Origin: Trichodesmium erythraeum GBRTRLIN201
Lineage (GTDB): Bacteria > Cyanobacteriota > Cyanobacteriia > Cyanobacteriales > Microcoleaceae
Direction: 5' to 3'
Assembly: GCA_018457135.1 (NCBI GenBank)
Contig: JAGGDU010000046.1
Span: forward strand, 15,516 to 79,515
DNA: 64,000 nt
Part shown: piece by piece, positions 1-64,000 of the stretch
Numbering within the stretch: the stretch's first letter is position 1
Layout of the letters: each line of letters opens with the position of its first letter
Made by a program: the position numbers and the translations under genes
The notes under the pieces: generated by a model
What the model saw: only the letters and a program-made list of their open reading frames with translations
Told to the model about the DNA's origin: nothing
The model's database searches: none

Positions 1-216
1 TTTATGTCAGACATTCTCTCTCCCTACATATTTACTAGCTCCCTCCAAAATTCTGGGAGTAAATTTATCTGGAAAATCAATATAAACCACTAAAAACTGA
101 TGGCTAAAAATTTTCTGGAGAAAACAGGAAAACCTACAGAAACTTTCTGGGAAAAATTTGATTTATGTCAGACATTCTCTCTCCCTACATATTTACTAGC
201 TCCCTCCAAAATTCTG
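1..216. repeat. 55-bp direct repeat, period 161 bp
   Basis: Bases 1-55 and 162-216 are identical, beginning TTTATGTCAGACATTC. The first copy starts at the window edge, so the repeat may extend to the left. The spacer between the copies is not obviously related. Looser similarity continues to the right, where the stretch near 251 (GTGGAAAGCTACAAATATTT) resembles the one near 521 (GTGGAAAATCATAAATATTT). Confidence 0.75.
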
Positions 217-1303
217 AGAAGTAATGGATATTTTTTCCCAGTTCGTACTCAGTGGAAAGCTACAAATATTTTCGTTATTGAAAGCTCCTAAAAAAATCGC
301 GCTTCAAAGATATTTTTAATTGCATCTTCACAATTTTTGTGATATCTTTATAAGTGTAAGGGCTAACTCGTACAAGTGTATGATTTTTTGTTCAACTAAT
401 TTTACTAGTCCAGAAAAAGAATTAAATATTGTTGATAAATTTTCATCTTAAAAAGCTCCTAAAAAGAAATGGTGATTTTTTTATCATTAAACCTTTCCAT
501 CCATTCTTCTTCTCTTTTTCAGTGGAAAATCATAAATATTTTCATTTTATCAAGCTCTAAAAATTACAGATAAAAGGTATTACTAGTTGCATTCTCACAA
601 TTTTTTTTATATAATAAGGTTAGATGGGGTTGTTCGCCTATATGTATGATTTTTTATTCAACACAAATAGCATAATTTATCAGGGAGCACGAATTTTGTA
701 GAAATAAAAATCAACGTAAGAGATACCAGATGGGTTATATATATTTATATATATTAAGTGAAAGAGAAAAATTATATGGGAAACAAATTTGAAAATTACA
801 GACATGATTAAGTTATCTGAGTGGAATAAGAGCTTCGTAAAAATCAATCCCAAATAATCAAAAGTACAACCTTTCAAATTAATCAGTTAGTAAAAAAATT
901 AGATAAAAAGATAGTTAGGGAGAAAAACTTAACTTTTAATAGTTTTGATTTTTAATTTATTCAAATTAAGTTTATGCCTTTGGGTAAAAGGTAAAATCAA
1001 ACTTGCCGTATAATTTTATCCTGATGAAGAAGAAGTTTCTCAAAAACAGGAAAAAAGTCATCTAAAAATAGTAAATCACAATTTCCACTCGATGATTTAT
1101 GAGAAAAATTTAATCAGTAAAACTAATATATAATAAAAACAATTATTTCTTATCGAAACTGCCAATAATTACAAATATTTTCTAATAGTCTAAGTATGTC
1201 AAAAATTTAATTTTTGAATATTTTTTTTGTAGGAGTTTAGTTGTTTTAAGAGTTTAGATACCAAGCAGGTTTGATTTCTAAACTCCAACCTTAGAAACTA
1301 TTT
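217..1303. other. gene-poor spacer with diverged direct repeats
   Basis: No supportable gene. The stretches around 251-400 and 521-670 are diverged direct copies about 270 bp apart. Both contain an AAGCTC(C)TAAAAA block, a CACAATTTTT block and a GTATGATTTTTT-ATTCAAC block. The rest is AT-rich and I recognise nothing in it. Confidence 0.5.
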
Positions 1304-1615
1304 CTATTTCCCACTATAATAAAAGGCAATTTCTTTTTCCTTCAATTGAGCAAAATCTGCATTTTTTAACATATTATTTAACTCATCTTGGGAAATATGC
1401 TTCGCCCCAATACGGACGATACGAGACCGCATTGTATTACTAACCCCGCTCCTTTGTCGTTGACCTTCTAATGCCATAACCTTGTGATAAAGTTCGAGTT
1501 TTGGTGATGGAATAGGAGAGCCATCTAAATCTATTCCTTTAGCGATCGCCTCATCAACTGCATCCGCTCCAGTAGTTGGTGCAGGCAGAGAATTTATTTC
1601 CGAAGACATAGCCAT
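1304..1615 (-). CDS. small conserved cyanobacterial protein (DUF4090-like)
   Basis: A 103-residue soluble protein with no membrane segment. After a variable N-terminus rich in Ser, Pro and Ala come blocks that I recall as strongly conserved across cyanobacteria: TGADAVDEAI at about 16-25, DLDGSPIP, a KVMALEGQRQRSG stretch, then SRIVRIGAKHI and a final KEKEIAFYYSGK. The pattern resembles the small family called DUF4090, which has no known function. The gene stands alone, and a HIP1 octamer lies inside the coding region. Start choice: ATG at 1615 gives MAMSSE; the third-codon ATG would give nearly the same product. I am confident it is a real gene, less so of the family name. Confidence 0.75.
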   Translation of the reverse strand: MAMSSEINSLPAPTTGADAVDEAIAKGIDLDGSPIPSPKLELYHKVMALEGQRQRSGVSNTMRSRIVRIGAKHISQDELNNMLKNADFAQLKEKEIAFYYSGK

Positions 1616-1738
1616 AAATTATTGAGTTTACATAATTATTTTATAGGCTCTTGGAGTATTTTTTTTTTAAATCCATTAAACCTAAATTAACGCTATAATT
1701 ACATTATTTAAAATCAGTAATTTTCTGGGAAATTAATT

Positions 1739-1984
1739 ATGAATAAAACACCACGGATAAAAATTCCTAGTTCAGTTAAAAAATATGTGTTTGAGCGGGA
1801 CAATTACCACTGCCAAAGTTGTGGTAAAAGTTCAACCCAAACAGAACTTAGTATAGACCATATTATTCCCCTTGCTAGAGGAGGCAGTAATGATATTAGT
1901 AATTTACAAACTCTCTGTCAAAAATGCAATAAAAAAAAGAAACATCATTTTGATCCCCGCTTTCAACGAAACTTTAGTAATTAA
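1739..1984 (+). CDS. free-standing HNH endonuclease
   Basis: An 81-residue protein that is almost entirely one HNH nuclease domain. Visible features are a zinc-binding Cys pair (CQSCG at about 25-29), the catalytic IDHIIPLARGG segment at about 39-49 with Asp-His, the NLQTLC stretch, and a second Cys pair (LCQKCNKKK). The basic N-terminus and Lys-rich end fit DNA binding. Stand-alone HNH proteins of this size are common in cyanobacteria, as domesticated or mobile nucleases; the substrate cannot be told from sequence. The 3' half of the gene, from the LARGG codons to past the stop, is repeated immediately downstream. Confidence 0.8.
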   Translation: MNKTPRIKIPSSVKKYVFERDNYHCQSCGKSSTQTELSIDHIIPLARGGSNDISNLQTLCQKCNKKKKHHFDPRFQRNFSN

Positions 1985-2189
1985 AGAAAATTGCCATCAA
2001 ACAAAATTAATTTATCAGTAAATATAACATAGCTAGAGGAGGCAGTAATGATATTAGTAATTTACAAACTCTCTGTCAAAAATGCAATAAAAAAAAGAAA
2101 CATCATTTTGATCCCCGCTTTCAACGAAACTTTAGTAATTAAAGAAAATTGCCATCAAACAAAATTAATTTATCAGTAAATATAACATA
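1874..2189. repeat. 158-bp tandem duplication of the HNH gene 3' half
   Basis: Bases 1874-2031 are repeated at 2032-2189 with no difference that I can see. The first copy holds the second half of the HNH reading frame, its stop codon and about 47 bp of flank. The second copy therefore encodes an orphan C-terminal HNH fragment with no start. Near identity indicates a recent event. The remaining spacer to 2358 holds only a weak TCCCACA/TGTGGA hairpin around 2256-2278. Confidence 0.9.
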
Positions 2190-2358
2190 TAGCAAATCCT
2201 ATAAGTATAAAATTGCTGGCGTTTATTTGTTTAAGTATAGTTTTTTTATTTGAGGTTCCCACAGATTTGTAATTGTGGAAAACGAAATAGAAAAGAATAA
2301 AAATAACTGTACCTGAGTAACTGCAGAAACCCTATAATAAATTGAGGAGAAACATAAA

Positions 2359-2580
2359 GTGAAATCAAACACTATCAGTTTTATCAAGATAAAAATGTAT
2401 TCCTTAATTGAAAAAATGTCTGATTTAGAATTAAAAAAAGCTTGGGAATCTTTGCAAATACTTTATTATGATAGCTTTATTATGACAGCCATTCAAAAAT
2501 CTAAAACAAGTCACAAACCAGGAGATATATTTACCAAAGAAGAAGCCTTACAAATATTATTTTTTGAAAAAGAAGATTAG
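2359..2580 (+). CDS. small protein, possibly antitoxin-like
   Basis: A 73-residue protein read from a GTG start. The GTG is favoured over the internal ATG at 2395 because GAGGAG sits about 9 bases upstream of it (2344-2349). The protein is helical and charged, with a segment like SLIEKMSDLELKKAWESLQ followed by a short tail (GDIFTKEEALQIL). Small helical proteins of this style often act as antitoxins in cyanobacterial toxin-antitoxin pairs, but no DNA-binding motif is clear. The RelE-like gene at 3308 is 730 bp away on the same strand, too far for a normal pair. Function unknown; the good ribosome site and codon pattern suggest it is real. Confidence 0.5.
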   Translation: MKSNTISFIKIKMYSLIEKMSDLELKKAWESLQILYYDSFIMTAIQKSKTSHKPGDIFTKEEALQILFFEKED

Positions 2581-3307
2581 GTAGATATTGACCTACTCGT
2601 AGTTAGTTTTTAGCTTTTTCATAAATAATGAATATAGACTATCCCTTGCCAAAGTCTGTTTTTTTTGAAAATTAATTTTAAATTATCCTTAGAGGATATC
2701 TGTAAATACAGTATTAAATTCTGGTTAAGAATTGGTTAAGCGTAAATTCATAGCATAGATAAGCTGAATAATCTCTGTAATTTGCCGTAAATTTTGGAAA
2801 TATAAGACAAGCTTTAAATAGACCTAATAGATTTACCTAATAGATTTAGCTAATAGATTTATTTTATAGATATCGACCTATTGAAGCAGATAGAAAAAAT
2901 TAATAACATATTTTTATAAGCTAAATCTTTATATACTGTATATCTTCACTATAAAATTAGGCAAGTCTGGTAATGACTTTTGAAGTGCAGATCAAATTCA
3001 AAAAAAGTCGTCACAGTAAAAAAAGGAATAAGAAACTAGGAAACAGGGAAAACCCTTCCTTTTTATTCTATTTTTTTTATTTGATTTTTCTGTATAACAA
3101 AATACTAGTTTTACCTAAAGAAAAAAAAAGTTAATATAGCAGTATTTTTTTGAAGCTGTCATTAAACTATCAATACCAATTTATGCTTATTAGGCAATGA
3201 TTTAAGAACTAATAATTGATAACTTAATTCTTATAAAAATAGTTAAAGGAAAAATTAGCACTATTTATTAAACTAGAATAGAAAAGGTATATAAAAAAAA
3301 TATTGTT
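2581..3307. other. spacer with dispersed repeat copy A (2693-2877)
   Basis: No gene is seen. Bases 2693-2877 belong to a dispersed repeat also found at 48958-49226 and 53321-53477. Shared blocks are ATATCTGTAAATA, TATTAAAT(T/C)CTGGT, GGTTAAG, AATAATCTCTGTAATT and TATTTTATAGATA. This copy carries a local triplication of a TAATAGATTTA-like unit near 2825-2865. The remainder is AT-rich and unexplained. Confidence 0.65.
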
Positions 3308-3565
3308 GTGAACCTAGAAGTGCGTTATTGTCGGTCTTTTATTGAAGATCTTAAAATCATAGAATCTAGTGCCTATCAGCAAGTATATGATTTTGTTTTC
3401 ATTCAATTCAGTAAAATAAATTACTTACAAGAATTGCCAGAACTCAAACAAATTGGAACTAGTAATATTTTCTACAGATTTACCGTAGAAAATTATTTAA
3501 TAGGCATAGAAGTAACAGGTAAAATTGTTAAATTTATCCGTATTTTACCAAAGCCAGAAATCTAG
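3308..3565 (+). CDS. RelE/ParE-type toxin-like protein
   Basis: An 85-residue protein with the plan of RelE-superfamily ribonuclease toxins: an N-terminal strand (LEVRYCRSFIEDL), two helices, then strands ending in FYRFTVENYLIGIEV and IVKFIRILPKPEI. This corresponds to the family's 'YRIRVGDYRIGIE...V.RVLHR' core. The last residues, PKPEI, stop slightly short of the usual tail, so it may be mildly truncated. It starts at GTG, and no antitoxin gene abuts it; the nearest candidate ends at 2580. It lies only 53 bp upstream of pgi in the same direction. It could be an orphan or worn-out toxin. Family assignment is by recalled pattern. Confidence 0.55.
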   Translation: MNLEVRYCRSFIEDLKIIESSAYQQVYDFVFIQFSKINYLQELPELKQIGTSNIFYRFTVENYLIGIEVTGKIVKFIRILPKPEI

Positions 3566-3618
3566 TCTTCTAAACTACAGATAGTAGAAGAGCAAAAATA
3601 TTGAATAAAGTAATTTTT

Positions 3619-5205
3619 ATGGAATCAAAAGCACTTTGGCAACGCTATATTGACTGGCTTTACTACCACGAAGGATTAGGTTTTTATGTTGATATAAGTC
3701 GTATTAAATTTGACGACTCTTTTGTCGAGATCATGAAACCTAAATTTGAAAAAGCCTTCCAAGAGATGAAAAAATTAGAAGAAGGTAAGATCGCTAACCC
3801 AGACGAAAATCGAATGGTTGGTCACTACTGGTTGAGAGACCTCGATATTGCTCCTACTAAGGAAATTAAAAATGAAATTTCCACAACCCTAGAAGCAATA
3901 GAAACTTTTGCGAAGAAAGTCCATAGTGGAGAAATTAAACCATCATCTGCTCCCAAATTTACAGATATTCTGTCCATTGGTATTGGTGGTTCAGCTTTAG
4001 GCCCCCAATTTGTCGCCGAAGCTTTAGGTCTTGATGACCCACCAATGGAAATACACTTCATTGACAACACAGATCCAGCAGGTATAGACCGGGTACTCCA
4101 CAAACTGAGCGATCGCCTCAAAAGCACCCTAGTTATAGTCATCTCCAAATCTGGAGGGACTCCAGAACCTCGTAATGGTATGATAGAAGTTAAAGCAGCC
4201 TTTGCATCTCAAAACTTAAACTTTGCCACTCAAGCTGTTGCCACCACTACCCCTAGTAGCAAACTAGGCCAAATTGCTAAATCTGAAGGATGGATAGATA
4301 TTATCCCCATGGCAGACTGGGTAGGTGGACGTACTTCAGAATTATCCTCCGTTGGTTTGCTACCCGCAGCACTGCAAGGAATTGATATCCGGGCAATGCT
4401 AGCCGGGGCCAAAGAAATGGATAAAGTTACTCGTACACATGAAATAAAAGGGAACCCTTCTGCTTTATTAGCCTTGAGTTGGTATGCTGCAGGTAAGGGC
4501 CACGGGGAAAAAGATATGGTAGTTATCCCCTACAAAGACAGTCTATTGCTATTGAGTCGTTATCTACAGCAGTTAGTTATGGAATCTTTAGGTAAAGAAA
4601 AAGACCTAGATGGCAAAGTAGTCAACCAAGGTATTGCAGTTTACGGTAATAAAGGTTCCACAGACCAACACGCTTATGTACAACAGTTGCGCGATGGTGT
4701 ACTTAACTTCTTTGTCACTTTGATTGAAGTTTTAGAAGATCGTGAAGGTACTTCTCCTGAAGTAGAACCAGGGGTAACTTCTGGAGACTACTTATCTGGT
4801 TTTATCCAAGGTACTAGACAAGCGCTTTATGAAAACGATCGAGATTCTATTACAGTCACTATTCCCAAAGTTAATCCTTATAATTTAGGAGCATTAATTG
4901 CCCTTTATGAGCGAGCTGTTGGTTTTTATGGCTCTCTGGTTAATATTAATGCTTATCACCAGCCAGGAGTAGAAGCTGGCAAAAAAGCTGCAGCTGCAGT
5001 GCTAGAATTACAACACAAGGTAATAAATATCCTCAAGCAAGAGAAATCTCCTCTATCTTTAGAAGAATTATCTGAAAAGGCAGGAGCTGGTGATCAGATA
5101 GAAACTATCTACAAGATTTTGCGTCATTTGGCAGCTAACAAGCGAGGTATTGTTTTCCACGGAAATGTCGGCCAACCAGATAAGTTAGGGGTAAGTTATA
5201 ATTAA
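3619..5205 (+). CDS. pgi: glucose-6-phosphate isomerase
   Basis: A 528-residue enzyme interconverting glucose-6-phosphate and fructose-6-phosphate, a cytoplasmic step linking glycolysis, the oxidative pentose phosphate route and glycogen metabolism. The N-terminus ([19 protein letters not shown]) is typical of cyanobacterial Pgi. Visible motifs are a sugar-phosphate isomerase loop with [13 protein letters not shown] (about residues 121-133), [11 protein letters not shown] (about 175-185), [11 protein letters not shown] and [12 protein letters not shown]. The reading frame also opens at a TTG at 3601, but ATG at 3619 matches the family start. The gene is monocistronic, with long spacers downstream. 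Length and motifs are complete, so it should be functional. Confidence 0.97.
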
Positions 5206-5784
5206 AAGTAAATAAGGTTAAACTCTTGAGAAGAAGCCATTATGATGTGAGTATTAATCTCAAACAATATTCAATGGCCGATAGCTTGTCTAAAAGTAAA
5301 GTCTTTGGATAATCAAAACTTTTCTGAGGAAAGTCTGTTAACGATAGGATAAAATACTGAAGTGGACATTTAATCTATCTAAATATTTAAGTAAGTTTGA
5401 GTAACTTTCATGAAGAGGAGTGTTGAAGGCCTACCTCTTTGTAAAGCAAACTTAATTGCATTTCTATAGTAACAGAAAAAATGGGATTGAAGCTTTGCCC
5501 TTCTAGGGCAACCTTCTCCCATAATAAAACCAGGCCTAATAAGACTGACCTGAAAAGTTAGATCAATTTTTTTCATCTTAACAACAATATAAAAAAGTGT
5601 TAAGACATTAATAAAATTGAAGCCCTTGACAACTAATAGTTTTTTCTTGAGCTAATTAGCTGTGTGCAAAGCATTCCAGTACGGAAATGCTTAATGGTAA
5701 ATTTCGGGACAACTCTATTATTATTAATAATTTAAGTATTTTTCTATTCAAACACATTCACTTGTTTGACTCCCCCATAAAACC
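5206..5784. other. spacer, one small hairpin
   Basis: No gene is supported; the open frame at 5379-5576 has neither codon pattern nor family. A short inverted repeat at 5671-5690 (GCATTCC AGTAC GGAAATGC) sits about 95 bp before the response-regulator gene and could be a leader structure. Nothing else is recognised. Confidence 0.4.
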
Positions 5785-6477
5785 ATGCCCCTCACAATTC
5801 TTGTTGTTGATGATGATTTAGGAACTAGGTTATGTATCAGTGACTACCTAGAGGTATCTGGTTACTTAGTTGTCAAAGCTGAAGATGGTCAACAAGCTTT
5901 TGATATAGTTGAAAAATCTGAGCCTCATCTTATTATTACTGATATTGCTATGCCAAAAATGGACGGTTATGAACTGGTAAAACGAGTTCGGGCACGTCCA
6001 AGTTTTCGTCTCTTACCTGTGATTTTTCTAACTGCTCATATAAGTACACAGGAAAGAGTCAAAGGTTATCAGTTGGGGTGTGATATTTATCTGCCAAAAC
6101 CTTTTGAATTAGTAGAGTTAGGAGCAGTAGTTCGTTCTTTATTAGATCGATATGCTCTGATAGCCAAAGCCTCACCTAGATCCAATTATTTACCTATAAA
6201 TAGTCAATCTTTGGTAACAGAAAATCCATCAAGATCAGATGATTCAGAATCAATATCTCAGTCAATTATTGTCAATTCTCAGATTAGTTTAACGAGTCGA
6301 GAAAAGCAAGTTTTAAGTCTTTTGCTTAATGGTCTTTCTAATGTTCAAATTGGCGATCGCCTGCATTTAAGTCCAAGGACTATTGAAAAATATGTTAGTG
6401 GTTTATTGAGAAAAACTGATACTAAAAATCGTGCTGAGTTAGTTCGTTTTACTATGGAAAATTACTTTACTAATTAA
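5785..6477 (+). CDS. NarL/LuxR-type response regulator
   Basis: A 230-residue two-component regulator. Residues 1-120 form a receiver domain with acidic residues D9-D11, the phospho-acceptor D53 (in LIITDIAMPKMDGYE), the LTAH switch and the conserved Lys in LPKPFE (K105). A linker rich in Ser and Asn follows. Then comes a LuxR-type helix-turn-helix (about 168-215) with LTSREKQVLSLLLNGLSN and LSPRTIEKYVSGLLRKT. A phosphorylated dimer would bind promoter DNA. The layout resembles the cyanobacterial/plastid Ycf29 type. No sensor kinase gene is nearby, so the partner is unknown. ATG at 5785 begins the canonical receiver strand directly. Confidence 0.9.
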   Translation: MPLTILVVDDDLGTRLCISDYLEVSGYLVVKAEDGQQAFDIVEKSEPHLIITDIAMPKMDGYELVKRVRARPSFRLLPVIFLTAHISTQERVKGYQLGCDIYLPKPFELVELGAVVRSLLDRYALIAKASPRSNYLPINSQSLVTENPSRSDDSESISQSIIVNSQISLTSREKQVLSLLLNGLSNVQIGDRLHLSPRTIEKYVSGLLRKTDTKNRAELVRFTMENYFTN

Positions 6478-6918
6478 TCTTAACTACGGTTTACTTAAAA
6501 AGTATTTTAGGGAGTAGGTAAAGACATTACATGCAAAATCTATAGATCGAAATAGGTATTAAGAGGAGGTAAGAGTAAGAATTATCCGTTAATTTTTCTG
6601 AAATTATTCTCCCTGCAAAGTTTGGTTTTTCAAGCAAATGAAAAGCTGACAGTTTTTTTAGACCCCAAAAGACTAAAGCCAATATCAGTTAATTTTCCGG
6701 TAAAGTATCTATAAAATCAATCTTAAGGTCTACTGAAATATCACCTTTCGGTGTGTTAGCGCAAATCACAGAAATTATTCAGTGTTAACTATAAATTATT
6801 ACTTAACCCAACCTAAACCAATACTTAAACTTTATTTAAAGATACCCTCTGATGGTTAATCAGCAAGCCCTAATTAAGTTGAATTTAATTAAAAATTTTC
6901 AGGTAAATAATTTTGAAT
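6478..6918. other. spacer between convergent genes
   Basis: No gene. A tiny CACC-TTTC-GGTG hairpin lies near 6745. No terminator with a U-run is visible for either flanking gene. Confidence 0.35.
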
Positions 6919-7419
6919 TCAGCCATTCTTATTACTAATTAATATTTTATTTTGATTGATCAAATAATCTAATAGCCCTTCACAAGCATCTAAAAGTATT
7001 TCAATCACATAATCAAATCCATCTGAACCACCATAGTAAGGATCAGGTACTTCCTGAACATCAAAATCTTTGCAAAAGTCACACATTAACTTCACTTTAT
7101 CTCTATATTTACCAGCCTTATCTAAGGAAAGTACATCCCGATAATTTTCCTTATCCATTGTGAGAATTAAATCAAAATTATTAAAATCTTTTTCTTGAAA
7201 TTTACGTGCTGAACCTTTGAGTTTAATACCTCTCATTTTAGCAGCATAAGTCATTCTAGAATCAGGAGGGCTACCTATATGATAACCTCCTGTACCAGCA
7301 GAATCACAAACTATAAATTCGCTCAAATTAGCTTTTTCTATAATATGATTCATAATATTTTCTGCCGAGGGAGAACGGCAGATATTACCAAGACAAACAA
7401 ATAGTAGTTTATGAGGCAT
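6919..7419 (-). CDS. low-molecular-weight protein-tyrosine phosphatase
   Basis: A 166-residue cytoplasmic phosphatase. The P-loop CLGNICRSP lies at residues 9-17, with nucleophile C9 and R15 of the CX5R motif. The general-acid segment is VPDPYYGG near residue 125. A helix of the family (ADxxxxCEGLLDYL-like) ends the domain, followed by a short basic tail. The family dephosphorylates phosphotyrosine; in bacteria it often controls exopolysaccharide kinases or stress responses. The gene is alone, so its target is unknown. ATG at 7419 starts two residues before the first strand. All catalytic residues are present. Confidence 0.93.
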   Translation of the reverse strand: MPHKLLFVCLGNICRSPSAENIMNHIIEKANLSEFIVCDSAGTGGYHIGSPPDSRMTYAAKMRGIKLKGSARKFQEKDFNNFDLILTMDKENYRDVLSLDKAGKYRDKVKLMCDFCKDFDVQEVPDPYYGGSDGFDYVIEILLDACEGLLDYLINQNKILISNKNG

Positions 7420-7933
7420 AAATTAATCAAATAGAAGAACGAATAAGTTAGGTATTAAACTTAATTAAGTCTAATATACTATCTATATTAACTAAGATAA
7501 TTTACAGTAATACTGCATCAATATATAGGGTTTTGATTTGGGAGGTAAAAAATGAGTGCTCTTAAAAATAAAAGAGGCTTAAGGGAATTGTGACAATAGT
7601 AAAAAAGTGAAAAAGTAAGTATTAAATAGTGGCAAAAACTAGGATATACAGTATTTACTATTAGCGATTTTTTTCTGAGAAAAAGCCTGAATATAAACTT
7701 ATATTTTTTAGACAACAGGCAAGATAAAATAGTAAATAAGGTAACAATAGACCCCTTATTTTGAGGGAAAAATTAACTCTTAATTTTACGTCTCATTAAT
7801 TAGTGTTATTTTTAGGACATTCTCACCACTTCCAAATGTTGTCCATACTGCAAATTTTACTTCGCGCTTTTTGAGTTCTGACTTCTGAGTTAAACTCTAA
7901 AACCACAAGTTACGAATATTATTTTTATAAATC
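7420..7933. other. spacer, nothing recognised
   Basis: AT-rich spacer. The reverse open frame at 7518-7715 is a low-complexity Phe/Leu-rich shadow and is not supported. Its right boundary is the terminator downstream of ybaB. Confidence 0.35.
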
Positions 7934-7969
7934 AAAAAAAAGACTAGGATACAGCTTTCCAGTTAGTCT
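7934..7969 (-). terminator. Rho-independent terminator of the ybaB gene
   Basis: Read on the minus strand: AGACTA arm, an interior GGA/TCC pairing around a loop, TAGTCT arm, then eight T residues. It lies about 70 bases after the stop codon of the ybaB-family gene. Confidence 0.65.
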
Positions 7970-8040
7970 ACTAACTCATTATATTTTGTAGCTACCTAAC
8001 TTGAAACCTTTCCTAGCCATTATTACTATTTAAACTAGGA

Positions 8041-8397
8041 CTACCCTGGTAGATTTAAGCCACCTGTCAACTCTTCCATCCGTTCCCGCATAGTAGTAGT
8101 AGATTTCTTATAAGCATCCTGCATTGCTTCTGTCACCAGTTGATTAACTCGATTTGCATCTTCCTTCAATACATCTGGAGAAATTTCTACTCGTTTTGGT
8201 TGTTGATTCCCACTCATAAAAACCTTCACTAAACCTTCACCTGCTGATCCTTCAACTTCTAATTGTTCAAGTTCTTCTTGAAGTTTTTTGGCTCCTTCTT
8301 GAACCTCTTGAGCTTTTTTAAAGGCTTCAGTTAGTTCTTTCATTTTACCTAAGCCAAAGCCAAAACCTTTACCTTTGCTGTCCTTGTTTTCTGACAT
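8041..8397 (-). CDS. YbaB/EbfC family nucleoid-associated protein
   Basis: A 118-residue small DNA-binding protein of the YbaB/EbfC family, which dimerises and coats or bridges DNA. The reading frame is open for 18 more codons upstream, but the ATG at 8397 gives the family start ([17 protein letters not shown]...). Then come a charged helix with [20 protein letters not shown] (about 23-42), the [16 protein letters not shown] strand, and a C-terminal helical part ending GGLNLPG. In many bacteria ybaB accompanies dnaX-recR; here it stands alone, as is usual in cyanobacteria. A U-run terminator follows at 7934-7969. Length and motifs are complete. Confidence 0.92.
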
Positions 8398-9131
8398 AAT
8401 TAATCTTCTATGATAAGTTTTATCTGATATTTGTTTAGTTACCATTGACATATTCCTCAGTTAACCGCTATGCAGTAAAATTGAAGAATATTAAAATATA
8501 AGTTTAAGATTTCCTGCTTCATGGTATCAAGACTTGTAAAAGAGCCTGTTTCCCATTTCTACAGGTATTTTCTAATACCCTATGGACCCTCAGGCCTTTT
8601 CATAAGTTTTCTTGTAAATGACTACCATTCATCTCACTGTTAACCTCCAACCATTAGTTTAGTAGGGGTCGTATGACATAATTTTAGATAAAATCTAATT
8701 TTATTTTGCGCTATATCAGGAGTTGATGACAATGCCAAACTACTCTAGCATATTATTATAGTATTTATCATAAAAATCATAACACTGCATATATATTTTA
8801 GCACTTAATTATAATTAATAAATCGACATTTACAGTCCTAATTTATTGAATATCTCCTAAAACAATCAAACTATTTACAGCTTTTCAACTTCCTTAAATA
8901 TATTAATCAATAGTTTCAGAAGGTGAGGAATCTGAAACTGCTGCTAATTTTAGGTACTTTTAAAAATAAAAAAACAATGGTAATTTATTTTTTTTTACTG
9001 AGTCAATTAGCATAAAAATTATCTTTTCCGCGATAATTTATAGATTTTATGTAGTTTATTTGTGGTCCTAAATTATACAACTATTGTCAAACAAAAGCTA
9101 TGCTTTATTGTAATTATAAGCTTGCTACTTC
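8398..9131. other. spacer, nothing recognised
   Basis: A 734-bp AT-rich stretch between ybaB and murB, both leftward. I found no gene, convincing hairpin or repeat. Confidence 0.35.
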
Positions 9132-10079
9132 TTAAAAATCTCCCACAAATTTTACCTCTGGTTTTAATAACAAAGACCATTGCTTTTCCACCTGTTCTTG
9201 AACATGGTAAATTAGCTGTAAAATTTCGTTAGCTGTAGCTCCACCACAGTTCAGAATAAAGTTAGCATGGCGGTGAGCAACTTGGGCCATACCTATTTGA
9301 TAGCCCTTAAGTCCAGCTTGTTCAATTAACCAACCAGCAGTCTTTGGTCCAGGATTCCGAAAAACACTACCACAGCTAGGTAAATGATAAGGCTGGGTAC
9401 TTTTTCGCTTCTGAAAATTTTCAGAAGTTATGGCCGTTATTAAGGCAGGCTTTTCTCCCGGTTGTAACTGAAATGTAGCTTGAGCGACCAAAATAGATTT
9501 ACCTTGCAATTTAGAATAGCGGTAATTGTATTCCAAATCTTGAGGAGACAAAATATCTATCTCACCATTAGGTAAAATAACATGGGCATTCACTAATACA
9601 TCAGCCATACATTTACCTTGTGCCCCAGCATTCATCACCACAGCACCACCAACAGTGCCAGGGATACCAACGGCCCATTCTAAACCTTGCCAACCCATTC
9701 TAGCTGCCTTCCAAGCAAGACGTGGCAAAAACTCACCTGCTCCTACACTAAGAAGACCTGTTTCTTGTTCAAAGGAGATGTGACGGAGATAACGGCTGCC
9801 AATAACTAATCCAGATAAACCACTATCGCTGACTAGTATATTAGATCCTGCTCCTAGAAAAGTTATTGGTAATCCTTTATAGTTAGCAAACTGAAAACTA
9901 GCTTGTAGTTGATCTAATCTTTTTGGTGTAACATACCATTCAGCAGGCCCTCCAACGCGGAAAGACGTTAGAGGTGCCAGAGGAACATTAGACTTAATTA
10001 CACAGTCTTTTCCTAACAAGGGAATAGGTTGTCTTTGTGGCATTTTTTCTGAACTAGCTATGTGATAAGAAAGAGTCAT
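9132..10079 (-). CDS. murB: UDP-N-acetylenolpyruvoylglucosamine reductase
   Basis: A 315-residue FAD enzyme that reduces UDP-GlcNAc-enolpyruvate to UDP-MurNAc, the second committed step of peptidoglycan synthesis, in the cytoplasm. The N-terminal FAD-binding part shows LTSFRVGGPAEW (about 37-48) and LGAGSNILVSD. The middle has VGIPGTVGGAVVMNAGAQG. The C-terminal substrate domain has YRYSKLQGKS and the proton-donor Ser in PSCGSVFRNP, then GLKGYQIGMAQVAHRHANFI. These are type I MurB features. It follows murC on the same strand after a 257-bp gap, the usual cyanobacterial order, so the two may be co-transcribed. Everything essential is present. Confidence 0.96.
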   Translation of the reverse strand: MTLSYHIASSEKMPQRQPIPLLGKDCVIKSNVPLAPLTSFRVGGPAEWYVTPKRLDQLQASFQFANYKGLPITFLGAGSNILVSDSGLSGLVIGSRYLRHISFEQETGLLSVGAGEFLPRLAWKAARMGWQGLEWAVGIPGTVGGAVVMNAGAQGKCMADVLVNAHVILPNGEIDILSPQDLEYNYRYSKLQGKSILVAQATFQLQPGEKPALITAITSENFQKRKSTQPYHLPSCGSVFRNPGPKTAGWLIEQAGLKGYQIGMAQVAHRHANFILNCGGATANEILQLIYHVQEQVEKQWSLLLKPEVKFVGDF

Positions 10080-10336
10080 GGTGATAACTAATGCTTGAAT
10101 TATCGTAATTTAAGGAGTTTGTTTTGAAGTTAGTTAACTACCTATCAGCTTTTACCATTTCCGTGCCGAAATATTTTGCAAACAGCTATTAGTTAGCCGT
10201 TAGAGCTAGAGATTTAAATCCCTGCAAACCCCAACCGGATGATGTAGAAGTGGTTGAAACCAACTTATAAATGTCAAAAAAAATGAACTGAATGCTGAGT
10301 GTTGAGTGCTTCTTTGGCTCAAATTCATATTCTTCA

Positions 10337-11956
10337 TTAGGCTATTTCACAAGACTTGACCTGGTAGTGAGGTTGTTGATAACGTGCCATAAGTTCTGGG
10401 ATAATCTGATTTAGGTTACCCGCACTTAGAAATATTGCCAAATCTCCTGGTTTAAGAACTTGGTACAAAAATTTACTTACTGAGTCTAAAGATGATCGAT
10501 AGTAAACTTGTCGATGATACCTAGAAATAGCTTCAGCTACTTGTTGGCTGTTAATTTGACCCTCAGATGATTCTCCTGCACTGTAGATATTGGTAACAAT
10601 TACCATGTCAGCGTCATTAAAAGATTGAGCAAACTCAGAAATAAAAGCCTGAGTACGACTATAACGATGAGGTTGGAATATAGCAACAACTCTTTCGATC
10701 TTCAATGAGTTATTTTGTGTTTTGAGTGTTAATTTTTTTGTTGATATATGAGGCTTGGGACTTAATTCCTGATTTTTTTGTAAGTTAGCCGCTGCTAGAG
10801 TTGCATTAATTTCACTGGGATGATGAGCATAGTCATCAACAAATACAATACCATTGCACTCTCCTCGATATTCAAAACGACGATGAGCACCTTCAAAAAG
10901 AGCGATCGCCGAGGTAATAGTAGAAAATTCTAAACCTAATAATCTACCTACTGCCACTGCTGCCAAAGCATTACTTAAATTATGTTTACCCAATAACCTC
11001 AACTTTAATTGTCCCAAAATTTGGCCTTTTTCCCAAACACGAGCTAAGGTAACATTAGATTGGTAATGTACACAATCTACTTTATAGTGAGCGTCACTTT
11101 CGAAGTTAATACTATAACTAATAGTTGGCTGGAGTTTTTCTCTAACTGTAGAGCAGTCAATACAACCTACTAGATTTTGGCAGTTTTCTTTAAAAACTTG
11201 GAAAATTTCTACCACTTGATCCAAACTATCATAATGGTCTGGATGGTCTAACTCAATATTGGTCACTACACCAATATGAGCAGATAATTTAACTAAAGAG
11301 CCATCCGACTCGTCTGCTTCTGCCACCAGATAAGGACTTCTACCCAAACGAGCATTACCTCCCCAGGCGTCTACTTCTCCACCAATAACAATGGTGGGGT
11401 CCAAACCAGCCTCTAAAAGCATAAACCCAATTAAGCTGCTAGTTGTAGTTTTGCCATGGGTACCAGCTACAGCTATACTTTGATAATCCTGAATTAGGGC
11501 TGCCAATAAATCTGAGCGATGAAAAATTGGACATCCAAGTTCAACTGCTGCCTTATACTCAGAGTTTGTTGTATTAATTGCTGTTGAACAAACTACTTGT
11601 GGTAGTTGAGAAATTCCTTTGTGATTTTCTAATTTGACATTATGTTTTTTTGTTGTTACTTCTCCTAGACTTATGCAAGGAGTAAATTGAGATAAATTTA
11701 AGCTTGAATTGTTTGACAGAAATAAATTTTGTTCTTCAGTAGTTTGCTGAAATAACTCTAAATTTTTTGCTTCTTGGTGCCAGAATATGTGGGCTCCTAT
11801 TGCTTCTAAGCGTCTTGTTATATGGCTTGATTTGATATCGGAGCCATAAGTAGGCAACTTGCGTTTAGCTAAAATATAAGCAAGAGCAGACATTCCGATG
11901 CCCCCAATACCAATAAAATGAAATGGTTTACCAGTTAAATCAACATATTTACTCAT
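10337..11956 (-). CDS. murC: UDP-N-acetylmuramate-L-alanine ligase
   Basis: A 539-residue ATP-dependent ligase adding L-Ala to UDP-MurNAc, the first step of the peptide stem. The frame is open to 12007, but ATG at 11956 has a TAAGGAGC ribosome site and begins a few residues before the FHFIGIGGIGMSALAYIL loop. Further motifs are VAGTHGKTTTSSLI (ATP loop), EADESDGSL, NIELDHPDHY, HNLSNALAA, GAHRRFEYRG and DDYAHHPSEI. It is longer than the usual 460-490 residues. Two Asn/Ser/Lys-rich insertions stand out, one around NLFLSNNSSLNLSQ and one around KPHISTKKLTLKTQNN. Both avoid catalytic motifs and probably sit in surface loops. murB follows. Confidence 0.95.
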   Translation of the reverse strand: MSKYVDLTGKPFHFIGIGGIGMSALAYILAKRKLPTYGSDIKSSHITRRLEAIGAHIFWHQEAKNLELFQQTTEEQNLFLSNNSSLNLSQFTPCISLGEVTTKKHNVKLENHKGISQLPQVVCSTAINTTNSEYKAAVELGCPIFHRSDLLAALIQDYQSIAVAGTHGKTTTSSLIGFMLLEAGLDPTIVIGGEVDAWGGNARLGRSPYLVAEADESDGSLVKLSAHIGVVTNIELDHPDHYDSLDQVVEIFQVFKENCQNLVGCIDCSTVREKLQPTISYSINFESDAHYKVDCVHYQSNVTLARVWEKGQILGQLKLRLLGKHNLSNALAAVAVGRLLGLEFSTITSAIALFEGAHRRFEYRGECNGIVFVDDYAHHPSEINATLAAANLQKNQELSPKPHISTKKLTLKTQNNSLKIERVVAIFQPHRYSRTQAFISEFAQSFNDADMVIVTNIYSAGESSEGQINSQQVAEAISRYHRQVYYRSSLDSVSKFLYQVLKPGDLAIFLSAGNLNQIIPELMARYQQPHYQVKSCEIA

Positions 11957-12420
11957 TAATTGCTCCTTAAAATCCACACACACCACACCCTTAACACGCG
12001 ATATCATAGCAGTATTTTTTTTTTTTAGATAGAGTTTAGCAGTAATTTATTCAAAACATTGATTACCTTTGTGAATAGTCTCTATAATCTTGTGATTAAT
12101 CTGTTTGATATCAAATATTTACTTATTGGCCCGTGTTTTTCCGGACATATCTCAAAAACTGTTTGAGGATTCATTATCTGGATTTTTTCACAAAATAACA
12201 AATATTTATGGTTTTATTACATAAAATAAAAGTTCTGAAAGTCTTATACAACTTATTCTATGTATATATGGTCTACTAATTTTAGTAGTAAAATATCCAA
12301 AGCATGAAAGCTTATTCAGTTTATCTCCGTGAAAAAAAATAGTTAAAAATAAGCTAACAATGTCAGATTTGCATCCCCCTTCGTAGTAACCCAATTTGAT
12401 GTGAATAAAATATTTGTTCA
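11957..12420. other. spacer upstream of murC
   Basis: It contains the murC ribosome site at its left end and a poly-T tract near 12017-12026. The leftward open frame at 12206-12421 is not supported. It probably holds the murC promoter, which I cannot pinpoint, and perhaps the worn-out left end of the IS630 remnant. Confidence 0.35.
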
Positions 12421-13301
12421 AAAACTATTGAAACAAAAATAGCATTCGGTGGTAATGTTCACCTTAAAAAGCAAGGTAGCAAACTAAGAAGTATATTACA
12501 TTCTCACAGAACTCAATTGATAGAGATGGTAGAAAAATATTCAGACTATACCCTAAATGAATACTTTGAATATTGGTTATAGTGAGATAACCAATTTTTG
12601 AGCCCTAGTATCATGTGTCGCTTTTTATATCGGTGAGAGCCGAAACTAAAAAAATGCAATCCTACCAGAAAAAACCATACGCAGAAGCCAATCGGCCATT
12701 GAAATAGTCAAAATTTTGAGGTATAAAATTGGGAAAAAGTGAAAAATGTAAAGCCTAAAAACTTAGTCTTCTTGAATGAAGTGGGTGTTTGATTGGGCTT
12801 AATACGTTTTATGTCTGCCAACTCTGAAACTTATGCACATTCTTAATCTAGTAGTAGAGTATTATGATTATTCACCATTTTCAAGAGGCAAAAAAGTTAT
12901 ATTTATTGAATAAGTTAGTATCACAAAATTGGTAATATCAATAACACTTAATGGGGTTTATATATGGTAAAAAAAAATATTTTTTTATATAACTTTTTTT
13001 GATGCCTAGTCTATGGGAAATAGCAGTAGTAGTAATGGATAATTTAGCAGCCCACAAATTCAAAATAATTGAAGCATTAATTTAATTCATTTGGGGTAAG
13101 TATAATGAATTTATCATCTTATTCATGGGAGCTTAATCCCATAGAATTATGGTGCTCACCATCAATTTTTTTTTGCTTGGGTTGAAACCTATCACAGCAA
13201 ATATGGTCGATATAATATAAGCTAAGGATACTCTTTTTATTAAAAACTAATTACTTCAAAACTATTTTCCAAACTGTTTTTTTTGTTAATGTACCTCATA
13301 A
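12421..13301 (+). pseudogene. IS630-family transposase, decayed
   Basis: Reading +1 from 12421 gives recognisable IS630 transposase interrupted by stops: QLIEMVEKYSDYTLNEYFEY, then SPSIMCRFLYR, WEKVKNVKPKNLVFLNEVGV and GLIRFMSA. After a frameshift near 13000 comes the catalytic stretch AVVVMDNLAAHKFKIIEALI (13030-13080). After another shift comes YSWELNPIELWCSPS (about 13123-13166), which matches the family's PYSPELNPIELWWS. The end resembles NWFTNCCYCTS and stops at 13299-13301. At least seven in-frame stops and two frameshifts make it dead. I could not define terminal inverted repeats. Confidence 0.85.
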
Positions 13302-14775
13302 ACCACCGAATAAATGCTTATAACCCAAATCGGTTAATTGAAAAATAGAAATGGCAATGGTAAATAAGCTTCAGATAAAACCAAAACTATCAAATTATTG
13401 AAACCTTGATTGAGCAATTCATGTTATGAAACTGCAAAATAAATCCTAAAAATAAATCCTATACTCAACCATATTATAGCTATGAGAATATAGTATTTTT
13501 TGGAGTATTTTTCAATCTTTTTCCTACATCTACTTCTTCTAATTCTCCACTTAATAATACCAAACCTCAAAAGTCTTGCGATTTTTTTTGACAGTAGGGA
13601 ATAGAAAGTAAGATTCGGTAATAAGTAGTTACTGTAGTTTGGCTCTATAATCCTTAAAAACTTTGCTTTTAATTATTTATTACCTAATAACTGAAGTATT
13701 GAACAAGTTGTCGCATTATTTTTAGGAATTAGTAACTTAAAATATAAATCGCGGGCGTCAATACTAAATGCCTTGTATCACCTATTCCGTCTCTACCGAA
13801 CAATTATTTGGACTTTGGGAAAATCTCAGGTTCAGCTCATCTTAACAATCATTGACAAATAGCATCTTTTCTGAACCTATTGCCCTGAAAGTTTTTGAGA
13901 TTAATTTAGTGAGAAAAATACATTCCAATTGTTAAGCCACGAAAACCGATAATATGAAAATTCTATGATCTTCATAATTCCTTAGAAAGCTTGTACTGCA
14001 AATAGATCATAAAAATATTTATTTGTCAATAAAATTTTAGGTGAGCTTGCCCTGGGGAAAATCTAAGTGTCGCGAGGATAAATCATTATTCCATTTTGGT
14101 TAATTGGATAATAAACAGTTGACTAATAGAGTAGGAGCAAAATTGTCTATTGTCTGTATACCGTAACCAAAAGTTTAATATGAAAAATATTGTAGTTTAA
14201 GTCTTTGAGGATATATAACCTCCATTTAAGATAAAACAGTAACTTTGTCAAGATTTATACCACAATTAGTACAACAGAACTTGAAGTTAACTGCATATTT
14301 GCTTTAATAAATTACTTGGAATCATAATTAAAACTACAAAAGAATATTAGATTACCACTTTGTTGTATGATAATTCTCAAGGTTAATTTTTTTTTAAGCT
14401 CTCCTGGGCAAAATTCATATAACTTCTTGAAAAATAAGGAATGTGGAGTTAAGCCCTCTTAGAGTTTAGAGCTGAAATAAATACAGCACTTTCTGTTTTT
14501 ATGATGTACATGTTTGGCGATATTGATGCCCATAACACAAAAGTGTTACTGCTAACTCCTTGTACCTCATTTATCCTAAATCTGCTGTATCTGAAACTTT
14601 TGAAACTATCAATAAGTAACCGGTGGGGCATCTACGGGGACTTAAATCTTTTAACTGGGAATATATCCACTTAGCTGGATAAGTTTATTGAAAACCCTAT
14701 ACTGAAAATTTTTTTATTAGTATGTGGGACTGTCTAAAAATTTCAATTTTATAAGCTACTATTAGGAGGTAAAAA
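13302..14775. other. long spacer upstream of gap2
   Basis: A 1.47-kb stretch without a supportable gene. A short duplicated AAATAAATCCTA unit lies near 13438-13463. The frame at 14449-14631 is not credible. The gap2 promoter should lie near the right end. The best element seen is the ribosome site AGGAGGT at 14764-14770. Confidence 0.4.
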
Positions 14776-15795
14776 GTGATTAGAGTTGCCATAAATGGTT
14801 TTGGACGTATTGGACGGAATTTTTTACGTTGCTTGCTTACTCGTACAGATAGTCAACTCGATCTTGTAGCTGTTAATGATACTTCTGACCCCAAAACCAA
14901 TGCTCATCTGCTAAAGTATGACTCAATGTTGGGTACTTTAAAAGATGTAGATATTAGTACGGATGAAAATTCTATTACAGTCAATGGTAAAACAATTAAA
15001 TGTGTTTCTGACCGTAATCCTTTAAATTTACCATGGGCAGACTGGGGTATTGACTTAATTATTGAATCTACAGGTGTATTTGTGACTGAGGAAGGAGCTT
15101 CAAAGCATTTACAGGCTGGAGCTAAAAAGGTTTTAATTACTGCTCCTGGTAAGGGTGGACAAATTGGTACTTTTGTAGTAGGTGTTAATCATCAGGATTA
15201 TAAGCATGAAGATTACAATATTATCAGTAATGCTAGCTGTACAACTAATTGTCTAGCTCCTATTGTCAAGGTCATCCATGACAACTTTGGTATTATCAAA
15301 GGTACAATGACTACAACTCACAGTTATACAGGCGACCAACGTATTTTGGATGCTAGCCACAGAGATGTACGAAGAGCCAGGGCTGCGGCGGTAAATATTG
15401 TGCCAACTTCTACAGGTGCAGCTAAAGCAGTAGCTCTAGTAATTCCAGAAATGAAAGGTAAATTAAATGGTATTGCGATGCGTGTTCCTACTCCTAACGT
15501 TTCTGTGGTAGATTTGGTTGCTCAAGTTGAGAAAAAGACATTTGTTGAACAGGTAAATGAAGTTATGGAGGTGGCTGCTAAAGGGCCAATGAAGGGAATC
15601 ATTGAATACAGTGATTTACCTTTAGTTTCTATCGACTATCGTGGCCATGATTGCTCTTCAATTGTTGATGCTAGCCTGACAATGGTTATGGATGGGGATA
15701 TGGTAAAAGTTATTGCTTGGTATGATAATGAGTGGGGTTACAGTCAGCGTGTTGTAGACTTGGCTGAAGTTGTAGCACAGAATTGGGCTGCCTAG
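14776..15795 (+). CDS. gap2: NADP-type glyceraldehyde-3-phosphate dehydrogenase
   Basis: A 339-residue tetrameric enzyme interconverting glyceraldehyde-3-phosphate and 1,3-bisphosphoglycerate. The Gap2 type works with NADP(H) in the Calvin cycle and with NAD(H) in gluconeogenesis. The N-terminal Rossmann motif is [10 protein letters not shown] (residues 7-16). The coenzyme-loop [18 protein letters not shown] (33-50) is the plant/cyanobacterial Gap2 form. The catalytic Cys is C155 in [12 protein letters not shown]. The C-terminal half has [12 protein letters not shown]. It starts at GTG with a perfect AGGAGGT site six bases upstream, suggesting strong translation. It is monocistronic and complete. 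Confidence 0.96.
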
Positions 15796-16024
15796 TGTTT
15801 TTAAGTTTTGACTTTTTAAACTTTTAACAAAATCAGGAGTTACGGGGGCAAATCCGGAAACCAAGTTTTTTGGTAGATTTTTATTGTTAAAAACAATGAT
15901 TTATTTTATAAACAGGGTTTCCCGTGTATAAGTTCTAACAATGAAATATCAAACTCCAAGTATTAAAATAGCCATGATCAGGTTTGGATTATAATGCAGG
16001 AGAAGATCACAATAAATAACTTTT

Positions 16025-17050
16025 TCAAAAATGTTGAAATCCTTGGCTAAGTGTAAGTTGCTCATTTGGGTATATTCCTTGGCTATCTATTAATAAGATG
16101 TCGGTGTTGTTTGTGGTTGTACCCACTATGGCTGCACCGACTCCAATCCTTTTTACTAATTCTTGGCCACAATTTGGTGGAAGGCACAAAACTAACTCGA
16201 AATCTTCTCCTCCATATAGTGCCCAGTTTAATGCTTGTTCATCTGAGACGAATTTAGTCAAGGAGTGAGGAATAGGAATTTGATTACGTTCTATCCTGGC
16301 CCCTATTTGGGATGCTTGACAAATCTGAATAATTGCATCTGCCAGGCCATCACTACTATCCATTCCTCCTACTAAAATAGAGTTTTTGCTACCTTTTGTA
16401 GCACTGAAACTATTTAAGGAAAGACAATCCCATAAAGTATCTAAAATGTCAAGCCTTGGTTTAGGTCTTTGGTGAGCCAAAATTAGGTCAGAACGTTCGA
16501 GTTCTGTGAGAGATTCACCTAGTTCTGGATAAAGTAATAATTCTAAGCCAGCCCTTGATGCTCCATGAACTCCAGTGGCAACAATTACATTTTTTGGTTG
16601 ACAATTTGAGCGAAGAATGGTATATCCGCCATCTATTTGTCCAAAAGCAGTAATTGAGATCGTAGAAACTGGGGATCGCACAATATCTCCACCAACTATA
16701 GGAGTATTGTATGGCTGCAAGCATTCAGAAATACCTTGATAGAGTTGTTCGCACCAAGCAATGGGTGTATCCACAGTCAAACCAAGAGCGATCGTAATTC
16801 CAATGGGAAACGCTCCCATTGCTGCGATATCGGATAAGTTAGCAGCAGCACTACGCCAACCTACATCTTCAGGAGAGGTTGTGCGATCACTAAAATGTAC
16901 TCCATCAACAAGTGTATCAGTTGTCACCACTAATGACTTGTTGGGTTGAGTTGGCAAAATGGCGGCATCATCCCCAATAATATTTTCTGGACAAAAATGG
17001 CGCAATTTTTTTAAAAGCTCTTGTTCGCTAATATCTTTAACTTTGAGCAT
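16025..17050 (-). CDS. thiL: thiamine-monophosphate kinase
   Basis: A 341-residue kinase that phosphorylates thiamine monophosphate to thiamine diphosphate with ATP, the last step of cofactor synthesis. It belongs to the PurM/SelD-like fold. Visible motifs are GDDAAILP (about 26-33), TTDTLVDGVHF with the metal-binding Asp, WRSAAANLSDIAAMGA, PIVGGDIVRS, GVHGASRAGLELL, GGMDSSDGLADAI and YGGEDFELVLCLP. The order and length fit the family. It is convergent with gap2, 229 bp apart, and no other thiamine gene is near. ATG at 17050 gives a natural N-terminus. Confidence 0.95.
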   Translation of the reverse strand: MLKVKDISEQELLKKLRHFCPENIIGDDAAILPTQPNKSLVVTTDTLVDGVHFSDRTTSPEDVGWRSAAANLSDIAAMGAFPIGITIALGLTVDTPIAWCEQLYQGISECLQPYNTPIVGGDIVRSPVSTISITAFGQIDGGYTILRSNCQPKNVIVATGVHGASRAGLELLLYPELGESLTELERSDLILAHQRPKPRLDILDTLWDCLSLNSFSATKGSKNSILVGGMDSSDGLADAIIQICQASQIGARIERNQIPIPHSLTKFVSDEQALNWALYGGEDFELVLCLPPNCGQELVKRIGVGAAIVGTTTNNTDILLIDSQGIYPNEQLTLSQGFQHF

Positions 17051-17709
17051 GATAATTGATTTAAATTAATATTTCTGATTATTCTTTTTTCTTTCTTCCT
17101 ATTTTAGTGTTTAATAGAGAGCTATAGTATACTGTAAAAAATCAATAATTTTTGCACCTACGATATTAATAGAAAATTTTATTATTTATAAATAGTTGAT
17201 TAATTTGTTAATTTCACGAAAATCTCTCTTATTGATCTAAGCCCTTAAAAAAAAAGGGTCAGATTTAACAATCAGTTTTTTACCCTTAGTTGAAAATAGA
17301 TTTATGGTAGATACTGGTGTATGATCCTAGACCATAATTAGGGCTGGCTAAATAAATATATAATCCTTATTTATAATTAGCTTAAGTGGTTCTAAACATT
17401 GAGAAAAGTGCCAAAAAATTATGAAATTAACATTCATCCTACTTGGAGTTTTCCCTGACCTAAGTCGAAAAAATTGAAAAATTTCGGGGTATTAAGCTTG
17501 TTACTAAACCAAGGGATAAATCTTTCTATAAATAGTAAATCCTATCTTTTACTTCCTCTTCCTCTCAAACTACAATTTATCCTGCACTCTATACAACGGG
17601 ATAAATCGTGTAGTAAGCTACATTTTTTTTAGTTTAAATAATTAATGATAGTTTACAGTAGAAGATAAAAGAGGACTTATTAACATTACTTTAATAAATT
17701 TCCTGATCT
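17051..17709. other. divergent spacer between thiL and the channel gene
   Basis: It should contain two promoters facing outward, neither identifiable with confidence. A CCCTT-A(n)-AAGGG inverted repeat lies at about 17246-17259. No gene is seen. Confidence 0.35.
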
Positions 17710-19407
17710 ATGAAACCTAGAATCATAGTTTGTGGCCTGGGTCGTACCGGTTACAAAATATTCCGTCTATTAAGACAGCAGGGTGCAACAGTTGTTGGCA
17801 TAAGTGAGCGCCCACTCCGTGGAGAGGGTTCAGAAATTATCATCGGCAACTTTCGATCAGCATCTACTTTATTAGCAGCAGGTATTCAAAGTGCTCATAC
17901 TCTGATTTTAACAGGGAAAGATGAATCTGTTAATTTGGGAGTTTTAATGTTAGCAAGGATTTTGAATCCTAAAATTCGGATTATTAATCGCTTGTTTAAC
18001 ACAAGTTTGGGCGATCGCTTAGATCATACTTTGACTGACCACACAAGCATGAGTGTGTCAGCTTTAGCAGCCCCAGTGTTTGCTTTTGCAGCACTAGGAA
18101 ATCATGCTATTGGTCAGCTACAGATGTACAACCAGACCTGGCCTATGTACGAAGAATTAATCGATCATAATCATCCTTGGGTAGATCGTAAGCTAACTTC
18201 GCTTTGGGATGATCGTGATTTGATGTTAATTTACTACATACCAGTAGGAGATCCAATCGATCTAATCTCTGCAGTAGTACAAGAGCGAGAGTTAAAAGTA
18301 GGCGATCGAGTAATTATTGCTAGCAAACCTAGTATCCGAAATCGCAGACAAAATTTAATTCACAGCTTATTCAGAATATTTGGTAGACTTAGACAATTTC
18401 AGCGACATAGTAAATCTGCAGTCATCCTTAACTTAGCTCTTTTAGTAACAGTTTTAGTTTGTACTATTACTTATATTAGTATTAACCTGAATAATAGTTT
18501 CGTTGATTCTCTGTACTTTACTGTTGGTATGATTACAGGAGCAGGGGGAAATGAAAAAATAGCAGAACAAGCACCAGGTAGTATCAAAATATTTACCTCA
18601 ATAATGATGCTTGTAGGTACAGCGATCGTCGGTATTTGCTATGCACTTCTAAATGACTTTGTATTGGGTACTCGCTTGCAAGAATATTGGGATGCTGCCC
18701 GCATTCCTGTACGCAATCATTATATTATCTGTGGGTTTGGTGGCATTGGTTTACATATTGCTAAGCAACTTATTGCTAGTGGTTATGAAGTAGTAATAAT
18801 AGAACCCGATCCTAAGTGTCGATTTCTCAATATTGCCAGATCAATGAAAATTACTGTGATTGAGGGAGATGCAAGTTTATCTTCGACTTTAGAGGTTGCC
18901 AATATTGAAAAAGCCGAAGCTCTATTAGCTGTAACTGGTAATGATATTATTAACTTGAAAATTGCTTTGAGTGCCAAAGGTCTGATGCCGAAAGTATCAG
19001 TTGTAGTGAGAAATCAAGATCCGCATTTAGCCCTCATGGTACAACAAGTCTTTGAATTTGAATCTGTACTTAGTCCCACAGAATTAGCAGCTCCTGCTTT
19101 TGCTGCAGCAGCTATTGGTGGTAGAATTCTTGGCAATGGAATTACTGCAGATAGTTTGTGGGTAGCATTAGCCACTTTAATTACACCGGGACATCCTTTT
19201 TGTGGTAAACTTACTAAAAATGTGGCTCATAGTGCTGACTTTGTACCTTTGTATATAGAAAGCAACGGAAAAGAAATTCATGGTTGGGATTTGTTATCTG
19301 CGACTCTGAACTCAGGTGATGTTTTGTACTTAACGATGCCAGCTAATAGACTAGACAAACTGTGGAGAAATGCGAGTATACAATTAACGAGTAATGTAGT
19401 TGAATAA
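17710..19407 (+). CDS. RCK-pore-RCK ion channel with atypical filter
   Basis: A 565-residue membrane protein. It has an N-terminal NAD-binding RCK/TrkA-N domain (VCGLGRTGYKIF at 7-18), a two-helix pore module (TM about 238-258 and 293-315) and a second TrkA-N domain (CGFGGIGLHIAKQL from 341). TrkA-C-like parts include DLLSATLNSGDVLYL near the end. In potassium channels the re-entrant loop carries TVGYGD; here the same position reads TVGMITGAGGNE (271-282), so the selectivity filter is not canonical. Such cyanobacterial proteins are annotated as NAD-binding potassium channel proteins, but ion choice is uncertain. The gene is single, with no transporter partner. The frame and both nucleotide loops are intact. 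Confidence 0.85.
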   Translation: MKPRIIVCGLGRTGYKIFRLLRQQGATVVGISERPLRGEGSEIIIGNFRSASTLLAAGIQSAHTLILTGKDESVNLGVLMLARILNPKIRIINRLFNTSLGDRLDHTLTDHTSMSVSALAAPVFAFAALGNHAIGQLQMYNQTWPMYEELIDHNHPWVDRKLTSLWDDRDLMLIYYIPVGDPIDLISAVVQERELKVGDRVIIASKPSIRNRRQNLIHSLFRIFGRLRQFQRHSKSAVILNLALLVTVLVCTITYISINLNNSFVDSLYFTVGMITGAGGNEKIAEQAPGSIKIFTSIMMLVGTAIVGICYALLNDFVLGTRLQEYWDAARIPVRNHYIICGFGGIGLHIAKQLIASGYEVVIIEPDPKCRFLNIARSMKITVIEGDASLSSTLEVANIEKAEALLAVTGNDIINLKIALSAKGLMPKVSVVVRNQDPHLALMVQQVFEFESVLSPTELAAPAFAAAAIGGRILGNGITADSLWVALATLITPGHPFCGKLTKNVAHSADFVPLYIESNGKEIHGWDLLSATLNSGDVLYLTMPANRLDKLWRNASIQLTSNVVE

Positions 19408-19736
19408 ACAGAAAACCCTATCAATAAATTTTTAGGGCTAATCACTGTTGGTTATAATCTAATATTATCTATGATAATATGTAATTATCTTTCTTTATAC
19501 TACTTGGATTCAAAACTGAATTAGACTAAAATAACCAGCCAAAAACATTGCTGGTCAAACACGAGCTCTGTAGTATGTCATGTAAATAAATTGGGGTTTG
19601 TGGTTAAGAAAAAACATCCTTTTTTCATAACTTCTCAAATCTCACCAAGTGTAAGATAAACTTTTCCAATACCATTGACTTATATAAGCTTTTGGTAGCT
19701 ATGGTTAAACCAAAAACTGTTGGTATTATGAAGTAT
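19408..19736. other. spacer before the TnpB remnant
   Basis: A weak CCCTA/TAGGG inverted repeat follows the channel gene (19416-19437), but it lacks a U-run. The right part may hold unrecognisable N-terminal TnpB sequence. Confidence 0.35.
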
Positions 19737-20352
19737 TATTATCTACTCCTCAGTGTGTTTTAAGGAATTTTTCATCAGCTTTTCAGTACTGTTTTACCAA
19801 AATGTCGGGAGTAGCTAAATTTCAAAAAAAAAGTAGGGGTGATAGCTTCACTCTTGATGTTTCCATAGTCACCCCAGTAAGAGGGCTGGGTCATAGGGTC
19901 ATATTAAACTACGGCGAATTGGATGGGTTAAAACTTATGAAATATTACCTACCAGATAATGCTAATCCGAAGTTAGTAACTATTAGTTGAAAAGTAGACT
20001 ATAAAGTAGAAAGAGAATCTATCACTTACTGATTTCTTGGTAGATGTAGTAGGTGTCGATTTATATGTCAAATCATTTTTCGAGTTATCCACTGGTGAAG
20101 TATTTGAAGGAACTATTCAAGAGCGAAAGTTTAGAAGCTAAATTATCTAGGCTACAGTACTTGAAGTAACATAAAGTTAAGTGTTCGTCTAACTGGATGC
20201 ATGGCTTCTCTCAAAATGACTTAGTTACACATCGCAGATAGCTAATATTTGGAAAGATGCATTGCATAAACTAACTGCTTACTTGGCTTTTAACCACAGC
20301 CAGACAGTAAGAGAAGATCGTTATGTATCAGAAATGATATCAAATTACCACC
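19737..20352 (+). pseudogene. TnpB (IS605-type OrfB) pseudogene
   Basis: Pieces of a TnpB RNA-guided nuclease in correct order. STPQCVLRNFSSAFQ leads into AKFQKKSRGDSFTLD, NPKLVTIS and the RuvC-I region VGVDL-VKSFFELSTGEVFEG. Then come LEAKLSRLQYLK-HKVKCSSNW and IANIWKDALHKLTAYLA, ending HSQTVREDRYVSEMISN (RuvC-II area, usually VIEDLNV). Several stops and at least three frameshifts separate the blocks. The 62-codon open frame at 19802-19990 is only the central piece. The C-terminal zinc finger and any tnpA are absent, so this is a truncated, dead copy. Confidence 0.82.
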
Positions 20353-21002
20353 CATATCCATTCCCTCGGTGGTAGGGAAACAACAGATATATTATTAATA
20401 ACTATATCATCAAAAATTAAATAGTTATAATTTCCTCCCGTACATTAATAAGAATACTGTAAAATCCTTAGTTAACTTTTGATACGAATATTACTATTTG
20501 TACATTACTGTTCCAAATATCATTATTTGCACACTACCATCATTTTCAATGGATTATACACATATCCATCTTGGAATTGACCAATAATAAGCAAAAACAG
20601 GATATTCTGTTTTTCTCCGCTGATAAAGTCCTGACAATTTTCCAGTTTTACATAGCAATATTCGACAAATAAGGGGAGATCAATCTCAGTTTGCTTAATA
20701 GTTGTGACAACTTAAACATTTGACCTGAACCACCTATAAAAAGACGTTATTTGTGGATATCCAGGAAGCTGATCCAGCACAAATAGAATACAAATAGAAT
20801 ATCTTTTGTCATCGTTGACGGACTAAAATGCAAACTGATAAACTCCTGACAACACTTTTGAGAATAGTGAGGTAGAGTTTAATATTAATATCTCTTCCCT
20901 CCACTACTAAATTTGTAAAACTTTGTACCTCCAATATTTCAAAACTACTAAAGTGTGCTTAATAGTGAATATTATTTTAGCACTTGATTGATATTCAGTA
21001 TT
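20353..21002. other. spacer, nothing recognised
   Basis: A 650-bp AT-rich stretch. It may include the missing C-terminal third of the TnpB copy, but I could not find the CxxC motifs. ACAAATAGAATA is duplicated in tandem near 20778-20801. Confidence 0.3.
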
Positions 21003-22913
21003 TTACTGACTTTTTTTGACCCACTCCACAATTCCATCTGCTAATGCTTTTGCTAATTTCTGTTGTTCTTGAGAATTCATAATCCATTCAAATTCATAAG
21101 GGTTAATCATAAATCCTAATTCTAACAACACAGAAGGAGCGATCGCGGGACGAGTTAAAGCCAAATTATTCCAAAATACTCCATAGGAAGGTCGGTCTAA
21201 TTTTTCCACTAAATAATTATGTAAAAATATTGCCAAACTATGAGCTTGAGAATGATACCAAAAAGTACCAATTCCCTGAGTTTTTAGGGCATCTCCATAA
21301 TCAGGTAAAGCATTATAATGAACAGAAAGTGCTAAATCTGGAACTTGTTGATTAATCATTTCTACACGGTCTTTAGGGTATAAATCTTCCTCTGCCTTTC
21401 GTGTCATATACACTAAAGCTCCTCGATTAATTAACTCATTTTGTAATAGCTTTGATATAATTAATGTCACATTTTTTTCAGGATAACCAGTCGGACCTAT
21501 TGCCCCTAGATCATTCTCACTACCATGTCCTGCATCAATTAAAATTTTCATTCCAGTTAAAGGTTGAGTAGCAGAACTAATAACACTTTTTACCGCTGGA
21601 GGATGTCGCAAAGTTAATAGTAAAGTTGTACCAACATATTGTAATTTATAACCCCATTGTTGGTCTGTTTTTAAGTTAAACTTATATCTAACTGCCTGTT
21701 CATTTTGTACTGTTGAAGTCAAAACTGGTTGCCAGTCTAATCTCTCAATTAAGGGATCATCATCTAGGCGAATAGTATCAGTTTGAGCAGTAGTATTATG
21801 CAAAGTTAAACTTAAATAGCGAGCGCCCTGTTCAACTGTTACTGGCACCGGAACTTGCAGAGGAAACCTAATTTCCGTTGCACCTTGAACCTGACGAGCG
21901 ATCGCACTCCGAATCACCGAACGCGGTGGTGTTGCATCTGTAAATATCCTGGTCTCGTTTGCTTTGATCCACCCACCATAGTCAAGGCGTAAATAATCTC
22001 CCTCTTTCCCTGTAATTAAAGCTTTAGTACCTTTTGGTAATGGTGTCAAGCGTGAATAGGTGGTACTGGGTCCGGTTCTGGCAACTCCCTCTTCTACTGT
22101 CACCTCAGCTATTTCAAACGTAGTTGGAGAAAGAATACTCACTTTTCCCGGTGCTTTTTGAGTCACTGTTTTCCCCATGAGACTAAGTTGAAACTCAGGT
22201 TGACCTAACTCTCCTGGTGTTTCTACTTTTGTACAACCTTGATAATAGTCTCCCCCAGAGGGAAAAGGTTGATTATCTCCTGTTAATACTGCTAAATTTC
22301 CTGGTAAATTTACTATTTGAGATTGGGCAAATAGGGGAATAGTTTGGGTAGCTAATAATACAGAAATATTAGCGTTTGGAGGAGCGATCGCCTGAAAACA
22401 AATCAACTCCCCGGGCATTCTAGCAATATCTTTTATCGGAGTCAAAGAATCTTGAGTAAAAGCTACCCCTACTGGTAAAGGTGGTTGATTTGAATTGCGT
22501 GTTATTTTTAAAATAATCTCTTCATTTTGATGTTGTACAGTAAATATATTTTCCCCTATTTGTAATGGAAAAGTAGGAGCAAAATGACCCATTCGACTAC
22601 GCTCATTAATTAGTTTTCCATTAACAGTAACTTCAGCTTCTGGAGAAGCTGTACCAATTAAGAAAATTCTGTCAGAAGTAGTTTTATGATTGGGTGAAGG
22701 ATAAGCAATAAATAGAGATTTTTTCCTTGACTTGGAGTCCTGTGGAAGTTGATTATTATCTTCATAATTTTGTGACATAGCATTAGGAGAAATGATATTT
22801 ATTAGTCCTAAAAATATTATTAACTCTAGGGTAGATAAACTAATAATTTTCCTAAATACTTGGAAATTTATTGCTTTTCTTATAACCATTAGCAGTGGAT
22901 TAAAATTTCCCAT
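21003..22913 (-). CDS. N-acetylmuramoyl-L-alanine amidase with SH3 domain
   Basis: A 636-residue periplasmic hydrolase that cleaves the amide between MurNAc and L-Ala, used in septal wall splitting and filament growth. A hydrophobic export segment lies at about 29-43. The long N-terminal part has a bacterial-Ig/AMIN-like region. An SH3b-like domain runs from about EVTVEEGVARTGPSTTY to YGGWIKANETRIF. The C-terminal Amidase_3 domain has zinc and catalytic residues in LIDAGHGSE, YPEKNVTL, LALSVHYNA and SVLLELGFMIN. The protein ends soon after, as usual. It is long for AmiC because of the SH3 and N-terminal modules, a layout common in cyanobacteria. A HIP1 octamer is inside the gene. The start could be M1 or M9. 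Confidence 0.93.
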   Translation of the reverse strand: MGNFNPLLMVIRKAINFQVFRKIISLSTLELIIFLGLINIISPNAMSQNYEDNNQLPQDSKSRKKSLFIAYPSPNHKTTSDRIFLIGTASPEAEVTVNGKLINERSRMGHFAPTFPLQIGENIFTVQHQNEEIILKITRNSNQPPLPVGVAFTQDSLTPIKDIARMPGELICFQAIAPPNANISVLLATQTIPLFAQSQIVNLPGNLAVLTGDNQPFPSGGDYYQGCTKVETPGELGQPEFQLSLMGKTVTQKAPGKVSILSPTTFEIAEVTVEEGVARTGPSTTYSRLTPLPKGTKALITGKEGDYLRLDYGGWIKANETRIFTDATPPRSVIRSAIARQVQGATEIRFPLQVPVPVTVEQGARYLSLTLHNTTAQTDTIRLDDDPLIERLDWQPVLTSTVQNEQAVRYKFNLKTDQQWGYKLQYVGTTLLLTLRHPPAVKSVISSATQPLTGMKILIDAGHGSENDLGAIGPTGYPEKNVTLIISKLLQNELINRGALVYMTRKAEEDLYPKDRVEMINQQVPDLALSVHYNALPDYGDALKTQGIGTFWYHSQAHSLAIFLHNYLVEKLDRPSYGVFWNNLALTRPAIAPSVLLELGFMINPYEFEWIMNSQEQQKLAKALADGIVEWVKKSQ

Positions 22914-23393
22914 ATTACTTTCTTTTTTTTGAGTTGATATTATTTAATTTTACCAAATTTTTCTTTTGAGAATTTGAGTTAAATTAAAATTTTTTTCCTT
23001 AACTTTTTAAGAGTTTTGTTACACAAAAGATAAAAATAGAGTATAAATAGCGACATATACTACAAGAAATCTCCACCCACACCAATATGAGTAAGTTTCA
23101 GTCCAAATCCCAATACAGAGCAAGTAACTAATCGGAATATGACCATGATGTACAATGAGCCAATAGTAAAATCTTTGTAAGTATTTTGCCTGCTCAATGT
23201 GTGCCTCAAAATCAGCTTTATTACTGTAATTTATACTTGCTAATCATAAAAAAACTAGGAAAAGGTATTATATATCCAAAAATACCGATATATGCTTATA
23301 CAAACCAGATTTCTTTGCCTTTGTATAAAAATAATACTACCTAATTTGATATAATACAGCACTACAAAGACATTATTGATGAAAGAAACATTA
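22914..23393. other. spacer with an unexplained minus-strand open stretch
   Basis: On the minus strand, about 23030-23235 reads roughly 65 codons without a stop and has protein-like composition (for example FYYWLIVHHGHIPISYLL and WCGWRFLVVYVAIYTLF). It has no ATG or ribosome site. It may be a remnant of a membrane protein gene, but I do not recognise it. Confidence 0.3.
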
Positions 23394-23825
23394 TGACCGA
23401 AAAAACCAACAATTCACATAAGTGGTAACTACCATAAAGACCGACGAATCATAACAGATAACAAAGGCAATATGGTTGAAAAAAATGCAGGTAATAAAGG
23501 TAATATGGTTGAAAAAAATGAAGGATATTTCATCTAATACTCTCCTGAATAAAAGCAAGATTTAGCCGAAACTGCTGCTGAGATTCAAAAACTACTAGAA
23601 CAATTGGAGAATACTTACTCAGTAGAAACTACGACAGAAAAAATGACAATTGCAACAAAAGCCGTTGAGGAAATTGAGAAGAACCAGGGTTTAACACAGC
23701 GAGTTATTAATACTTTAAAAACAGTCGGTGCGGCAGCGTTGGCAAAATTCCTAAGCCATCTAGCTTCTAGTTTTATAATCGTAGCTCTTGATGATTGGCA
23801 AAAATCAAAAAAAAGGATTAGTTAG
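23394..23825 (+). pseudogene. decayed adaptor-type domain of a conflict/signalling protein
   Basis: From ATG at 23394 the frame stops early. After one frameshift it continues with RRIITDNKGNMVEKN, a second GNMVEKN repeat, and GYFI-stop-YSPE-stop-KQDLAETAAEIQKLLEQL. The open part from 23604 follows, with TTTEKMTIATKAVEEIEKN, LTQRVINTLKTVGAAAL and FIIVALDDWQK. I recall this helical module from cyanobacterial proteins associated with NACHT/CHAT and pentapeptide genes. Both in-frame stops (TAA) stand where CAA (Gln) is expected. The gene is dead or at best a 73-residue remnant. It opens a run of related remnants up to 26983. Confidence 0.65.
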
Positions 23826-23828
23826 TAA

Positions 23829-24621
23829 TAATTGAACCAAATAAGAGCGAAGGGGATATTAAAACTGATGGTGATTATTATCAAGACCGTCGGCTAATTT
23901 CTAATAGTAAAGGCTGTGTTGTGGAAAATTTTAAGGATAATATATCCCTAGACCAAACTGATATTAAAGCTCAAGCAAGTTATTTTTTTAAAAAAGTCGA
24001 AAAAGTTGTTATCCACAATCAAAATAACAATTATGAAACAAAACAAAGTAACAACAAATCAGACACTCAATTGGCTTTTGTGATAACTGGAAGTATTGAA
24101 GAGGGAAATTTAACTAGAGCTCAATTAAATGCTGCTGTGAAAGCTTTACAAAAAAATAAGTGGGGATGCGTCTTTGGAAATTGAGTTTATTGAAGAAGGG
24201 AGTATCAAAATTATATTAAAAGGAATTATATTAAAAGATTCAAATCAAGGTTTAAATCAAATAAAAGAACTGTTTTTATCTGATGAAATTGCTGACGATC
24301 CTGCTGTTTTAGAAGCTGTCCATGAAGATTTTTTTTTGTTGATGCAGTTCGACTTTTAACTGATTTAAAAAAAATCAAAAGATAGAGGAAAAATTTCAAC
24401 TTGTAGCACAAATTAAGGAAAGGGAAAGGAAAAGTGAGTTTAGTTCGGAGCTAGCTAACAGAAAAACTAAACTGATAGAGAAAAATCTGAGAGGGTCAGA
24501 CCTCAGAGGGGTTGACCTGGTAGGTGCAAATCTGAGTGGGGTTAACTTAAGGTATGCTGATTTGAATGGGGTTTATTTGAGCTTAGTTAATGTCATTAAT
24601 ACCAAATTTAGCAATCTTTAA
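23829..24621 (+). pseudogene. TRADD-N-like plus pentapeptide-repeat protein, frameshifted
   Basis: Three frames must be joined. Frame one (to 24184) gives DYYQDRRLISNSKGCVVEN and then LAFVITGSIEEGNLTRAQLNA. After a shift near 24163, DASLEIEFIEEGSIKIIL and IKELFLSDEIADDP follow; together these resemble the bacterial TRADD-N adaptor domain (recalled family pattern). Two more shifts near 24335 and 24380 lead to VDAVRLLTDLKKIK and a charged coiled stretch. The end is pentapeptide repeats of the A(D/N)LxG type: LRGSDLRGVDLVGANLSGVN (24487-24546) and more up to 24590. It stops at 24619-24621. Adaptor plus beta-helix suggests a signalling or antiviral component, now broken. Confidence 0.65.
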
Positions 24622-24663
24622 TTTTTAAAAGAAGTAAAGCAAGACTTCATTATCCGTGGTCAT

Positions 24664-24915
24664 TTGCGCAGATGCTTAGAAGGAATTATTGAGGATGGAT
24701 GGAAGACTTTAGAAGAAATCAAACAACTGGAAGAAAATAAACCTGCTTTTTGTCATGCTAAAATGTCTATTTTTTCTAGTGAACAACCCTTAATTACAAG
24801 AGTAAAAGAACTTATTGAATTGGAATTAGTTATAAACAAGCAAAAAGTAGCTTTAGTCATGAATATTTTCTCACAAACAGCTCAAGAAATAAATGTAAAA
24901 ATATTTGATTTTTAA
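24664..24915 (+). CDS. unrecognised small protein, possibly a remnant
   Basis: An 83-codon frame starting at TTG. The same frame is open upstream to the pentapeptide gene's stop at 24619-24621, so it could be a read-through tail or a separate gene that lost its start. Content is helical and charged (WKTLEEIKQLEENKP, LITRVKELIELELVINKQ). No motif is recognised and no ribosome site is visible. It lies inside the decayed cluster between the pentapeptide and CHAT-NACHT remnants, so I treat it as a likely remnant. Confidence 0.3.
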   Translation: MRRCLEGIIEDGWKTLEEIKQLEENKPAFCHAKMSIFSSEQPLITRVKELIELELVINKQKVALVMNIFSQTAQEINVKIFDF

Positions 24916-24917
24916 GC

Positions 24918-24982
24918 AGTTTTTTTCATGCCTAATCATATATTAATCAGCAGCTTTTTTCATGCCTAATCATATATTAATA
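24918..24982. repeat. 34-bp tandem repeat, two copies
   Basis: The unit is about CAG(C)TTTTTTTCATGCC followed by TAATCATATATTAAT, occurring twice with a 34-bp period just after the small frame. It is a simple local duplication. Confidence 0.7.
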
Positions 24983-25086
24983 ATAGGTATTAAACCATTC
25001 ACACAAATGTAAATTTTTCAGAATTAATTTTTTTTAAATAGTTATAATGCAAGAAAAATATCTTATTTACAAGCTTGTAAGCACCA

Positions 25087-26491
25087 ATGGTTACTCAAAA
25101 TAAATATTGGTAAAACTTGAAGTTATTAAACATCAATATTCTTATAAAAAAATCAGAAATTACAATTTATTTTCCTCCGGAAACTTTCCTAAAATATTAC
25201 CATAATTGGCAGTTTCAATATAGAAATATACTGTTAAATCCCAGGGGGTAGTTTATATCAGGTCAAAGAACTATTTCTGTTGAGCAATGTAAAATATTTT
25301 CTCGACAACTTAAAGTAGAGCTTGATACTTGGCTAAATCCTCTAAAGGAACAATTAAAAAAAATTCTTGCCCTAAAACCAGGAGATGTTATTCATTTTCT
25401 GTTTTAAGGTAAAGACCAAGAATTATATAACTTAAATCGTTTACCTTAGATTTCATGGGATTTATTTCCTGAAAAATGTCAAGTAAAGGTAGGAAGAAGG
25501 TAAAGAATTAGAAAAGTTACGAGGAGCATATCCTTTTTTTCTTAATCAACTTCAACGTCGATATTTTGTCAATATTTGGAATAATAACTGGGATATTTTT
25601 TGTTTTCTGATCACAGCAAAATAGAAGGAAACACAGGCTTACTTACTCTGAAAAGAGATAAAAATAATCAAGAAATAAATCTGAATATTGAAGAAATTTT
25701 AGCAACTTTAACAAAAGCTATTAATAATGGGTTAAAGCTGGCAATTTTTAATTCCTGCGATGGATTAGGATTGGCAAAATTCATCCAAAATTTAACTCTT
25801 CTTCATCCCTCTGTTATTGTTTGCTAAGAACTTGTACCAGATAGGGTAGCTCAAGCTTTTATTAAACATTTTTTTAAGTCTTATCAAGATGAAAATACGT
25901 GTTTATATACTGCGGTTTTAAATGCAAGAAAAAGGTTAGATGAATTAGAAGGAAACAATAACCAAAAACTTAAGGATGCACTACCGGGAGCCACTTGTTT
26001 ACCTATCATTATTCAACATTATCAAATATAACCGCTAACTTGGAATCAACTACGTGGCAAGCGCTCTGAAGAAATACCAACTCATCTGGAGCGTCAAAAG
26101 TTACTGAACAGAATCAAAACTTACTGGTTAGAAAATATATTAGAGAAACGTTTACAGGAAAAGGTGGTACTAAACCTGAATTTAGAAAAACGTTTAAATT
26201 TAGTAAAAAATGCTGCCAAAACTGAAACTCCCGAATAAAAAGTCATCCCCTTATCTCCTAGCACTAAGATAATTGATTTTTTTAGATAAAATAGAAACGC
26301 TTTTGATTTTAGGGGAACCAGGAGCAGGTAAAACAATAACTTTGTTAGATTTAGCTCGCGACCTTGTTGAATTTGCTGAAGATGATTCAAATTATCGAAT
26401 TCCTGTTGTGTTAGAGCTGACTTCTTGGAGGGAGAAGCTTTATTTGCAAAATTTTAAACCTTTTCCCAAAATAGCCCAATTATTAAAGTAG
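25087..26491 (+). pseudogene. CHAT protease-NACHT NTPase pseudogene
   Basis: ATG at 25087 opens a frame that, ignoring stops, reads through a CHAT N-terminal region: YYHNWQFQYRNIL, ISVEQCKIFSRQLKVELDTW, KPGDVIHFL, LYNLNRLP-stop-ISWDLFP. Frameshifts near 25490 and 25597 lead to the caspase-like core, SDHSKIEGNTGLL (His kept) and LKLAIFNSCDGLGLAKF (Cys kept), then LVPDRVAQAFIKHFF. A linker follows (LERQKLLNRIKTYWLENILEK). After a frameshift near 26270 comes the NACHT P-loop LLILGEPGAGKT (about 26296-26331) with DLARDLVEFAEDD and IPVVLELTSWREK. The sequence stops at 26491, so most of the NTPase is missing. At least six stops and three frameshifts are present. Live relatives are conflict-system NTPases that fire a protease effector. 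Confidence 0.8.
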
Positions 26492-26983
26492 GCTTAAAAA
26501 TAAAAGATCAAATTTTAGAAATTGATGGTGTAAATTATAGATATGACTGACAAAATGAGTAATGAAGAAAAAAGAAAATTTTTAGATAAAAAAGTTGGAG
26601 AAAAAATGGTTATAAAAATTGCTCGCCCTGGTTTGATTATTGAAACAAAAACTGTAAGTATTACACACTCCTTAATTGACCTTTATTTAGAAGAAAAAAT
26701 AGATTATGTTTTTGTAGGAATATTTGATGATAGAATCCTGAGCTGGAACGACGTTTTAGGTTGATATGATGTTCATCAGTCTTATCAGTTAAGGGGATAT
26801 GCTTACTGCTATATTGGTAATGAGGAAAAAGGAAGGATGAATTGGAGAATCGCAGCAAAGCTTTTCTCTGATTCCAATGCATCTCCTAATGCTGATATTT
26901 TAAACAATCTTATAGAAAAATTAGATAAAAATCAAAAAGAGCAATCATGTATAGAAAAATTGGAAGGTATTGTTCTGAACTAG
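26492..26983 (+). pseudogene. PDZ plus TPR protein fragment
   Basis: Directly after the truncated NACHT remnant comes a PDZ-like segment, GLKIKDQILEIDGVNY, then in another frame NEEKRKFLDKKVGEKMVIKI and LIIETKTVSIT. An open stretch follows to 26764. After a TGA the frame continues with YQLRGYAYCYIGNEEKGRMN, which resembles one TPR unit, and ends at 26981-26983. The 5' end is missing, so a deletion probably fused two unrelated genes here. The C-terminal halves of cyanobacterial PDZ/TPR proteins look like this. Confidence 0.6.
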
Positions 26984-27035
26984 AAAATTTTTAATAGATA
27001 TCTCCCATCATAAAAGTAATAAAAAATAAAACTCA

Positions 27036-27245
27036 TTATTGCTCTGCTGATAATTTTTCTTTATTGGTGCATAAACTAGCCCAAAGCGCGATTCCAACAG
27101 AACGTTGAGGAGGTTTTTCCCAGTAATGTTTGCTCATACATTTAATCAAAAGGCTTCCAACTTGGATTCAAATTTTTTAGGATTTAATCGGTGTTTATGC
27201 TCTTTTGAACCTATCTTGTTTTAAGGCTCGTTCAATATTTAGCAT
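27036..27245 (-). pseudogene. IS5-like transposase N-terminal fragment
   Basis: The minus strand from ATG at 27245 reads MLNIERALKQDRFKRA, then after shifts QVGSLLIKCMSKHYWEKPPQ and RSVGIALWASLCTNKEKLS, with a stop at 27036. I recall this start (LNIERALKQDRLxRALTG ... KPRQRSVGGGRKA-LRTNKEKL) from abundant cyanobacterial IS5-type transposases with a DDE_Tnp_4-like fold. Only the N-terminal quarter remains. Confidence 0.55.
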
Positions 27246-28481
27246 TTTTCTAGTCAATTTTTTCTTCAGTCATTTTATCTTATTTCCCAACAACTTTAGT
27301 ATATGTTGATAATTCTACAATTACTTCAATTTCCTTTACTCTCACACTTTTTTTATCCAACTATACAACAACTATTCAACCAGATTTGATATAAAGATTT
27401 CAGGAGCTAGATTTTTTTGATAACAAAAAAAAAGTCATCTTTTCTTTCGCGATATCATCGTCTACCCGGATTGATCATAAACAGAGGAATTGAGAAATAC
27501 ATAAGCCTTGGCATAGTTTAGTTTGAAAAGTCATATACTTGTCAAATAAGAGTTGTCACAAAAGTTTGTTATGACAGAATGTAATTACTCAATTTTTAGC
27601 TAAATTATTCAGATTCTTCCTCAGAAAAGTAGTATTTTTTTTCTAGTTTTAAGATTACTATAATTTTGGTAGCGTCTCCCAGTATATAAAATTAATTTTT
27701 GATAAATTCGGGTCAAATATTAGTGAAAGTCAGATATTTTTTCGGATTAAAAAAACTTTAAATAAAGGATTTTATTTTAGTTAATTAATAACTTGTACAG
27801 TGAAGTTTTAAATATATCCGTCAATACCTGGCTAATAAACATTCTAATCCTAGAAAAAGAGTTAATTTGTTTAGTTGGATTTTATTGAAGCTATTTATCT
27901 AATCAGTAATTATTTTCCTCATATTCATTCAGGAATTAACCCTTAAGGAAGTAATGTTCAGTTTTAATACTATAAATATCTATAATTTACTTAATATTTT
28001 TAAATAATTCCTCATATTTGTATAGAAAAACTTATTGTTGTTTATTCTTGAGATATTAAATTGATGCAAATTAACAAGATATTAGCCAGAAGCAATCAAG
28101 TTATAAACGAAAGTGATATCCTAATCTCTAAGTAGTTCAATCACAAAATTTATCTTCTATTTAAATCACTTGATGGCCTTGACAAAAAGAAAAAAATAGT
28201 ATAATAATAAATTTATAACTAAATATCATGATTAATAAAAATTAAGGAAAGACACTAGATATAGTGCTTAATAATTATGATGTTTTTGTATTTAGTTAGA
28301 AAATTTGGATAGTGTCCTCAAGCTCTGTTATACTTTCTGTCGCCAGAGAAAAATTGTTTCGCTACGCGATCGTCTCATCAACATAAAGATTTGAATTGCT
28401 GAAAAAAAATTGAGTCAAGTCTTTCTATATTAATCAAGTATTATGATGTATAATCAAAAAAATTTTACAAAGACTTTAAAA
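27246..28481. other. long spacer, no gene recognised
   Basis: A 1.2-kb AT-rich stretch between transposase remnants. A CGCTACGCGATCGTC block near 28357 resembles degenerate HIP1-rich sequence. Nothing else can be supported. Confidence 0.3.
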
Positions 28482-28926
28482 ATGGACTTTGATTATATAC
28501 AATATTGTTAGCATTTAATAAGTAGTCAGAAAATTTATACTATTACAAATCTGGCGAATTATCCTCAAAAAGTTAGTTATGATCGGATTAATCGTTATTT
28601 TTAAAATCTTGATTTAGGGAGTAAAGTTTTATGGCAAAATATCAAAAAATAAATTGAAAAGACTAAATCTACACATGAAGATTTTATTTTTGACGATACA
28701 GTTAGAAATAAAATATATTCCCAAAAAATTGATAGTTTTTCTGCTCTAAAAGAGGAAGTTTTCCGATGTCAGCATAGTGCTAATAAACATACAGTAATTC
28801 GTGGAAGCTTAAGTAGTTAATTACTTATATTTTTATCCAAAAATAGAAAAATTGGGGAAACTTAGATGATCGTATTTATAACCCAAAGAGTGATAAGAAG
28901 AACCAAAAAGGACTGACGCAGTACCG
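28482..28926 (+). pseudogene. IS4/IS701-like DDE transposase fragment
   Basis: ATG at 28482 gives MDFDYIQY, then IYTITNLANYPQKVSYDRIN and GSKVLWQNIKK. The first catalytic region follows: THEDFIFDDTVRNKIYSQKI, equivalent to the family's FIxDDTVxxKxYS with the DDE aspartate. After shifts come CQHSANKHTVIRG and LDDRIYNPKSDKKNQKG. At least three stops and a frameshift are present, and the C-terminal two thirds are missing. It is a dead insertion-sequence remnant. Confidence 0.7.
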
Positions 28927-28996
28927 TTACATATGATGTATTTTTGGTGATTTTTGCAGATTTTTACACTATAATTAGTTACTTTGGGTAAGTCCT
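28909..28996. repeat. possible MITE or IS end pair (88 bp)
   Basis: AGGACTGACGCA at 28909-28920 faces TGGGTAAGTCCT at 28985-28996; the reverse complement of the latter, AGGACTTACCCA, matches in 10 of 12 positions. An AGGACTTACGCA-type end is common on cyanobacterial insertion sequences. No coding sequence lies between, so this may be a miniature element or the scar of a lost one. Confidence 0.45.
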
Positions 28997-30236
28997 GTCA
29001 AATATATTATGTAGAATAAATAATTATTGATGTGCTAAAAGTAATAAAATACTAGTAAAAAAAGTACCAATGGATAGCTAGTATGCAACTAAAAGACTCA
29101 TAGCCTTCATAGATAGCTTAATTAAAATCTACTGTTTTCCTTTAAAAAAGAATTGTTGAGTAGACAAGACAGGGGGTGTACTATACTATTTCTAAAAAAC
29201 TTTTCTATCCGCATCTTCTATAGAAGACTAACTCCTAACCTTGACGGTGGATGGAGAATAATTGAATGCAAAGTCTGTACGTCGAAGGGAGTAGGGTTAG
29301 AGGTGTTGCATACAACGTCCGTACAATACAACCTTAATAACCTAAAATTAGTATTAATTTAGTTAAAGTGAGGAAGAAGGTTATCAGTACTTAATGTTAA
29401 TTACTTAATAACTCGTATGCTATCTAAGCATAGCATTAATGTATGGGAATTGGTATAAAAATATAAAAATATAAAAATATAAATCTGGAAAATTAATATG
29501 TTGTAAATCAGAATTAATCTCAGGAAAAAATGATTAAGATTAGAGATTTTCCTATAGATAAAAAAAATAAAATTATTCTAGGCTAGTGTTTCCACAAATG
29601 TAACAGAATATATAGAGACTAATTATTTTAATCAATCCTCTACATTATATGTGCAGTTTTAGTGACAAACTATATGTAAAATATAAGCATTTTACGGCAT
29701 AATTAAGCAAGTAATATAAGTTTAGTTTTTCCAATGCTTAAAAATAAGAATTCAAAAAAAATATTGCTTGTATAATATTGTTTGGTAATTATTTTAAAAG
29801 CTAACAAAGGAAAATAGAAAAAACTATTGATAAAATAAAAAAATGAATTACTGTAAAATTATTGAAGCAAAAAAAATATATATAGTATAGCAATAAAATT
29901 TCAGTTACTTGGAAAAAATTTTGATGTTGATATATCAAGCAAAAATTAATCGTTTTTACAAATGTTTTTATGGTAAAAAAAACTCGAAGTAATGGCAATA
30001 TAATTGATAGTAATTGCCTCTGATTAGTGTTAGTTATATATATATCTTTTGGCATCAATCCTAAATTTTTTAGTATGCTAATTAACTAGGATTGACTTAA
30101 CTAATCAAAATATAGTTAGGTTAAAGTGTCTCTAATATTTATCAGGAAAATTATTAAATATTGATCAAAATCTTTAGAGTCAAATAACTAAAGACTAGGC
30201 ATTGTAAAAATAGTCAAAATTTGGGATTTAGTAGTT
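28997..30236. other. long spacer upstream of the glycosyltransferase
   Basis: The open frames at 29153-29362 and 29801-30058 have no ribosome site or family and are rejected. An AAAATATAA-type microsatellite (three units) lies at about 29457-29482. The promoter of the GT4 gene presumably lies near the right end. Confidence 0.3.
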
Positions 30237-31427
30237 ATGAAAATTCTAGTATTAAGTTGGGAGTTCCCACCGAGAATTATAGGAGGAATAGCACGTCATG
30301 TTGCAGAACTATACCCAGAATTGGTGAAATTAGGACATGAAGTTCATTTAGTTACAGTCAAGTCTGGTGAAGCACCAATGTATGAAATTGTAGAGGGAAT
30401 AGAAGTCTACAGAGTGCCAGTTGGACCAAGCCACAACTTTTTTCATTGGATAGGAAATATGAATGAAGCTATGGGTCGTTATGGAGGAAAACTAATTAAA
30501 GAAGAGAAAAATTTTGATATAATTCATGCCCATGATTGGCTAGTTGCAGATGCGACTATCGCTCTTAAACATATCTTTAAACTACCACTAATAGCTACTA
30601 TTCATGCCACAGAAAATGGTCGCCATAATGGTATTCATAATCGTAGCCAACAGTATATTCATGAAAAGGAAAAAGAGTTAATTTATAATGCTTGGAGAGT
30701 GATTGTTTGCTCAAACTATATGCGAGGAGATGTAACAAGAACTTTAGATAGTCCTTGGGACAAAATAGACGTAATTTATAATGGAATTTGTCCTGAAAAA
30801 AAACCTACTCTAAATCAGTTTGATTATCTACATTTCCGTCGGCATTTTGCAACAGATGAAGAAAAAATTGTTTACTACTTAGGTAGAATGACTCCAGAAA
30901 AAGGTTTGTCAGTGTTAATTCATGCAGCACCTAGAGTAATTGAAGAAATGGGAGATAGGATAAAATTTATTATGATTGGTGGTGGCAAAACTGACTATTG
31001 GAAACAGGAAATCTGGAATTTAGGAATTTCGGAAAGATTCTATTTCACAGGGTTTATGTCTGAGGAAAAATTAGATAAATTCCAGGCGATCGCAGATTGT
31101 GCAGTATTTCCTAGCTTATACGAACCGTTTGGTATTGTTGCCCTAGAAAGTTTTGCAGCAAGGGTGCCAGTGGTGGTTTCAGATACCGGTGGTTTGCCAG
31201 AAGTGGTAGAACATGGTAAAACGGGTATTGTTACTAAAGTTGGTAATCCTACTTCTCTAGCATTGGGTATTCTAGAAGTTTTGAAAGGCCGTAGCTTTGT
31301 CAAAGAGTTGGTGAATAATGCTTATCAGGAATTAGAGAATAAATTTTGCTGGGGTAAAATAGCAAAACAAACTGATAGAGTGTATCACAGAGTACTAGCA
31401 GAAAGGACGCAAGTGACTTGGAAATAG
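30237..31427 (+). CDS. GT4 family glycosyltransferase
   Basis: A 396-residue retaining glycosyltransferase of family GT4 with the GT-B fold, using a nucleotide sugar. The N-domain has SWEFPPRIIGGIARH (7-21, donor-side Gly loop) and IIHAHDWL (95-102). The C-domain has YYLGRMTPEKG (213-223), MIGGGKTDYW and the EX7E-type motif EPFGIVALE (296-304), followed by SDTGGLPEVV. The 'WEFPP..GGI..H' start is shared with glycogen/starch synthase-like and trehalose-type enzymes. The length is short for glycogen synthase, so product is unknown; polysaccharide or glycolipid synthesis is a guess. It is a single gene with no sugar operon nearby. ATG at 30237 begins the first strand. Confidence 0.88.
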   Translation: MKILVLSWEFPPRIIGGIARHVAELYPELVKLGHEVHLVTVKSGEAPMYEIVEGIEVYRVPVGPSHNFFHWIGNMNEAMGRYGGKLIKEEKNFDIIHAHDWLVADATIALKHIFKLPLIATIHATENGRHNGIHNRSQQYIHEKEKELIYNAWRVIVCSNYMRGDVTRTLDSPWDKIDVIYNGICPEKKPTLNQFDYLHFRRHFATDEEKIVYYLGRMTPEKGLSVLIHAAPRVIEEMGDRIKFIMIGGGKTDYWKQEIWNLGISERFYFTGFMSEEKLDKFQAIADCAVFPSLYEPFGIVALESFAARVPVVVSDTGGLPEVVEHGKTGIVTKVGNPTSLALGILEVLKGRSFVKELVNNAYQELENKFCWGKIAKQTDRVYHRVLAERTQVTWK

Positions 31428-32829
31428 AAAGTAGAGGAGTTGGTAAGTTTGTAAGTAGTTCGGTAATAGAAAGTAGAAGAGTTGGGGATGATATTTCCCT
31501 AATTCCCAATGTTTAATGCTTGTTTTTTTGTAGTGGTAAAAAATAAAAAATTACAGAATTAATCTTTAAAAATATGACTACTCAGACACTCAACTAAACA
31601 TTCCTAATTATAAAGGTAAAAGTGGTACTTATGGTAGCACTAACAGTACTGATTAAATGAATAGTGGCAGCATTCAAACAATGATTGATTAAACACAATT
31701 GTATCGGGTAATTATAGCTAACTTTAACTTTGGTAGTCAATTGTTTTCATAGTTTTCAAAGACCAGAAGCAGCAAAAAATGCCACTGAAAAGATTGCGGT
31801 TTTATCAGTTATGACTTTTGATGATGGTCGATAATAGTACCTTCAAAAAATGGTTTAAGAGTTAAAAGTTCTAAAGACTCTGTAAGAGTTGATTTATCTA
31901 TTACATGGAAAATACTAATTTTTTTGTTGTTTTATGAGTAAATTAATCACTTTCTGGTTCTTTTTATCCAACTATTACATCTACTATTTCTGTTGCTCAA
32001 TATTAGTTATTATTTGTGTTTTTTATATATAACTCTTATTTTTGCCTAAATTATATTGTTTCTGTTGATAATTGTTATTTAGTCTATATCTACTCTTTTC
32101 TATACTATCTATAATTAATTTTTGTTCTTTCAACATTTATTGTATTGATAAATATTCATCTTATTTTTCCTGAAATTTTTCTAATAAGCTGAGTGATAAT
32201 AATTATAGGAATATATCTATCCAATAATCAAAAATATTGTGAGCAGTCTATTAACTAACCCCCAAGTTTATTTCCAGTATGAGCAAATGTCAGTACATGA
32301 TATAATCATATAAAATTAATATGATTTATTTCGATGTTTTGAAAATCTTTTTTTTCCTCCTCCTGATTAGATTAATTTTTTTTTATAATAGCGATCGCCT
32401 TTCTTTTTCTGATTTTATATTTTGAGTGTTTTTTATTAGACATCTCCAAAAATCTCAATTTTAGAGCTGCAGGGTAAGGGTTGGAGAACCTCCAAGAATG
32501 GGACTTATTGCATAAGATTAACTGAATCAAGCAAAATTCACTAGAAAAATTCTTTTTTATAAATTTTTCCTAAAAATCTCTAAAAATTTATTCCTTGTTG
32601 TCTGGTACCTGTTGCCTACTCTACCAAGAAGTATATTAAATAGTTGTGCAAAATGAATTACACATATTTGAGCAAGTTATTTATAGTATAAAAGACAAAT
32701 ACATTATATAATGAACATCGATTAAGTCTAATGATTAAATTTACCTCCTAACTATTTTCTGAGCAAAGAAAAAGGTTAGGTTTTTATGATTAGTAAATTA
32801 TTAGTTTTATACCAAATATAAGCCTACTA
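31428..32829. other. long spacer, no gene recognised
   Basis: A 1.4-kb stretch. An AATAGAAAGTAGA(G/A)GAGTTGG unit occurs twice just after the glycosyltransferase (about 31423 and 31463). A short protein-like stretch (RPEAAKNATEKIAVLSVMTF, about 31760-31820, + strand) hints at a vanished gene that I cannot name. One HIP1 octamer lies at 32391. Confidence 0.3.
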
Positions 32830-33999
32830 TTATTTAATACTCGTAGTTGCTTGACGTAAAGATTTAATTGTGGCGATCGCCTGTTCTGCTACTAGATCTA
32901 TTTCTTCGGCAGTATTAAACCGCCCAATACCAAAGCGCACAGAAGCATAAGCTAACTTTTCTGAACGCCCTAAAGCTTGCAAAACATGGGAAGGTGAGAT
33001 TTTGGCAGAAGTGCAAGCAGAACCAGAAGAAACCGCCATCACACTTTGTAAGCCCAACAATAAAGCTTGGCCATCTACACCCTCAACACTAATGTTTAAA
33101 TTTCCTGGTAAACGCTGAGTCGGATGTCCGTTGAGAAAAATATTTTCTAATGTTTGTAACTTCTCCCATAACTGTTGTCGTAAACTAGTTAACCGTTTTG
33201 CCTCCGACTTTATTTCTGCTAACGCCAATGCCACCGCTTTACTAAAACCAACTATTTGAGGCGTACACAAAGTACCAGAACGTATTCCTCGTTCGTGTCC
33301 ACCTCCATGTATTTGAGGCGCTATTTTGACTCTCGGATGGCGACGACGCACATAGATAGCACCAATACCTTTTGGTCCGTAAATTTTATGGGCAGTTAAT
33401 GACATTAAATCAATATTCATTGCCTGTACGTCAAGAGAAATTTTACCAATAGCTTGTGCAGCATCAGTATGGAAAATAATCGAATTTTCTTTGCATATTT
33501 CTCCTATTTTTGCTAAGGGTTGTAAGACTCCAATTTCATTATTTGCTGCCATAATAGATACGAGAATTGTATCATCACGCAAAGCTGTTTCAAGACGAGT
33601 TATATCGATAATTCCATCTCTATTTACAGGTAAATAAGTTACTTCAAATCCCAAATTTTGTAAATAGGCACAGGGGTCGAGAACTGCATTATGTTCAGTA
33701 GTGATCGTAATAATATGTTTGCCTTTATTAAAGTAAGCTTCAGCTATTCCTTTGATGGCTAAATTATTTGATTCTGTTGCACCACTGGTAAAGATAATTT
33801 CTTCAGGACTAGCATTAATACCTGTAGCCAAAATTTCTCTAGCTTTTTTCACTGCTGCTTCTGCTTCCCAACCATATTGATGGGTAATGCTAGCGGGGTT
33901 GCCAAAATGTTCTGTGAAGTAGGGCAACATTGTTTTTAATACTCGTTCATCAAGGGGAGTAGTTGCATTACAGTCGAGATATATAGGACGTTTAAACAT
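32830..33999 (-). CDS. cysteine desulfurase (NifS/IscS type)
   Basis: A 389-residue pyridoxal-phosphate enzyme that takes sulfur from cysteine as a persulfide for iron-sulfur cluster and cofactor assembly. The start YLDCNATTPLDERV (7-20) and FTSGATESNNLAI (70-82) are typical. The cofactor Lys is K205 in LTAHKIYGPKGIGA. The active-site Cys is C329 in SSGSACTSAKISPSHVL, within the flexible loop of class I (IscS/NifS) enzymes. It stands alone without iscU or nif genes, so it is probably a housekeeping copy rather than part of a nitrogenase operon. A HIP1 octamer lies 11 bp upstream of the start codon and another inside the 3' end. Confidence 0.95.
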   Translation of the reverse strand: MFKRPIYLDCNATTPLDERVLKTMLPYFTEHFGNPASITHQYGWEAEAAVKKAREILATGINASPEEIIFTSGATESNNLAIKGIAEAYFNKGKHIITITTEHNAVLDPCAYLQNLGFEVTYLPVNRDGIIDITRLETALRDDTILVSIMAANNEIGVLQPLAKIGEICKENSIIFHTDAAQAIGKISLDVQAMNIDLMSLTAHKIYGPKGIGAIYVRRRHPRVKIAPQIHGGGHERGIRSGTLCTPQIVGFSKAVALALAEIKSEAKRLTSLRQQLWEKLQTLENIFLNGHPTQRLPGNLNISVEGVDGQALLLGLQSVMAVSSGSACTSAKISPSHVLQALGRSEKLAYASVRFGIGRFNTAEEIDLVAEQAIATIKSLRQATTSIK

Positions 34000-34926
34000 A
34001 GCGATCGCTTAATAATTAGTTAATTATTTTATGTTCTCATATTTTATAGTATCAAAAACTAGGTTCTTGGGAGCAAATTTAGGTATTGTGAGATGTATCA
34101 TACGATGTCTAGTTATTATACATAACATTTTTTCATTCCTTTCTAATACTTCTAACTCCTGTCTTCTGCTTTACCTTCAGAAATATTGGTTTTGTCTAAA
34201 CCGAATTTAGTTATAATACCGTTTCTTAAAAGTAATACTCCCATTAGAAGATAGTAAAAATAAGTACATAAATCACAAAGGTTAGTTAATAATAAATAAT
34301 GCTTAATAAATAGTATTTAGAAATATAAAATCTAAGTATATAGTAACCCTAAATCATTAGTAAAAATTACTATTTTTATTGACAAATAGTTCTAACCATT
34401 CCTGCTTTTGCTTTCTACCTTCAGCATAGGTGCCTTCTAATCGCTTATCTCTTTCACTTTTAAGATAGAATTACTATATAATTGCCATAATACTAATACT
34501 ATTTATCAAAAGTACTACTAGATTTTAAAATTAATAGAAATAAATATAAAAATCACAGAAGTTAATTAGTAATATAACTACGTCAATAAATCTTATTTGG
34601 AAATAGAAAATTTAAGTATAGTAAAGTTTTTAAGAAGTCGTATAGTCAATTTTATTAGCATTTTTAGGCTAGGTTTCCTCTATAAACAACTTTCTTGACA
34701 AGGTGTTAAGGAAACCCAAGAATTTAGGTAAAATAACTTGTAGGTGGGGTTGACATTAGGAAAACCAAACAATATAGAGTTTTTGGGTGTGGGAAAATTG
34801 AAAATGCTCAAAAGCTTACTCTTTATAGTTTTCAGTTTTTTTTATATTAAAAAATATGCTTTAACTTTGACATGATATGGATTTTAGCCTTTTTTTATTG
34901 CTTAATTCCCAATAACTCTAATATAA
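34000..34926. other. spacer with diverged tandem and dispersed repeats
   Basis: About 34141-34345 and 34400-34625 are diverged copies of one unit. Both have a CTTCTGCTTT-like run, an ATCACA(A/G)A(A/G)GTTA block and an AAATATAAAATCTAAGTATA-like block. A third, shorter relative is at about 38405-38495, sharing ACCTTCAGA, TCTAAACCG(A/G)ATTTAGTATA and CTGCC-type runs. No gene is seen. Confidence 0.5.
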
Positions 34927-34956
34927 ATAATGCCACTATTCTATTAGTGGCATTAT
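34927..34956 (-). terminator. terminator of the secreted protein gene
   Basis: A perfect 12-bp stem (ATAATGCCACTA with TAGTGGCATTAT) around a 6-base loop, followed on the minus strand by a T-rich run. It lies 28 bases after the stop codon of the gene at 34985-35560. Confidence 0.7.
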
Positions 34957-34984
34957 AAAACTACTATAGAGTTTTTACTGACAA

Positions 34985-35560
34985 TTACCACAGCCCTCTT
35001 ACAGGAGCTGGAGGAATAGGTCGTGTAATAGGAGGTGGTGGTTGAAGCGGTGGAAACTCTAAAGATGGTGGACCTTGAAAGTCATATCGTGGTACATTAA
35101 CTTTTATCCTTTCGTAATTATAATCTGGGATAACTTTAAAAAAATCAATACAACCACAAGGGTTTTCTGGGTTATCATCTTTTTTACCAACAACTGCATA
35201 AACCCGCATTCCAGGTACTAGACCTGCTATCTCTATATTGTGCTTAGGGGAAAAATATAGACTTCGTAGTTGACCACGTTCTTCTTCAGGAATTGTGACA
35301 TAAGTTGGTTCACCATTATTTCCTGCAATTCCAGGAATGCCTAATTCTTCTTCTTCATCTATAAGAATTGTGACTACATTACCAACGATACCTTTAACAT
35401 AGCCCACAACCTCAATTTGGTTTCCTCCCCTAGGGCGAGATCTTTCACGTTGAGCAACTAACTCAAGTTCAGGAGCCGCGATCGCAGGATAAACTGCTCC
35501 TAATGTAATTAATACTGACAAGCAACCACTTGTCAAAATTGTCTGTTTTGGAAGACGCAT
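34985..35560 (-). CDS. secreted protein of unknown function, Pro-rich C-terminus
   Basis: A 191-residue protein with a signal peptide: basic MRLPK, a hydrophobic core (about 9-27) and an AIAAP cleavage region near 28-30. The mature part begins with an Arg-rich linker (QRERSRPRGG), then a beta-rich domain with NQIEVVGYVKGIVGNVVTIL (about 47-66) that looks like a small beta-barrel. A NPCGCIDFFKV segment with two Cys may form a disulfide. The tail is Pro-rich (PLQPPPPITRPIPPAP). I recall similar exported proteins in filamentous cyanobacteria without function. A strong hairpin terminator follows. It is transcribed alone. Confidence 0.75.
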   Translation of the reverse strand: MRLPKQTILTSGCLSVLITLGAVYPAIAAPELELVAQRERSRPRGGNQIEVVGYVKGIVGNVVTILIDEEEELGIPGIAGNNGEPTYVTIPEEERGQLRSLYFSPKHNIEIAGLVPGMRVYAVVGKKDDNPENPCGCIDFFKVIPDYNYERIKVNVPRYDFQGPPSLEFPPLQPPPPITRPIPPAPVRGLW

Positions 35561-35865
35561 GACTACCTCACAAAATTTTACCCTGGCCTTAAGTCTGTTT
35601 TTCTATCAAATCTTGCCATTTAGGGCAAAGTTTTCAAAACAGGTATAGCTGGACAGTAGTTAGTTTATCGGCTATTTTATCAAACCTTGCTCTTTATAGC
35701 GGGATTTTAATTAAAGCCTCAGCCAAAAATTTATCACTAACAACTATTTTTGACAAGTCATTTCAATTTTAAATTATAATATCAGTACCTACCGCTGAAA
35801 CGATGAGCTTAAAATACTGAATCAAATATTTTGTCATCTTCTATCTAATATGAAGTTTCATGAAT
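35561..35865. other. spacer up to the IS630 element
   Basis: A 305-bp AT-rich stretch containing the promoter region of the leftward secreted-protein gene. No other feature. Confidence 0.3.
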
Positions 35866-36820
35866 TATAGTGATTGTAAATAAGAATGAGACACTATTGG
35901 GCACAATAATTACTAATAATTTCATCAAGATATTTGTTAATAGGTGAATACATTCTAGCTCTTTTTAATGCACTAAAATCATGTTCTTAGTCATTTAAAT
36001 CAGGAGAGTATTTTGGCAAAAATAGTAATTGATGACCCCCTGCTTCTACTAATTCTCTAATAACCTTTTTTCGTTAGAATTGGTTAATTCTCTATAATTA
36101 GTACACTGGGAATTTTTCATGAGGGCAATAAATCATCATTTAACCATTATTCAAATCCTACGGTATTTAGGCTTCCTTTGAATATAATTGTTGCCATTAA
36201 ATCCTTTTAATTTTTTATTTTCCAGGCTACTAAATTTTATCTTTTTCCTCATTTTACTTCTGGCTCATCATCAAGTTTTTTCCCTTTTTTTGACCAGGCA
36301 TAAATACAGTATTGATTATCTTAAAATCCTGGCTCATAAATTAATACAAGGCTTTTAATCCCAATTTTTTTGATAATATTTCGTAGTTTCTGATAATATT
36401 TTATTCTTTCTTATCTATTTATTTGTCTATAACGAAGTTATTTTTTTTAAGGAAATTTTATTCTTTTCAAAGCATAAAACATAGCTGTAGAATAAACTCC
36501 AATTTTTTTAGCTCTGTCTGCTAATGAGATATTTTTTATTTGCTTTTATATCTTTTGATAATTCTTTCCAATCTAATTTTCTTTAACGAACTTTTACCTT
36601 AGTTGCTTCCAATTTTGGGGGGGGGGAGATAACTATTTATATATTAAGCTATTCTTATCCCAAATATATGAACTACTTCGGTAAGTATACCACCATTTCC
36701 TACAAAATTTATGACTTTTTGTCTTAAGTCTAAACTGTAAGGCATGGTTAAAAATAGTTTCTAGTTGAGTCGATTTTATTCTACTCAATTTTTGTCTCAA
36801 TCTTAATTAAAACGACTATA
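35866..36820 (-). mobile_element. decayed IS630-family insertion sequence with terminal repeats
   Basis: The ends 35866-35892 and 36794-36820 form 27-bp inverted repeats matching in 22 positions (outer TATAGT, inner AAGA(A/T)TGAGAC). The outermost bases are TA on both sides, consistent with the TA target of IS630/Tc1-type elements. The 955-bp element encloses a single transposase gene on the minus strand, now broken. A run of G residues near 36616 sits inside the gene. Confidence 0.8.
35894..36745 (-). pseudogene. IS630 transposase pseudogene inside the element
   Basis: From ATG at 36745 the minus strand reads MPYSLDLRQKVINFVGNGG, a classic IS630 start. Then come KLEATKVKVR, RKLDWKELSKDI and, after shifts, RAKKIGVYSTAMFYALKRI (helix-turn-helix area). 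The DDE domain follows: IGIKSLVLIYEPGF, YCIYAWSKKGKKL, TIIFKGSLNTVGFE-WLNDDLLP, VIRELVEAGGHQLLFLPKYS and PDLND. The end is EIISNYCAQ then TAG at 35894-35896. Many stops and frameshifts are present. The first DDE Asp/Glu region reads YEPGF instead of DESGI, so catalytic residues are lost too. Confidence 0.85.
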
Positions 36821-37866
36821 ACTATAATAAAAATGCTTTTCTTATATCAACTACTCCCCATTCCCAATTCACTCAAACTTTCCTAAAGTGGTTATTCAAA
36901 GAGACATGATATCAGGAGAGTTGTTAAAAATACAGAAGGAGATAGAGAGATAGTCATAACTGGGAAATTTTGGCACCCTAAGTCTGGAAACATACCATAT
37001 TTATCAACTGAAAGACTTACCACTGCCGGCAAGGGTTACCTAAAAGCGGGCAAAATTTCTTAACACAACAGTTTTACTATTCAAGCCTTGTACTTAATGA
37101 TGTCCGATCCCATGCTGTATCCTTGAAAGTCAATTAATTAATTGTTGCCATTTAAACTAATTGAAGCAGATAAGCAGGTAAACAAAATAAATTGCACATT
37201 TTGAGTAGATAAATGAGAAAATTTATAACTAAATAGGGTTAGCACATCTATTATCTATGGGCTAAGGTTTTTTGTAGGTCAACAGGTGAGCAGGTTGACA
37301 CGGATGAATCCTTTAGTCAGCAGGTCCGGTATAGTAGGAATTGTCCCCTGCTTTTTCTGCTGTCAATATGCCCATTCATCAAATCTATGCATGAACTTAA
37401 GTAACCGAACTTATGGTATTTTTTGAAACTTCCTAATTTGGCTTAGGTATAATTTGTATCAATGTTTTGAGAATTCATCAGCAAGTCCTAAGTAGCCAAG
37501 CAAAATTAATTTTATATTTGCAACTTTTGTTAAGTAGGTAGACTCAATTATTTTTATCTACTTATAGAGTTTAATGGTATATTTTTTTCCCTACTCCCTA
37601 CTCCTACTATCTATCTGAAAAATGTTAAATTAATTTAGCACAGGTAATTATCTCCGCAGAGAGTAAAACGAAGTGTAAAGAGGCAATTCTCTTGAGTTTC
37701 GACTACACTAATATGTTGTTATATAGTAAGATTTATTAGTGCTTACCTACTTAGAAGCTGAAATATAATCCCTGTATAAACATCACCCTTAGTCAATAAT
37801 TATATGTAGGTGCTTATTTAGTGAGACTACTAAAAAAAGATTCGTAATTATTAAAAATATCAGTAA
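36821..37866. other. spacer with one palindromic repeat copy
   Basis: It contains AACGAAGTGTAAAGAGGCAAT at about 37667, with a short AAGAG/CTCTT hairpin, related to the palindrome at 44095-44145. Otherwise no gene is seen in this 1-kb stretch. Confidence 0.35.
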
Positions 37867-38292
37867 TTATTGATTAGTTGTTTCTCCTGCCTTTACTTTT
37901 CTGTCTCCCAACATATATTCTTTTTCAATATTAATAGCTTCTATCCCCTCATTTGCCATCAAATCAAACATTGATCCTAATTGCACCCAAATCAATAAAG
38001 CAGTTGGAAATACTACTATTGCACCCATCAGAATAGATAACCATTCAATAATATTAAATACAGAAAGACTAGCTGCCACACATAAAAAGACAAATAAAGT
38101 AGTCCCTAAATAAGTAGCTATTATATTAGGTGTTTGATGATCTATTTTTCTTTTATAGTTTTTGCCTTGAGACCAGAGAGTTAATTTATACTCCAACATA
38201 TCTTTAAAAACAACTCCTAAGAGAATAGCAAACAACAATGTCAACTGAATTACTGTATAAACAGGAAAATTAAAAAAAGTGTTACTGTACAT
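37867..38292 (-). CDS. three-TM membrane protein of unknown function
   Basis: A 141-residue protein with hydrophobic segments at about 11-29, 57-78 and 82-105. A basic loop lies between the first two (QGKNYKRKIDHQ), and a soluble, acidic C-terminus follows (MFDLMANEGIEAINIEKEYML). The basic loop 40-52 suggests a cytoplasmic side after TM1. No family is recognised; it looks like a conserved cyanobacterial inner-membrane protein. It is monocistronic with large spacers on both sides. ATG at 38292 has no obvious ribosome site. The frame is clean and the hydrophobic pattern convincing. Confidence 0.65.
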   Translation of the reverse strand: MYSNTFFNFPVYTVIQLTLLFAILLGVVFKDMLEYKLTLWSQGKNYKRKIDHQTPNIIATYLGTTLFVFLCVAASLSVFNIIEWLSILMGAIVVFPTALLIWVQLGSMFDLMANEGIEAINIEKEYMLGDRKVKAGETTNQ

Positions 38293-38735
38293 TTTTGTCT
38301 AGCCACAAATATTTACAAATATTAACTATTGTAAATTATATCACGTTTTTTTATCTAATATGGGATAATAGTAAATCTGCTTATCGAAATCATATTTTTT
38401 TTTATTTTTCTCTAACCCTTCTGCCTGCTGCCTGACTCATAAGTACCTTACCTTCAGATATTAGTTGCTTTCTAAACCGGATTTAGTATAGCACTAAATT
38501 CAGCGCTTTTGAATTTCTGTATTGAAAATATTGATATAGGAATGAGCAGGTATATAGTTGATGTTGAGGGGTTTCGCTTATTCTAACTTCTGACTTAAAG
38601 TATCCTTTGTGACTATTGAGATCCTCCCCAGCTGTTAGGCACGCTTAAACCACCCAGCCTTAGCTCCGATGAGGGTTAACTTTTGATAGGCTGCCACACC
38701 TCGACCTATTGCTGGGGGGTGAGTTACACTTGCTT
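38293..38735. other. spacer with the 3' flank of a TnpB remnant
   Basis: About 38620-38735 is GC-richer than its surroundings (TAGCTCCGATGAGGGTTAAC, GCTGCCACACCTCGACC) and resembles the structured right end of IS605-type elements, where the omega RNA lies. This is inferred from its position after the TnpB fragment on the minus strand. The part near 38405-38495 is a dispersed-repeat copy. Confidence 0.4.
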
Positions 38736-38970
38736 CTACATCTGTTGTTTGTATCCTTTTGCCCAAAGAGGGACTAATATATTTATTTCTTCATTTTCAT
38801 CACGGTCGTGTTTTGCAGCACAGTTGAAAAATTCCCATTCTTACCCCTGAAAGGTCTAACTTTCTAACTTTAAAACCACAACAAGAGCAAATTTGAGATG
38901 TGGGTTATGTCCGACTAATTACTCTGAAATCACGACCATATTTTTCTGCAAATCCATATCTAACAGTATT
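38736..38970 (-). pseudogene. TnpB C-terminal fragment (zinc finger region)
   Basis: The minus strand reads EKYGRDFRVISRT-stop-PTSQICSCCG, then FKVRKLDLSG; after a frameshift CAAKHDRDENEEINILV, and a stop at 38736-38738. This is the end of an IS605-type TnpB: the SQxCSxCG zinc finger and the RuvC-III motif HDRDxNAAxNIL. Only about the last 75 codons are present. Upstream sequence switches abruptly to a different gene family near 38980. Confidence 0.75.
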
Positions 38971-38986
38971 CTAGATTGTCTTGAAC

Positions 38987-39330
38987 CTAGTTAGAGTTGA
39001 TAGGGGTGTTTCCATTCCTATCTTCTACTGTTTTCCAGTACTTGTCCATATTTATGCTCCTATTTCCTTTAGATTTAGCCCAAGTTCTTAATTTTTGGCA
39101 AACAAAGTGATCTAGTAAAAAAAATGTTTCCTTGCTGACTACAGATGAGTAATAGTTTGACCATCCTCTAATTATTGGGTTCAGCTTAATTATTAAAGCA
39201 GCTTGTGGCGAAGTCTTTAGGATATCTATTACTTACTTTTGTGATTCTTGGACAATGGGCCTTGATTTTCTTCTTAGAGGTTATTATTAGTGTTTTGAAA
39301 CCTAGTGGTTATTCATTTGATTTACATACA
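38987..39330 (-). pseudogene. group II intron reverse transcriptase, C-terminal fragment
   Basis: The minus strand encodes, in pieces, GFKTLIITSKKKIKAHCP (about 39303-39250) and then IIKLNPIIRGWSNYYSSVVS. KETFFLLDHFVCQKLRTWAK and YWKTVEDRNGN follow, with a stop at 38987-38989. The family pattern (thumb and maturase X domain, LNPIIRGWxNYYxxVxSKxTF) is unmistakable. The catalytic YADD part is missing and one frameshift plus stops are present. It abuts the TnpB fragment, so one element was inserted into or recombined with the other before decay. Confidence 0.78.
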
Positions 39331-39516
39331 GATATGTAATTTCCTACCTTGTGCTGTTGTATTTTGCTGGCCTTGTTGATAAAGCTTTTGCTTAAACGAA
39401 GCCTTACTATTTTTTTGACCTCAATACTTAGATAAGATAACTAGTTGTAGTGTAAATATTTTAAAGAATTACTAACAATACACTATATGTAGAGGTAATA
39501 TGTAAGTCGTGAAACT

Positions 39517-41142
39517 TTAAGATTGAGCAATTTCTTGGCGGAAGTTTTGCCATCCATCAACAGCATTAAGATTAGAAGTAACTCCTTTTTCTAGTAAAAC
39601 TACACCATCTCCAAAGTCAGTAATTCCATATTCACCAGAATTATAAAGTTCTTCAATTCGAGGAACAATTGTTTCTAGTCGTTGGCGATCGCTCTTAAAA
39701 GCTACCCGATACCTATTCAACCGCCACAGGTCAACAATAATATATTGTACTTTTTCAATCTTTTTAGCATCATTGCGAAATTGCATTCTGGGAAATCGCA
39801 AAATTGCTCGACGACTTGATAAATGTGGAATAATATAAGTTGTTGCTGCGACACTAGCATCATCAGGAATTTTATCTAACAATGGTCGCATTTGACTAAC
39901 ATGCTGCCATTGTTCGTTTGCTGGTATATAAACCCAAGGTTTAACTGAATCTGGTACTAAAAAATAGAAGGTGCGATTAGGATTAGATGTAAATGTAAAA
40001 AATAGTGACAGGCAAATACAAACTACCCAGAAACGAAGAAATTTTGGTGATGGTACTGGTGAATTCTTAACTTCTGATTCTCTCTTTCCCCACCATAAAA
40101 TTGCACCATAAAATAATCCTGGCACTACTGTCATAGCATAACGAATTGTAATTGACAGTACAGACAAACCCTTAGCAGAAAATAGTTTCAGCAAAGGAAA
40201 TCCTGCTATCATCCAAGCTGCAGGAGCAACAGCAGGCACAAATGCTAGAGGTAACCATTGACCTAATAAATATTTGAGAGTACCAAAAAATGGAGTAAAA
40301 ATTTCCTTGATCAAGCGCCAAGGGTTGCTCATCATGCCCCAAATAATTTCTAGAGTAGAAGCTTGGTCTCCTTCTGTATATTGACCAAATCTTTCCATCA
40401 TAAATCTCTGGGAAATGTCTTCAGAAAACACTGGCATAATAAGATTGGTTAGAGCTATCATATAGGAAAAACTGAGAGTACAGATAGCTAAACCTATTTT
40501 GGGATAGCGTTTACTTAAGATTAAGTAGAATCCGACTCCAAATAATACTACTCCTGAATCTTCTCGAACAGCTAAAGTTAATACTGCTAAAATCCAAAAT
40601 AGAGACCACCAGCGTTTTTCCATGGCCAATAGCAAGCTAAATACAAACAAAGGTATTTGACAAATATCATGAAAATTGGCTAGGGTAGGGCCTATTACTG
40701 CATTAGCTCCATAGAAACTAATGCTCATCATGGCTGATAACTGTGGTTGGAGATGCTGTCTAGCCAGGATATATAGAACTAAGCCCGAAACACTAATTAA
40801 TGTTACCTGTAAGACTGTTAGAGTAATAGGATATGGAAATAAGACATATATTGGCAACCAAAGCAAAAGAGCCGGGGTAAAATGTTGGCCTAAGCGGTGA
40901 TAATATACTTCTGAGACTTGGCCTTGATGAACTACATTCGTGGAAAGAGCTGAAGAGAGGGAACTTTGAAAAAAATGACCGTGCATACTATTCCAAAAGA
41001 CTTGGTTAAATATACCTTGGTCGTAAGAGGCGTAAAAACTGTAATAACGGTGTAGGTTGAACAACAGACAAACTACAAAAAAGGCGATCGCTACCACAAA
41101 TAGCTTTATTTGGAACTGATTTTTTTGCCTACTAACCAACAT
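39517..41142 (-). CDS. DUF2079 multi-pass membrane protein
   Basis: A 541-residue integral membrane protein. The N-terminal helix is followed by YYSFYASYDQGIFNQVFWNS and a periplasmic-type loop with YYHRLGQHFTPALLLWLP, the hallmark of the DUF2079 family (GT-C-like, function unknown, perhaps lipid-linked sugar transfer). About ten hydrophobic segments run to roughly residue 400, then a soluble C-terminal domain with DASVAATTYIIPHLSSR. The frame is open to a TTG at 41178, but ATG at 41142 gives a normal start before the first membrane helix. It is divergent from sasA (340 bp). A HIP1 octamer lies near each end of the gene. Confidence 0.85.
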   Translation of the reverse strand: MLVSRQKNQFQIKLFVVAIAFFVVCLLFNLHRYYSFYASYDQGIFNQVFWNSMHGHFFQSSLSSALSTNVVHQGQVSEVYYHRLGQHFTPALLLWLPIYVLFPYPITLTVLQVTLISVSGLVLYILARQHLQPQLSAMMSISFYGANAVIGPTLANFHDICQIPLFVFSLLLAMEKRWWSLFWILAVLTLAVREDSGVVLFGVGFYLILSKRYPKIGLAICTLSFSYMIALTNLIMPVFSEDISQRFMMERFGQYTEGDQASTLEIIWGMMSNPWRLIKEIFTPFFGTLKYLLGQWLPLAFVPAVAPAAWMIAGFPLLKLFSAKGLSVLSITIRYAMTVVPGLFYGAILWWGKRESEVKNSPVPSPKFLRFWVVCICLSLFFTFTSNPNRTFYFLVPDSVKPWVYIPANEQWQHVSQMRPLLDKIPDDASVAATTYIIPHLSSRRAILRFPRMQFRNDAKKIEKVQYIIVDLWRLNRYRVAFKSDRQRLETIVPRIEELYNSGEYGITDFGDGVVLLEKGVTSNLNAVDGWQNFRQEIAQS

Positions 41143-41482
41143 TGTTATCCATATATACTTAAAGCTCGCAGTATACAACTTACCAGAAATTTACACCTTC
41201 TTGAGTCATCATAGCCACTAATCAGACTTATTGTTTTTATTTATATAAAGTATAAATTATGTCTAATGACTATTGGATAATTTCAATACTGTCAAGAAAG
41301 GCAATTTACAGTATTGAGTGTCACAATATAAAATAGAGATTAAGTTATTTCAGAAACAAATTTTCTGTTAATGGCCAATAAATTTCAAAGTAATTTGTGA
41401 ATGGTTAAGTGGTAAACCCCGCCCTGCTTGTCCAGTCAGGCCTAATATCTAAGTAGGCGGGAATATTTTCGGAACGTTACAG
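41143..41482. other. divergent promoter region of DUF2079 gene and sasA
   Basis: A 340-bp spacer that should hold both promoters. No -10/-35 pair is clear. The only structured part is the hairpin at 41418-41461 just before sasA. Confidence 0.4.
41418..41461 (+). promoter_or_regulatory. leader hairpin upstream of sasA
   Basis: CCCGCCCTGCTT pairs imperfectly with AAGTAGGCGGG around a 21-base loop, 21 bases before the sasA ATG. It is much GC-richer than the surroundings. There is no U-run, so a leader or regulatory structure is more likely than a terminator. Confidence 0.4.
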
Positions 41483-42721
41483 ATGGTTAATTCCTCTCTT
41501 TCTGTTCGGCAACAAGATACTAATAGCCCATCTCACTTAGCCAGGGATTTTGTACAGGTGTCTTTAGAAAAATCTAATAACGAAGGATTCTTGCAACTTT
41601 TATTGTTTATTAATAAACGTCCTGGTTCTGAAGAACAAATTCAAGCTATTCATAATTCTCTAGCCAATTTAAAAACAGATTACCCATTTGAGTTCAATAT
41701 CATTGATGTAGGAGAACAACCCTACATGGCAGAACATTTTAAGTTAATTGCTACTCCTGCTCTACTAAAAACTCATCCTGAACCAAGACAAACTCTTACT
41801 GGAACAAATTTGGTGGCAAAAATGGAATATTGGTGGCCTCGTTGGCAACGTTCCTTAGCAGAATATTGGCACAGTTATAACTCTCCACCTCTATCACAAG
41901 AAGTTGTTAGTCAAAAATTATCCTCTAGTCCAATCAATTGTGCTGCTGAATTAATGCAAATGTCAGATGAAATTTTTCGCCTCAAGCGGGAAAAAGAACA
42001 ATTGCAAGCTCAACTAAAATTTAAGGACCGTATCATTGCCATGTTAGCTCATGACTTACGGAATCCTCTGACGGCACTTTCATTGGCTCTGGAAACTTTA
42101 GAATCAACTCAAAAAAGGGCAAATAATGAGTCGGTAAAAAGTTCTCCAACTTTTTTTGAACGCTTGATTAAGCAGGCACGTTATCAAGTGCGTATGATTG
42201 ATAGAATGATTACAGATATTCTAGAAAGACCTATAGGGAAAAGTACTAAGTTACCAATTGAACCTGACAAGTTAGATCTCGGAGCATTATGTTTAGAGGT
42301 GAAAATACAGTTTCGAGACCGACTCAAGGCAAAAAAATTGCAGCTAAAAACAGATATTCCTAATGATTTGCCCTTAATTTATGCTGATAGAGAAAGAATA
42401 CGTCAGGTAATAGTTAATTTGCTTGATAATGCAATTAAATATACTCCTAAAGAGGGTGAGATTCAGATTATCATCCTTGATCGCACAACTCAAAAGGTGC
42501 AAGTAACGGTTTCTGATAGTGGGCCTGGTATTCCTAAGGAAAATCGCTATCGGATTTTTGAAGATTCTTTCCGACTAAAACGGGATGAGTCACAGGAGGG
42601 TTATGGTATTGGTCTGGCTTTATGTCACCGAATTATCTTATCTCACTATGGTAAAATTTGGGTAGATTCTAGTCCTAATAATGGTAGTTGCTTTCATTTT
42701 ACTTTACCTGTTTATAGATAA
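41483..42721 (+). CDS. sasA: adaptive-response sensory kinase SasA
   Basis: A 412-residue histidine kinase of the circadian clock output. Residues about 34-130 form the KaiB-like thioredoxin fold (LLLFINKRPGSEEQI, TPALLKTHPEPRQTL) by which SasA binds KaiC. A coiled region 155-183 leads to the HisKA domain with H190 in MLAHDLRNPLTAL. The ATPase domain has NLLDNAIKYTP (N box), SDSGPGIP (G1) and GYGIGLALC (G2). SasA phosphorylates RpaA to drive clock gene expression. No kai gene or rpaA lies in the window. ATG at 41483 fits the family N-terminus. The gene is complete. Confidence 0.95.
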   Translation: MVNSSLSVRQQDTNSPSHLARDFVQVSLEKSNNEGFLQLLLFINKRPGSEEQIQAIHNSLANLKTDYPFEFNIIDVGEQPYMAEHFKLIATPALLKTHPEPRQTLTGTNLVAKMEYWWPRWQRSLAEYWHSYNSPPLSQEVVSQKLSSSPINCAAELMQMSDEIFRLKREKEQLQAQLKFKDRIIAMLAHDLRNPLTALSLALETLESTQKRANNESVKSSPTFFERLIKQARYQVRMIDRMITDILERPIGKSTKLPIEPDKLDLGALCLEVKIQFRDRLKAKKLQLKTDIPNDLPLIYADRERIRQVIVNLLDNAIKYTPKEGEIQIIILDRTTQKVQVTVSDSGPGIPKENRYRIFEDSFRLKRDESQEGYGIGLALCHRIILSHYGKIWVDSSPNNGSCFHFTLPVYR

Positions 42722-43416
42722 TTTGTGGTAGTTAGTTTTTCGCTTTTAGCTTTTAACTATTAGTCGGTTTTGTTGACCTTGATGTATTGTTTTATTTTTT
42801 GAGTTTGATACTAGAAAATTGCATAGCTTTTTCTTGAGTTAAACAGGTTCCAGTTAGAAAATAGCCAAAAATAATAATTATGTTAAGAAACTGGGTTTCT
42901 TGTTTTGGTATTTAATTACTGTTGAAGATAAAAATATCGCTTTTATAACATTTATCAAAAACTTCTCAGCCCATATCTTGAGTAGGATACCCACACTAAC
43001 CCCTCCCATGAGGGCAGGGCTATTTCATTTGAAGCTTTTATATAAAAAAAATAGTTGGTCAATGTAATTATTTTTTTTACTTATCAACTGTTTTTTTGTA
43101 TAAAATCGTGTATATAAATATTCTAATTAAACAGCTCAAAAAAATCCATGATTTCGGTAAATATCAAGGCTAAAGAAATGAATTGTTGTTAATCTTAATG
43201 ATAACTATTCTGATATCTATGTCTTAATATACATCTATTTTTGATTCTTGGTGATTTGCCTTTAGCTAATAAATCAAATATTATGAATTTTTCAATATTT
43301 ATCCAGAAAAAGTATCATCATCTTCAACAATTTATTTGAAAATAAAACGAATAAATTTTCTGAATACTCTTTAGGATTTTAATGAATAGGGAAGAAAATA
43401 ATTTTGATATAATTGA
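42722..43416. other. spacer with a short palindrome
   Basis: A perfect 7-bp hairpin, AAGAAAC TGG GTTTCTT, is at 42885-42901. The AGAAACCxGGTTTCT-type palindrome is very common in cyanobacterial spacers. The right side may hold unrecognisable 5' sequence of the transposase remnant. Confidence 0.4.
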
Positions 43417-43764
43417 TTGCAAAAATGGCTGGCTGTTGATGCTCAAGGTTTCAGAAATACTCTTACTAATTTTCACAATAATCAGCAAAATTTTGTTTCA
43501 ATGATTTCATTATTTAATCAAAATAGTGGATCTTTTTTTTTCTTAAAATTGTTGAAAATAAAAAACTATCATAAATCCAACAAGTGCAATACTTTATATC
43601 AAATATTTACTTCACAATACTGTTTTTATGATGGATTATTGAAATTGTCAAAAACCACTCAATTAATTACACAAATAAACAATAACTATTTAATTGCTGT
43701 TCAAAAATTAGCCAAATTTATCAAGGCAGATTACAACCCATGGTCAAAATATTTTATACTATAA
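43417..43764 (+). pseudogene. ISAs1-family transposase fragment
   Basis: A 115-codon open stretch that matches the middle of ISAs1 transposases: KWLAVDAQGFRNTLTN (family VAIDGKTLRGS, first DDE Asp), then QQNFVSMISLFNQNSGSFFF, FYDGLLKLSKTTQLITQ (family TIDAMGCQK..A) and NNNYLIAVQKLAKF (family DYVLALKGNQ). The second Asp region reads CFYDGLLKLSK, and the Gly-Asn motif is lost. Both ends are missing, so it cannot be functional although it has no internal stop. Confidence 0.68.
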
Positions 43765-44198
43765 TTTATGGCTATTTTCTTGACCTAAACTTACTTAATA
43801 AGAAAGCCAATTTTTTAAATATTTATGAATAATTTGACATTGTGCGATCGCTGATAAAAAAAATTATTAAAAAGCAACAGAGTAAACAGCTTAAACTAGA
43901 GAGTTACAGCTAAATTAACTAGATATTTAATAGATTTTTCTAAAAACTTAATGAACTCAATTTTATTAGGTGAATAATTATTAAAGATACTTATTATATA
44001 ATTCTTCTTTTAAAGTTTAATTATTTTTTTTCGGATTTGGCGATCGCTACTATGAAAGAGCGATAGTCAATCTAAAAATAAATTTTTTATTGGGAATAGA
44101 ACGGAGTGGAAAGAGGCAATCTCTATTACTGTGAGATTGCTTCTTGAGGTTTATAATAACAATTATTTAACCATAATTTATTTTAAATAAAAGTCAAA
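43765..44198. other. spacer downstream of the AAA operon
   Basis: It contains two HIP1 octamers (43844 and 44040) and the palindrome at 44111-44145. No gene. Confidence 0.35.
44111..44145. repeat. 35-bp palindrome, repeated motif
   Basis: AAGAGGCAATCTC pairs with GAGATTGCTTCTT in 12 of 13 positions around a 9-base loop. The flank AACGGAGTGGAAAGAGGCAAT is also present, diverged, near 37667. It lies about 55 bases after the end of the three-gene operon, without a U-run on that strand. It could serve as a 3' end structure or be a REP-like element. Confidence 0.55.
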
Positions 44199-44600
44199 TC
44201 AATCATCAAATTTAACACTTATTTCAGCGCTACCTTTAGTCTTTATTTCATCTAGAATCTCAGTCGGAATATTTGTCACTCTCTTGACTGTAGCACTTGT
44301 TGTATTGAGAAAACTTTTTTCTCCTTTTTTACTGTAAGTTTTAATTTCTATCAATTCTTTTTGGTCATCAAGAATAAGACGGCTTCCCAACACAGAATAT
44401 CCTTCTTGTTCAATTCTTGTATGGATATTTTCAATATCTTCCTCCAGTAAAGCAAAATTTAAAGTTTCCCTCTGGATACTATTCAAAGTATCAATATCAA
44501 CAACATTTTCTTGTAATGCTTGTGATATTTTTTCCCCTGCATTTTTAACAGTATTGAAAAATTCACCAAACTTATTTCCTAAATTGTTTGCTTTTTTCAT
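44199..44600 (-). CDS. third gene of AAA operon, unknown 133-aa protein
   Basis: A 133-residue soluble protein. The N-terminal 35 residues look like an amphipathic helix (NKFGEFFNTVKNAGEKISQAL), which could touch a membrane or a partner. A helical middle (IQRETLNFALLEEDIENIHTRIE) and a beta-like second half (YSVLGSRLILDDQKELIEI) follow, with an acidic end (SVKFDD). No family is recognised. A strong AGGAGG site sits before ATG 44600. It is 64 bp after the one-TM gene on the same strand, so it is the last member of the AAA operon. Confidence 0.72.
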   Translation of the reverse strand: MKKANNLGNKFGEFFNTVKNAGEKISQALQENVVDIDTLNSIQRETLNFALLEEDIENIHTRIEQEGYSVLGSRLILDDQKELIEIKTYSKKGEKSFLNTTSATVKRVTNIPTEILDEIKTKGSAEISVKFDD

Positions 44601-44664
44601 AGATATCCTCCTGAAAAAAATTAAAGTTTTTTTGAATCATTTTGTATTAACTTTAGTTGTTACT

Positions 44665-45012
44665 TTAAGTACCTCTTCGGCCTAACTCCAGCTTTGCTTT
44701 GTATTCGAGTTGATCCTCTAAGTCTTGAGGAACATCTAAGGGATCAATTTCCTCTTGGTCTGATAAAAGTCTTGTAGTTTTGTCATAAATATTTCTAGCA
44801 AAAATTTCAACTCTTTTGTAAATGCGTTTGCCTTTTTTAACTAGATAAACAATAGCATCAGAAGTTACCTCAACGGCTCGGTTTATCAAATCTAGTAGAG
44901 ATTCTATTACGCGAGTAAACCAAGCTGTGATGTCATCCCAAAAATAACCAACAGCAGCACCACCAAAAAAACTTAAACCTATAATTGTCCAAGTTATAGG
45001 ATCTATCGGCAT
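44665..45012 (-). CDS. second gene of AAA operon, one-TM protein
   Basis: A 115-residue protein with one N-terminal membrane helix at about 6-24 (ITWTIIGLSFFGGAAVGYFW). A soluble helical part follows, with SLLDLINRAVEVTSDAIVYL, a basic KKGKRIYKRVEIFARN segment, and a charged tail (ELGRRGT). It begins 3 bp after the AAA+ gene's stop and has AAAGGAGG as ribosome site, so translation is probably coupled. I recall close relatives in other cyanobacteria beside ATPase genes, but no named family. It could anchor the ATPase partner to a membrane. Confidence 0.72.
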   Translation of the reverse strand: MPIDPITWTIIGLSFFGGAAVGYFWDDITAWFTRVIESLLDLINRAVEVTSDAIVYLVKKGKRIYKRVEIFARNIYDKTTRLLSDQEEIDPLDVPQDLEDQLEYKAKLELGRRGT

Positions 45013-45015
45013 AAT

Positions 45016-45915
45016 TTATTCCTCCTTTAAATTTGAATTATTTCCGTTTTCTACAACAACTGTTTCTGCTAAATTAATTTTTTTGTGACGCAGTTTGATA
45101 GTTTTATATTTGTCGATTTCTTCATTTATAACTTCTTCATCAATAACTTTTACTTTACCAACTAGCAATTTTAATCCTAGCTTAATTGTGATGTTCCTAA
45201 TATCTCCACCACATAATCCTTCACTAATTTCAGCCGCTCTTTCATAACTGATATTTTTAGGCACTTTTTCAGATATATGAAATTGCCAAAGTTGAGTTCT
45301 CATTTCTATATCTGGTACGGGAAACTCAACATTAAAAATAATTCTCCTTAAAAAAGCCTCATCATAATTTTCAAATAAGTTTGTGGCAAATATAATTACG
45401 CCATTAAACTTATCCATCAATGTTAATAAGGTGCTTTTGGCAGAGTTAACACCATGATCTGCTGCTTGGGATAAGTTGGAAATTCTTTTACTTAATACAG
45501 CATCAGCTTCATCAAAAAATAATAAGCTCTGATTTTCTTCAGCTAGCTTGAAAACCTTTGATAAATTCTTAGATGTACCACCTACTAATTCAGATTCTAA
45601 TTCTCCATAATTAACCTTGATGATCTGAGTTTCTAACTTTTTGGCAATGGCTTCAGCAGTAATGCTTTTTCCTGTACCTGGTAATCCAAAAAAGTTGATG
45701 CTTAAACCATTACCTGTTTTGAGAAAACGATTAAATTCCCATTCAAGTAACAATTTATCCCGATTTTTTACATAAGCAATCATTTCTTTAATTTGCTCAA
45801 TTGTAGTTTTTGACAAAGCTATTTCATCTAACGTCCATTTAGGTGTTTCGAGTAAACTACTAACTTCATCTTTGGCATTAGACTTGTTTTTCTCCTTGAC
45901 TAGTTCAAATTTCAT
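45016..45915 (-). CDS. AAA+ ATPase, first gene of three-gene operon
   Basis: A 299-residue classical AAA ATPase. A short N-terminal region (WTLDEIALSKTTIEQIKEMI) precedes Walker A GLPGTGKS (77-84), Walker B LLFFDEAD (131-138), sensor 1 Asn in IIFATN (N179) and the arginine finger pair in FLRRIIF (190-191). The lid ends with GGDIRNITIKLGL (sensor 2 region), and a Lys-rich tail follows. Such proteins form hexamers that remodel or unfold a partner; no protease or membrane domain is fused. The frame is open to a TTG at 45975; ATG at 45915 is chosen because the extra residues look unstructured. It leads an operon with the one-TM and 133-residue proteins and is divergent from a STAND NTPase. Confidence 0.88.
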   Translation of the reverse strand: MKFELVKEKNKSNAKDEVSSLLETPKWTLDEIALSKTTIEQIKEMIAYVKNRDKLLLEWEFNRFLKTGNGLSINFFGLPGTGKSITAEAIAKKLETQIIKVNYGELESELVGGTSKNLSKVFKLAEENQSLLFFDEADAVLSKRISNLSQAADHGVNSAKSTLLTLMDKFNGVIIFATNLFENYDEAFLRRIIFNVEFPVPDIEMRTQLWQFHISEKVPKNISYERAAEISEGLCGGDIRNITIKLGLKLLVGKVKVIDEEVINEEIDKYKTIKLRHKKINLAETVVVENGNNSNLKEE

Positions 45916-46200
45916 GGTTTGATTTTCTGTTGGCTTTATTTTGCCATTGTTAGAGATTTTTATAACAGCAAACAATACTATTCTAAATAAAAATAAGGCT
46001 TAATAATAGTGTAAAAAGTATGAACTTTACCCGTTCTATAAAAGTAGAAAAATTACGAAAAGTATAGTACTTTTAAAATGACTTAGTTTAAATACAAAGT
46101 TTATTCTGGTGACACTATATTCCTAAAATTTTATTTCTAAAAGGGATTTAGGGTTTTAAGTAAATGGTCTATTAGAACGGGATTTAATATTAATTGATTT

Positions 46201-47583
46201 ATGAATAGTGCAGAAGTCTTGCAATTAGTAGATAATTTAATTTTTGCTAAAACCGGAAAACATTTAGAAGATTTACAAAAAAATTTATTGAAAGGCACTA
46301 TAGAGGGTAAGAAATATTCAGATATTGCTAAAGACATTGGTTTTAGTGACAGTCATGTCAAAAATGTAGGACAAGAATTATGGAATATTCTCTCATTAGT
46401 CTTAGGTGAAAAAGTTAAGAAGTCTAATTTTAAAAGTGTATTTAGAAATATCAAAAGCCTTAATTTTTCATCGGCTATTATTTCGGGATATTGTCATGCT
46501 AACCCCACAGCTAATAATATTAATATTTTTTCAGATAGAGAGCGATCGCCTACTTCTATAGAAAATTCCCAAGAAACTAAAAATCAACCAAAAATTGATT
46601 TAGCTGAAGCACCCAACATTTTTAATTTCTACGATCGCTCTTCTGAATTAAAAACTTTAGAAAACTGGATAGTAAAAGATTCATCTCGCCTCATTGCACT
46701 TTTAGGAATTAGTGGTATAGGCAAAACAACTCTAATACTGGAATTAATAAAACAAATAGAAACTAATTTTAATTACATCATTTATCGGAGTCTGCGCTTT
46801 TCCCCTACTCTTGATATAACTCTTACTAAACTATTAAAAAATTTCCCCAACCAAGGAGATACTTACGAGAATATTGAAACCCAAATATCACAACTGCTCA
46901 ACTGCTTACGTCAATATCGTTGTTTGATTGTTTTTGATGACTTACAAATACTTTTTTGTAGTGGAAAAATTGCCGGTCAATATCAAACTGAATATGAAAA
47001 TTACCAGATATTTTTTCAGCTTATTGCCGAAATTAATCATCACAGTTGTTTAATATTAAATAGTAGGGAAAAACCCATAGAAATAGCTCAACTAGAAACA
47101 AATAATAAGTATGTGCGATCGCTCATTTTAAGTAACTTAGGATTAGCAGCAAAACAAATTCTCCAAAACCAGAAATTGTTAGACGAAGAAGCTTGGGAAA
47201 ATTTAATTAATATCTATCAAGGTAACCCTCGTTGGATAGAATTTACTGGCACCATGATTCAAGAATTATTTGACAATAGTGTTGCTAAATTTTTGTCATG
47301 GGAAAAAGTAATTTTCAGTGAGTCTTTAGTAGCAGAATTAGATAAAAATTTTCAACGAATAACTCAGAATGAAAAAGCCATAATAATTCAACTTTCTCAA
47401 GCAAATAAACCAGTTACTTTGCATCAAATTGATAAAAATTTGGAGTTATCAACATCAGACTTATTGAATGCTATACAGTCACTAAAAAGACGATTATTAT
47501 TAGATATAAAACAAGAATATCAGACAACTTATTTTAGTTTAAATAAAGTCTGGAAACAGTATATTCAAAATCAATCTACTTAG
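46201..47583 (+). CDS. STAND NTPase with vMAP-type N-terminal domain
   Basis: A 460-residue protein. Residues 1-85 (AEVLQLVDNLIFAKTGKHL, SDIAKDIGFSDSHVKNVGQE) form the helix-turn-helix-like N-terminal domain I recall from vWA-MoxR-associated proteins (vMAP). A low-complexity linker follows. The NB-ARC-type NTPase has Walker A GISGIGKTT (169-177), Walker B CLIVFDDL (241-248) and an SREKP sensor-like segment. A winged-helix end contains LHQIDKNLELSTSDLLNAI. No WD40 or TPR sensor and no effector follow, although relatives usually have one, so it is short for its class. It is divergent from the AAA operon (285 bp apart) and ends 2 bp before mutT's stop codon on the other strand. Confidence 0.8.
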   Translation: MNSAEVLQLVDNLIFAKTGKHLEDLQKNLLKGTIEGKKYSDIAKDIGFSDSHVKNVGQELWNILSLVLGEKVKKSNFKSVFRNIKSLNFSSAIISGYCHANPTANNINIFSDRERSPTSIENSQETKNQPKIDLAEAPNIFNFYDRSSELKTLENWIVKDSSRLIALLGISGIGKTTLILELIKQIETNFNYIIYRSLRFSPTLDITLTKLLKNFPNQGDTYENIETQISQLLNCLRQYRCLIVFDDLQILFCSGKIAGQYQTEYENYQIFFQLIAEINHHSCLILNSREKPIEIAQLETNNKYVRSLILSNLGLAAKQILQNQKLLDEEAWENLINIYQGNPRWIEFTGTMIQELFDNSVAKFLSWEKVIFSESLVAELDKNFQRITQNEKAIIIQLSQANKPVTLHQIDKNLELSTSDLLNAIQSLKRRLLLDIKQEYQTTYFSLNKVWKQYIQNQST

Positions 47584-47585
47584 AT

Positions 47586-47981
47586 TCATATTTTCTTCAA
47601 AGCAGTAATAATTTGCTCATTAGCTTCAGGAAAAGTAAATCTATCTATCTCATCTAATGTTACCCACCTAAACTCATCACATTCTATAGCTTTTGGTATT
47701 CCCCGCAAGTAACGACAATGATATACATGAAGGATGAGTCTAATTTCAGAATAATTATACTCTATTGTAATTAAATGCTTTTCTACTGCAACCTCAATTC
47801 CCAACTCCTCTAAAACTTCCCTTTTAATACAATTTTCTATTGTTTCACCAGCTTCTTTTTTACCTCCAGGAAATTCCCATAAACCACCAAACGAATCCCC
47901 TAATCTTCGTTTATCAATTAATATTTTTCCTGTTTCATCCCAGATGACAGCAACGCCAATTAACTTATTAGATAATGCCAT
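47586..47981 (-). CDS. mutT: 8-oxo-dGTP diphosphatase (MutT, Nudix)
   Basis: A 131-residue Nudix hydrolase. The Nudix box lies at about 39-61 (GGKKEAGETIENCIKREVLE then ELGIE), matching GX5EX7REUXEEXGU. The start LSNKLIGVAVIWDETGKIL and the LWEFPGG segment are typical of MutT, which removes 8-oxo-dGTP from the nucleotide pool and prevents A-C mutations. Substrate is inferred from closeness to MutT; other Nudix enzymes look alike. It is tail to tail with the STAND gene, separated by 2 bp. A terminator for an upstream leftward transcript lies just before its start, so it has its own promoter or very short leader. Confidence 0.88.
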   Translation of the reverse strand: MALSNKLIGVAVIWDETGKILIDKRRLGDSFGGLWEFPGGKKEAGETIENCIKREVLEELGIEVAVEKHLITIEYNYSEIRLILHVYHCRYLRGIPKAIECDEFRWVTLDEIDRFTFPEANEQIITALKKI

Positions 47982-48000
47982 ATTAATTCTTATTTCTAAT

Positions 48001-48030
48001 AAAAAAAACCCTTAGTCTAGCAACCAAGGG
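48001..48030 (-). terminator. Rho-independent terminator upstream of mutT
   Basis: On the minus strand CCCTTGGT pairs with ACTAAGGG (one G-T pair) around a 6-base loop, followed by eight T residues (48001-48008). It would stop leftward transcripts, such as from the DUF760 gene, just before mutT. Confidence 0.68.
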
Positions 48031-48452
48031 AATGATTAAAAATTGACTAATTAACCGTTCTACTAAAATTACCCAAACTTACTTATAGATGATTACATGA
48101 GCTTTGAAGCTAGCTTGGGTGTTTCAGCCATATACCACTGAGGACATTCTGTAACTTATTATCTCTCTTAAGGCTTGAAATCCCTTGAAACTCAAGCTAA
48201 TGATACATATAGTTTTCGTGGGTTAATAGCGGCTATTTTAGTCTAGGCGAGGGAATCAAAATCGCCTATTTTAACAAAAACAATTGTAAGTTTTTAGGTC
48301 TAATGAAATCTTTAGTTTGTGAGTTTGTGTAAGATCAATTTTATGTCAATTAGTTATTTACCTCCTTCAGATAAATTAGACATAGCTCTCATATTATGAT
48401 GACAAATAACATACAATTTTATCAACTTTTGTAAATTATTTGACTTCAATAG
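48031..48452. other. spacer downstream of the DUF760 gene
   Basis: A 420-bp stretch with no gene. A leftward transcript from the DUF760 gene would cross it to the terminator at 48001-48030, so it could include an untranslated or small-RNA segment. A GTGGGTTAATAGCGGCTATTTTAG block near 48219 is unusually GC-rich but has no clear fold. Confidence 0.3.
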
Positions 48453-48794
48453 TTAGCCCTCATTATTAAACATTTGATTGACTTTAAAAGACTTTTCAAA
48501 TGTCATTCTTTGTTCAGCATTTCTCAGAAAATAGCCACTTATCATTGCTGAAGCTAATAATTTGCCTAAATTTTCTCTGCTAGTTGTTACATTTACATTA
48601 AATTGTTCCGAAGGGATATTTCCCAAGAGTCCAACAATATTTCGCTCCATTACCTGAAAAACTTCTTGGGAAGTTGGTTTTGATAAGTGAGACACTGTAT
48701 CTGGACTCATAGACTGAACATATTGCCAAAGTAAATTGGCTTCTTCCGAACTTTCTTCAAATAAATCTGACCCGTTATTGTTTCTATTAGCCAT
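48453..48794 (-). CDS. DUF760 family protein
   Basis: A 113-residue soluble protein found across cyanobacteria and plastids. Typical blocks are LLWQYVQSMSPDTVSHLSKP (about 22-41), SQEVFQVMERNIVGLLGNIP, FNVNVTTSRENLGKLLASAM and SGYFLRNAEQRM. Plant relatives are chloroplast proteins tied to light and stress signalling; the bacterial role is unknown. The N-terminus is polar and disordered. ATG at 48794 follows a weak AGAGAAAAA-type site. It is a single gene with repeat-rich flanks. Confidence 0.85.
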   Translation of the reverse strand: MANRNNNGSDLFEESSEEANLLWQYVQSMSPDTVSHLSKPTSQEVFQVMERNIVGLLGNIPSEQFNVNVTTSRENLGKLLASAMISGYFLRNAEQRMTFEKSFKVNQMFNNEG

Positions 48795-49348
48795 TTTTTC
48801 TCTCCATTTCAGAAATTTTTTTTGTTTTGACGACCATGGCTGATGGAATTAACCAACCATATCTCTTGAAATTATTAATATTTTTTGACTTCCTAATTAC
48901 TAATTTAGCAGCTTGACATCTTCCCAACATTGTAATTAAGCTATAACGAGTAATTTATAAGAAAATATCTAGAAATCAAATATTAAATCCTGGTGTAGTA
49001 GAGTGGTGTGGTTTATCTTATTTGTGCATTAAATCTTTCAGTATAATTATTGTTTTGGTAAGGTTGGGGAACTTTTTCTCAAGGAACATTTAAGGCTTAT
49101 CGGTTTACTCGTGTGGGTTAGGCGCAAATTACTCCGTTAAACTTAATAATCTTTGTAATTAGCCATAACCCACCGAAACTTAGACTTTGAGCAAACCTTA
49201 ATATTTATTTTATAGATACCTTCTCAGATTTACAAAGGCCAGTTTATGTTTCATCGGAAATAAATCTGAGGTTACTTCCAGTATAGTCTTAGGGTTTCTC
49301 TACAGTACATAGCCCTAAGAATACTAAACAAACGTCTATGTATTTGCC
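48795..49348. other. spacer with dispersed repeat copy B (48958-49226)
   Basis: The repeat shares AAATCAAATATTAAATCCTGG, then TTAAACTTAATAATCT(T/C)TGTA and ACCCACCGAAACTTAGA(C/T)TT with copy C at 53321-53477. It carries an extra stretch of about 115 bp (roughly 49000-49115) absent from copy C. No gene is seen. The sigma-factor 3' end is at the right. Confidence 0.65.
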
Positions 49349-50365
49349 CTAACTAGCTAAATAATCATTCATATCTTGTTTTCTTTTACGAAGTTTACTT
49401 AAAGCTTCCCGCTCTATCTGCCGTACTCTTTCACGACTAATATTCAGGTGGGCACCAATTTTCGATAGAGTCATAGTTTGGCCATCTTCTAAACCAAACC
49501 TTAAGGCCAAAACTTGCTTTTGTTGAGGAGTAAGGTCAACCATGATTGATTCTAAATCAGTTCGCATGGAAGATTGGAGAGCATAATCTTCTGGAGAAGC
49601 TCCTGTATCTTCTAGTAAGTCTCCTAATTCTGTATCTTGATTATCTCCCACTCGCAAATCTAGAGATAAAGGTAAGCGAGCCCGTTCTAAGCATTCCCGT
49701 ATTTGTTTTGGAGTTAAACCTAGTTCTTCTGCTATTTCACCAGTAGTAGCCGAACGTCCTAGCTGTTGAGTCAGTTGGCGCTGAACTTTTTTAATCTTAT
49801 TTAGCTTTTCTGTAATATGGATAGGTAAACGAATTGTGCGGCCTTTTTCTGCTATTGCTCTGGTTATAGCCTGACGAATCCACCAATAAGCATAAGTAGA
49901 AAATCTATAGCCCTTAGTCGGGTCAAACTTTTCTACACCTCGCTGCATACCAATGGTGCCTTCTTGAATTAAATCAAGCAAATCTACATTTCGCTTGATA
50001 TATTTTTTAGCAACAGATACTACCAAACGCAAATTTGCCTCTACCATTTTTCGCTTGGCTCTTTCGCCTTCCCTAATAATTCGCTGCAATTCAGACTTCG
50101 ACAGCTCCTTGGCCTCAGCCCATTCTAATAATGTTGGTTCACGGCCTAAAGCTTCTGCCAACGTTTGGTTAAATTCCTGCAAAGCCGTTAAGCGTTGAAC
50201 TTGTTTTCCATAAAGAATTTCTTCTTCGTGGCTTAATAGAGGAACGCGACCAATTTCTCTTAGATAAGTGCATACAGAATCTATGTCTGAGGTTTTACCA
50301 ATCTTCATAATCTTCATCCCGCTAGATAAATCTACTTTGAGATAGTAAGAAAAGCGGGCGGGCAT
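49349..50365 (-). CDS. group 2 sigma-70 factor (SigB/SigD type)
   Basis: A 338-residue RNA polymerase sigma factor that lacks the large region 1.1 of the main sigma, so it belongs to the non-essential group 2 used for light, stress or nutrient responses. It has region 1.2 with [21 protein letters not shown] (about 29-49) and region 2 with [24 protein letters not shown], and [19 protein letters not shown] (promoter melting and -10 binding). Region 3 has [12 protein letters not shown], and region 4 has [20 protein letters not shown] (-35 binding). The start may be M1, M17 or M20; the second gives a shorter, typical N-terminus. Which of SigB to SigE it is cannot be told here. Confidence 0.9.
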
Positions 50366-52544
50366 TACGCTTTTCTTGAATTTTTCTTAAAAAAAGTTTT
50401 TTTCTCTGGCCATTTATGATTTATTTGGCTTATAGAGAGTCTAAATTATAGATTTTAGATTTTTTAGATATGAGTAAGGAGTCCAAGTATTATTTTTTTG
50501 GCTCTAAAATCGGTATTTATTGGCGATCTAAAGAAGTTTTACTATTTTGGAATTTAGATTTGGTAAATAATCCTAATGGGATTTACCTAAAATAGACTTT
50601 CTTATCGCTTCAGATAATTTTTGTGGGCTTTACATAAATAAACACTACGTTAAGAATATTAACATTTCTAAGACTAGATGGCTATACCATTACCAATTGA
50701 TTTTTTGGATAAATAAGTTGAATTGCCTATATGACCCTACTCATAAATCCTAAAAAAAATTGCATCCTACACAACAAAATTACAAAAATTTTCTTTTCTA
50801 AAAAAACTTGATCGAACTAGAACTTCTGGACTTATTTTCTTAGTATTTGACTGTTATATTTTGACTTTTGAAAAAAAAGTTATATGTAATACTAAAAGAC
50901 TAAAATAAAAGTCTACTTTTAGACTTTTCTCATTGCCTAGTTTTTTATTTAATAACGGCTGTAACTTTAAAAAAAGCCTCTCACAGTTGGCCGGTTTTAT
51001 ATTACTTATTATCTCAGTATGGTTACTGAATCTGGTTTTGATAAAATCAATTTTTATGAATCACAAATTTAATTTTTAGAAGATTTATTAGGACATGTAG
51101 TCGATATCATAGTAAAAGATTGTTTACACTCCTTTATACGAATTTAACAAATGTTTGTTAAACTTGCTTGAGTAAGAAACCTTCCCCTCACTAAGACCTT
51201 GGAAGGGTAAGAAACTTAGATACAAAGTTTATACAACATCAGAATAATTAACACACTTTTGGTTCTTTATTATCAAAAAAGCTATTGGTAAAGTGTTAAT
51301 TACTTAATAATTGAATTTTCACCTAAGTTAAGTATTCTTTCTTTTCCTTTCATATTATTCGTGATTTTTTATGGGAATAAAAATTAATGGTATTCCTGGA
51401 TAATTTTTATTTGTTATACCATTTATCCAAAACTTTTCTACATTTTATTGAATAAGAAAGTTAGGGCAGTGTAGGAGAAGTAAACATAATAATTAACATG
51501 AAGTTAGCTAAAGAGAGTAAAAAAAAATATTTTTTTTATTTTTATATTAATTAATTAATTATTTAATAACTAAATTTTTGTAAAAAGTTAGCATGAACCT
51601 ATGAGAATTGGCATTAACTTTTTGAATGGGATCAAAAACTTAGAAAATAAAAATGATCAAGATTTAATTTACACATGCAGAGAGAAAATAAAAACCATCT
51701 AGGCTTTAGGTATTAGGTTTAATAGCTGACACAGATCAAACAATTAGAAAAGTCTTATAAGTTTTTTCAGCAAGTATTCCTGATTTTCCTGAAAGTTGAT
51801 CTCAAACAAGTCTAATTCATAGGACTAATTCTGAGGAATGAATGGGTGGGAATCTAATAATTTTTGGGAACAGATACTACTAAATGCAGAGAATAAAGAT
51901 GCGAGTAATTATCATCTAGTTTATACCTTAACTACTATCTACGAGTATAAATCTAACAATTAAGCTACTACAATTTAGAATAGTGCTTGATTCTCAGGTA
52001 AAGTCAAAGTTCTCAAGAAAAGAGAAAGACAGAAATCTATCACAAAGATTGCTTCCTCCCATTACAAATTTCAACCTATTTGACAAGGTTTGCTAACCAT
52101 ATATTTCAAGAAAATACTATGATTATTAAATACAAGAGTACTATATCTATTTTGAATATAGCATAAAGCGATCGATCAAGACATACAAACCCGGCAACAT
52201 ACAATCAAAACCAAACAACAATAAGATTTTTTTCTATTGTATCAATAATTTGCTTCATAAAAACTAGCAGTTTTATCACTTTGATAAATTGGTTAATTTG
52301 AGCTTTTTTTTTGGGGGGGAGGGATAATTCAGCCTAATTCCAGTTCATTTTGATCAGCACATTAAGATTTGAAGCCTCTCATTTTAAGAGGAAAAAAAGT
52401 CTTTTCGAGAAACTGGAGGTACTAATAACTAGTAACTGAAATAACTTCCCTCCCAGCTAGATATATTGAAAAACCTAAGCAGAATTTTCAACTTTTTGTT
52501 GTGATTTATAGGTACTGATAATCCTGAATTTAATAATACTATAA
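50366..52544. other. 2.2-kb spacer, no intact gene
   Basis: The promoter of the sigma gene should lie near 50370-50600. Around 51700-52100 protein-like fragments such as LGLIADTDQTIRKV occur in broken frames, hinting at a dead gene that I cannot assign. A poly-T then poly-G tract is at about 52305-52318. Nothing else is supported. Confidence 0.35.
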
Positions 52545-52982
52545 TTATCTAAATTCTGCTAGTTTTAATAATTCAGCGCGGATGCAACCTTTTTCCCATT
52601 TCCAATTAGGTAAAGATTTTTGAGGAATAAAAATTGCCCAAATCGAACCTTCTGGACTCTTATAAAAACCCGTAATTTTAGCTTCTACCACATTACTCCA
52701 GGGTGCTGATACTAAAATTTTATCTCCTGAGCTAAAGATTTTTCCGTGAGCATTGGTCGCTTGTTTTATAGATTCTTTTAACTTTGGTTTACTTAGTTTT
52801 CTTGGTCTTTGTAGTTTACTCGGTTGATTTATACTTTCTGTTCTTGATGAGGGTTTTTTTATTAGAGTAGGTTTTTGTGGTTTGGACTCAGTTTTTTCGC
52901 GCAGTGTCTTCTCAGCAGAATTAGCTTCAATTACCTGTTTTGGTCTCACAGGCCTGTTAATTGCTATGATTTCGTGACTCAT
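52545..52982 (-). CDS. unknown protein, disordered N-terminus and SH3-like C-terminus
   Basis: A 145-residue protein. Residues 1-80 are low-complexity and rich in Lys, Pro and Ser (for example PQKPTLIKKPSSRTESIN), with pI clearly basic. From about 84 a compact beta domain follows: FSSGDKILVSAPWSNVVEAK, then GFYKSPEGSIWAIFIPQKSLPNW and a charged end. This looks like an SH3/Tudor-like barrel. I recall similar hypothetical proteins in filamentous cyanobacteria. Binding to nucleic acid or a protein partner is a guess. It is monocistronic. ATG at 52982 overlaps nothing. Confidence 0.65.
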   Translation of the reverse strand: MSHEIIAINRPVRPKQVIEANSAEKTLREKTESKPQKPTLIKKPSSRTESINQPSKLQRPRKLSKPKLKESIKQATNAHGKIFSSGDKILVSAPWSNVVEAKITGFYKSPEGSIWAIFIPQKSLPNWKWEKGCIRAELLKLAEFR

Positions 52983-54164
52983 CTACTTAACTCCATATAT
53001 CTGATTTTAGCGATCTTTGCTATTTATGATAGTACTACTGAAATTTTGCTTTTGTGTTTAGTAGTCTTAACTATTACTCAGTTTTCCATATTACACTTTT
53101 TACCAGAATAAATTTATGTTCTCGAATAACATATTTTCTAGAATTAATCATTGAGAGCTATTCTGAAATTTCTAATCTTCAGTAGTTAAATCAGGAAATT
53201 TTGTTAGTTAAGATGTAACTATTTAGTTGTTAGCTATTAGCTATCAGTTATTGGGGATAGAAGCAGGTCAAAGTAATTGAGAGAAAGAATAAAAATTTAC
53301 TCCCAAACTACCCTAAGGTAGGAGAATATCTGTAAATAAAATATTAAATCCTGGTTTAAGCTTGGTTAAGAGTACATTCCTTCCTTCGTTTAACTTAATA
53401 ATCTCTGTAATTAGCACCTAACCCACCGAAACTTAGATTTTGAGTAGACCTTAATATATATTTTATAGATACTTTCTTAACTTCAGCAGTAGTTATTCAT
53501 TATTTGACTACTGATGAATCTCAAGCCTGTTATTACAGAGGTATTTATTAAAGATGCTTTAACAATTTAACTTTTACCTGTTAATGGGAGTATTAAGGCT
53601 TAAAACGTAAGTATTCAGTGGTCAGCTATTAGCTATGAGTTATTAACTCATTATATTGGAGGGAGAAATTAGTCTCCCAGGAGAGTTAAAAAGTTATGTT
53701 TGCACAGCATGACTTTTGCTCCCCATTCCATTTGCTTCCCATTTGGGATGTTAGAAATGTTTGTTTGTTATGTAATTGGTCATCAGGTAACCTTAGTAGT
53801 TGCTTGGCAGTTATTCAAAAGCCCTTTAGCTGACTGAATGCATTGCTGAATGCTTACTTTAAAACTATTTTTTTGAGCAAATAATTTTCAAAGTATATCT
53901 ACTAATTTTTTAAGCTTTATTTTTGGCTATTTTGATAATTTATAGATGTCGAAGATGAGTAAATTGTTTTATGGCATAAGATAGGTTGGTAAAATTAATT
54001 AGAAAATGGAGAAAAGATGGGAACAAGCAACAGTGTCTCCTCTAATCTTGCTCTTTTTTACCTGATGACTAACTTAAGGCTGTAAATTTATTTATACTCA
54101 ACTACTTAATTAAAACCCTCCTCTTAAGAAGGAGGTTTTATCAATAAAGAAAGGCTCTAGCATA
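52983..54164. other. spacer with dispersed repeat copy C (53321-53477)
   Basis: Copy C of the dispersed repeat is the clearest of the three and ends in TATATTTTATAGATACTTTCTT. The forward frame at 52875-53111 overlaps the real leftward gene and is rejected. Two short TCAG(T/C)TATTAGCTAT-type blocks (about 53229 and 53617) are a minor repeat. Confidence 0.6.
54112..54139 (+). promoter_or_regulatory. hairpin just upstream of the WD40 kinase gene
   Basis: AAAACCCTCCTCTT faces AAGGAGGTTTT, giving an about 11-bp stem with one bulge and a small AAG-like loop. It ends 25 bases before the ATG at 54165 and contains an AGGAGG sequence locked in the stem. It could be a terminator of an upstream transcript or a leader element. 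Confidence 0.45.
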
Positions 54165-56543
54165 ATGGTTAAAAATATTTTAGATGGACGCTATAAAATT
54201 ATTAAAATTATTGAGTCCGAAGGACTTGCCCATACTTATCTAGCCCAAGATATCCGTCGTCCAGGAGCTGCAGAATGTTTTATTAAGCATTTACAGCCAA
54301 GTATTTCTGACCAAAAATTTCTGGAAATTATTCGCCGTAGATTTCAACAAGAAGCACAAATACTAGAAAAGCTATCTCAAAATAATCAAATTCCTAAACT
54401 ACTTGCTTATTTTGAAGAAAACCAAGAATTTTATTTAGTTCAATCTTTTATTCCTGGTAAATCTTTGGATAATGAAATATTACCAGGTAGAGCTTTATCT
54501 GAAATCCAAATAATTAGAATTCTTATAGAAGTATTAGAAATTTTGGTGTTTGTACATAGAAATAATGTAATTCATCGAGATATTAAGCCTGCTAATTTAA
54601 TTAGAAGAAAATTAGATAATAAGTTAGTTCTAATTGATTTTGGAGCTATTAAAGAAATTAATATTGCTCAACCAAGTCGAACTGCAAGGATTGGTACAAT
54701 GGAATATATGCCAATTGAACAATTTGAATATAACCCACAATTAAATAGTGATATTTATGCTTTAGGAATGATGGGAATTCAGGGGATTACAGGGTTACCT
54801 AGTAGTGAATTATCTAAACTAAAATATCAGGAAAATGGCAATAAAAAAGAAATATTTTGGCGAAACCGAATAAATTGTTCTACAGCTTTAGCAGATGTTT
54901 TAGATAAGATGGTGCGCTATAATTATCGTGAACGTTATCAGTCAGCAACAGAAGTTATAGAGGATTTAAAGGAAATTCGCTATAATTTAAATAAAACTAG
55001 TAAAATAAAAGCTTATCAGGAAGAGGTTATTCGTCGCGCTAGTTATCGCGGAGATATTTCTCCTGCAGGGAGAGGAATTTTAGAGGCACTACGAGAAAAT
55101 TTAGAACTCTCACAAGAAGAAACAGAAATAATAGAAGATGATATATTAAATCCTTACCGTAAATATCAGGAGAAAGGAAAAAAATATGAGCAAAGATTAC
55201 GAGAGACTATTCAACAAGAATATCCCTTTACTAATGAAACTCTTGAGGAGTTGAAATATTTACAGCAAGTGTTAGGACTGACTCAGGAGGACGTAAAATT
55301 AATAGAAGATAGAGTAGTTCCTAAATCTCTATTTTTAAAGTTAAAAAAAACATTTATAAATAACTATCAAAGAGCCTCTATTAGCTGGTTATTAATTGTA
55401 CGTTTTGTCACTATTACCATTTCAGTAATATTTGTTATTTATATATATATAAAACTTCAAAATGATTATAAGATACAGCAAGAGAAAATTTTAAGAAAAG
55501 AACAACAAGAAGTGGCGCAATTAAATTTATTGAGAAACTTATATAGAGAAAGAAATTATGAAGATTGCATCAGTAAAAATACTATAATTACCGAAAATTC
55601 TAGTGTTTTTTCTGAAGCCCAGGATATTTTACAAAAATGTAAACAAGGTAAAAATTGGGAAAATTATCAAGTAGAAGATTTCTCTCAATATTTAGCGGCC
55701 GTTAGTAGTGTTGTATTTAGTCCAGATGGAAAAATGCTAGCTACTGGTAGTAGAGAGACAACAGTAAAAATTTTAGAAATACCTACAGGAAAAGTTATCA
55801 ACACATTTCCTGCTGATGATTCTATAATTTGGTCAGTTGCTTTTAATAGTGATGCTACTCAATTAGTTGCAGGTACTTATTATTGGAGGGTAATGATCTG
55901 GAATGTGCCAACAGTAGCAGAAGAACCATTTCAAATTTTTGAACATCGAGCACCTATTTGGTCAGTTGTTATGAGTCCTGATGATGAAATAGTTGCTAGT
56001 TCTAGTGGGGATAAAAGGGTTAAAGTTTGGAATTTAAAAACAGGTTCTTTGATTTTTAGTTTCCCCGATCACTCAGATACAATTTATTCTATTGATATTA
56101 GTTCTGATGGTAAAAAATTAGTTAGTGGTAGCGCAGATCAAACTATCAAAATTGAAGATTTAGATACGGGAGATTTAATTAATACATTAAATGGGCACAC
56201 AGGAGCTATTAGGTCTGTTAAGATTACTCCAGATGGGAAAAAAATAGTTAGTGGTAGTTATGATACTACGGTTAAAATTTGGGATTTAAAAACAGGAAAG
56301 TTAATCAAAACTCTCTCTGGTCATACTGCTGAAGTTATATCTGTTGATATTAGTCGAGATGGTCGCTATATTGCTAGTGGCGGTAAGGATAATAACATTA
56401 AGGTATGGGATTTAGAAAAAGGAGAATTGTTGAATACTTTGACCGGACATACAGATGAAGTTTATACAGTTGCTTTTAGTCCTGATGGCAATAGTATTGC
56501 TAGTGGTGGTAAGGATAGAACTATTAAACTTTGGCAGAGATAG
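54165..56543 (+). CDS. membrane Ser/Thr protein kinase with WD40 repeats
   Basis: A 792-residue kinase. Residues 1-275 form the kinase domain, with K41 (ECFIKHL), the catalytic loop VIHRDIKPANLI (D139), DFG at 158-160 and the APE-equivalent EYMPIEQF. The Gly-rich loop is poor (ESEGLAHTYLA). Two related helical modules follow (YRGDISPAGRGILEALRENL and a second LEELKYLQQVLGLTQEDVKL). One membrane helix lies around 408-430 (WLLIVRFVTITISVIFVIYI). The C-terminal half carries six or seven WD40 units ending in (V/I)K(I/V/L)W(D), for example KTLSGHTAEVISVDISRDGR. The cytoplasmic kinase is thus linked to a sensor propeller across the membrane. It is a single gene, preceded by a hairpin. Confidence 0.93.
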   Translation: MVKNILDGRYKIIKIIESEGLAHTYLAQDIRRPGAAECFIKHLQPSISDQKFLEIIRRRFQQEAQILEKLSQNNQIPKLLAYFEENQEFYLVQSFIPGKSLDNEILPGRALSEIQIIRILIEVLEILVFVHRNNVIHRDIKPANLIRRKLDNKLVLIDFGAIKEINIAQPSRTARIGTMEYMPIEQFEYNPQLNSDIYALGMMGIQGITGLPSSELSKLKYQENGNKKEIFWRNRINCSTALADVLDKMVRYNYRERYQSATEVIEDLKEIRYNLNKTSKIKAYQEEVIRRASYRGDISPAGRGILEALRENLELSQEETEIIEDDILNPYRKYQEKGKKYEQRLRETIQQEYPFTNETLEELKYLQQVLGLTQEDVKLIEDRVVPKSLFLKLKKTFINNYQRASISWLLIVRFVTITISVIFVIYIYIKLQNDYKIQQEKILRKEQQEVAQLNLLRNLYRERNYEDCISKNTIITENSSVFSEAQDILQKCKQGKNWENYQVEDFSQYLAAVSSVVFSPDGKMLATGSRETTVKILEIPTGKVINTFPADDSIIWSVAFNSDATQLVAGTYYWRVMIWNVPTVAEEPFQIFEHRAPIWSVVMSPDDEIVASSSGDKRVKVWNLKTGSLIFSFPDHSDTIYSIDISSDGKKLVSGSADQTIKIEDLDTGDLINTLNGHTGAIRSVKITPDGKKIVSGSYDTTVKIWDLKTGKLIKTLSGHTAEVISVDISRDGRYIASGGKDNNIKVWDLEKGELLNTLTGHTDEVYTVAFSPDGNSIASGGKDRTIKLWQR

Positions 56544-56701
56544 TTATATAGCCATGGGTAAGTCAAAAGGTTAAAAGTAATCTCTCTTATTAGATAGGTA
56601 GGGCAACAGAAAAGGCTTGGTTGCTGAAGCTTATCAATTTATTTTTCGAGCAACTCTGGGCAACTCTATTGCCATATATTTTCATACTTCTAGGTTTTAA
56701 T

Positions 56702-57064
56702 TTAAGTTGTGGCTGAATTTTTTATACTAATTTCATAAACCATAACTGCTACAGCAACAATACCAGTGAAAATCATTAATCCCCCAGGCATCATTTTACG
56801 AGTTTTTGCTAAACGTATCATGAATGTAATGATTAGGATAGTTGTAATAATGGTAGAAAATGTGAGACCCCAATTTATGCCCATCAGTTGAATGATTCCG
56901 CTAATAATTAGTAGCAAGCCGCTTATACTACCAGATATTAAGGATATTTTGCTGCCTACTTTTGTGTATCCAATAATGCCTCCAATAATGGCTAACATAC
57001 CATAGGCGATCGCTGCTATTATTGCAATATTTATAGTCATTTTTATGATCTTCCAAAAACTCAA
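56702..57064 (-). CDS. TMEM14 family membrane protein
   Basis: A 120-residue protein with four hydrophobic helices at about 11-32, 41-60, 65-83 and 93-111. The pattern AAIAYGMLAIIGGIIGYTKVGS and the KTRKMMPGGLMIFTG turn (88-101) are marks of the TMEM14/UPF0136 family. Plant relatives (FAX) export fatty acids from plastids; the bacterial role is unknown. The start could be M1 or M9. It is convergent with the kinase gene, 158 bp apart. A HIP1 octamer is inside the coding region. Confidence 0.85.
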   Translation of the reverse strand: MSFWKIIKMTINIAIIAAIAYGMLAIIGGIIGYTKVGSKISLISGSISGLLLIISGIIQLMGINWGLTFSTIITTILIITFMIRLAKTRKMMPGGLMIFTGIVAVAVMVYEISIKNSATT

Positions 57065-57346
57065 ACTAATTTATACAGCTTACTTGCGCAAATAGCTAGC
57101 TAATTTATTAAAAATTAATATTGCATCATTAAGGTTCAATAATTATTAAATTCTGATTAAAGCTAATTTATTTTTACTATTTAATAATATTTTTTTCAAT
57201 ATTTCTTAGCTTTAAATTATATATTAAGTAAATGTAAAAAAAAGTGGTTTATAATTGGAGCTCGTAAAATTTATTAGAGAATGATATACTATCTAAAAAA
57301 TCAAAAAAAATAGTTATTTATTAGTAAGGCAATTATATTATTAACT

Positions 57347-58654
57347 ATGTCTTATTTAGATTCTCCAGTGTTAGCCCAAATTAAAAGCTTACAACAGCAA
57401 ATAGCATCTCTATTGTTGTATCAGTCGGTTTTACAAAAAACAGTGGGTGAAGCTTTTATTAAGTTACTAGAATCTTTGTCTAAAAATGATGGAGTTGCTA
57501 TAGAATGCCTTCGAGCTTATGGTAACTGGTTTAGAACTATTGCTAGTCAAAATATTTCCTGGCAAGAATATCTAATTGATCGGATAATTCAGGATGATAA
57601 TCCCTTTAGTCAACAAGTTCAAACAATCAATATTACTAACCTATCTCCTAATCTAATTGCAGCAGCAAAAAATGATTTGCAAATTTTACAAAATCTTTAT
57701 AAGTGCAATAGTAAAACAATTGGTCAGTGGGTAAAAACAATAGCTAAATTAGAAAAACTTCCTATTACTTGGGAAGAAAAAATAGAAAGAAAAGAACCTA
57801 TCTATCAAAAGTTCATAAAGTCAGAAAATTGGGCAGATTCTATTGAGGCTTTAGCTACTCATTATCGTGATTTTGGTATAGGTTTATTTGCTGAATCAAT
57901 TGCTTTTGAATGGCGTAATGATCAACTATTAACTATTACTTATCCTGATCCAGTTAAATTAAAGGAACTAGTAGGATATGAATTCCAACGAGATACTTTA
58001 ATTAAAAATACAGAATTTCTTCTGGCAGGATATCCAGCTCTTAATGTTTTACTTTATGGTAGTCGTGGTTCTGGGAAATCTTCCTTAGTAAAAGCTTTAT
58101 TAAATGAGTATAGTCAGAGGAATCTCCGTTTAGTTGAAGTAGCTAAGTCTGACTTAAAAGAGCTACCATTAATTGTAGAAAAATTACGGAATGTTCCACA
58201 AAAATTTATTATCTTTGTTGATGACCTTTCTTTTGAAGAAGATGATGATACTTTTAAGGCTTTAAAAGTTGTTTTAGAAGGTAATTTAACTGCTAGACCA
58301 GCAAATGTGGTAGTTTATGCTACTTCAAATAGAAGGCATTTAATAAGAGAATTTTTTAATGATCGCCCTTCCCCAAAAGATAGTGATGAGGTGCATAATT
58401 GGGATACAGTTCAAGAAAAGCTTTCTTTTAGCGATCGCTTTGGTTTAACTTTAACTTTTGAACCTGCTAACCAAGATACCTATTTAAAAATTGTTAGACA
58501 TCTAGCCAAGCAAGAAAAGGTAAATCTAAATCCTGAAGATTTAGATTATCAAGCCTTACAATGGGCAACTAGAAATAATGGTCGTTCTGGGCGAGGGGCG
58601 CGACAATTTATTGATTTTATCAAAGCTAATTTAGCAGTTTTTGAGAAGTGTTGA
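57347..58654 (+). CDS. DUF815 AAA+ ATPase
   Basis: A 435-residue ATPase of the DUF815 family. A helical N-terminal region of about 200 residues precedes LKELVGYEFQRDTLIKNTEF (205-224, the family's entry motif). Walker A is GSRGSGKSS (238-246), Walker B FIIFVDDLSF (287-296), and sensor 1 is in VVVYATSNRRHLI. A GLTLTFEPANQDTYL segment and a GRSGRGARQFIDF C-terminal Arg-rich segment complete the lid. The family is widespread in cyanobacteria and proteobacteria with no firm function; a role as chaperone or loader is inferred from fold only. The TerB-family gene follows 182 bp later on the same strand. Confidence 0.9.
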   Translation: MSYLDSPVLAQIKSLQQQIASLLLYQSVLQKTVGEAFIKLLESLSKNDGVAIECLRAYGNWFRTIASQNISWQEYLIDRIIQDDNPFSQQVQTINITNLSPNLIAAAKNDLQILQNLYKCNSKTIGQWVKTIAKLEKLPITWEEKIERKEPIYQKFIKSENWADSIEALATHYRDFGIGLFAESIAFEWRNDQLLTITYPDPVKLKELVGYEFQRDTLIKNTEFLLAGYPALNVLLYGSRGSGKSSLVKALLNEYSQRNLRLVEVAKSDLKELPLIVEKLRNVPQKFIIFVDDLSFEEDDDTFKALKVVLEGNLTARPANVVVYATSNRRHLIREFFNDRPSPKDSDEVHNWDTVQEKLSFSDRFGLTLTFEPANQDTYLKIVRHLAKQEKVNLNPEDLDYQALQWATRNNGRSGRGARQFIDFIKANLAVFEKC

Positions 58655-58836
58655 ACAAGGATATAGGATGCAAGTGATAAGTTTTAGTTTCTATTAAATA
58701 GTGGTGGAAGTTGGAGGTGTTAAGTAAATTTTTTCATCTATAACCTACAGACTATTTCCTAAAATCTGGCACTAAATATCTTAGAAAAATCAGAGTTGAG
58801 TGAAAGTAAAAAAATTACTAATAAGGTAACTAAAAC

Positions 58837-59283
58837 ATGGGTATTTTTGAGCAAGAAAAAACAACAATACAAGCTACTGATATTAAACTTGAACCAGCAG
58901 AAGCTTTTGCAGCGATCGCTTTAATTACTGTAGCTGTAGATGATATTATTACTGAGAGTGAAAAACAAGGTATTAGTAATATTTTATCTCGAATGGAACT
59001 GTTTAGTAATTATTCAGAAGAACGTAAAAAAGAAATGTTAGACCGTCTGTTAGGTATAATTAAGAATAAAGAAATTAAGCCTTTATTTGATGCTGCAGTT
59101 GCTAAACTTCCTAAAGAGTTAAAGGAGACAGTGTTTGCTGTTAGTACAGATTTAGTTTTAGTAGATGGAAACCTTGCTGAAGAGGAAGAACAACTTCTGA
59201 ATGAATTGTATAATGCTTTAGAAATTTCTGAAACAGTAGCTAATAATATTATTGATGTAATGATGATTAAAAATAAGGGTTAA
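58837..59283 (+). CDS. TerB-family protein
   Basis: A 148-residue all-helical protein of the TerB (tellurite resistance) superfamily. The DxxxxxxE pattern appears twice as metal-binding sites: AVDDIITESEKQGI (about 32-45) and VDGNLAEEEEQLLNEL. Together they form the family's paired acidic sites. TerB proteins bind metal ions at membranes and occur in stress and phage-response systems; the specific role here is unknown. It follows the DUF815 ATPase by 182 bp, so they may be co-expressed. A HIP1 octamer is in the 5' part of the gene. ATG at 58837 has an AAGGTAAC site before it. Confidence 0.85.
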   Translation: MGIFEQEKTTIQATDIKLEPAEAFAAIALITVAVDDIITESEKQGISNILSRMELFSNYSEERKKEMLDRLLGIIKNKEIKPLFDAAVAKLPKELKETVFAVSTDLVLVDGNLAEEEEQLLNELYNALEISETVANNIIDVMMIKNKG

Positions 59284-59447
59284 TCTTAGTTATCAATTTC
59301 AGTACCTCTGACGGAAGCTGGTTACTTGAAATATGAATATTCAAACCTATTAATTATAGGTACTTAGCCTCCTATTAGTATATCTAATTGAGAGTAATTG
59401 GCTATATTCTATGTTTTTTATCCTCACAATTCGATTTATTTCTATTA

Positions 59448-59864
59448 ATGTCTTTTTACTATAGAAGAATAGTTCATTTTCAGGATACTGATGCTGCAGG
59501 TGTGGTTTATTTTGTTAATGTTTTAGCAATTTGCCATGAAGCTTACGAGGCATCTTTAGCAGCATTTGATATTAATTTGAAGGTTTTTTTTAGTAATCAA
59601 GAAATTGCTATTCCAATTATTCATGCTAATGTTGATTTTCGTCGTCCAATGTTTTGTGGGGATGAGTTAACTATTGAATTAATGCCTAAAACTTGGGGAG
59701 ATGATGAGTTTGAAATTTCTTATCAAGTTTTTTTAAAAGAGGTAGGAAAAAAGTGGGCAGCGAGAGCTAGCACAAAGCACGTTTGTATTCATCCTCAAAG
59801 TAAAAGTAGGCAAAAATTATCTGATGAAATAAGGCGATGGTTATTGAGTTTTCAAACTTTCTAG
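59448..59864 (+). CDS. 1,4-dihydroxy-2-naphthoyl-CoA hydrolase
   Basis: A 138-residue hot-dog thioesterase of the 4HBT type. It starts FYYRRIVHFQDTDAAGVVYF with the catalytic Asp in DTDAAG, then EAYEASLAAF and IIHANVDFRRPMFCGDELTI. The shape matches the cyanobacterial/plastid DHNA-CoA thioesterase that releases DHNA for phylloquinone (photosystem I quinone) synthesis. The reading frame is open to a TTG at 59388, but ATG at 59448 is the family start. menE of the same pathway lies 3 kb away on the opposite strand, which supports this specificity over a general thioesterase. Confidence 0.85.
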   Translation: MSFYYRRIVHFQDTDAAGVVYFVNVLAICHEAYEASLAAFDINLKVFFSNQEIAIPIIHANVDFRRPMFCGDELTIELMPKTWGDDEFEISYQVFLKEVGKKWAARASTKHVCIHPQSKSRQKLSDEIRRWLLSFQTF

Positions 59865-59972
59865 TTTAGTAAAATTATGGAATAATAAAATTATGGATAT
59901 ATTGGAGTCTTTTTTTGATTTTATAAATCTCTTTAGGAAAAGATTTATAATTTTTTCCTGATAGTTGGTTTA

Positions 59973-60161
59973 TTGGCAGCTTGTAATAATAAAGTTCTTA
60001 TTTTTGCGATAGCTGCAGCTATTATCATATTTTTTCTTGCTATCATTTTTTATCCTTTTATCCAGAATATTCAGGAAACTGAGGTTTGGTTTATTGATAT
60101 ATGTGTACCTAATTTATTAGCATTTATACTAGGGTTTACTTTAGGGAAAAGATTTAAGTGA
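59973..60161 (+). CDS. small two-TM membrane protein
   Basis: A 62-residue frame from a TTG start with two hydrophobic segments, about 8-27 (VLIFAIAAAIIIFFLAIIFY) and 42-57, and a basic end (GKRFK). Length and pattern fit a real small membrane protein, but there is no strong ribosome site and no family. It could also be a fragment. It lies 108 bp after the thioesterase gene on the same strand. Confidence 0.4.
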   Translation: MAACNNKVLIFAIAAAIIIFFLAIIFYPFIQNIQETEVWFIDICVPNLLAFILGFTLGKRFK

Positions 60162-60567
60162 GTAGCAAAAATACTATTAATATAAATCAAGTAAAATCGA
60201 ATAATTTGAATATATAAAACCATAAGATACCAGAATTTAATAGTGGTTAAATTCAGTCATATTAATTTAATAATTGAATCAGCATATCAAAAAATATTGA
60301 TTTTTAATTGTTAATTACTGAAGGATTATAGGTTTATTGATGATTTAAAATTTACTAATAATATTCTATTTTTTTGAATGTCATATAATTAATTCTAACT
60401 ATTTAAACATTTTAAAAGTACAAATATATTTCCAAATACTCAAAATATTAGTCTCGTATTCTCAAGTTTTAAATGTATTAGTTATAATAGCTGAACCAAC
60501 TTTCATCTAGTTAAGAATAATAGAAGACTTTCACTAATCAAAAAAATTTGAATTTCATATAGATTAA
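60162..60567. other. spacer, nothing recognised
   Basis: A 406-bp very AT-rich stretch before the panE-like pseudogene. No hairpin or repeat stands out. Confidence 0.3.
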
Positions 60568-61517
60568 ATGTCAAGCAATACTTATGCCATAATTGGCAGT
60601 GGTGCACTAGGAGGTTTTTACGGTGCAAAACTACAAAAAGCAGGGTTAGAAGTTCATTTATTACTACATAGTGATTATCATCATGTTCTGGAAAATGGCA
60701 TAGTTATAAAATCAAAACATGGAGATTTTAAACTATCTCAAGTTAATGCCTATAAAAATACTAATCAAATGCCAAAATGTGATGTAATTCTCATAGGATT
60801 AAAAACAACACAAAATAATTTATTAGCAAAATTTTTGCCTCCTTTATTAAAAGAAAATACTGTTGTTTTACTCTTGCAAACTGGCTTAAGTGCAGAACCA
60901 TAAGTTGCCAAAATTGTTGGAAAAAAAGGTTAATAAGAGGAATATGTAATCTTGCCTGTAACAAATTAAGTTTTGGTTATATTCATCATATAGATGATAG
61001 TTCAATTAGAATTGGAAGATACGCCAGGAATTATCAACTTGCTCAAATTACTAATAAAATGCGCGAGATTACTCATGATTTTAAAATTTCTGGAGTTCCG
61101 GTTTATTTCACTGAAAATTTACTACTAGAAAGATGAAAAAAATTGGTTTGGAATATTTCTTATAACAGTTTTTCAGTAATTTTAGATGCTCGAACTGACG
61201 AAATTATCGGAAATGCTAATACGATAAATTTAGTAGTAGAAATAATGCAGGAAGTTTTAGAGGGAGCAAAAAGTTGTCAGCTTCAAATTCCAGATAATTA
61301 TATTCAAAAAATGTTAGACCATACTGAAAAATTACAACCTTATTTAACTAGCATGAAAATTGACTATTAGCGACGACGACCTTTAGAAATAGAAGGAATT
61401 ATTGGCAACCCTTTACGAATGGCAAGTAAGGCTGGTATGAAGTTATCAAAAATGGGAATGTTGTATCAACAATGAAAATTTATAGATGCTATAAATATAC
61501 AGAAATTTTCAAGTTAA
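60568..61517 (+). pseudogene. 2-dehydropantoate 2-reductase-like pseudogene
   Basis: The first part is a clean Rossmann start (AIIGSGALGGFYGAKLQKAG, LIGLKTTQN, VVLLLQTGL) to a TAA at 60901. Then a frameshift leads to CNLACNK, LSFGYIHHIDDSSIRIG-like sequence and a TGA in place of Trp (R-stop-KKLVWNISYNSFSVIL, around 61135). An open stretch follows with ILDARTDEIIGNANTI and LQPYLTSMKIDY, then stops and NPLRMASKAGMKLSKMGMLY. The order fits PanE/ApbA ketopantoate reductase, the NADPH step of coenzyme A synthesis, although relatives act on other keto acids. At least five stops and one frameshift make it dead. Confidence 0.82.
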
Positions 61518-61909
61518 ATAAAAATCAAATAATGTATATATTTAAACTTTTTTATATTTCATAAATTTGTTGAGAATAGTATTGAGAATATTTTTATATT
61601 TATAGTTGCTTTTGTTGTAGCATTTGATTATCTAAACTTTTCTGAAAATTATATTTGTAGGTACATTCCTATTTTGATGGTGACTGTTTTTCCGATATCT
61701 ATTCATACAATATGAAGAAATCAAGCTATAGATAAACACCCTGAAACTTTTAAATATATTGCTTGTTTGTTGCCTATTTATGTAGCAAACTGAATCAACC
61801 TCCATACTTGAGAAAAGCTATATAATTCTAAAGCAGTATTACCTTTCTCTCCTAATAAACCTTTTGATAAAACCTTTTGATAAAATTTATATAATTATGT
61901 CTAAAAATA
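61518..61909. other. spacer, nothing recognised
   Basis: A 392-bp stretch between two pseudogenes. Fragments such as FLYLFIVAFVVAFDYLNF suggest degraded membrane-protein sequence, but I cannot identify it. A short tandem repeat (CCTTTTGATAAAA twice) is at about 61859-61881. Confidence 0.35.
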
Positions 61910-62639
61910 TTGCCAAAATTGGAAATCAAACCCTCTTCTAATGCGGAAATGTTTGCTAAAAACTGGCATATTTTCCAGAAAATTATCAAAAATAATCACA
62001 TGAGACATAAAGAAATGTATAATGTCTTACATCAGTTTATTCTCAATTATCTAGATAAATTATTTTCTTTTTTAGACCTGGGTTGTGGGGATTTATCAAC
62101 TATAATACCTTGTCTTATCGACAGTGATATCTATAGTTATACTGGTGTTGATTTATCACTATAAGCATTGAAAATTGCCCAGGAAAATATTGCCGATTTT
62201 CCTTGGAAAAAAAATTAATTATAGGCAATATTAAATATGTATTTAGAGAGTTAATTAGTCTCTACTAAAAACTTAAAAATTGATATTGTTTTTTCCTTCT
62301 ATACTATTCATCACTTAAGTATATTAGATAAGCAACTAATTAATGATATTTGGCAAATACTGAATCCTAATTCTTGTTTTATTTTAATTGATCTTTTTAG
62401 AGAAGAAGGAGAAACTCATGATTGCTATTTAGCAAAATATAAGCAAAATATTAGGAAAAATTGGTTTACCTTGACTAAGGATGAAATAGATATAACAGTT
62501 ACACACATCAAAAATTGCAATTTTCCTGAAACAGAAAATACAATTATAAATCAAGTAAAAAAAAGCTGGTTTTAGTAAATATGAATTTATTTATCAAGAC
62601 CAAGAACATGCTGGATATTTGTTAGTTTGTTATAAATAG
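61910..62639 (+). pseudogene. class I SAM-dependent methyltransferase, broken
   Basis: The open part from 61910 includes the SAM-binding motif FLDLGCGDLSTIIP (about 62070-62111) and YTGVDLSL, then a TAA at 62162. Sequence continues in several frames with ALKIAQENIADFPW, IVFSFYTIHHLSILDKQLIN, DIWQILNPNSCFILIDLFRE and EYIYQDQEHAGYLLVCYK-like end, stopping at 62637-62639. These are motifs I to post-III of class I methyltransferases in correct order. The substrate is unknown. Stops and frameshifts make it non-functional. Confidence 0.8.
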
Positions 62640-62716
62640 GGTGAAAATAATTTAATACAGCAATTTTCATGATTAGTAAACTAAAGTTGTGACGGTGCAT
62701 GGAACGTTCCTAGAGA

Positions 62717-63270
62717 TTTTTGGTTTTGATAATGTGGTTTATCTATCTAAAAAGTGCTGTAACAGTTAGACCTATTCTCCTATTCTTTGAATAGCAAATT
62801 TTTTGAACAACTCTCAATAATTTTTCCTTCATAATTACGAGGTAAACTTTCTACTTTTAGCCAATATTTAGGCTGCTTAAATTTGCTCAATTTTTTATCA
62901 ATAGCAGCGCACCAATTTTTCCTATAAACTTCAAAATAATTACCCACATTTATGAGAATTTACAACCTGATGCCAAATATTTATCTGCACATATTTTTGG
63001 TTTTGATAATGTGGTTTATGTATTTTAAAAGTGCTGTAATAGTTAGACCTATTCTCCTATTCTTTGAATAGCAATTTCTTTTAAAAACTCTCGATTAATT
63101 TTTCCTTGAGAATTACGAGGTAAACTTTCTACTCTTAGCCAATATTTAGGCTGCTTAAATTTGCTCAATTTTTTATCAATAGCAGCTAACAACTTTTCCT
63201 TAGAAACTTCAAAATAATTACCCACATAAACAGCAGTTACAACTTCACCCCAATATTTATCTGCTAAGCC
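62717..63270. repeat. 277-bp tandem duplication including the menE 3' end
   Basis: Bases 62717-62993 resemble 62994-63270. Each starts with TTTTTGGTTTTGATAATGTG and continues through AAAGTGCTGTAA, the menE stop and the last 70 or so codons. The left copy has accumulated substitutions and small indels; the right copy is part of the intact menE gene. Confidence 0.88.
62757..62990 (-). pseudogene. orphan duplicated menE C-terminal fragment
   Basis: The minus strand contains a diverged copy of the menE tail, for example KLSKFKQPKYWLKVESLPRN, KEKLLAA-like and the final codons. In-frame changes (GGAAAAA to a stop-bearing FVQKIC-like end) and indels break it. It lies 3' of the real gene, so it is the product of the tandem duplication, not a second gene. 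Confidence 0.75.
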
Positions 63271-64000
63271 AATTACACAAATATCATCAACTAAACCAGT
63301 TGTCAAAATAGCAGCTTCAACTTCTGCCGGAAAAACATTTTCCCCACCAGTAATAATTTTTTGACTACTACGACCTACTATTTTTAAGTAACCTTGATGA
63401 TCAAAAAATCCTAAATCATCTGTTACTAGACTTTCATAATTATTAAATATATCAGGATAATACCCTAACGCCAAAGAATTAGCTTTAATGCTAATATTAC
63501 CAATTTGATTTTGATATAATATTTTCCCACTTTCATTTTTCACAATAATTTTAGCGTGAGGTAATACTTGACCGTTACTATTATTTCCTGCCAAAAAATC
63601 TTGTGGTTTAAGAGTCGCAACTTGAGAAGCAGTTTCTGTCATTCCATAAGTTGGAGCTAATTTAATTTGATATTTTCTTGCAGCATCAAATAATTCTTCC
63701 CAAGCTGCGGAACCACCTAAAAGCACTATTTTAAAATTAGATAACCAGTTAGCTGTTTCTGCCTTTTGTAACAAATGGTGTAACTGAGTTGGTACTAGGG
63801 AAATGAAAAATTCATTGGGGTTAATATTCCATTCTTTTTGTTCTAAAATATCTTTATAGGATGGCAAAATTATTAAATTTCCCCCAGTAGTAAAGGAGCG
63901 TATAAACTGCATTAAACCACTGACATGATATAGGGGTAAAACACAAAATGAATTAATTTCTTGTACTTGGAAATATCCTTGGAAACCTCTTACAGATGAC
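63049..64000 (-). CDS. menE: 2-succinylbenzoate-CoA ligase, C-terminal part (runs off window)
   Basis: At least 316 residues of an adenylate-forming ligase that activates o-succinylbenzoate to its CoA thioester in phylloquinone synthesis. The frame is open to the window edge (SSVRGFQGYFQVQEINSFC ... LPLYHVSGLMQF), so the true start lies beyond 64000. Motifs are PTYGMTETASQVATL (A5-type), KIVGRSSQKIITGGENVFPA (A8) and the catalytic Lys in NSQGKINREFL (A10). HVSGLMQF is typical of MenE. The DHNA-CoA thioesterase gene is 3 kb away, which supports the pathway. The 3' end is tandemly duplicated downstream. Confidence 0.88.
   Translation of the reverse strand, partial: SSVRGFQGYFQVQEINSFCVLPLYHVSGLMQFIRSFTTGGNLIILPSYKDILEQKEWNINPNEFFISLVPTQLHHLLQKAETANWLSNFKIVLLGGSAAWEELFDAARKYQIKLAPTYGMTETASQVATLKPQDFLAGNNSNGQVLPHAKIIVKNESGKILYQNQIGNISIKANSLALGYYPDIFNNYESLVTDDLGFFDHQGYLKIVGRSSQKIITGGENVFPAEVEAAILTTGLVDDICVIGLADKYWGEVVTAVYVGNYFEVSKEKLLAAIDKKLSKFKQPKYWLRVESLPRNSQGKINREFLKEIAIQRIGE

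What the first reader, a model, noticed from the sequence alone, without database searches (positions are those of the whole stretch)
18490..18570. Channel with non-canonical selectivity filter TVGMITGAGGNE
Seen: a two-helix pore between two RCK domains, but the filter lacks the TVGYGD signature. Known: the YG pair sets potassium choice. Inference: it may pass other ions or be non-selective, or work as a sensor. All other parts look intact, so it is unlikely to be decay.
Basis: partly seen in the sequence, partly recalled or inferred. Interest (0 to 1): 0.55.

Follow-up and report, generated by a model that had tools for sequence, protein, structure and literature searches.

The report
Cyanobacterial RCK channel without potassium filter
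Many cyanobacteria carry the same ion-channel-like protein, sandwiched between two sensor domains, whose ion filter is unchanged in every copy read but is not the usual potassium filter, so it probably lets other ions through and can be tested directly.

Summary
Window 17710-19407 (+) encodes 565 aa laid out RCK - TM1 - pore loop - TM2 - RCK; TVGMITGAGGNE is residues 271-282. It is not a single mutated copy: in 119 distinct sequences (window included) T276-G277-A278-G279-G280 never vary and residue 282 is always Glu or Asp, also in the 56 found by whole-protein search. All five Synechocystis genomes held carry it. A paralogous cyanobacterial family and two small actinobacterial groups share the layout; none of the members read has TVGYGD, and canonical pore-RCK channels fall outside with 100/99 support (long branches). 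The pore is homologous to canonical channels, hinge glycines are kept, and RCK2 keeps most of a nucleotide-binding signature. Best reading: an RCK-gated tetrameric cation channel that gave up K+-type selectivity (non-selective, or admitting Na+/Ca2+), comparable in principle to plant CASTOR, but differing in filter and layout. No ion flux was tested; a K+ channel with a reduced filter and a non-conducting sensor remain possible.

The parts
17710..19407 (+). gene: RCK - TM1 - pore helix - filter - TM2 - RCK channel-like protein, 565 aa
   Evidence: Pfam; AF2 model
17710..18339 (+). N-terminal RCK domain (RCK1), residues 1-210; TrkA_N match at 17722-18018; G9 in 102, G11 in 105, G14 in 119 of 119; no fixed acid at the end of the second strand (residue 33: D 53, H 36, others)
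18418..18483 (+). TM1, residues 237-258 (limits set by eye within helix 217-258 of the pore model), preceded by a strongly basic stretch
18499..18537 (+). pore helix, residues 264-276, ending in invariant T276
18538..18555 (+). selectivity-filter equivalent GAGGNE, residues 277-282, opposite TVG[YF]xE
18577..18666 (+). TM2, residues 290-319, with invariant G303 and G308, aligned with conserved glycines of the canonical family
18712..19365 (+). C-terminal RCK domain (RCK2), residues 335-552; G342 119, G344 86 (Ser 33), G347 117, E365 114 (Asp 5), D387 109 of 119: most of a nucleotide-binding RCK signature

Best explanation
A cyanobacterial family of tetrameric two-helix cation channels gated by their own RCK ring, in which the K+ filter has been replaced by a glycine-rich one, G-A-G-G-x-[Glu/Asp]. 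Shown by sequence: layout, homology of the pore to K+ channels, and strict conservation of the new filter. Inferred: four copies form a pore with both RCK domains in the cytosol; RCK2 binds an adenine nucleotide (NAD(H), ADP or ATP) and RCK1 acts mainly as a structural half of the ring; ligand binding bends TM2 at G303 and opens the pore. Without the Thr75 side chain and the aromatic at Tyr78 (KcsA numbers, recalled), the filter should be wider and less rigid, with a ring of four Glu/Asp at its outer mouth. It should admit cations with weak K+ preference: non-selective, or Na+/Ca2+ permeable.
For: T276, G277, A278, G279, G280 invariant and 282 always E (78) or D (41) in 119 of 119 distinct sequences, window included; same five invariant, 282 E 40 / D 16, in the 56 found by whole-protein search. 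Residues 266-280 are the most conserved 15-mer of the protein. Against four close orthologues codons 266-282 show 13 synonymous and 0 non-synonymous differences, the whole gene 474 and 244 (pairs not independent). Ungapped register against canonical TVG[YF]xE channels; pore-only profile comparison with them E 1e-6, probability 91. Family profile matches MthK (E 6.8e-11) and NaK (E 4.3e-5) by sequence. Pore-only model nearest to NaK (VIA Z 12.7, rmsd 5.0 A, 102 residues); MthK Z 11.3, 2.4 A, 82 residues. G303 and G308 invariant. RCK2 nucleotide signature, with Ser for G344 in 33 of 119. Mean net charge +7.65 before TM1, against -1.33 and -0.97 in the outer loops. Analogy: CASTOR, an RCK channel without TVGYG, is Ca2+-selective and needs a filter Asp (PMC6697748, passages).
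Against: No conductance data. A tyrosine-to-alanine change in the GYGD of a cyanobacterial K+ channel (SynK) gave no current (PMC2853561, passage), so loss of the aromatic need not give a working non-selective pore. AF2 confidence around the filter is low in the full model (segment 278-280 under 50); no tetramer could be modelled. Foldseek's best E for the pore-only model is 0.0024, with none at 0.001 or better, and structural likeness to NaK says nothing on selectivity, since K+-selective MthK and NaK2K stand close by. Conservation fits a sensor as well; a stretch of RCK2 (window from 463, 0.31 bits) is nearly as conserved.
Confidence: 0.48

Rival explanations
1. K+-preferring channel with a reduced filter: backbone carbonyls plus the single essential glycine (G279 = first Gly of GYG) suffice, as in Trk/Ktr/HKT pore loops, so the protein is still a moderately K+-selective channel.
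For: In Trk/Ktr/HKT each pore loop keeps one conserved glycine, equivalent to the first Gly of GYG (PMC9898762, passage); G279 is at that position and invariant. The host KtrB loops read NNAGF, RTAGF, VTGL and ATVGL. The window protein touches the TrkH model 2a38 at residues 225-306, E 0.0044, 16.2 bits against a cut-off of 331. Best pore-to-KtrB profile match is repeat D3, E 0.0079.
Against: Pore profiles match the four KtrB repeats at probability 0.2-5 only, against 91 for canonical channels. This test has little power: the control, canonical pores against the same repeats, gives 0.3-1.6. Trk pores are asymmetric; four identical GAGG loops are not the same surface (inference).
Confidence: 0.25
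2. Non-conducting membrane sensor: the pore-like unit anchors and tetramerises two RCK rings that read a nucleotide and signal or regulate another transporter.
For: No TVGYGD; a SynK GAGD mutant was expressed but silent (PMC2853561). Actinobacterial relatives have still less filter-like loops, and the Pfam pore model does not match them or family B at E 0.01. Two RCK domains.
Against: A dead pore should drift, yet pore helix and filter are the most conserved stretch of the protein, though one RCK2 stretch comes close. TM2 hinge glycines and the acid at 282 are kept. No neighbour family in more than 16 of 80 loci that it might act on (weak, partners need not be neighbours).
Confidence: 0.22
3. 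Decayed or single mutated K+ channel.
For: Broken copies exist in single genomes: G010 with an in-frame TGA, G179 in two adjacent frames.
Against: Intact open frame here; invariant filter in 119 of 119 distinct sequences; family A is one group with 100/100 support (25 rows); 5 of 5 Synechocystis genomes carry it.
Confidence: 0.02

Closest known systems
NaK (Bacillus cereus non-selective cation channel)
   Same: Two-helix pore; nearest solved fold to the pore-only model; matched by the family profile.
   Different: NaK filter is TVGDG and it has no RCK domains (both recalled); here GAGGx[E/D] between two RCK domains.
MthK / GsuK RCK-gated K+ channels
   Same: Two-helix pore plus RCK domains; profile match of MthK through pore and RCK2, structure matches.
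   Different: Pore precedes the RCK domain(s), and MthK has a TVGYGD filter (recalled). Here one RCK lies before TM1 and the filter is changed.
CASTOR / POLLUX / DMI1 plant nuclear Ca2+ channels
   Same: RCK-gated, no TVGYG, acidic residue in the filter; CASTOR is a Ca2+-selective channel (PMC6697748, passages); gating ring listed at Z 21.4, rmsd 11.9 A.
   Different: Filter ADS(A)GNHA; both RCK domains follow the pore; four predicted TM segments.
Trk/Ktr/HKT transporters
   Same: One conserved glycine per loop, the first of GYG (PMC9898762); controlled by RCK proteins.
   Different: Four pore loops in one chain, RCK on a separate subunit; pore profiles do not match (a test of low power).
Canonical cyanobacterial pore-RCK channels (about 356 aa, TVG[YF]xE)
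   Same: Homologous pore and RCK2, ungapped filter register.
   Different: Keep TVG[YF]; lack the N-terminal RCK; separate group in the tree.

Membership tests
Canonical K+ channels | TVGYGD-type filter | tested here: not met
   GAGGx[E/D] at those positions in 119 of 119 distinct sequences
Canonical K+ channels | two TM helices with a re-entrant pore helix and filter loop | tested here: met
   Profile matches to MthK and NaK and to canonical channels; pore-only AF2 model, mean pLDDT 76.7, nearest NaK
Canonical K+ channels | K+ selectivity | not testable with these tools
   needs electrophysiology or flux assays
RCK-gated 2TM channels (MthK, GsuK) | RCK domain(s) in the same chain | tested here: met
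   two TrkA_N stretches; fold matches to TrkA, GsuK, MthK
RCK-gated 2TM channels (MthK, GsuK) | pore first, RCK domain(s) after it | tested here: not met
   RCK1 lies before TM1; the rule itself is recalled
RCK-gated 2TM channels (MthK, GsuK) | tetramer | not testable with these tools
   single-chain models only
CASTOR/POLLUX/DMI1 | filter ADS(A)GNHA | tested here: not met
   GAGGNE; motif from PMC6697748
CASTOR/POLLUX/DMI1 | pore followed by two RCK domains | tested here: not met
CASTOR/POLLUX/DMI1 | Ca2+ selectivity | not testable with these tools
   needs recording
Trk/Ktr/HKT | four pore loops in one chain | tested here: not met
   one pore in 565 aa
Trk/Ktr/HKT | pore-loop profile | tested here: inconclusive
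   hhalign probability 0.2-5 against four host-group KtrB repeats, but the control with canonical K+ pores also gives only 0.3-1.6
Trk/Ktr/HKT | conserved glycine at the first Gly of GYG | tested here: met
   G279 invariant; criterion from PMC9898762
NaK | TVGDG filter, no RCK | tested here: not met
   NaK's features are recalled

The most novel reading that the evidence does not exclude
RCK - two-helix pore - RCK proteins are a class of their own, spread over Cyanobacteria and Actinomycetota, in which the K+ filter was given up and replaced by lineage-specific filters (GAGGx[E/D]; L-GG[YF]x[D/E]; a loop around [AT][IM][GN]xPA; [TA]VGP). The cyanobacterial GAGG family is a nucleotide-gated, non-K+-selective (possibly Ca2+-admitting) bacterial channel: a prokaryotic counterpart of what CASTOR does in plants, missed because searches look for TxGYG.
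Probability: 0.33. Interest if true: 0.75.

Novelty: new variant of a known kind. Interest (0 to 1): 0.5.

Why it matters
The TVGYG rule is a standard way to find K+-channel-like genes; SynK, for one, was found by it (PMC2853561, passage). Here a pore that is homologous to K+ channels keeps a different filter without change in every orthologue read. If it conducts, it shows another natural solution for a four-fold filter under RCK control, and gives cyanobacteria a candidate Na+/Ca2+ or non-selective pathway. It is directly testable: all five Synechocystis genomes held carry it. The published list of five channel homologues in Synechocystis PCC 6803 (PMC13099474, passages) probably does not include it (inference, from gene order and lengths that I recall); the Pfam pore model finds it in only 1 of 4 Synechocystis genomes searched.

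Tried and rejected
Trk/Ktr/HKT kinship: 22 KtrB sequences from related genomes were cut into four repeats and compared with the pore: no convincing match, but the canonical-pore control fails as well, so the test is inconclusive; the glycine likeness is kept as an analogy. On recheck I moved 0.02-0.03 of odds from the best reading to this rival for that reason. Sll0536 of Synechocystis as the studied orthologue: in Synechocystis genomes a 356-359 aa GVGYGE pore-RCK protein lies beside an ammonium-transporter-like gene, which fits sll0536 only by recalled gene order; so sll0536 is probably not this family. PCC 6803's own chromosome was not identified among the genomes held, so presence there is inferred from the genus. 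Operon partner: in 80 loci with up to 8 kb of flank (many cut by contig ends) the commonest neighbour family occurs in 16. Relatives outside Cyanobacteria were sought only in plasmid records. The one scan of genome contigs lists the best 80 of 370 relatives, all cyanobacterial as I read their titles, and seeds on VGMITGAG or [RQ]MLIYYLP, so those 80 are poor witnesses for filter variants; counts were repeated without them. Pfam's pore model does not match family B or the two actinobacterial proteins scanned at E 0.01, and in the Rhodococcus protein Pfam sees only the second RCK; their pore and first RCK rest on profile alignments, and no TM prediction was run on the actinobacterial ones. Structure matches: Z for the pore is about 11-13, which for helical bundles may be a common arrangement; the sequence profile match carries the argument. 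Papers looked into without use: PMC9025972 (passages; a TxGYG channel), PMC4565861 (passages). Eight literature searches (open-licence papers, listings capped at 10-20) showed no paper on this family; TGAGG plus selectivity filter gave four unrelated papers.

Full report
WHAT IS THERE. The gene at 17710-19407 (+) encodes 565 residues. Pfam finds two TrkA_N stretches, and Ion_trans_2 between them at 22.4 bits, just under its 22.5 cut-off; in the six-frame search of the genome the same pore reaches 26.2 bits. The AF2 model with 25 orthologues (mean pLDDT 77.9) gives an RCK fold, a long TM1, a pore helix, a loop, TM2 and a second RCK fold; the membrane part has only low to moderate confidence (blocks of 52-67, residues 278-280 under 50). 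A second model of residues 216-332 alone with 102 sequences (mean pLDDT 76.7) shows TM1, pore helix 264-276, a coil, a short helix at 282-286 and TM2 290-319. Its nearest solved structures are NaK pores, then MthK, SthK and GsuK (best Foldseek E 0.0024, none at 0.001 or better; best Z 12.7). By sequence profile the family matches MthK over 236-436 (E 6.8e-11 for the best entry) and NaK over the pore (E 4.3e-5 at best).

REGISTER OF THE FILTER. Profile alignment with 19 canonical cyanobacterial pore-RCK proteins is ungapped from Y269 to E282 and sets TVG[YF]xE opposite G277-A-G-G-x-E282. In KcsA numbers (recalled) this is T75 to Gly, V76 to Ala, G77 kept, Y78 to Gly, G79 free, D80 to Glu/Asp; T74 is kept as T276. 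TM2 glycines G303 and G308 fall on an invariant and a nearly invariant glycine of the canonical family.

CONSERVATION. Of 59 genomes searched among relatives, the own one included, 41 have a full-length orthologue (54-100% identity), one more is cut by a contig end (G003) and one is broken (G010); 56 of 59 have some match at E 0.001 or better, which includes paralogues. Of 292 genomes drawn from the phylum, 75 match at E 1e-60 or better, two of them with an insertion in RCK1 (G087, G098) and one split into two frames (G179) (its 30 best rows carry loci). 142 loci were read, all covering query residues 8 or lower to 535 or higher; they hold 119 distinct sequences, the window's included: Y269, F270, V272, G273, T276, G277, A278, G279, G280 never vary; 282 is E in 78 and D in 41; 281 is free (N 72, Q 18, K 13, others). 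Mean column entropy is 0.34 bits over 266-282 against 1.09 for the protein, and 266-280 is the lowest 15-residue window (0.19); a stretch of RCK2 from 463 comes next (0.31). Because 80 of the loci came from a scan seeded on VGMITGAG or [RQ]MLIYYLP, I repeated the count on the 56 sequences from whole-protein search: the same five residues T276-G280 are invariant and 282 is E 40, D 16. Four close orthologues differ from the window in 266-282 only by silent changes.

RELATIVES. A paralogous cyanobacterial family B (37 loci read, 33 distinct sequences; found in 58 of 148 genomes of the order at E 1e-60 or better; not in this host) is homologous along its length (hhalign probability 100, E 7.8e-58). 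Its filter is L-GG[YF]x[D/E], one residue shorter than canonical, with exceptions LGQYGE and GGFDN. Plasmid records gave two actinobacterial groups of similar layout: Streptomyces (4 read; loops AIGDPA, AINHPA, AINEPA, TMGDPA) and Rhodococcus/S. nigrescens (3 read; TVGP or AVGP). Family A matches one protein of each at probability 99.7 over 41-552 and 99.4 over 64-439; Pfam's pore model matches neither of them nor the family B protein at E 0.01, and sees one RCK only in the Rhodococcus protein. A tree of pore plus following RCK, 80 rows, splits the 59 RCK-pore-RCK rows from the 21 pore-RCK rows with 100/99 support, and family A is one group with 100/100; A and B as sisters have only 85/40. The tree is unrooted, and the program warns of long branches and of odd composition in all seven actinobacterial rows.

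GATING DOMAINS AND TOPOLOGY. RCK2 has G342 in 119, G344 in 86 (Ser in 33), G347 in 117, an acid at 365 (E 114, D 5) and D387 in 109 of 119: most of what nucleotide-binding RCK domains show (criterion recalled). RCK1 has G9 in 102, G11 in 105 and G14 in 119, but no fixed acid at the matching place. The stretch before TM1 is strongly basic, mean net charge +7.65, and the outer loops slightly acidic, so both RCK domains should be cytosolic and the filter open to the periplasm (inference).

CONTEXT. No neighbour family occurs in more than 16 of 80 loci. The host has four other Ion_trans_2 proteins, read by eye as cyclic-nucleotide, voltage, glutamate-receptor and Kir types, three with TVGYGD and one TIGYGA; of the seven TrkA_N places of the host only the two in this gene flank a pore, by eye. 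G125 is Synechocystis sp. PCC 7338: 3001 bases of its second contig are 100% identical to plasmid NZ_CP054307.1, of the same length, 81,333. It carries family A (568 aa) and family B. All 5 Synechocystis genomes held carry family A with TGAGG[KQ]E. The Pfam pore model, asked of 4 of them, finds this gene in G041 (23.8 bits, above cut-off) but not in G125, G129 or G142; in G125 it finds five other proteins above cut-off and one weak place.

LITERATURE. [quoted passage not shown] PMC2853561 (passages) found SynK by searching T-X-G-[YFL]-G-D, a search that would miss this family, and reports that a GAGD mutant gave no current. PMC6697748 (passages): CASTOR lacks TVGYG, is Ca2+-selective, and its filter mutant D265N shows no current. 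PMC9898762 (passages): each Trk pore loop keeps a conserved glycine, the first of GYG. Eight searches of open papers showed none on this family.

READING. Shown: layout, pore homology, filter register, strict conservation, breadth in cyanobacteria, and relatives of like layout without TVGYGD in two phyla (all those read). Inferred: tetramer, conduction, nucleotide gating, loss of K+ selectivity. The conservation argues against decay and, less strongly, against a dead pore. What ion passes cannot be told from sequence; a wide glycine filter with an acidic ring makes weak selectivity or divalent permeation the first bet, and a Trk-like K+ preference the second.

Noticed in passing
L042-L046, L048, L050, L164-L193 (family B): A second cyanobacterial RCK-pore-RCK family of about 650-770 aa with filter LLLGG[YF]x[D/E] (also LGQYGE, GGFDN, GGYPD), one residue shorter than TVGYGD.
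   Followed up: partly
L215, L217-L219 (Streptomyces); L216, L220, L221 (Rhodococcus, S. nigrescens): Plasmid-borne actinobacterial proteins of similar layout with loops unlike a K+ filter, annotated as NAD-binding proteins or not annotated.
   Followed up: partly
P0002 (L202), P0003 (L209), L213, L248, L254, L256: A pore-RCK family with GVGYGE or GVGYDE (Thr of TVGYG replaced by Gly), in Synechocystis beside an ammonium-transporter-like gene; possibly Sll0536 (recalled gene order).
   Followed up: partly
G010:C713:7360-9048; G179:C75:4663-6346: Broken copies of the gene in single genomes: an in-frame stop with displaced pieces, and a split into two adjacent frames.
   Followed up: no
G087:C3:143672-145501; G098:C22:21489-23306: Orthologues with an extra stretch inserted around residues 181-188, giving open frames of 688 and 671 aa.
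   Followed up: no
window 1874-2189: Exact tandem duplication of 158 bases (two copies, 100%), perhaps recent or an assembly artefact.
   Followed up: no
window 62716-63264: Tandem repeat with a period of about 277 bases, two copies, about 90% alike, overlapping an ORF at 63049-63912.
   Followed up: no
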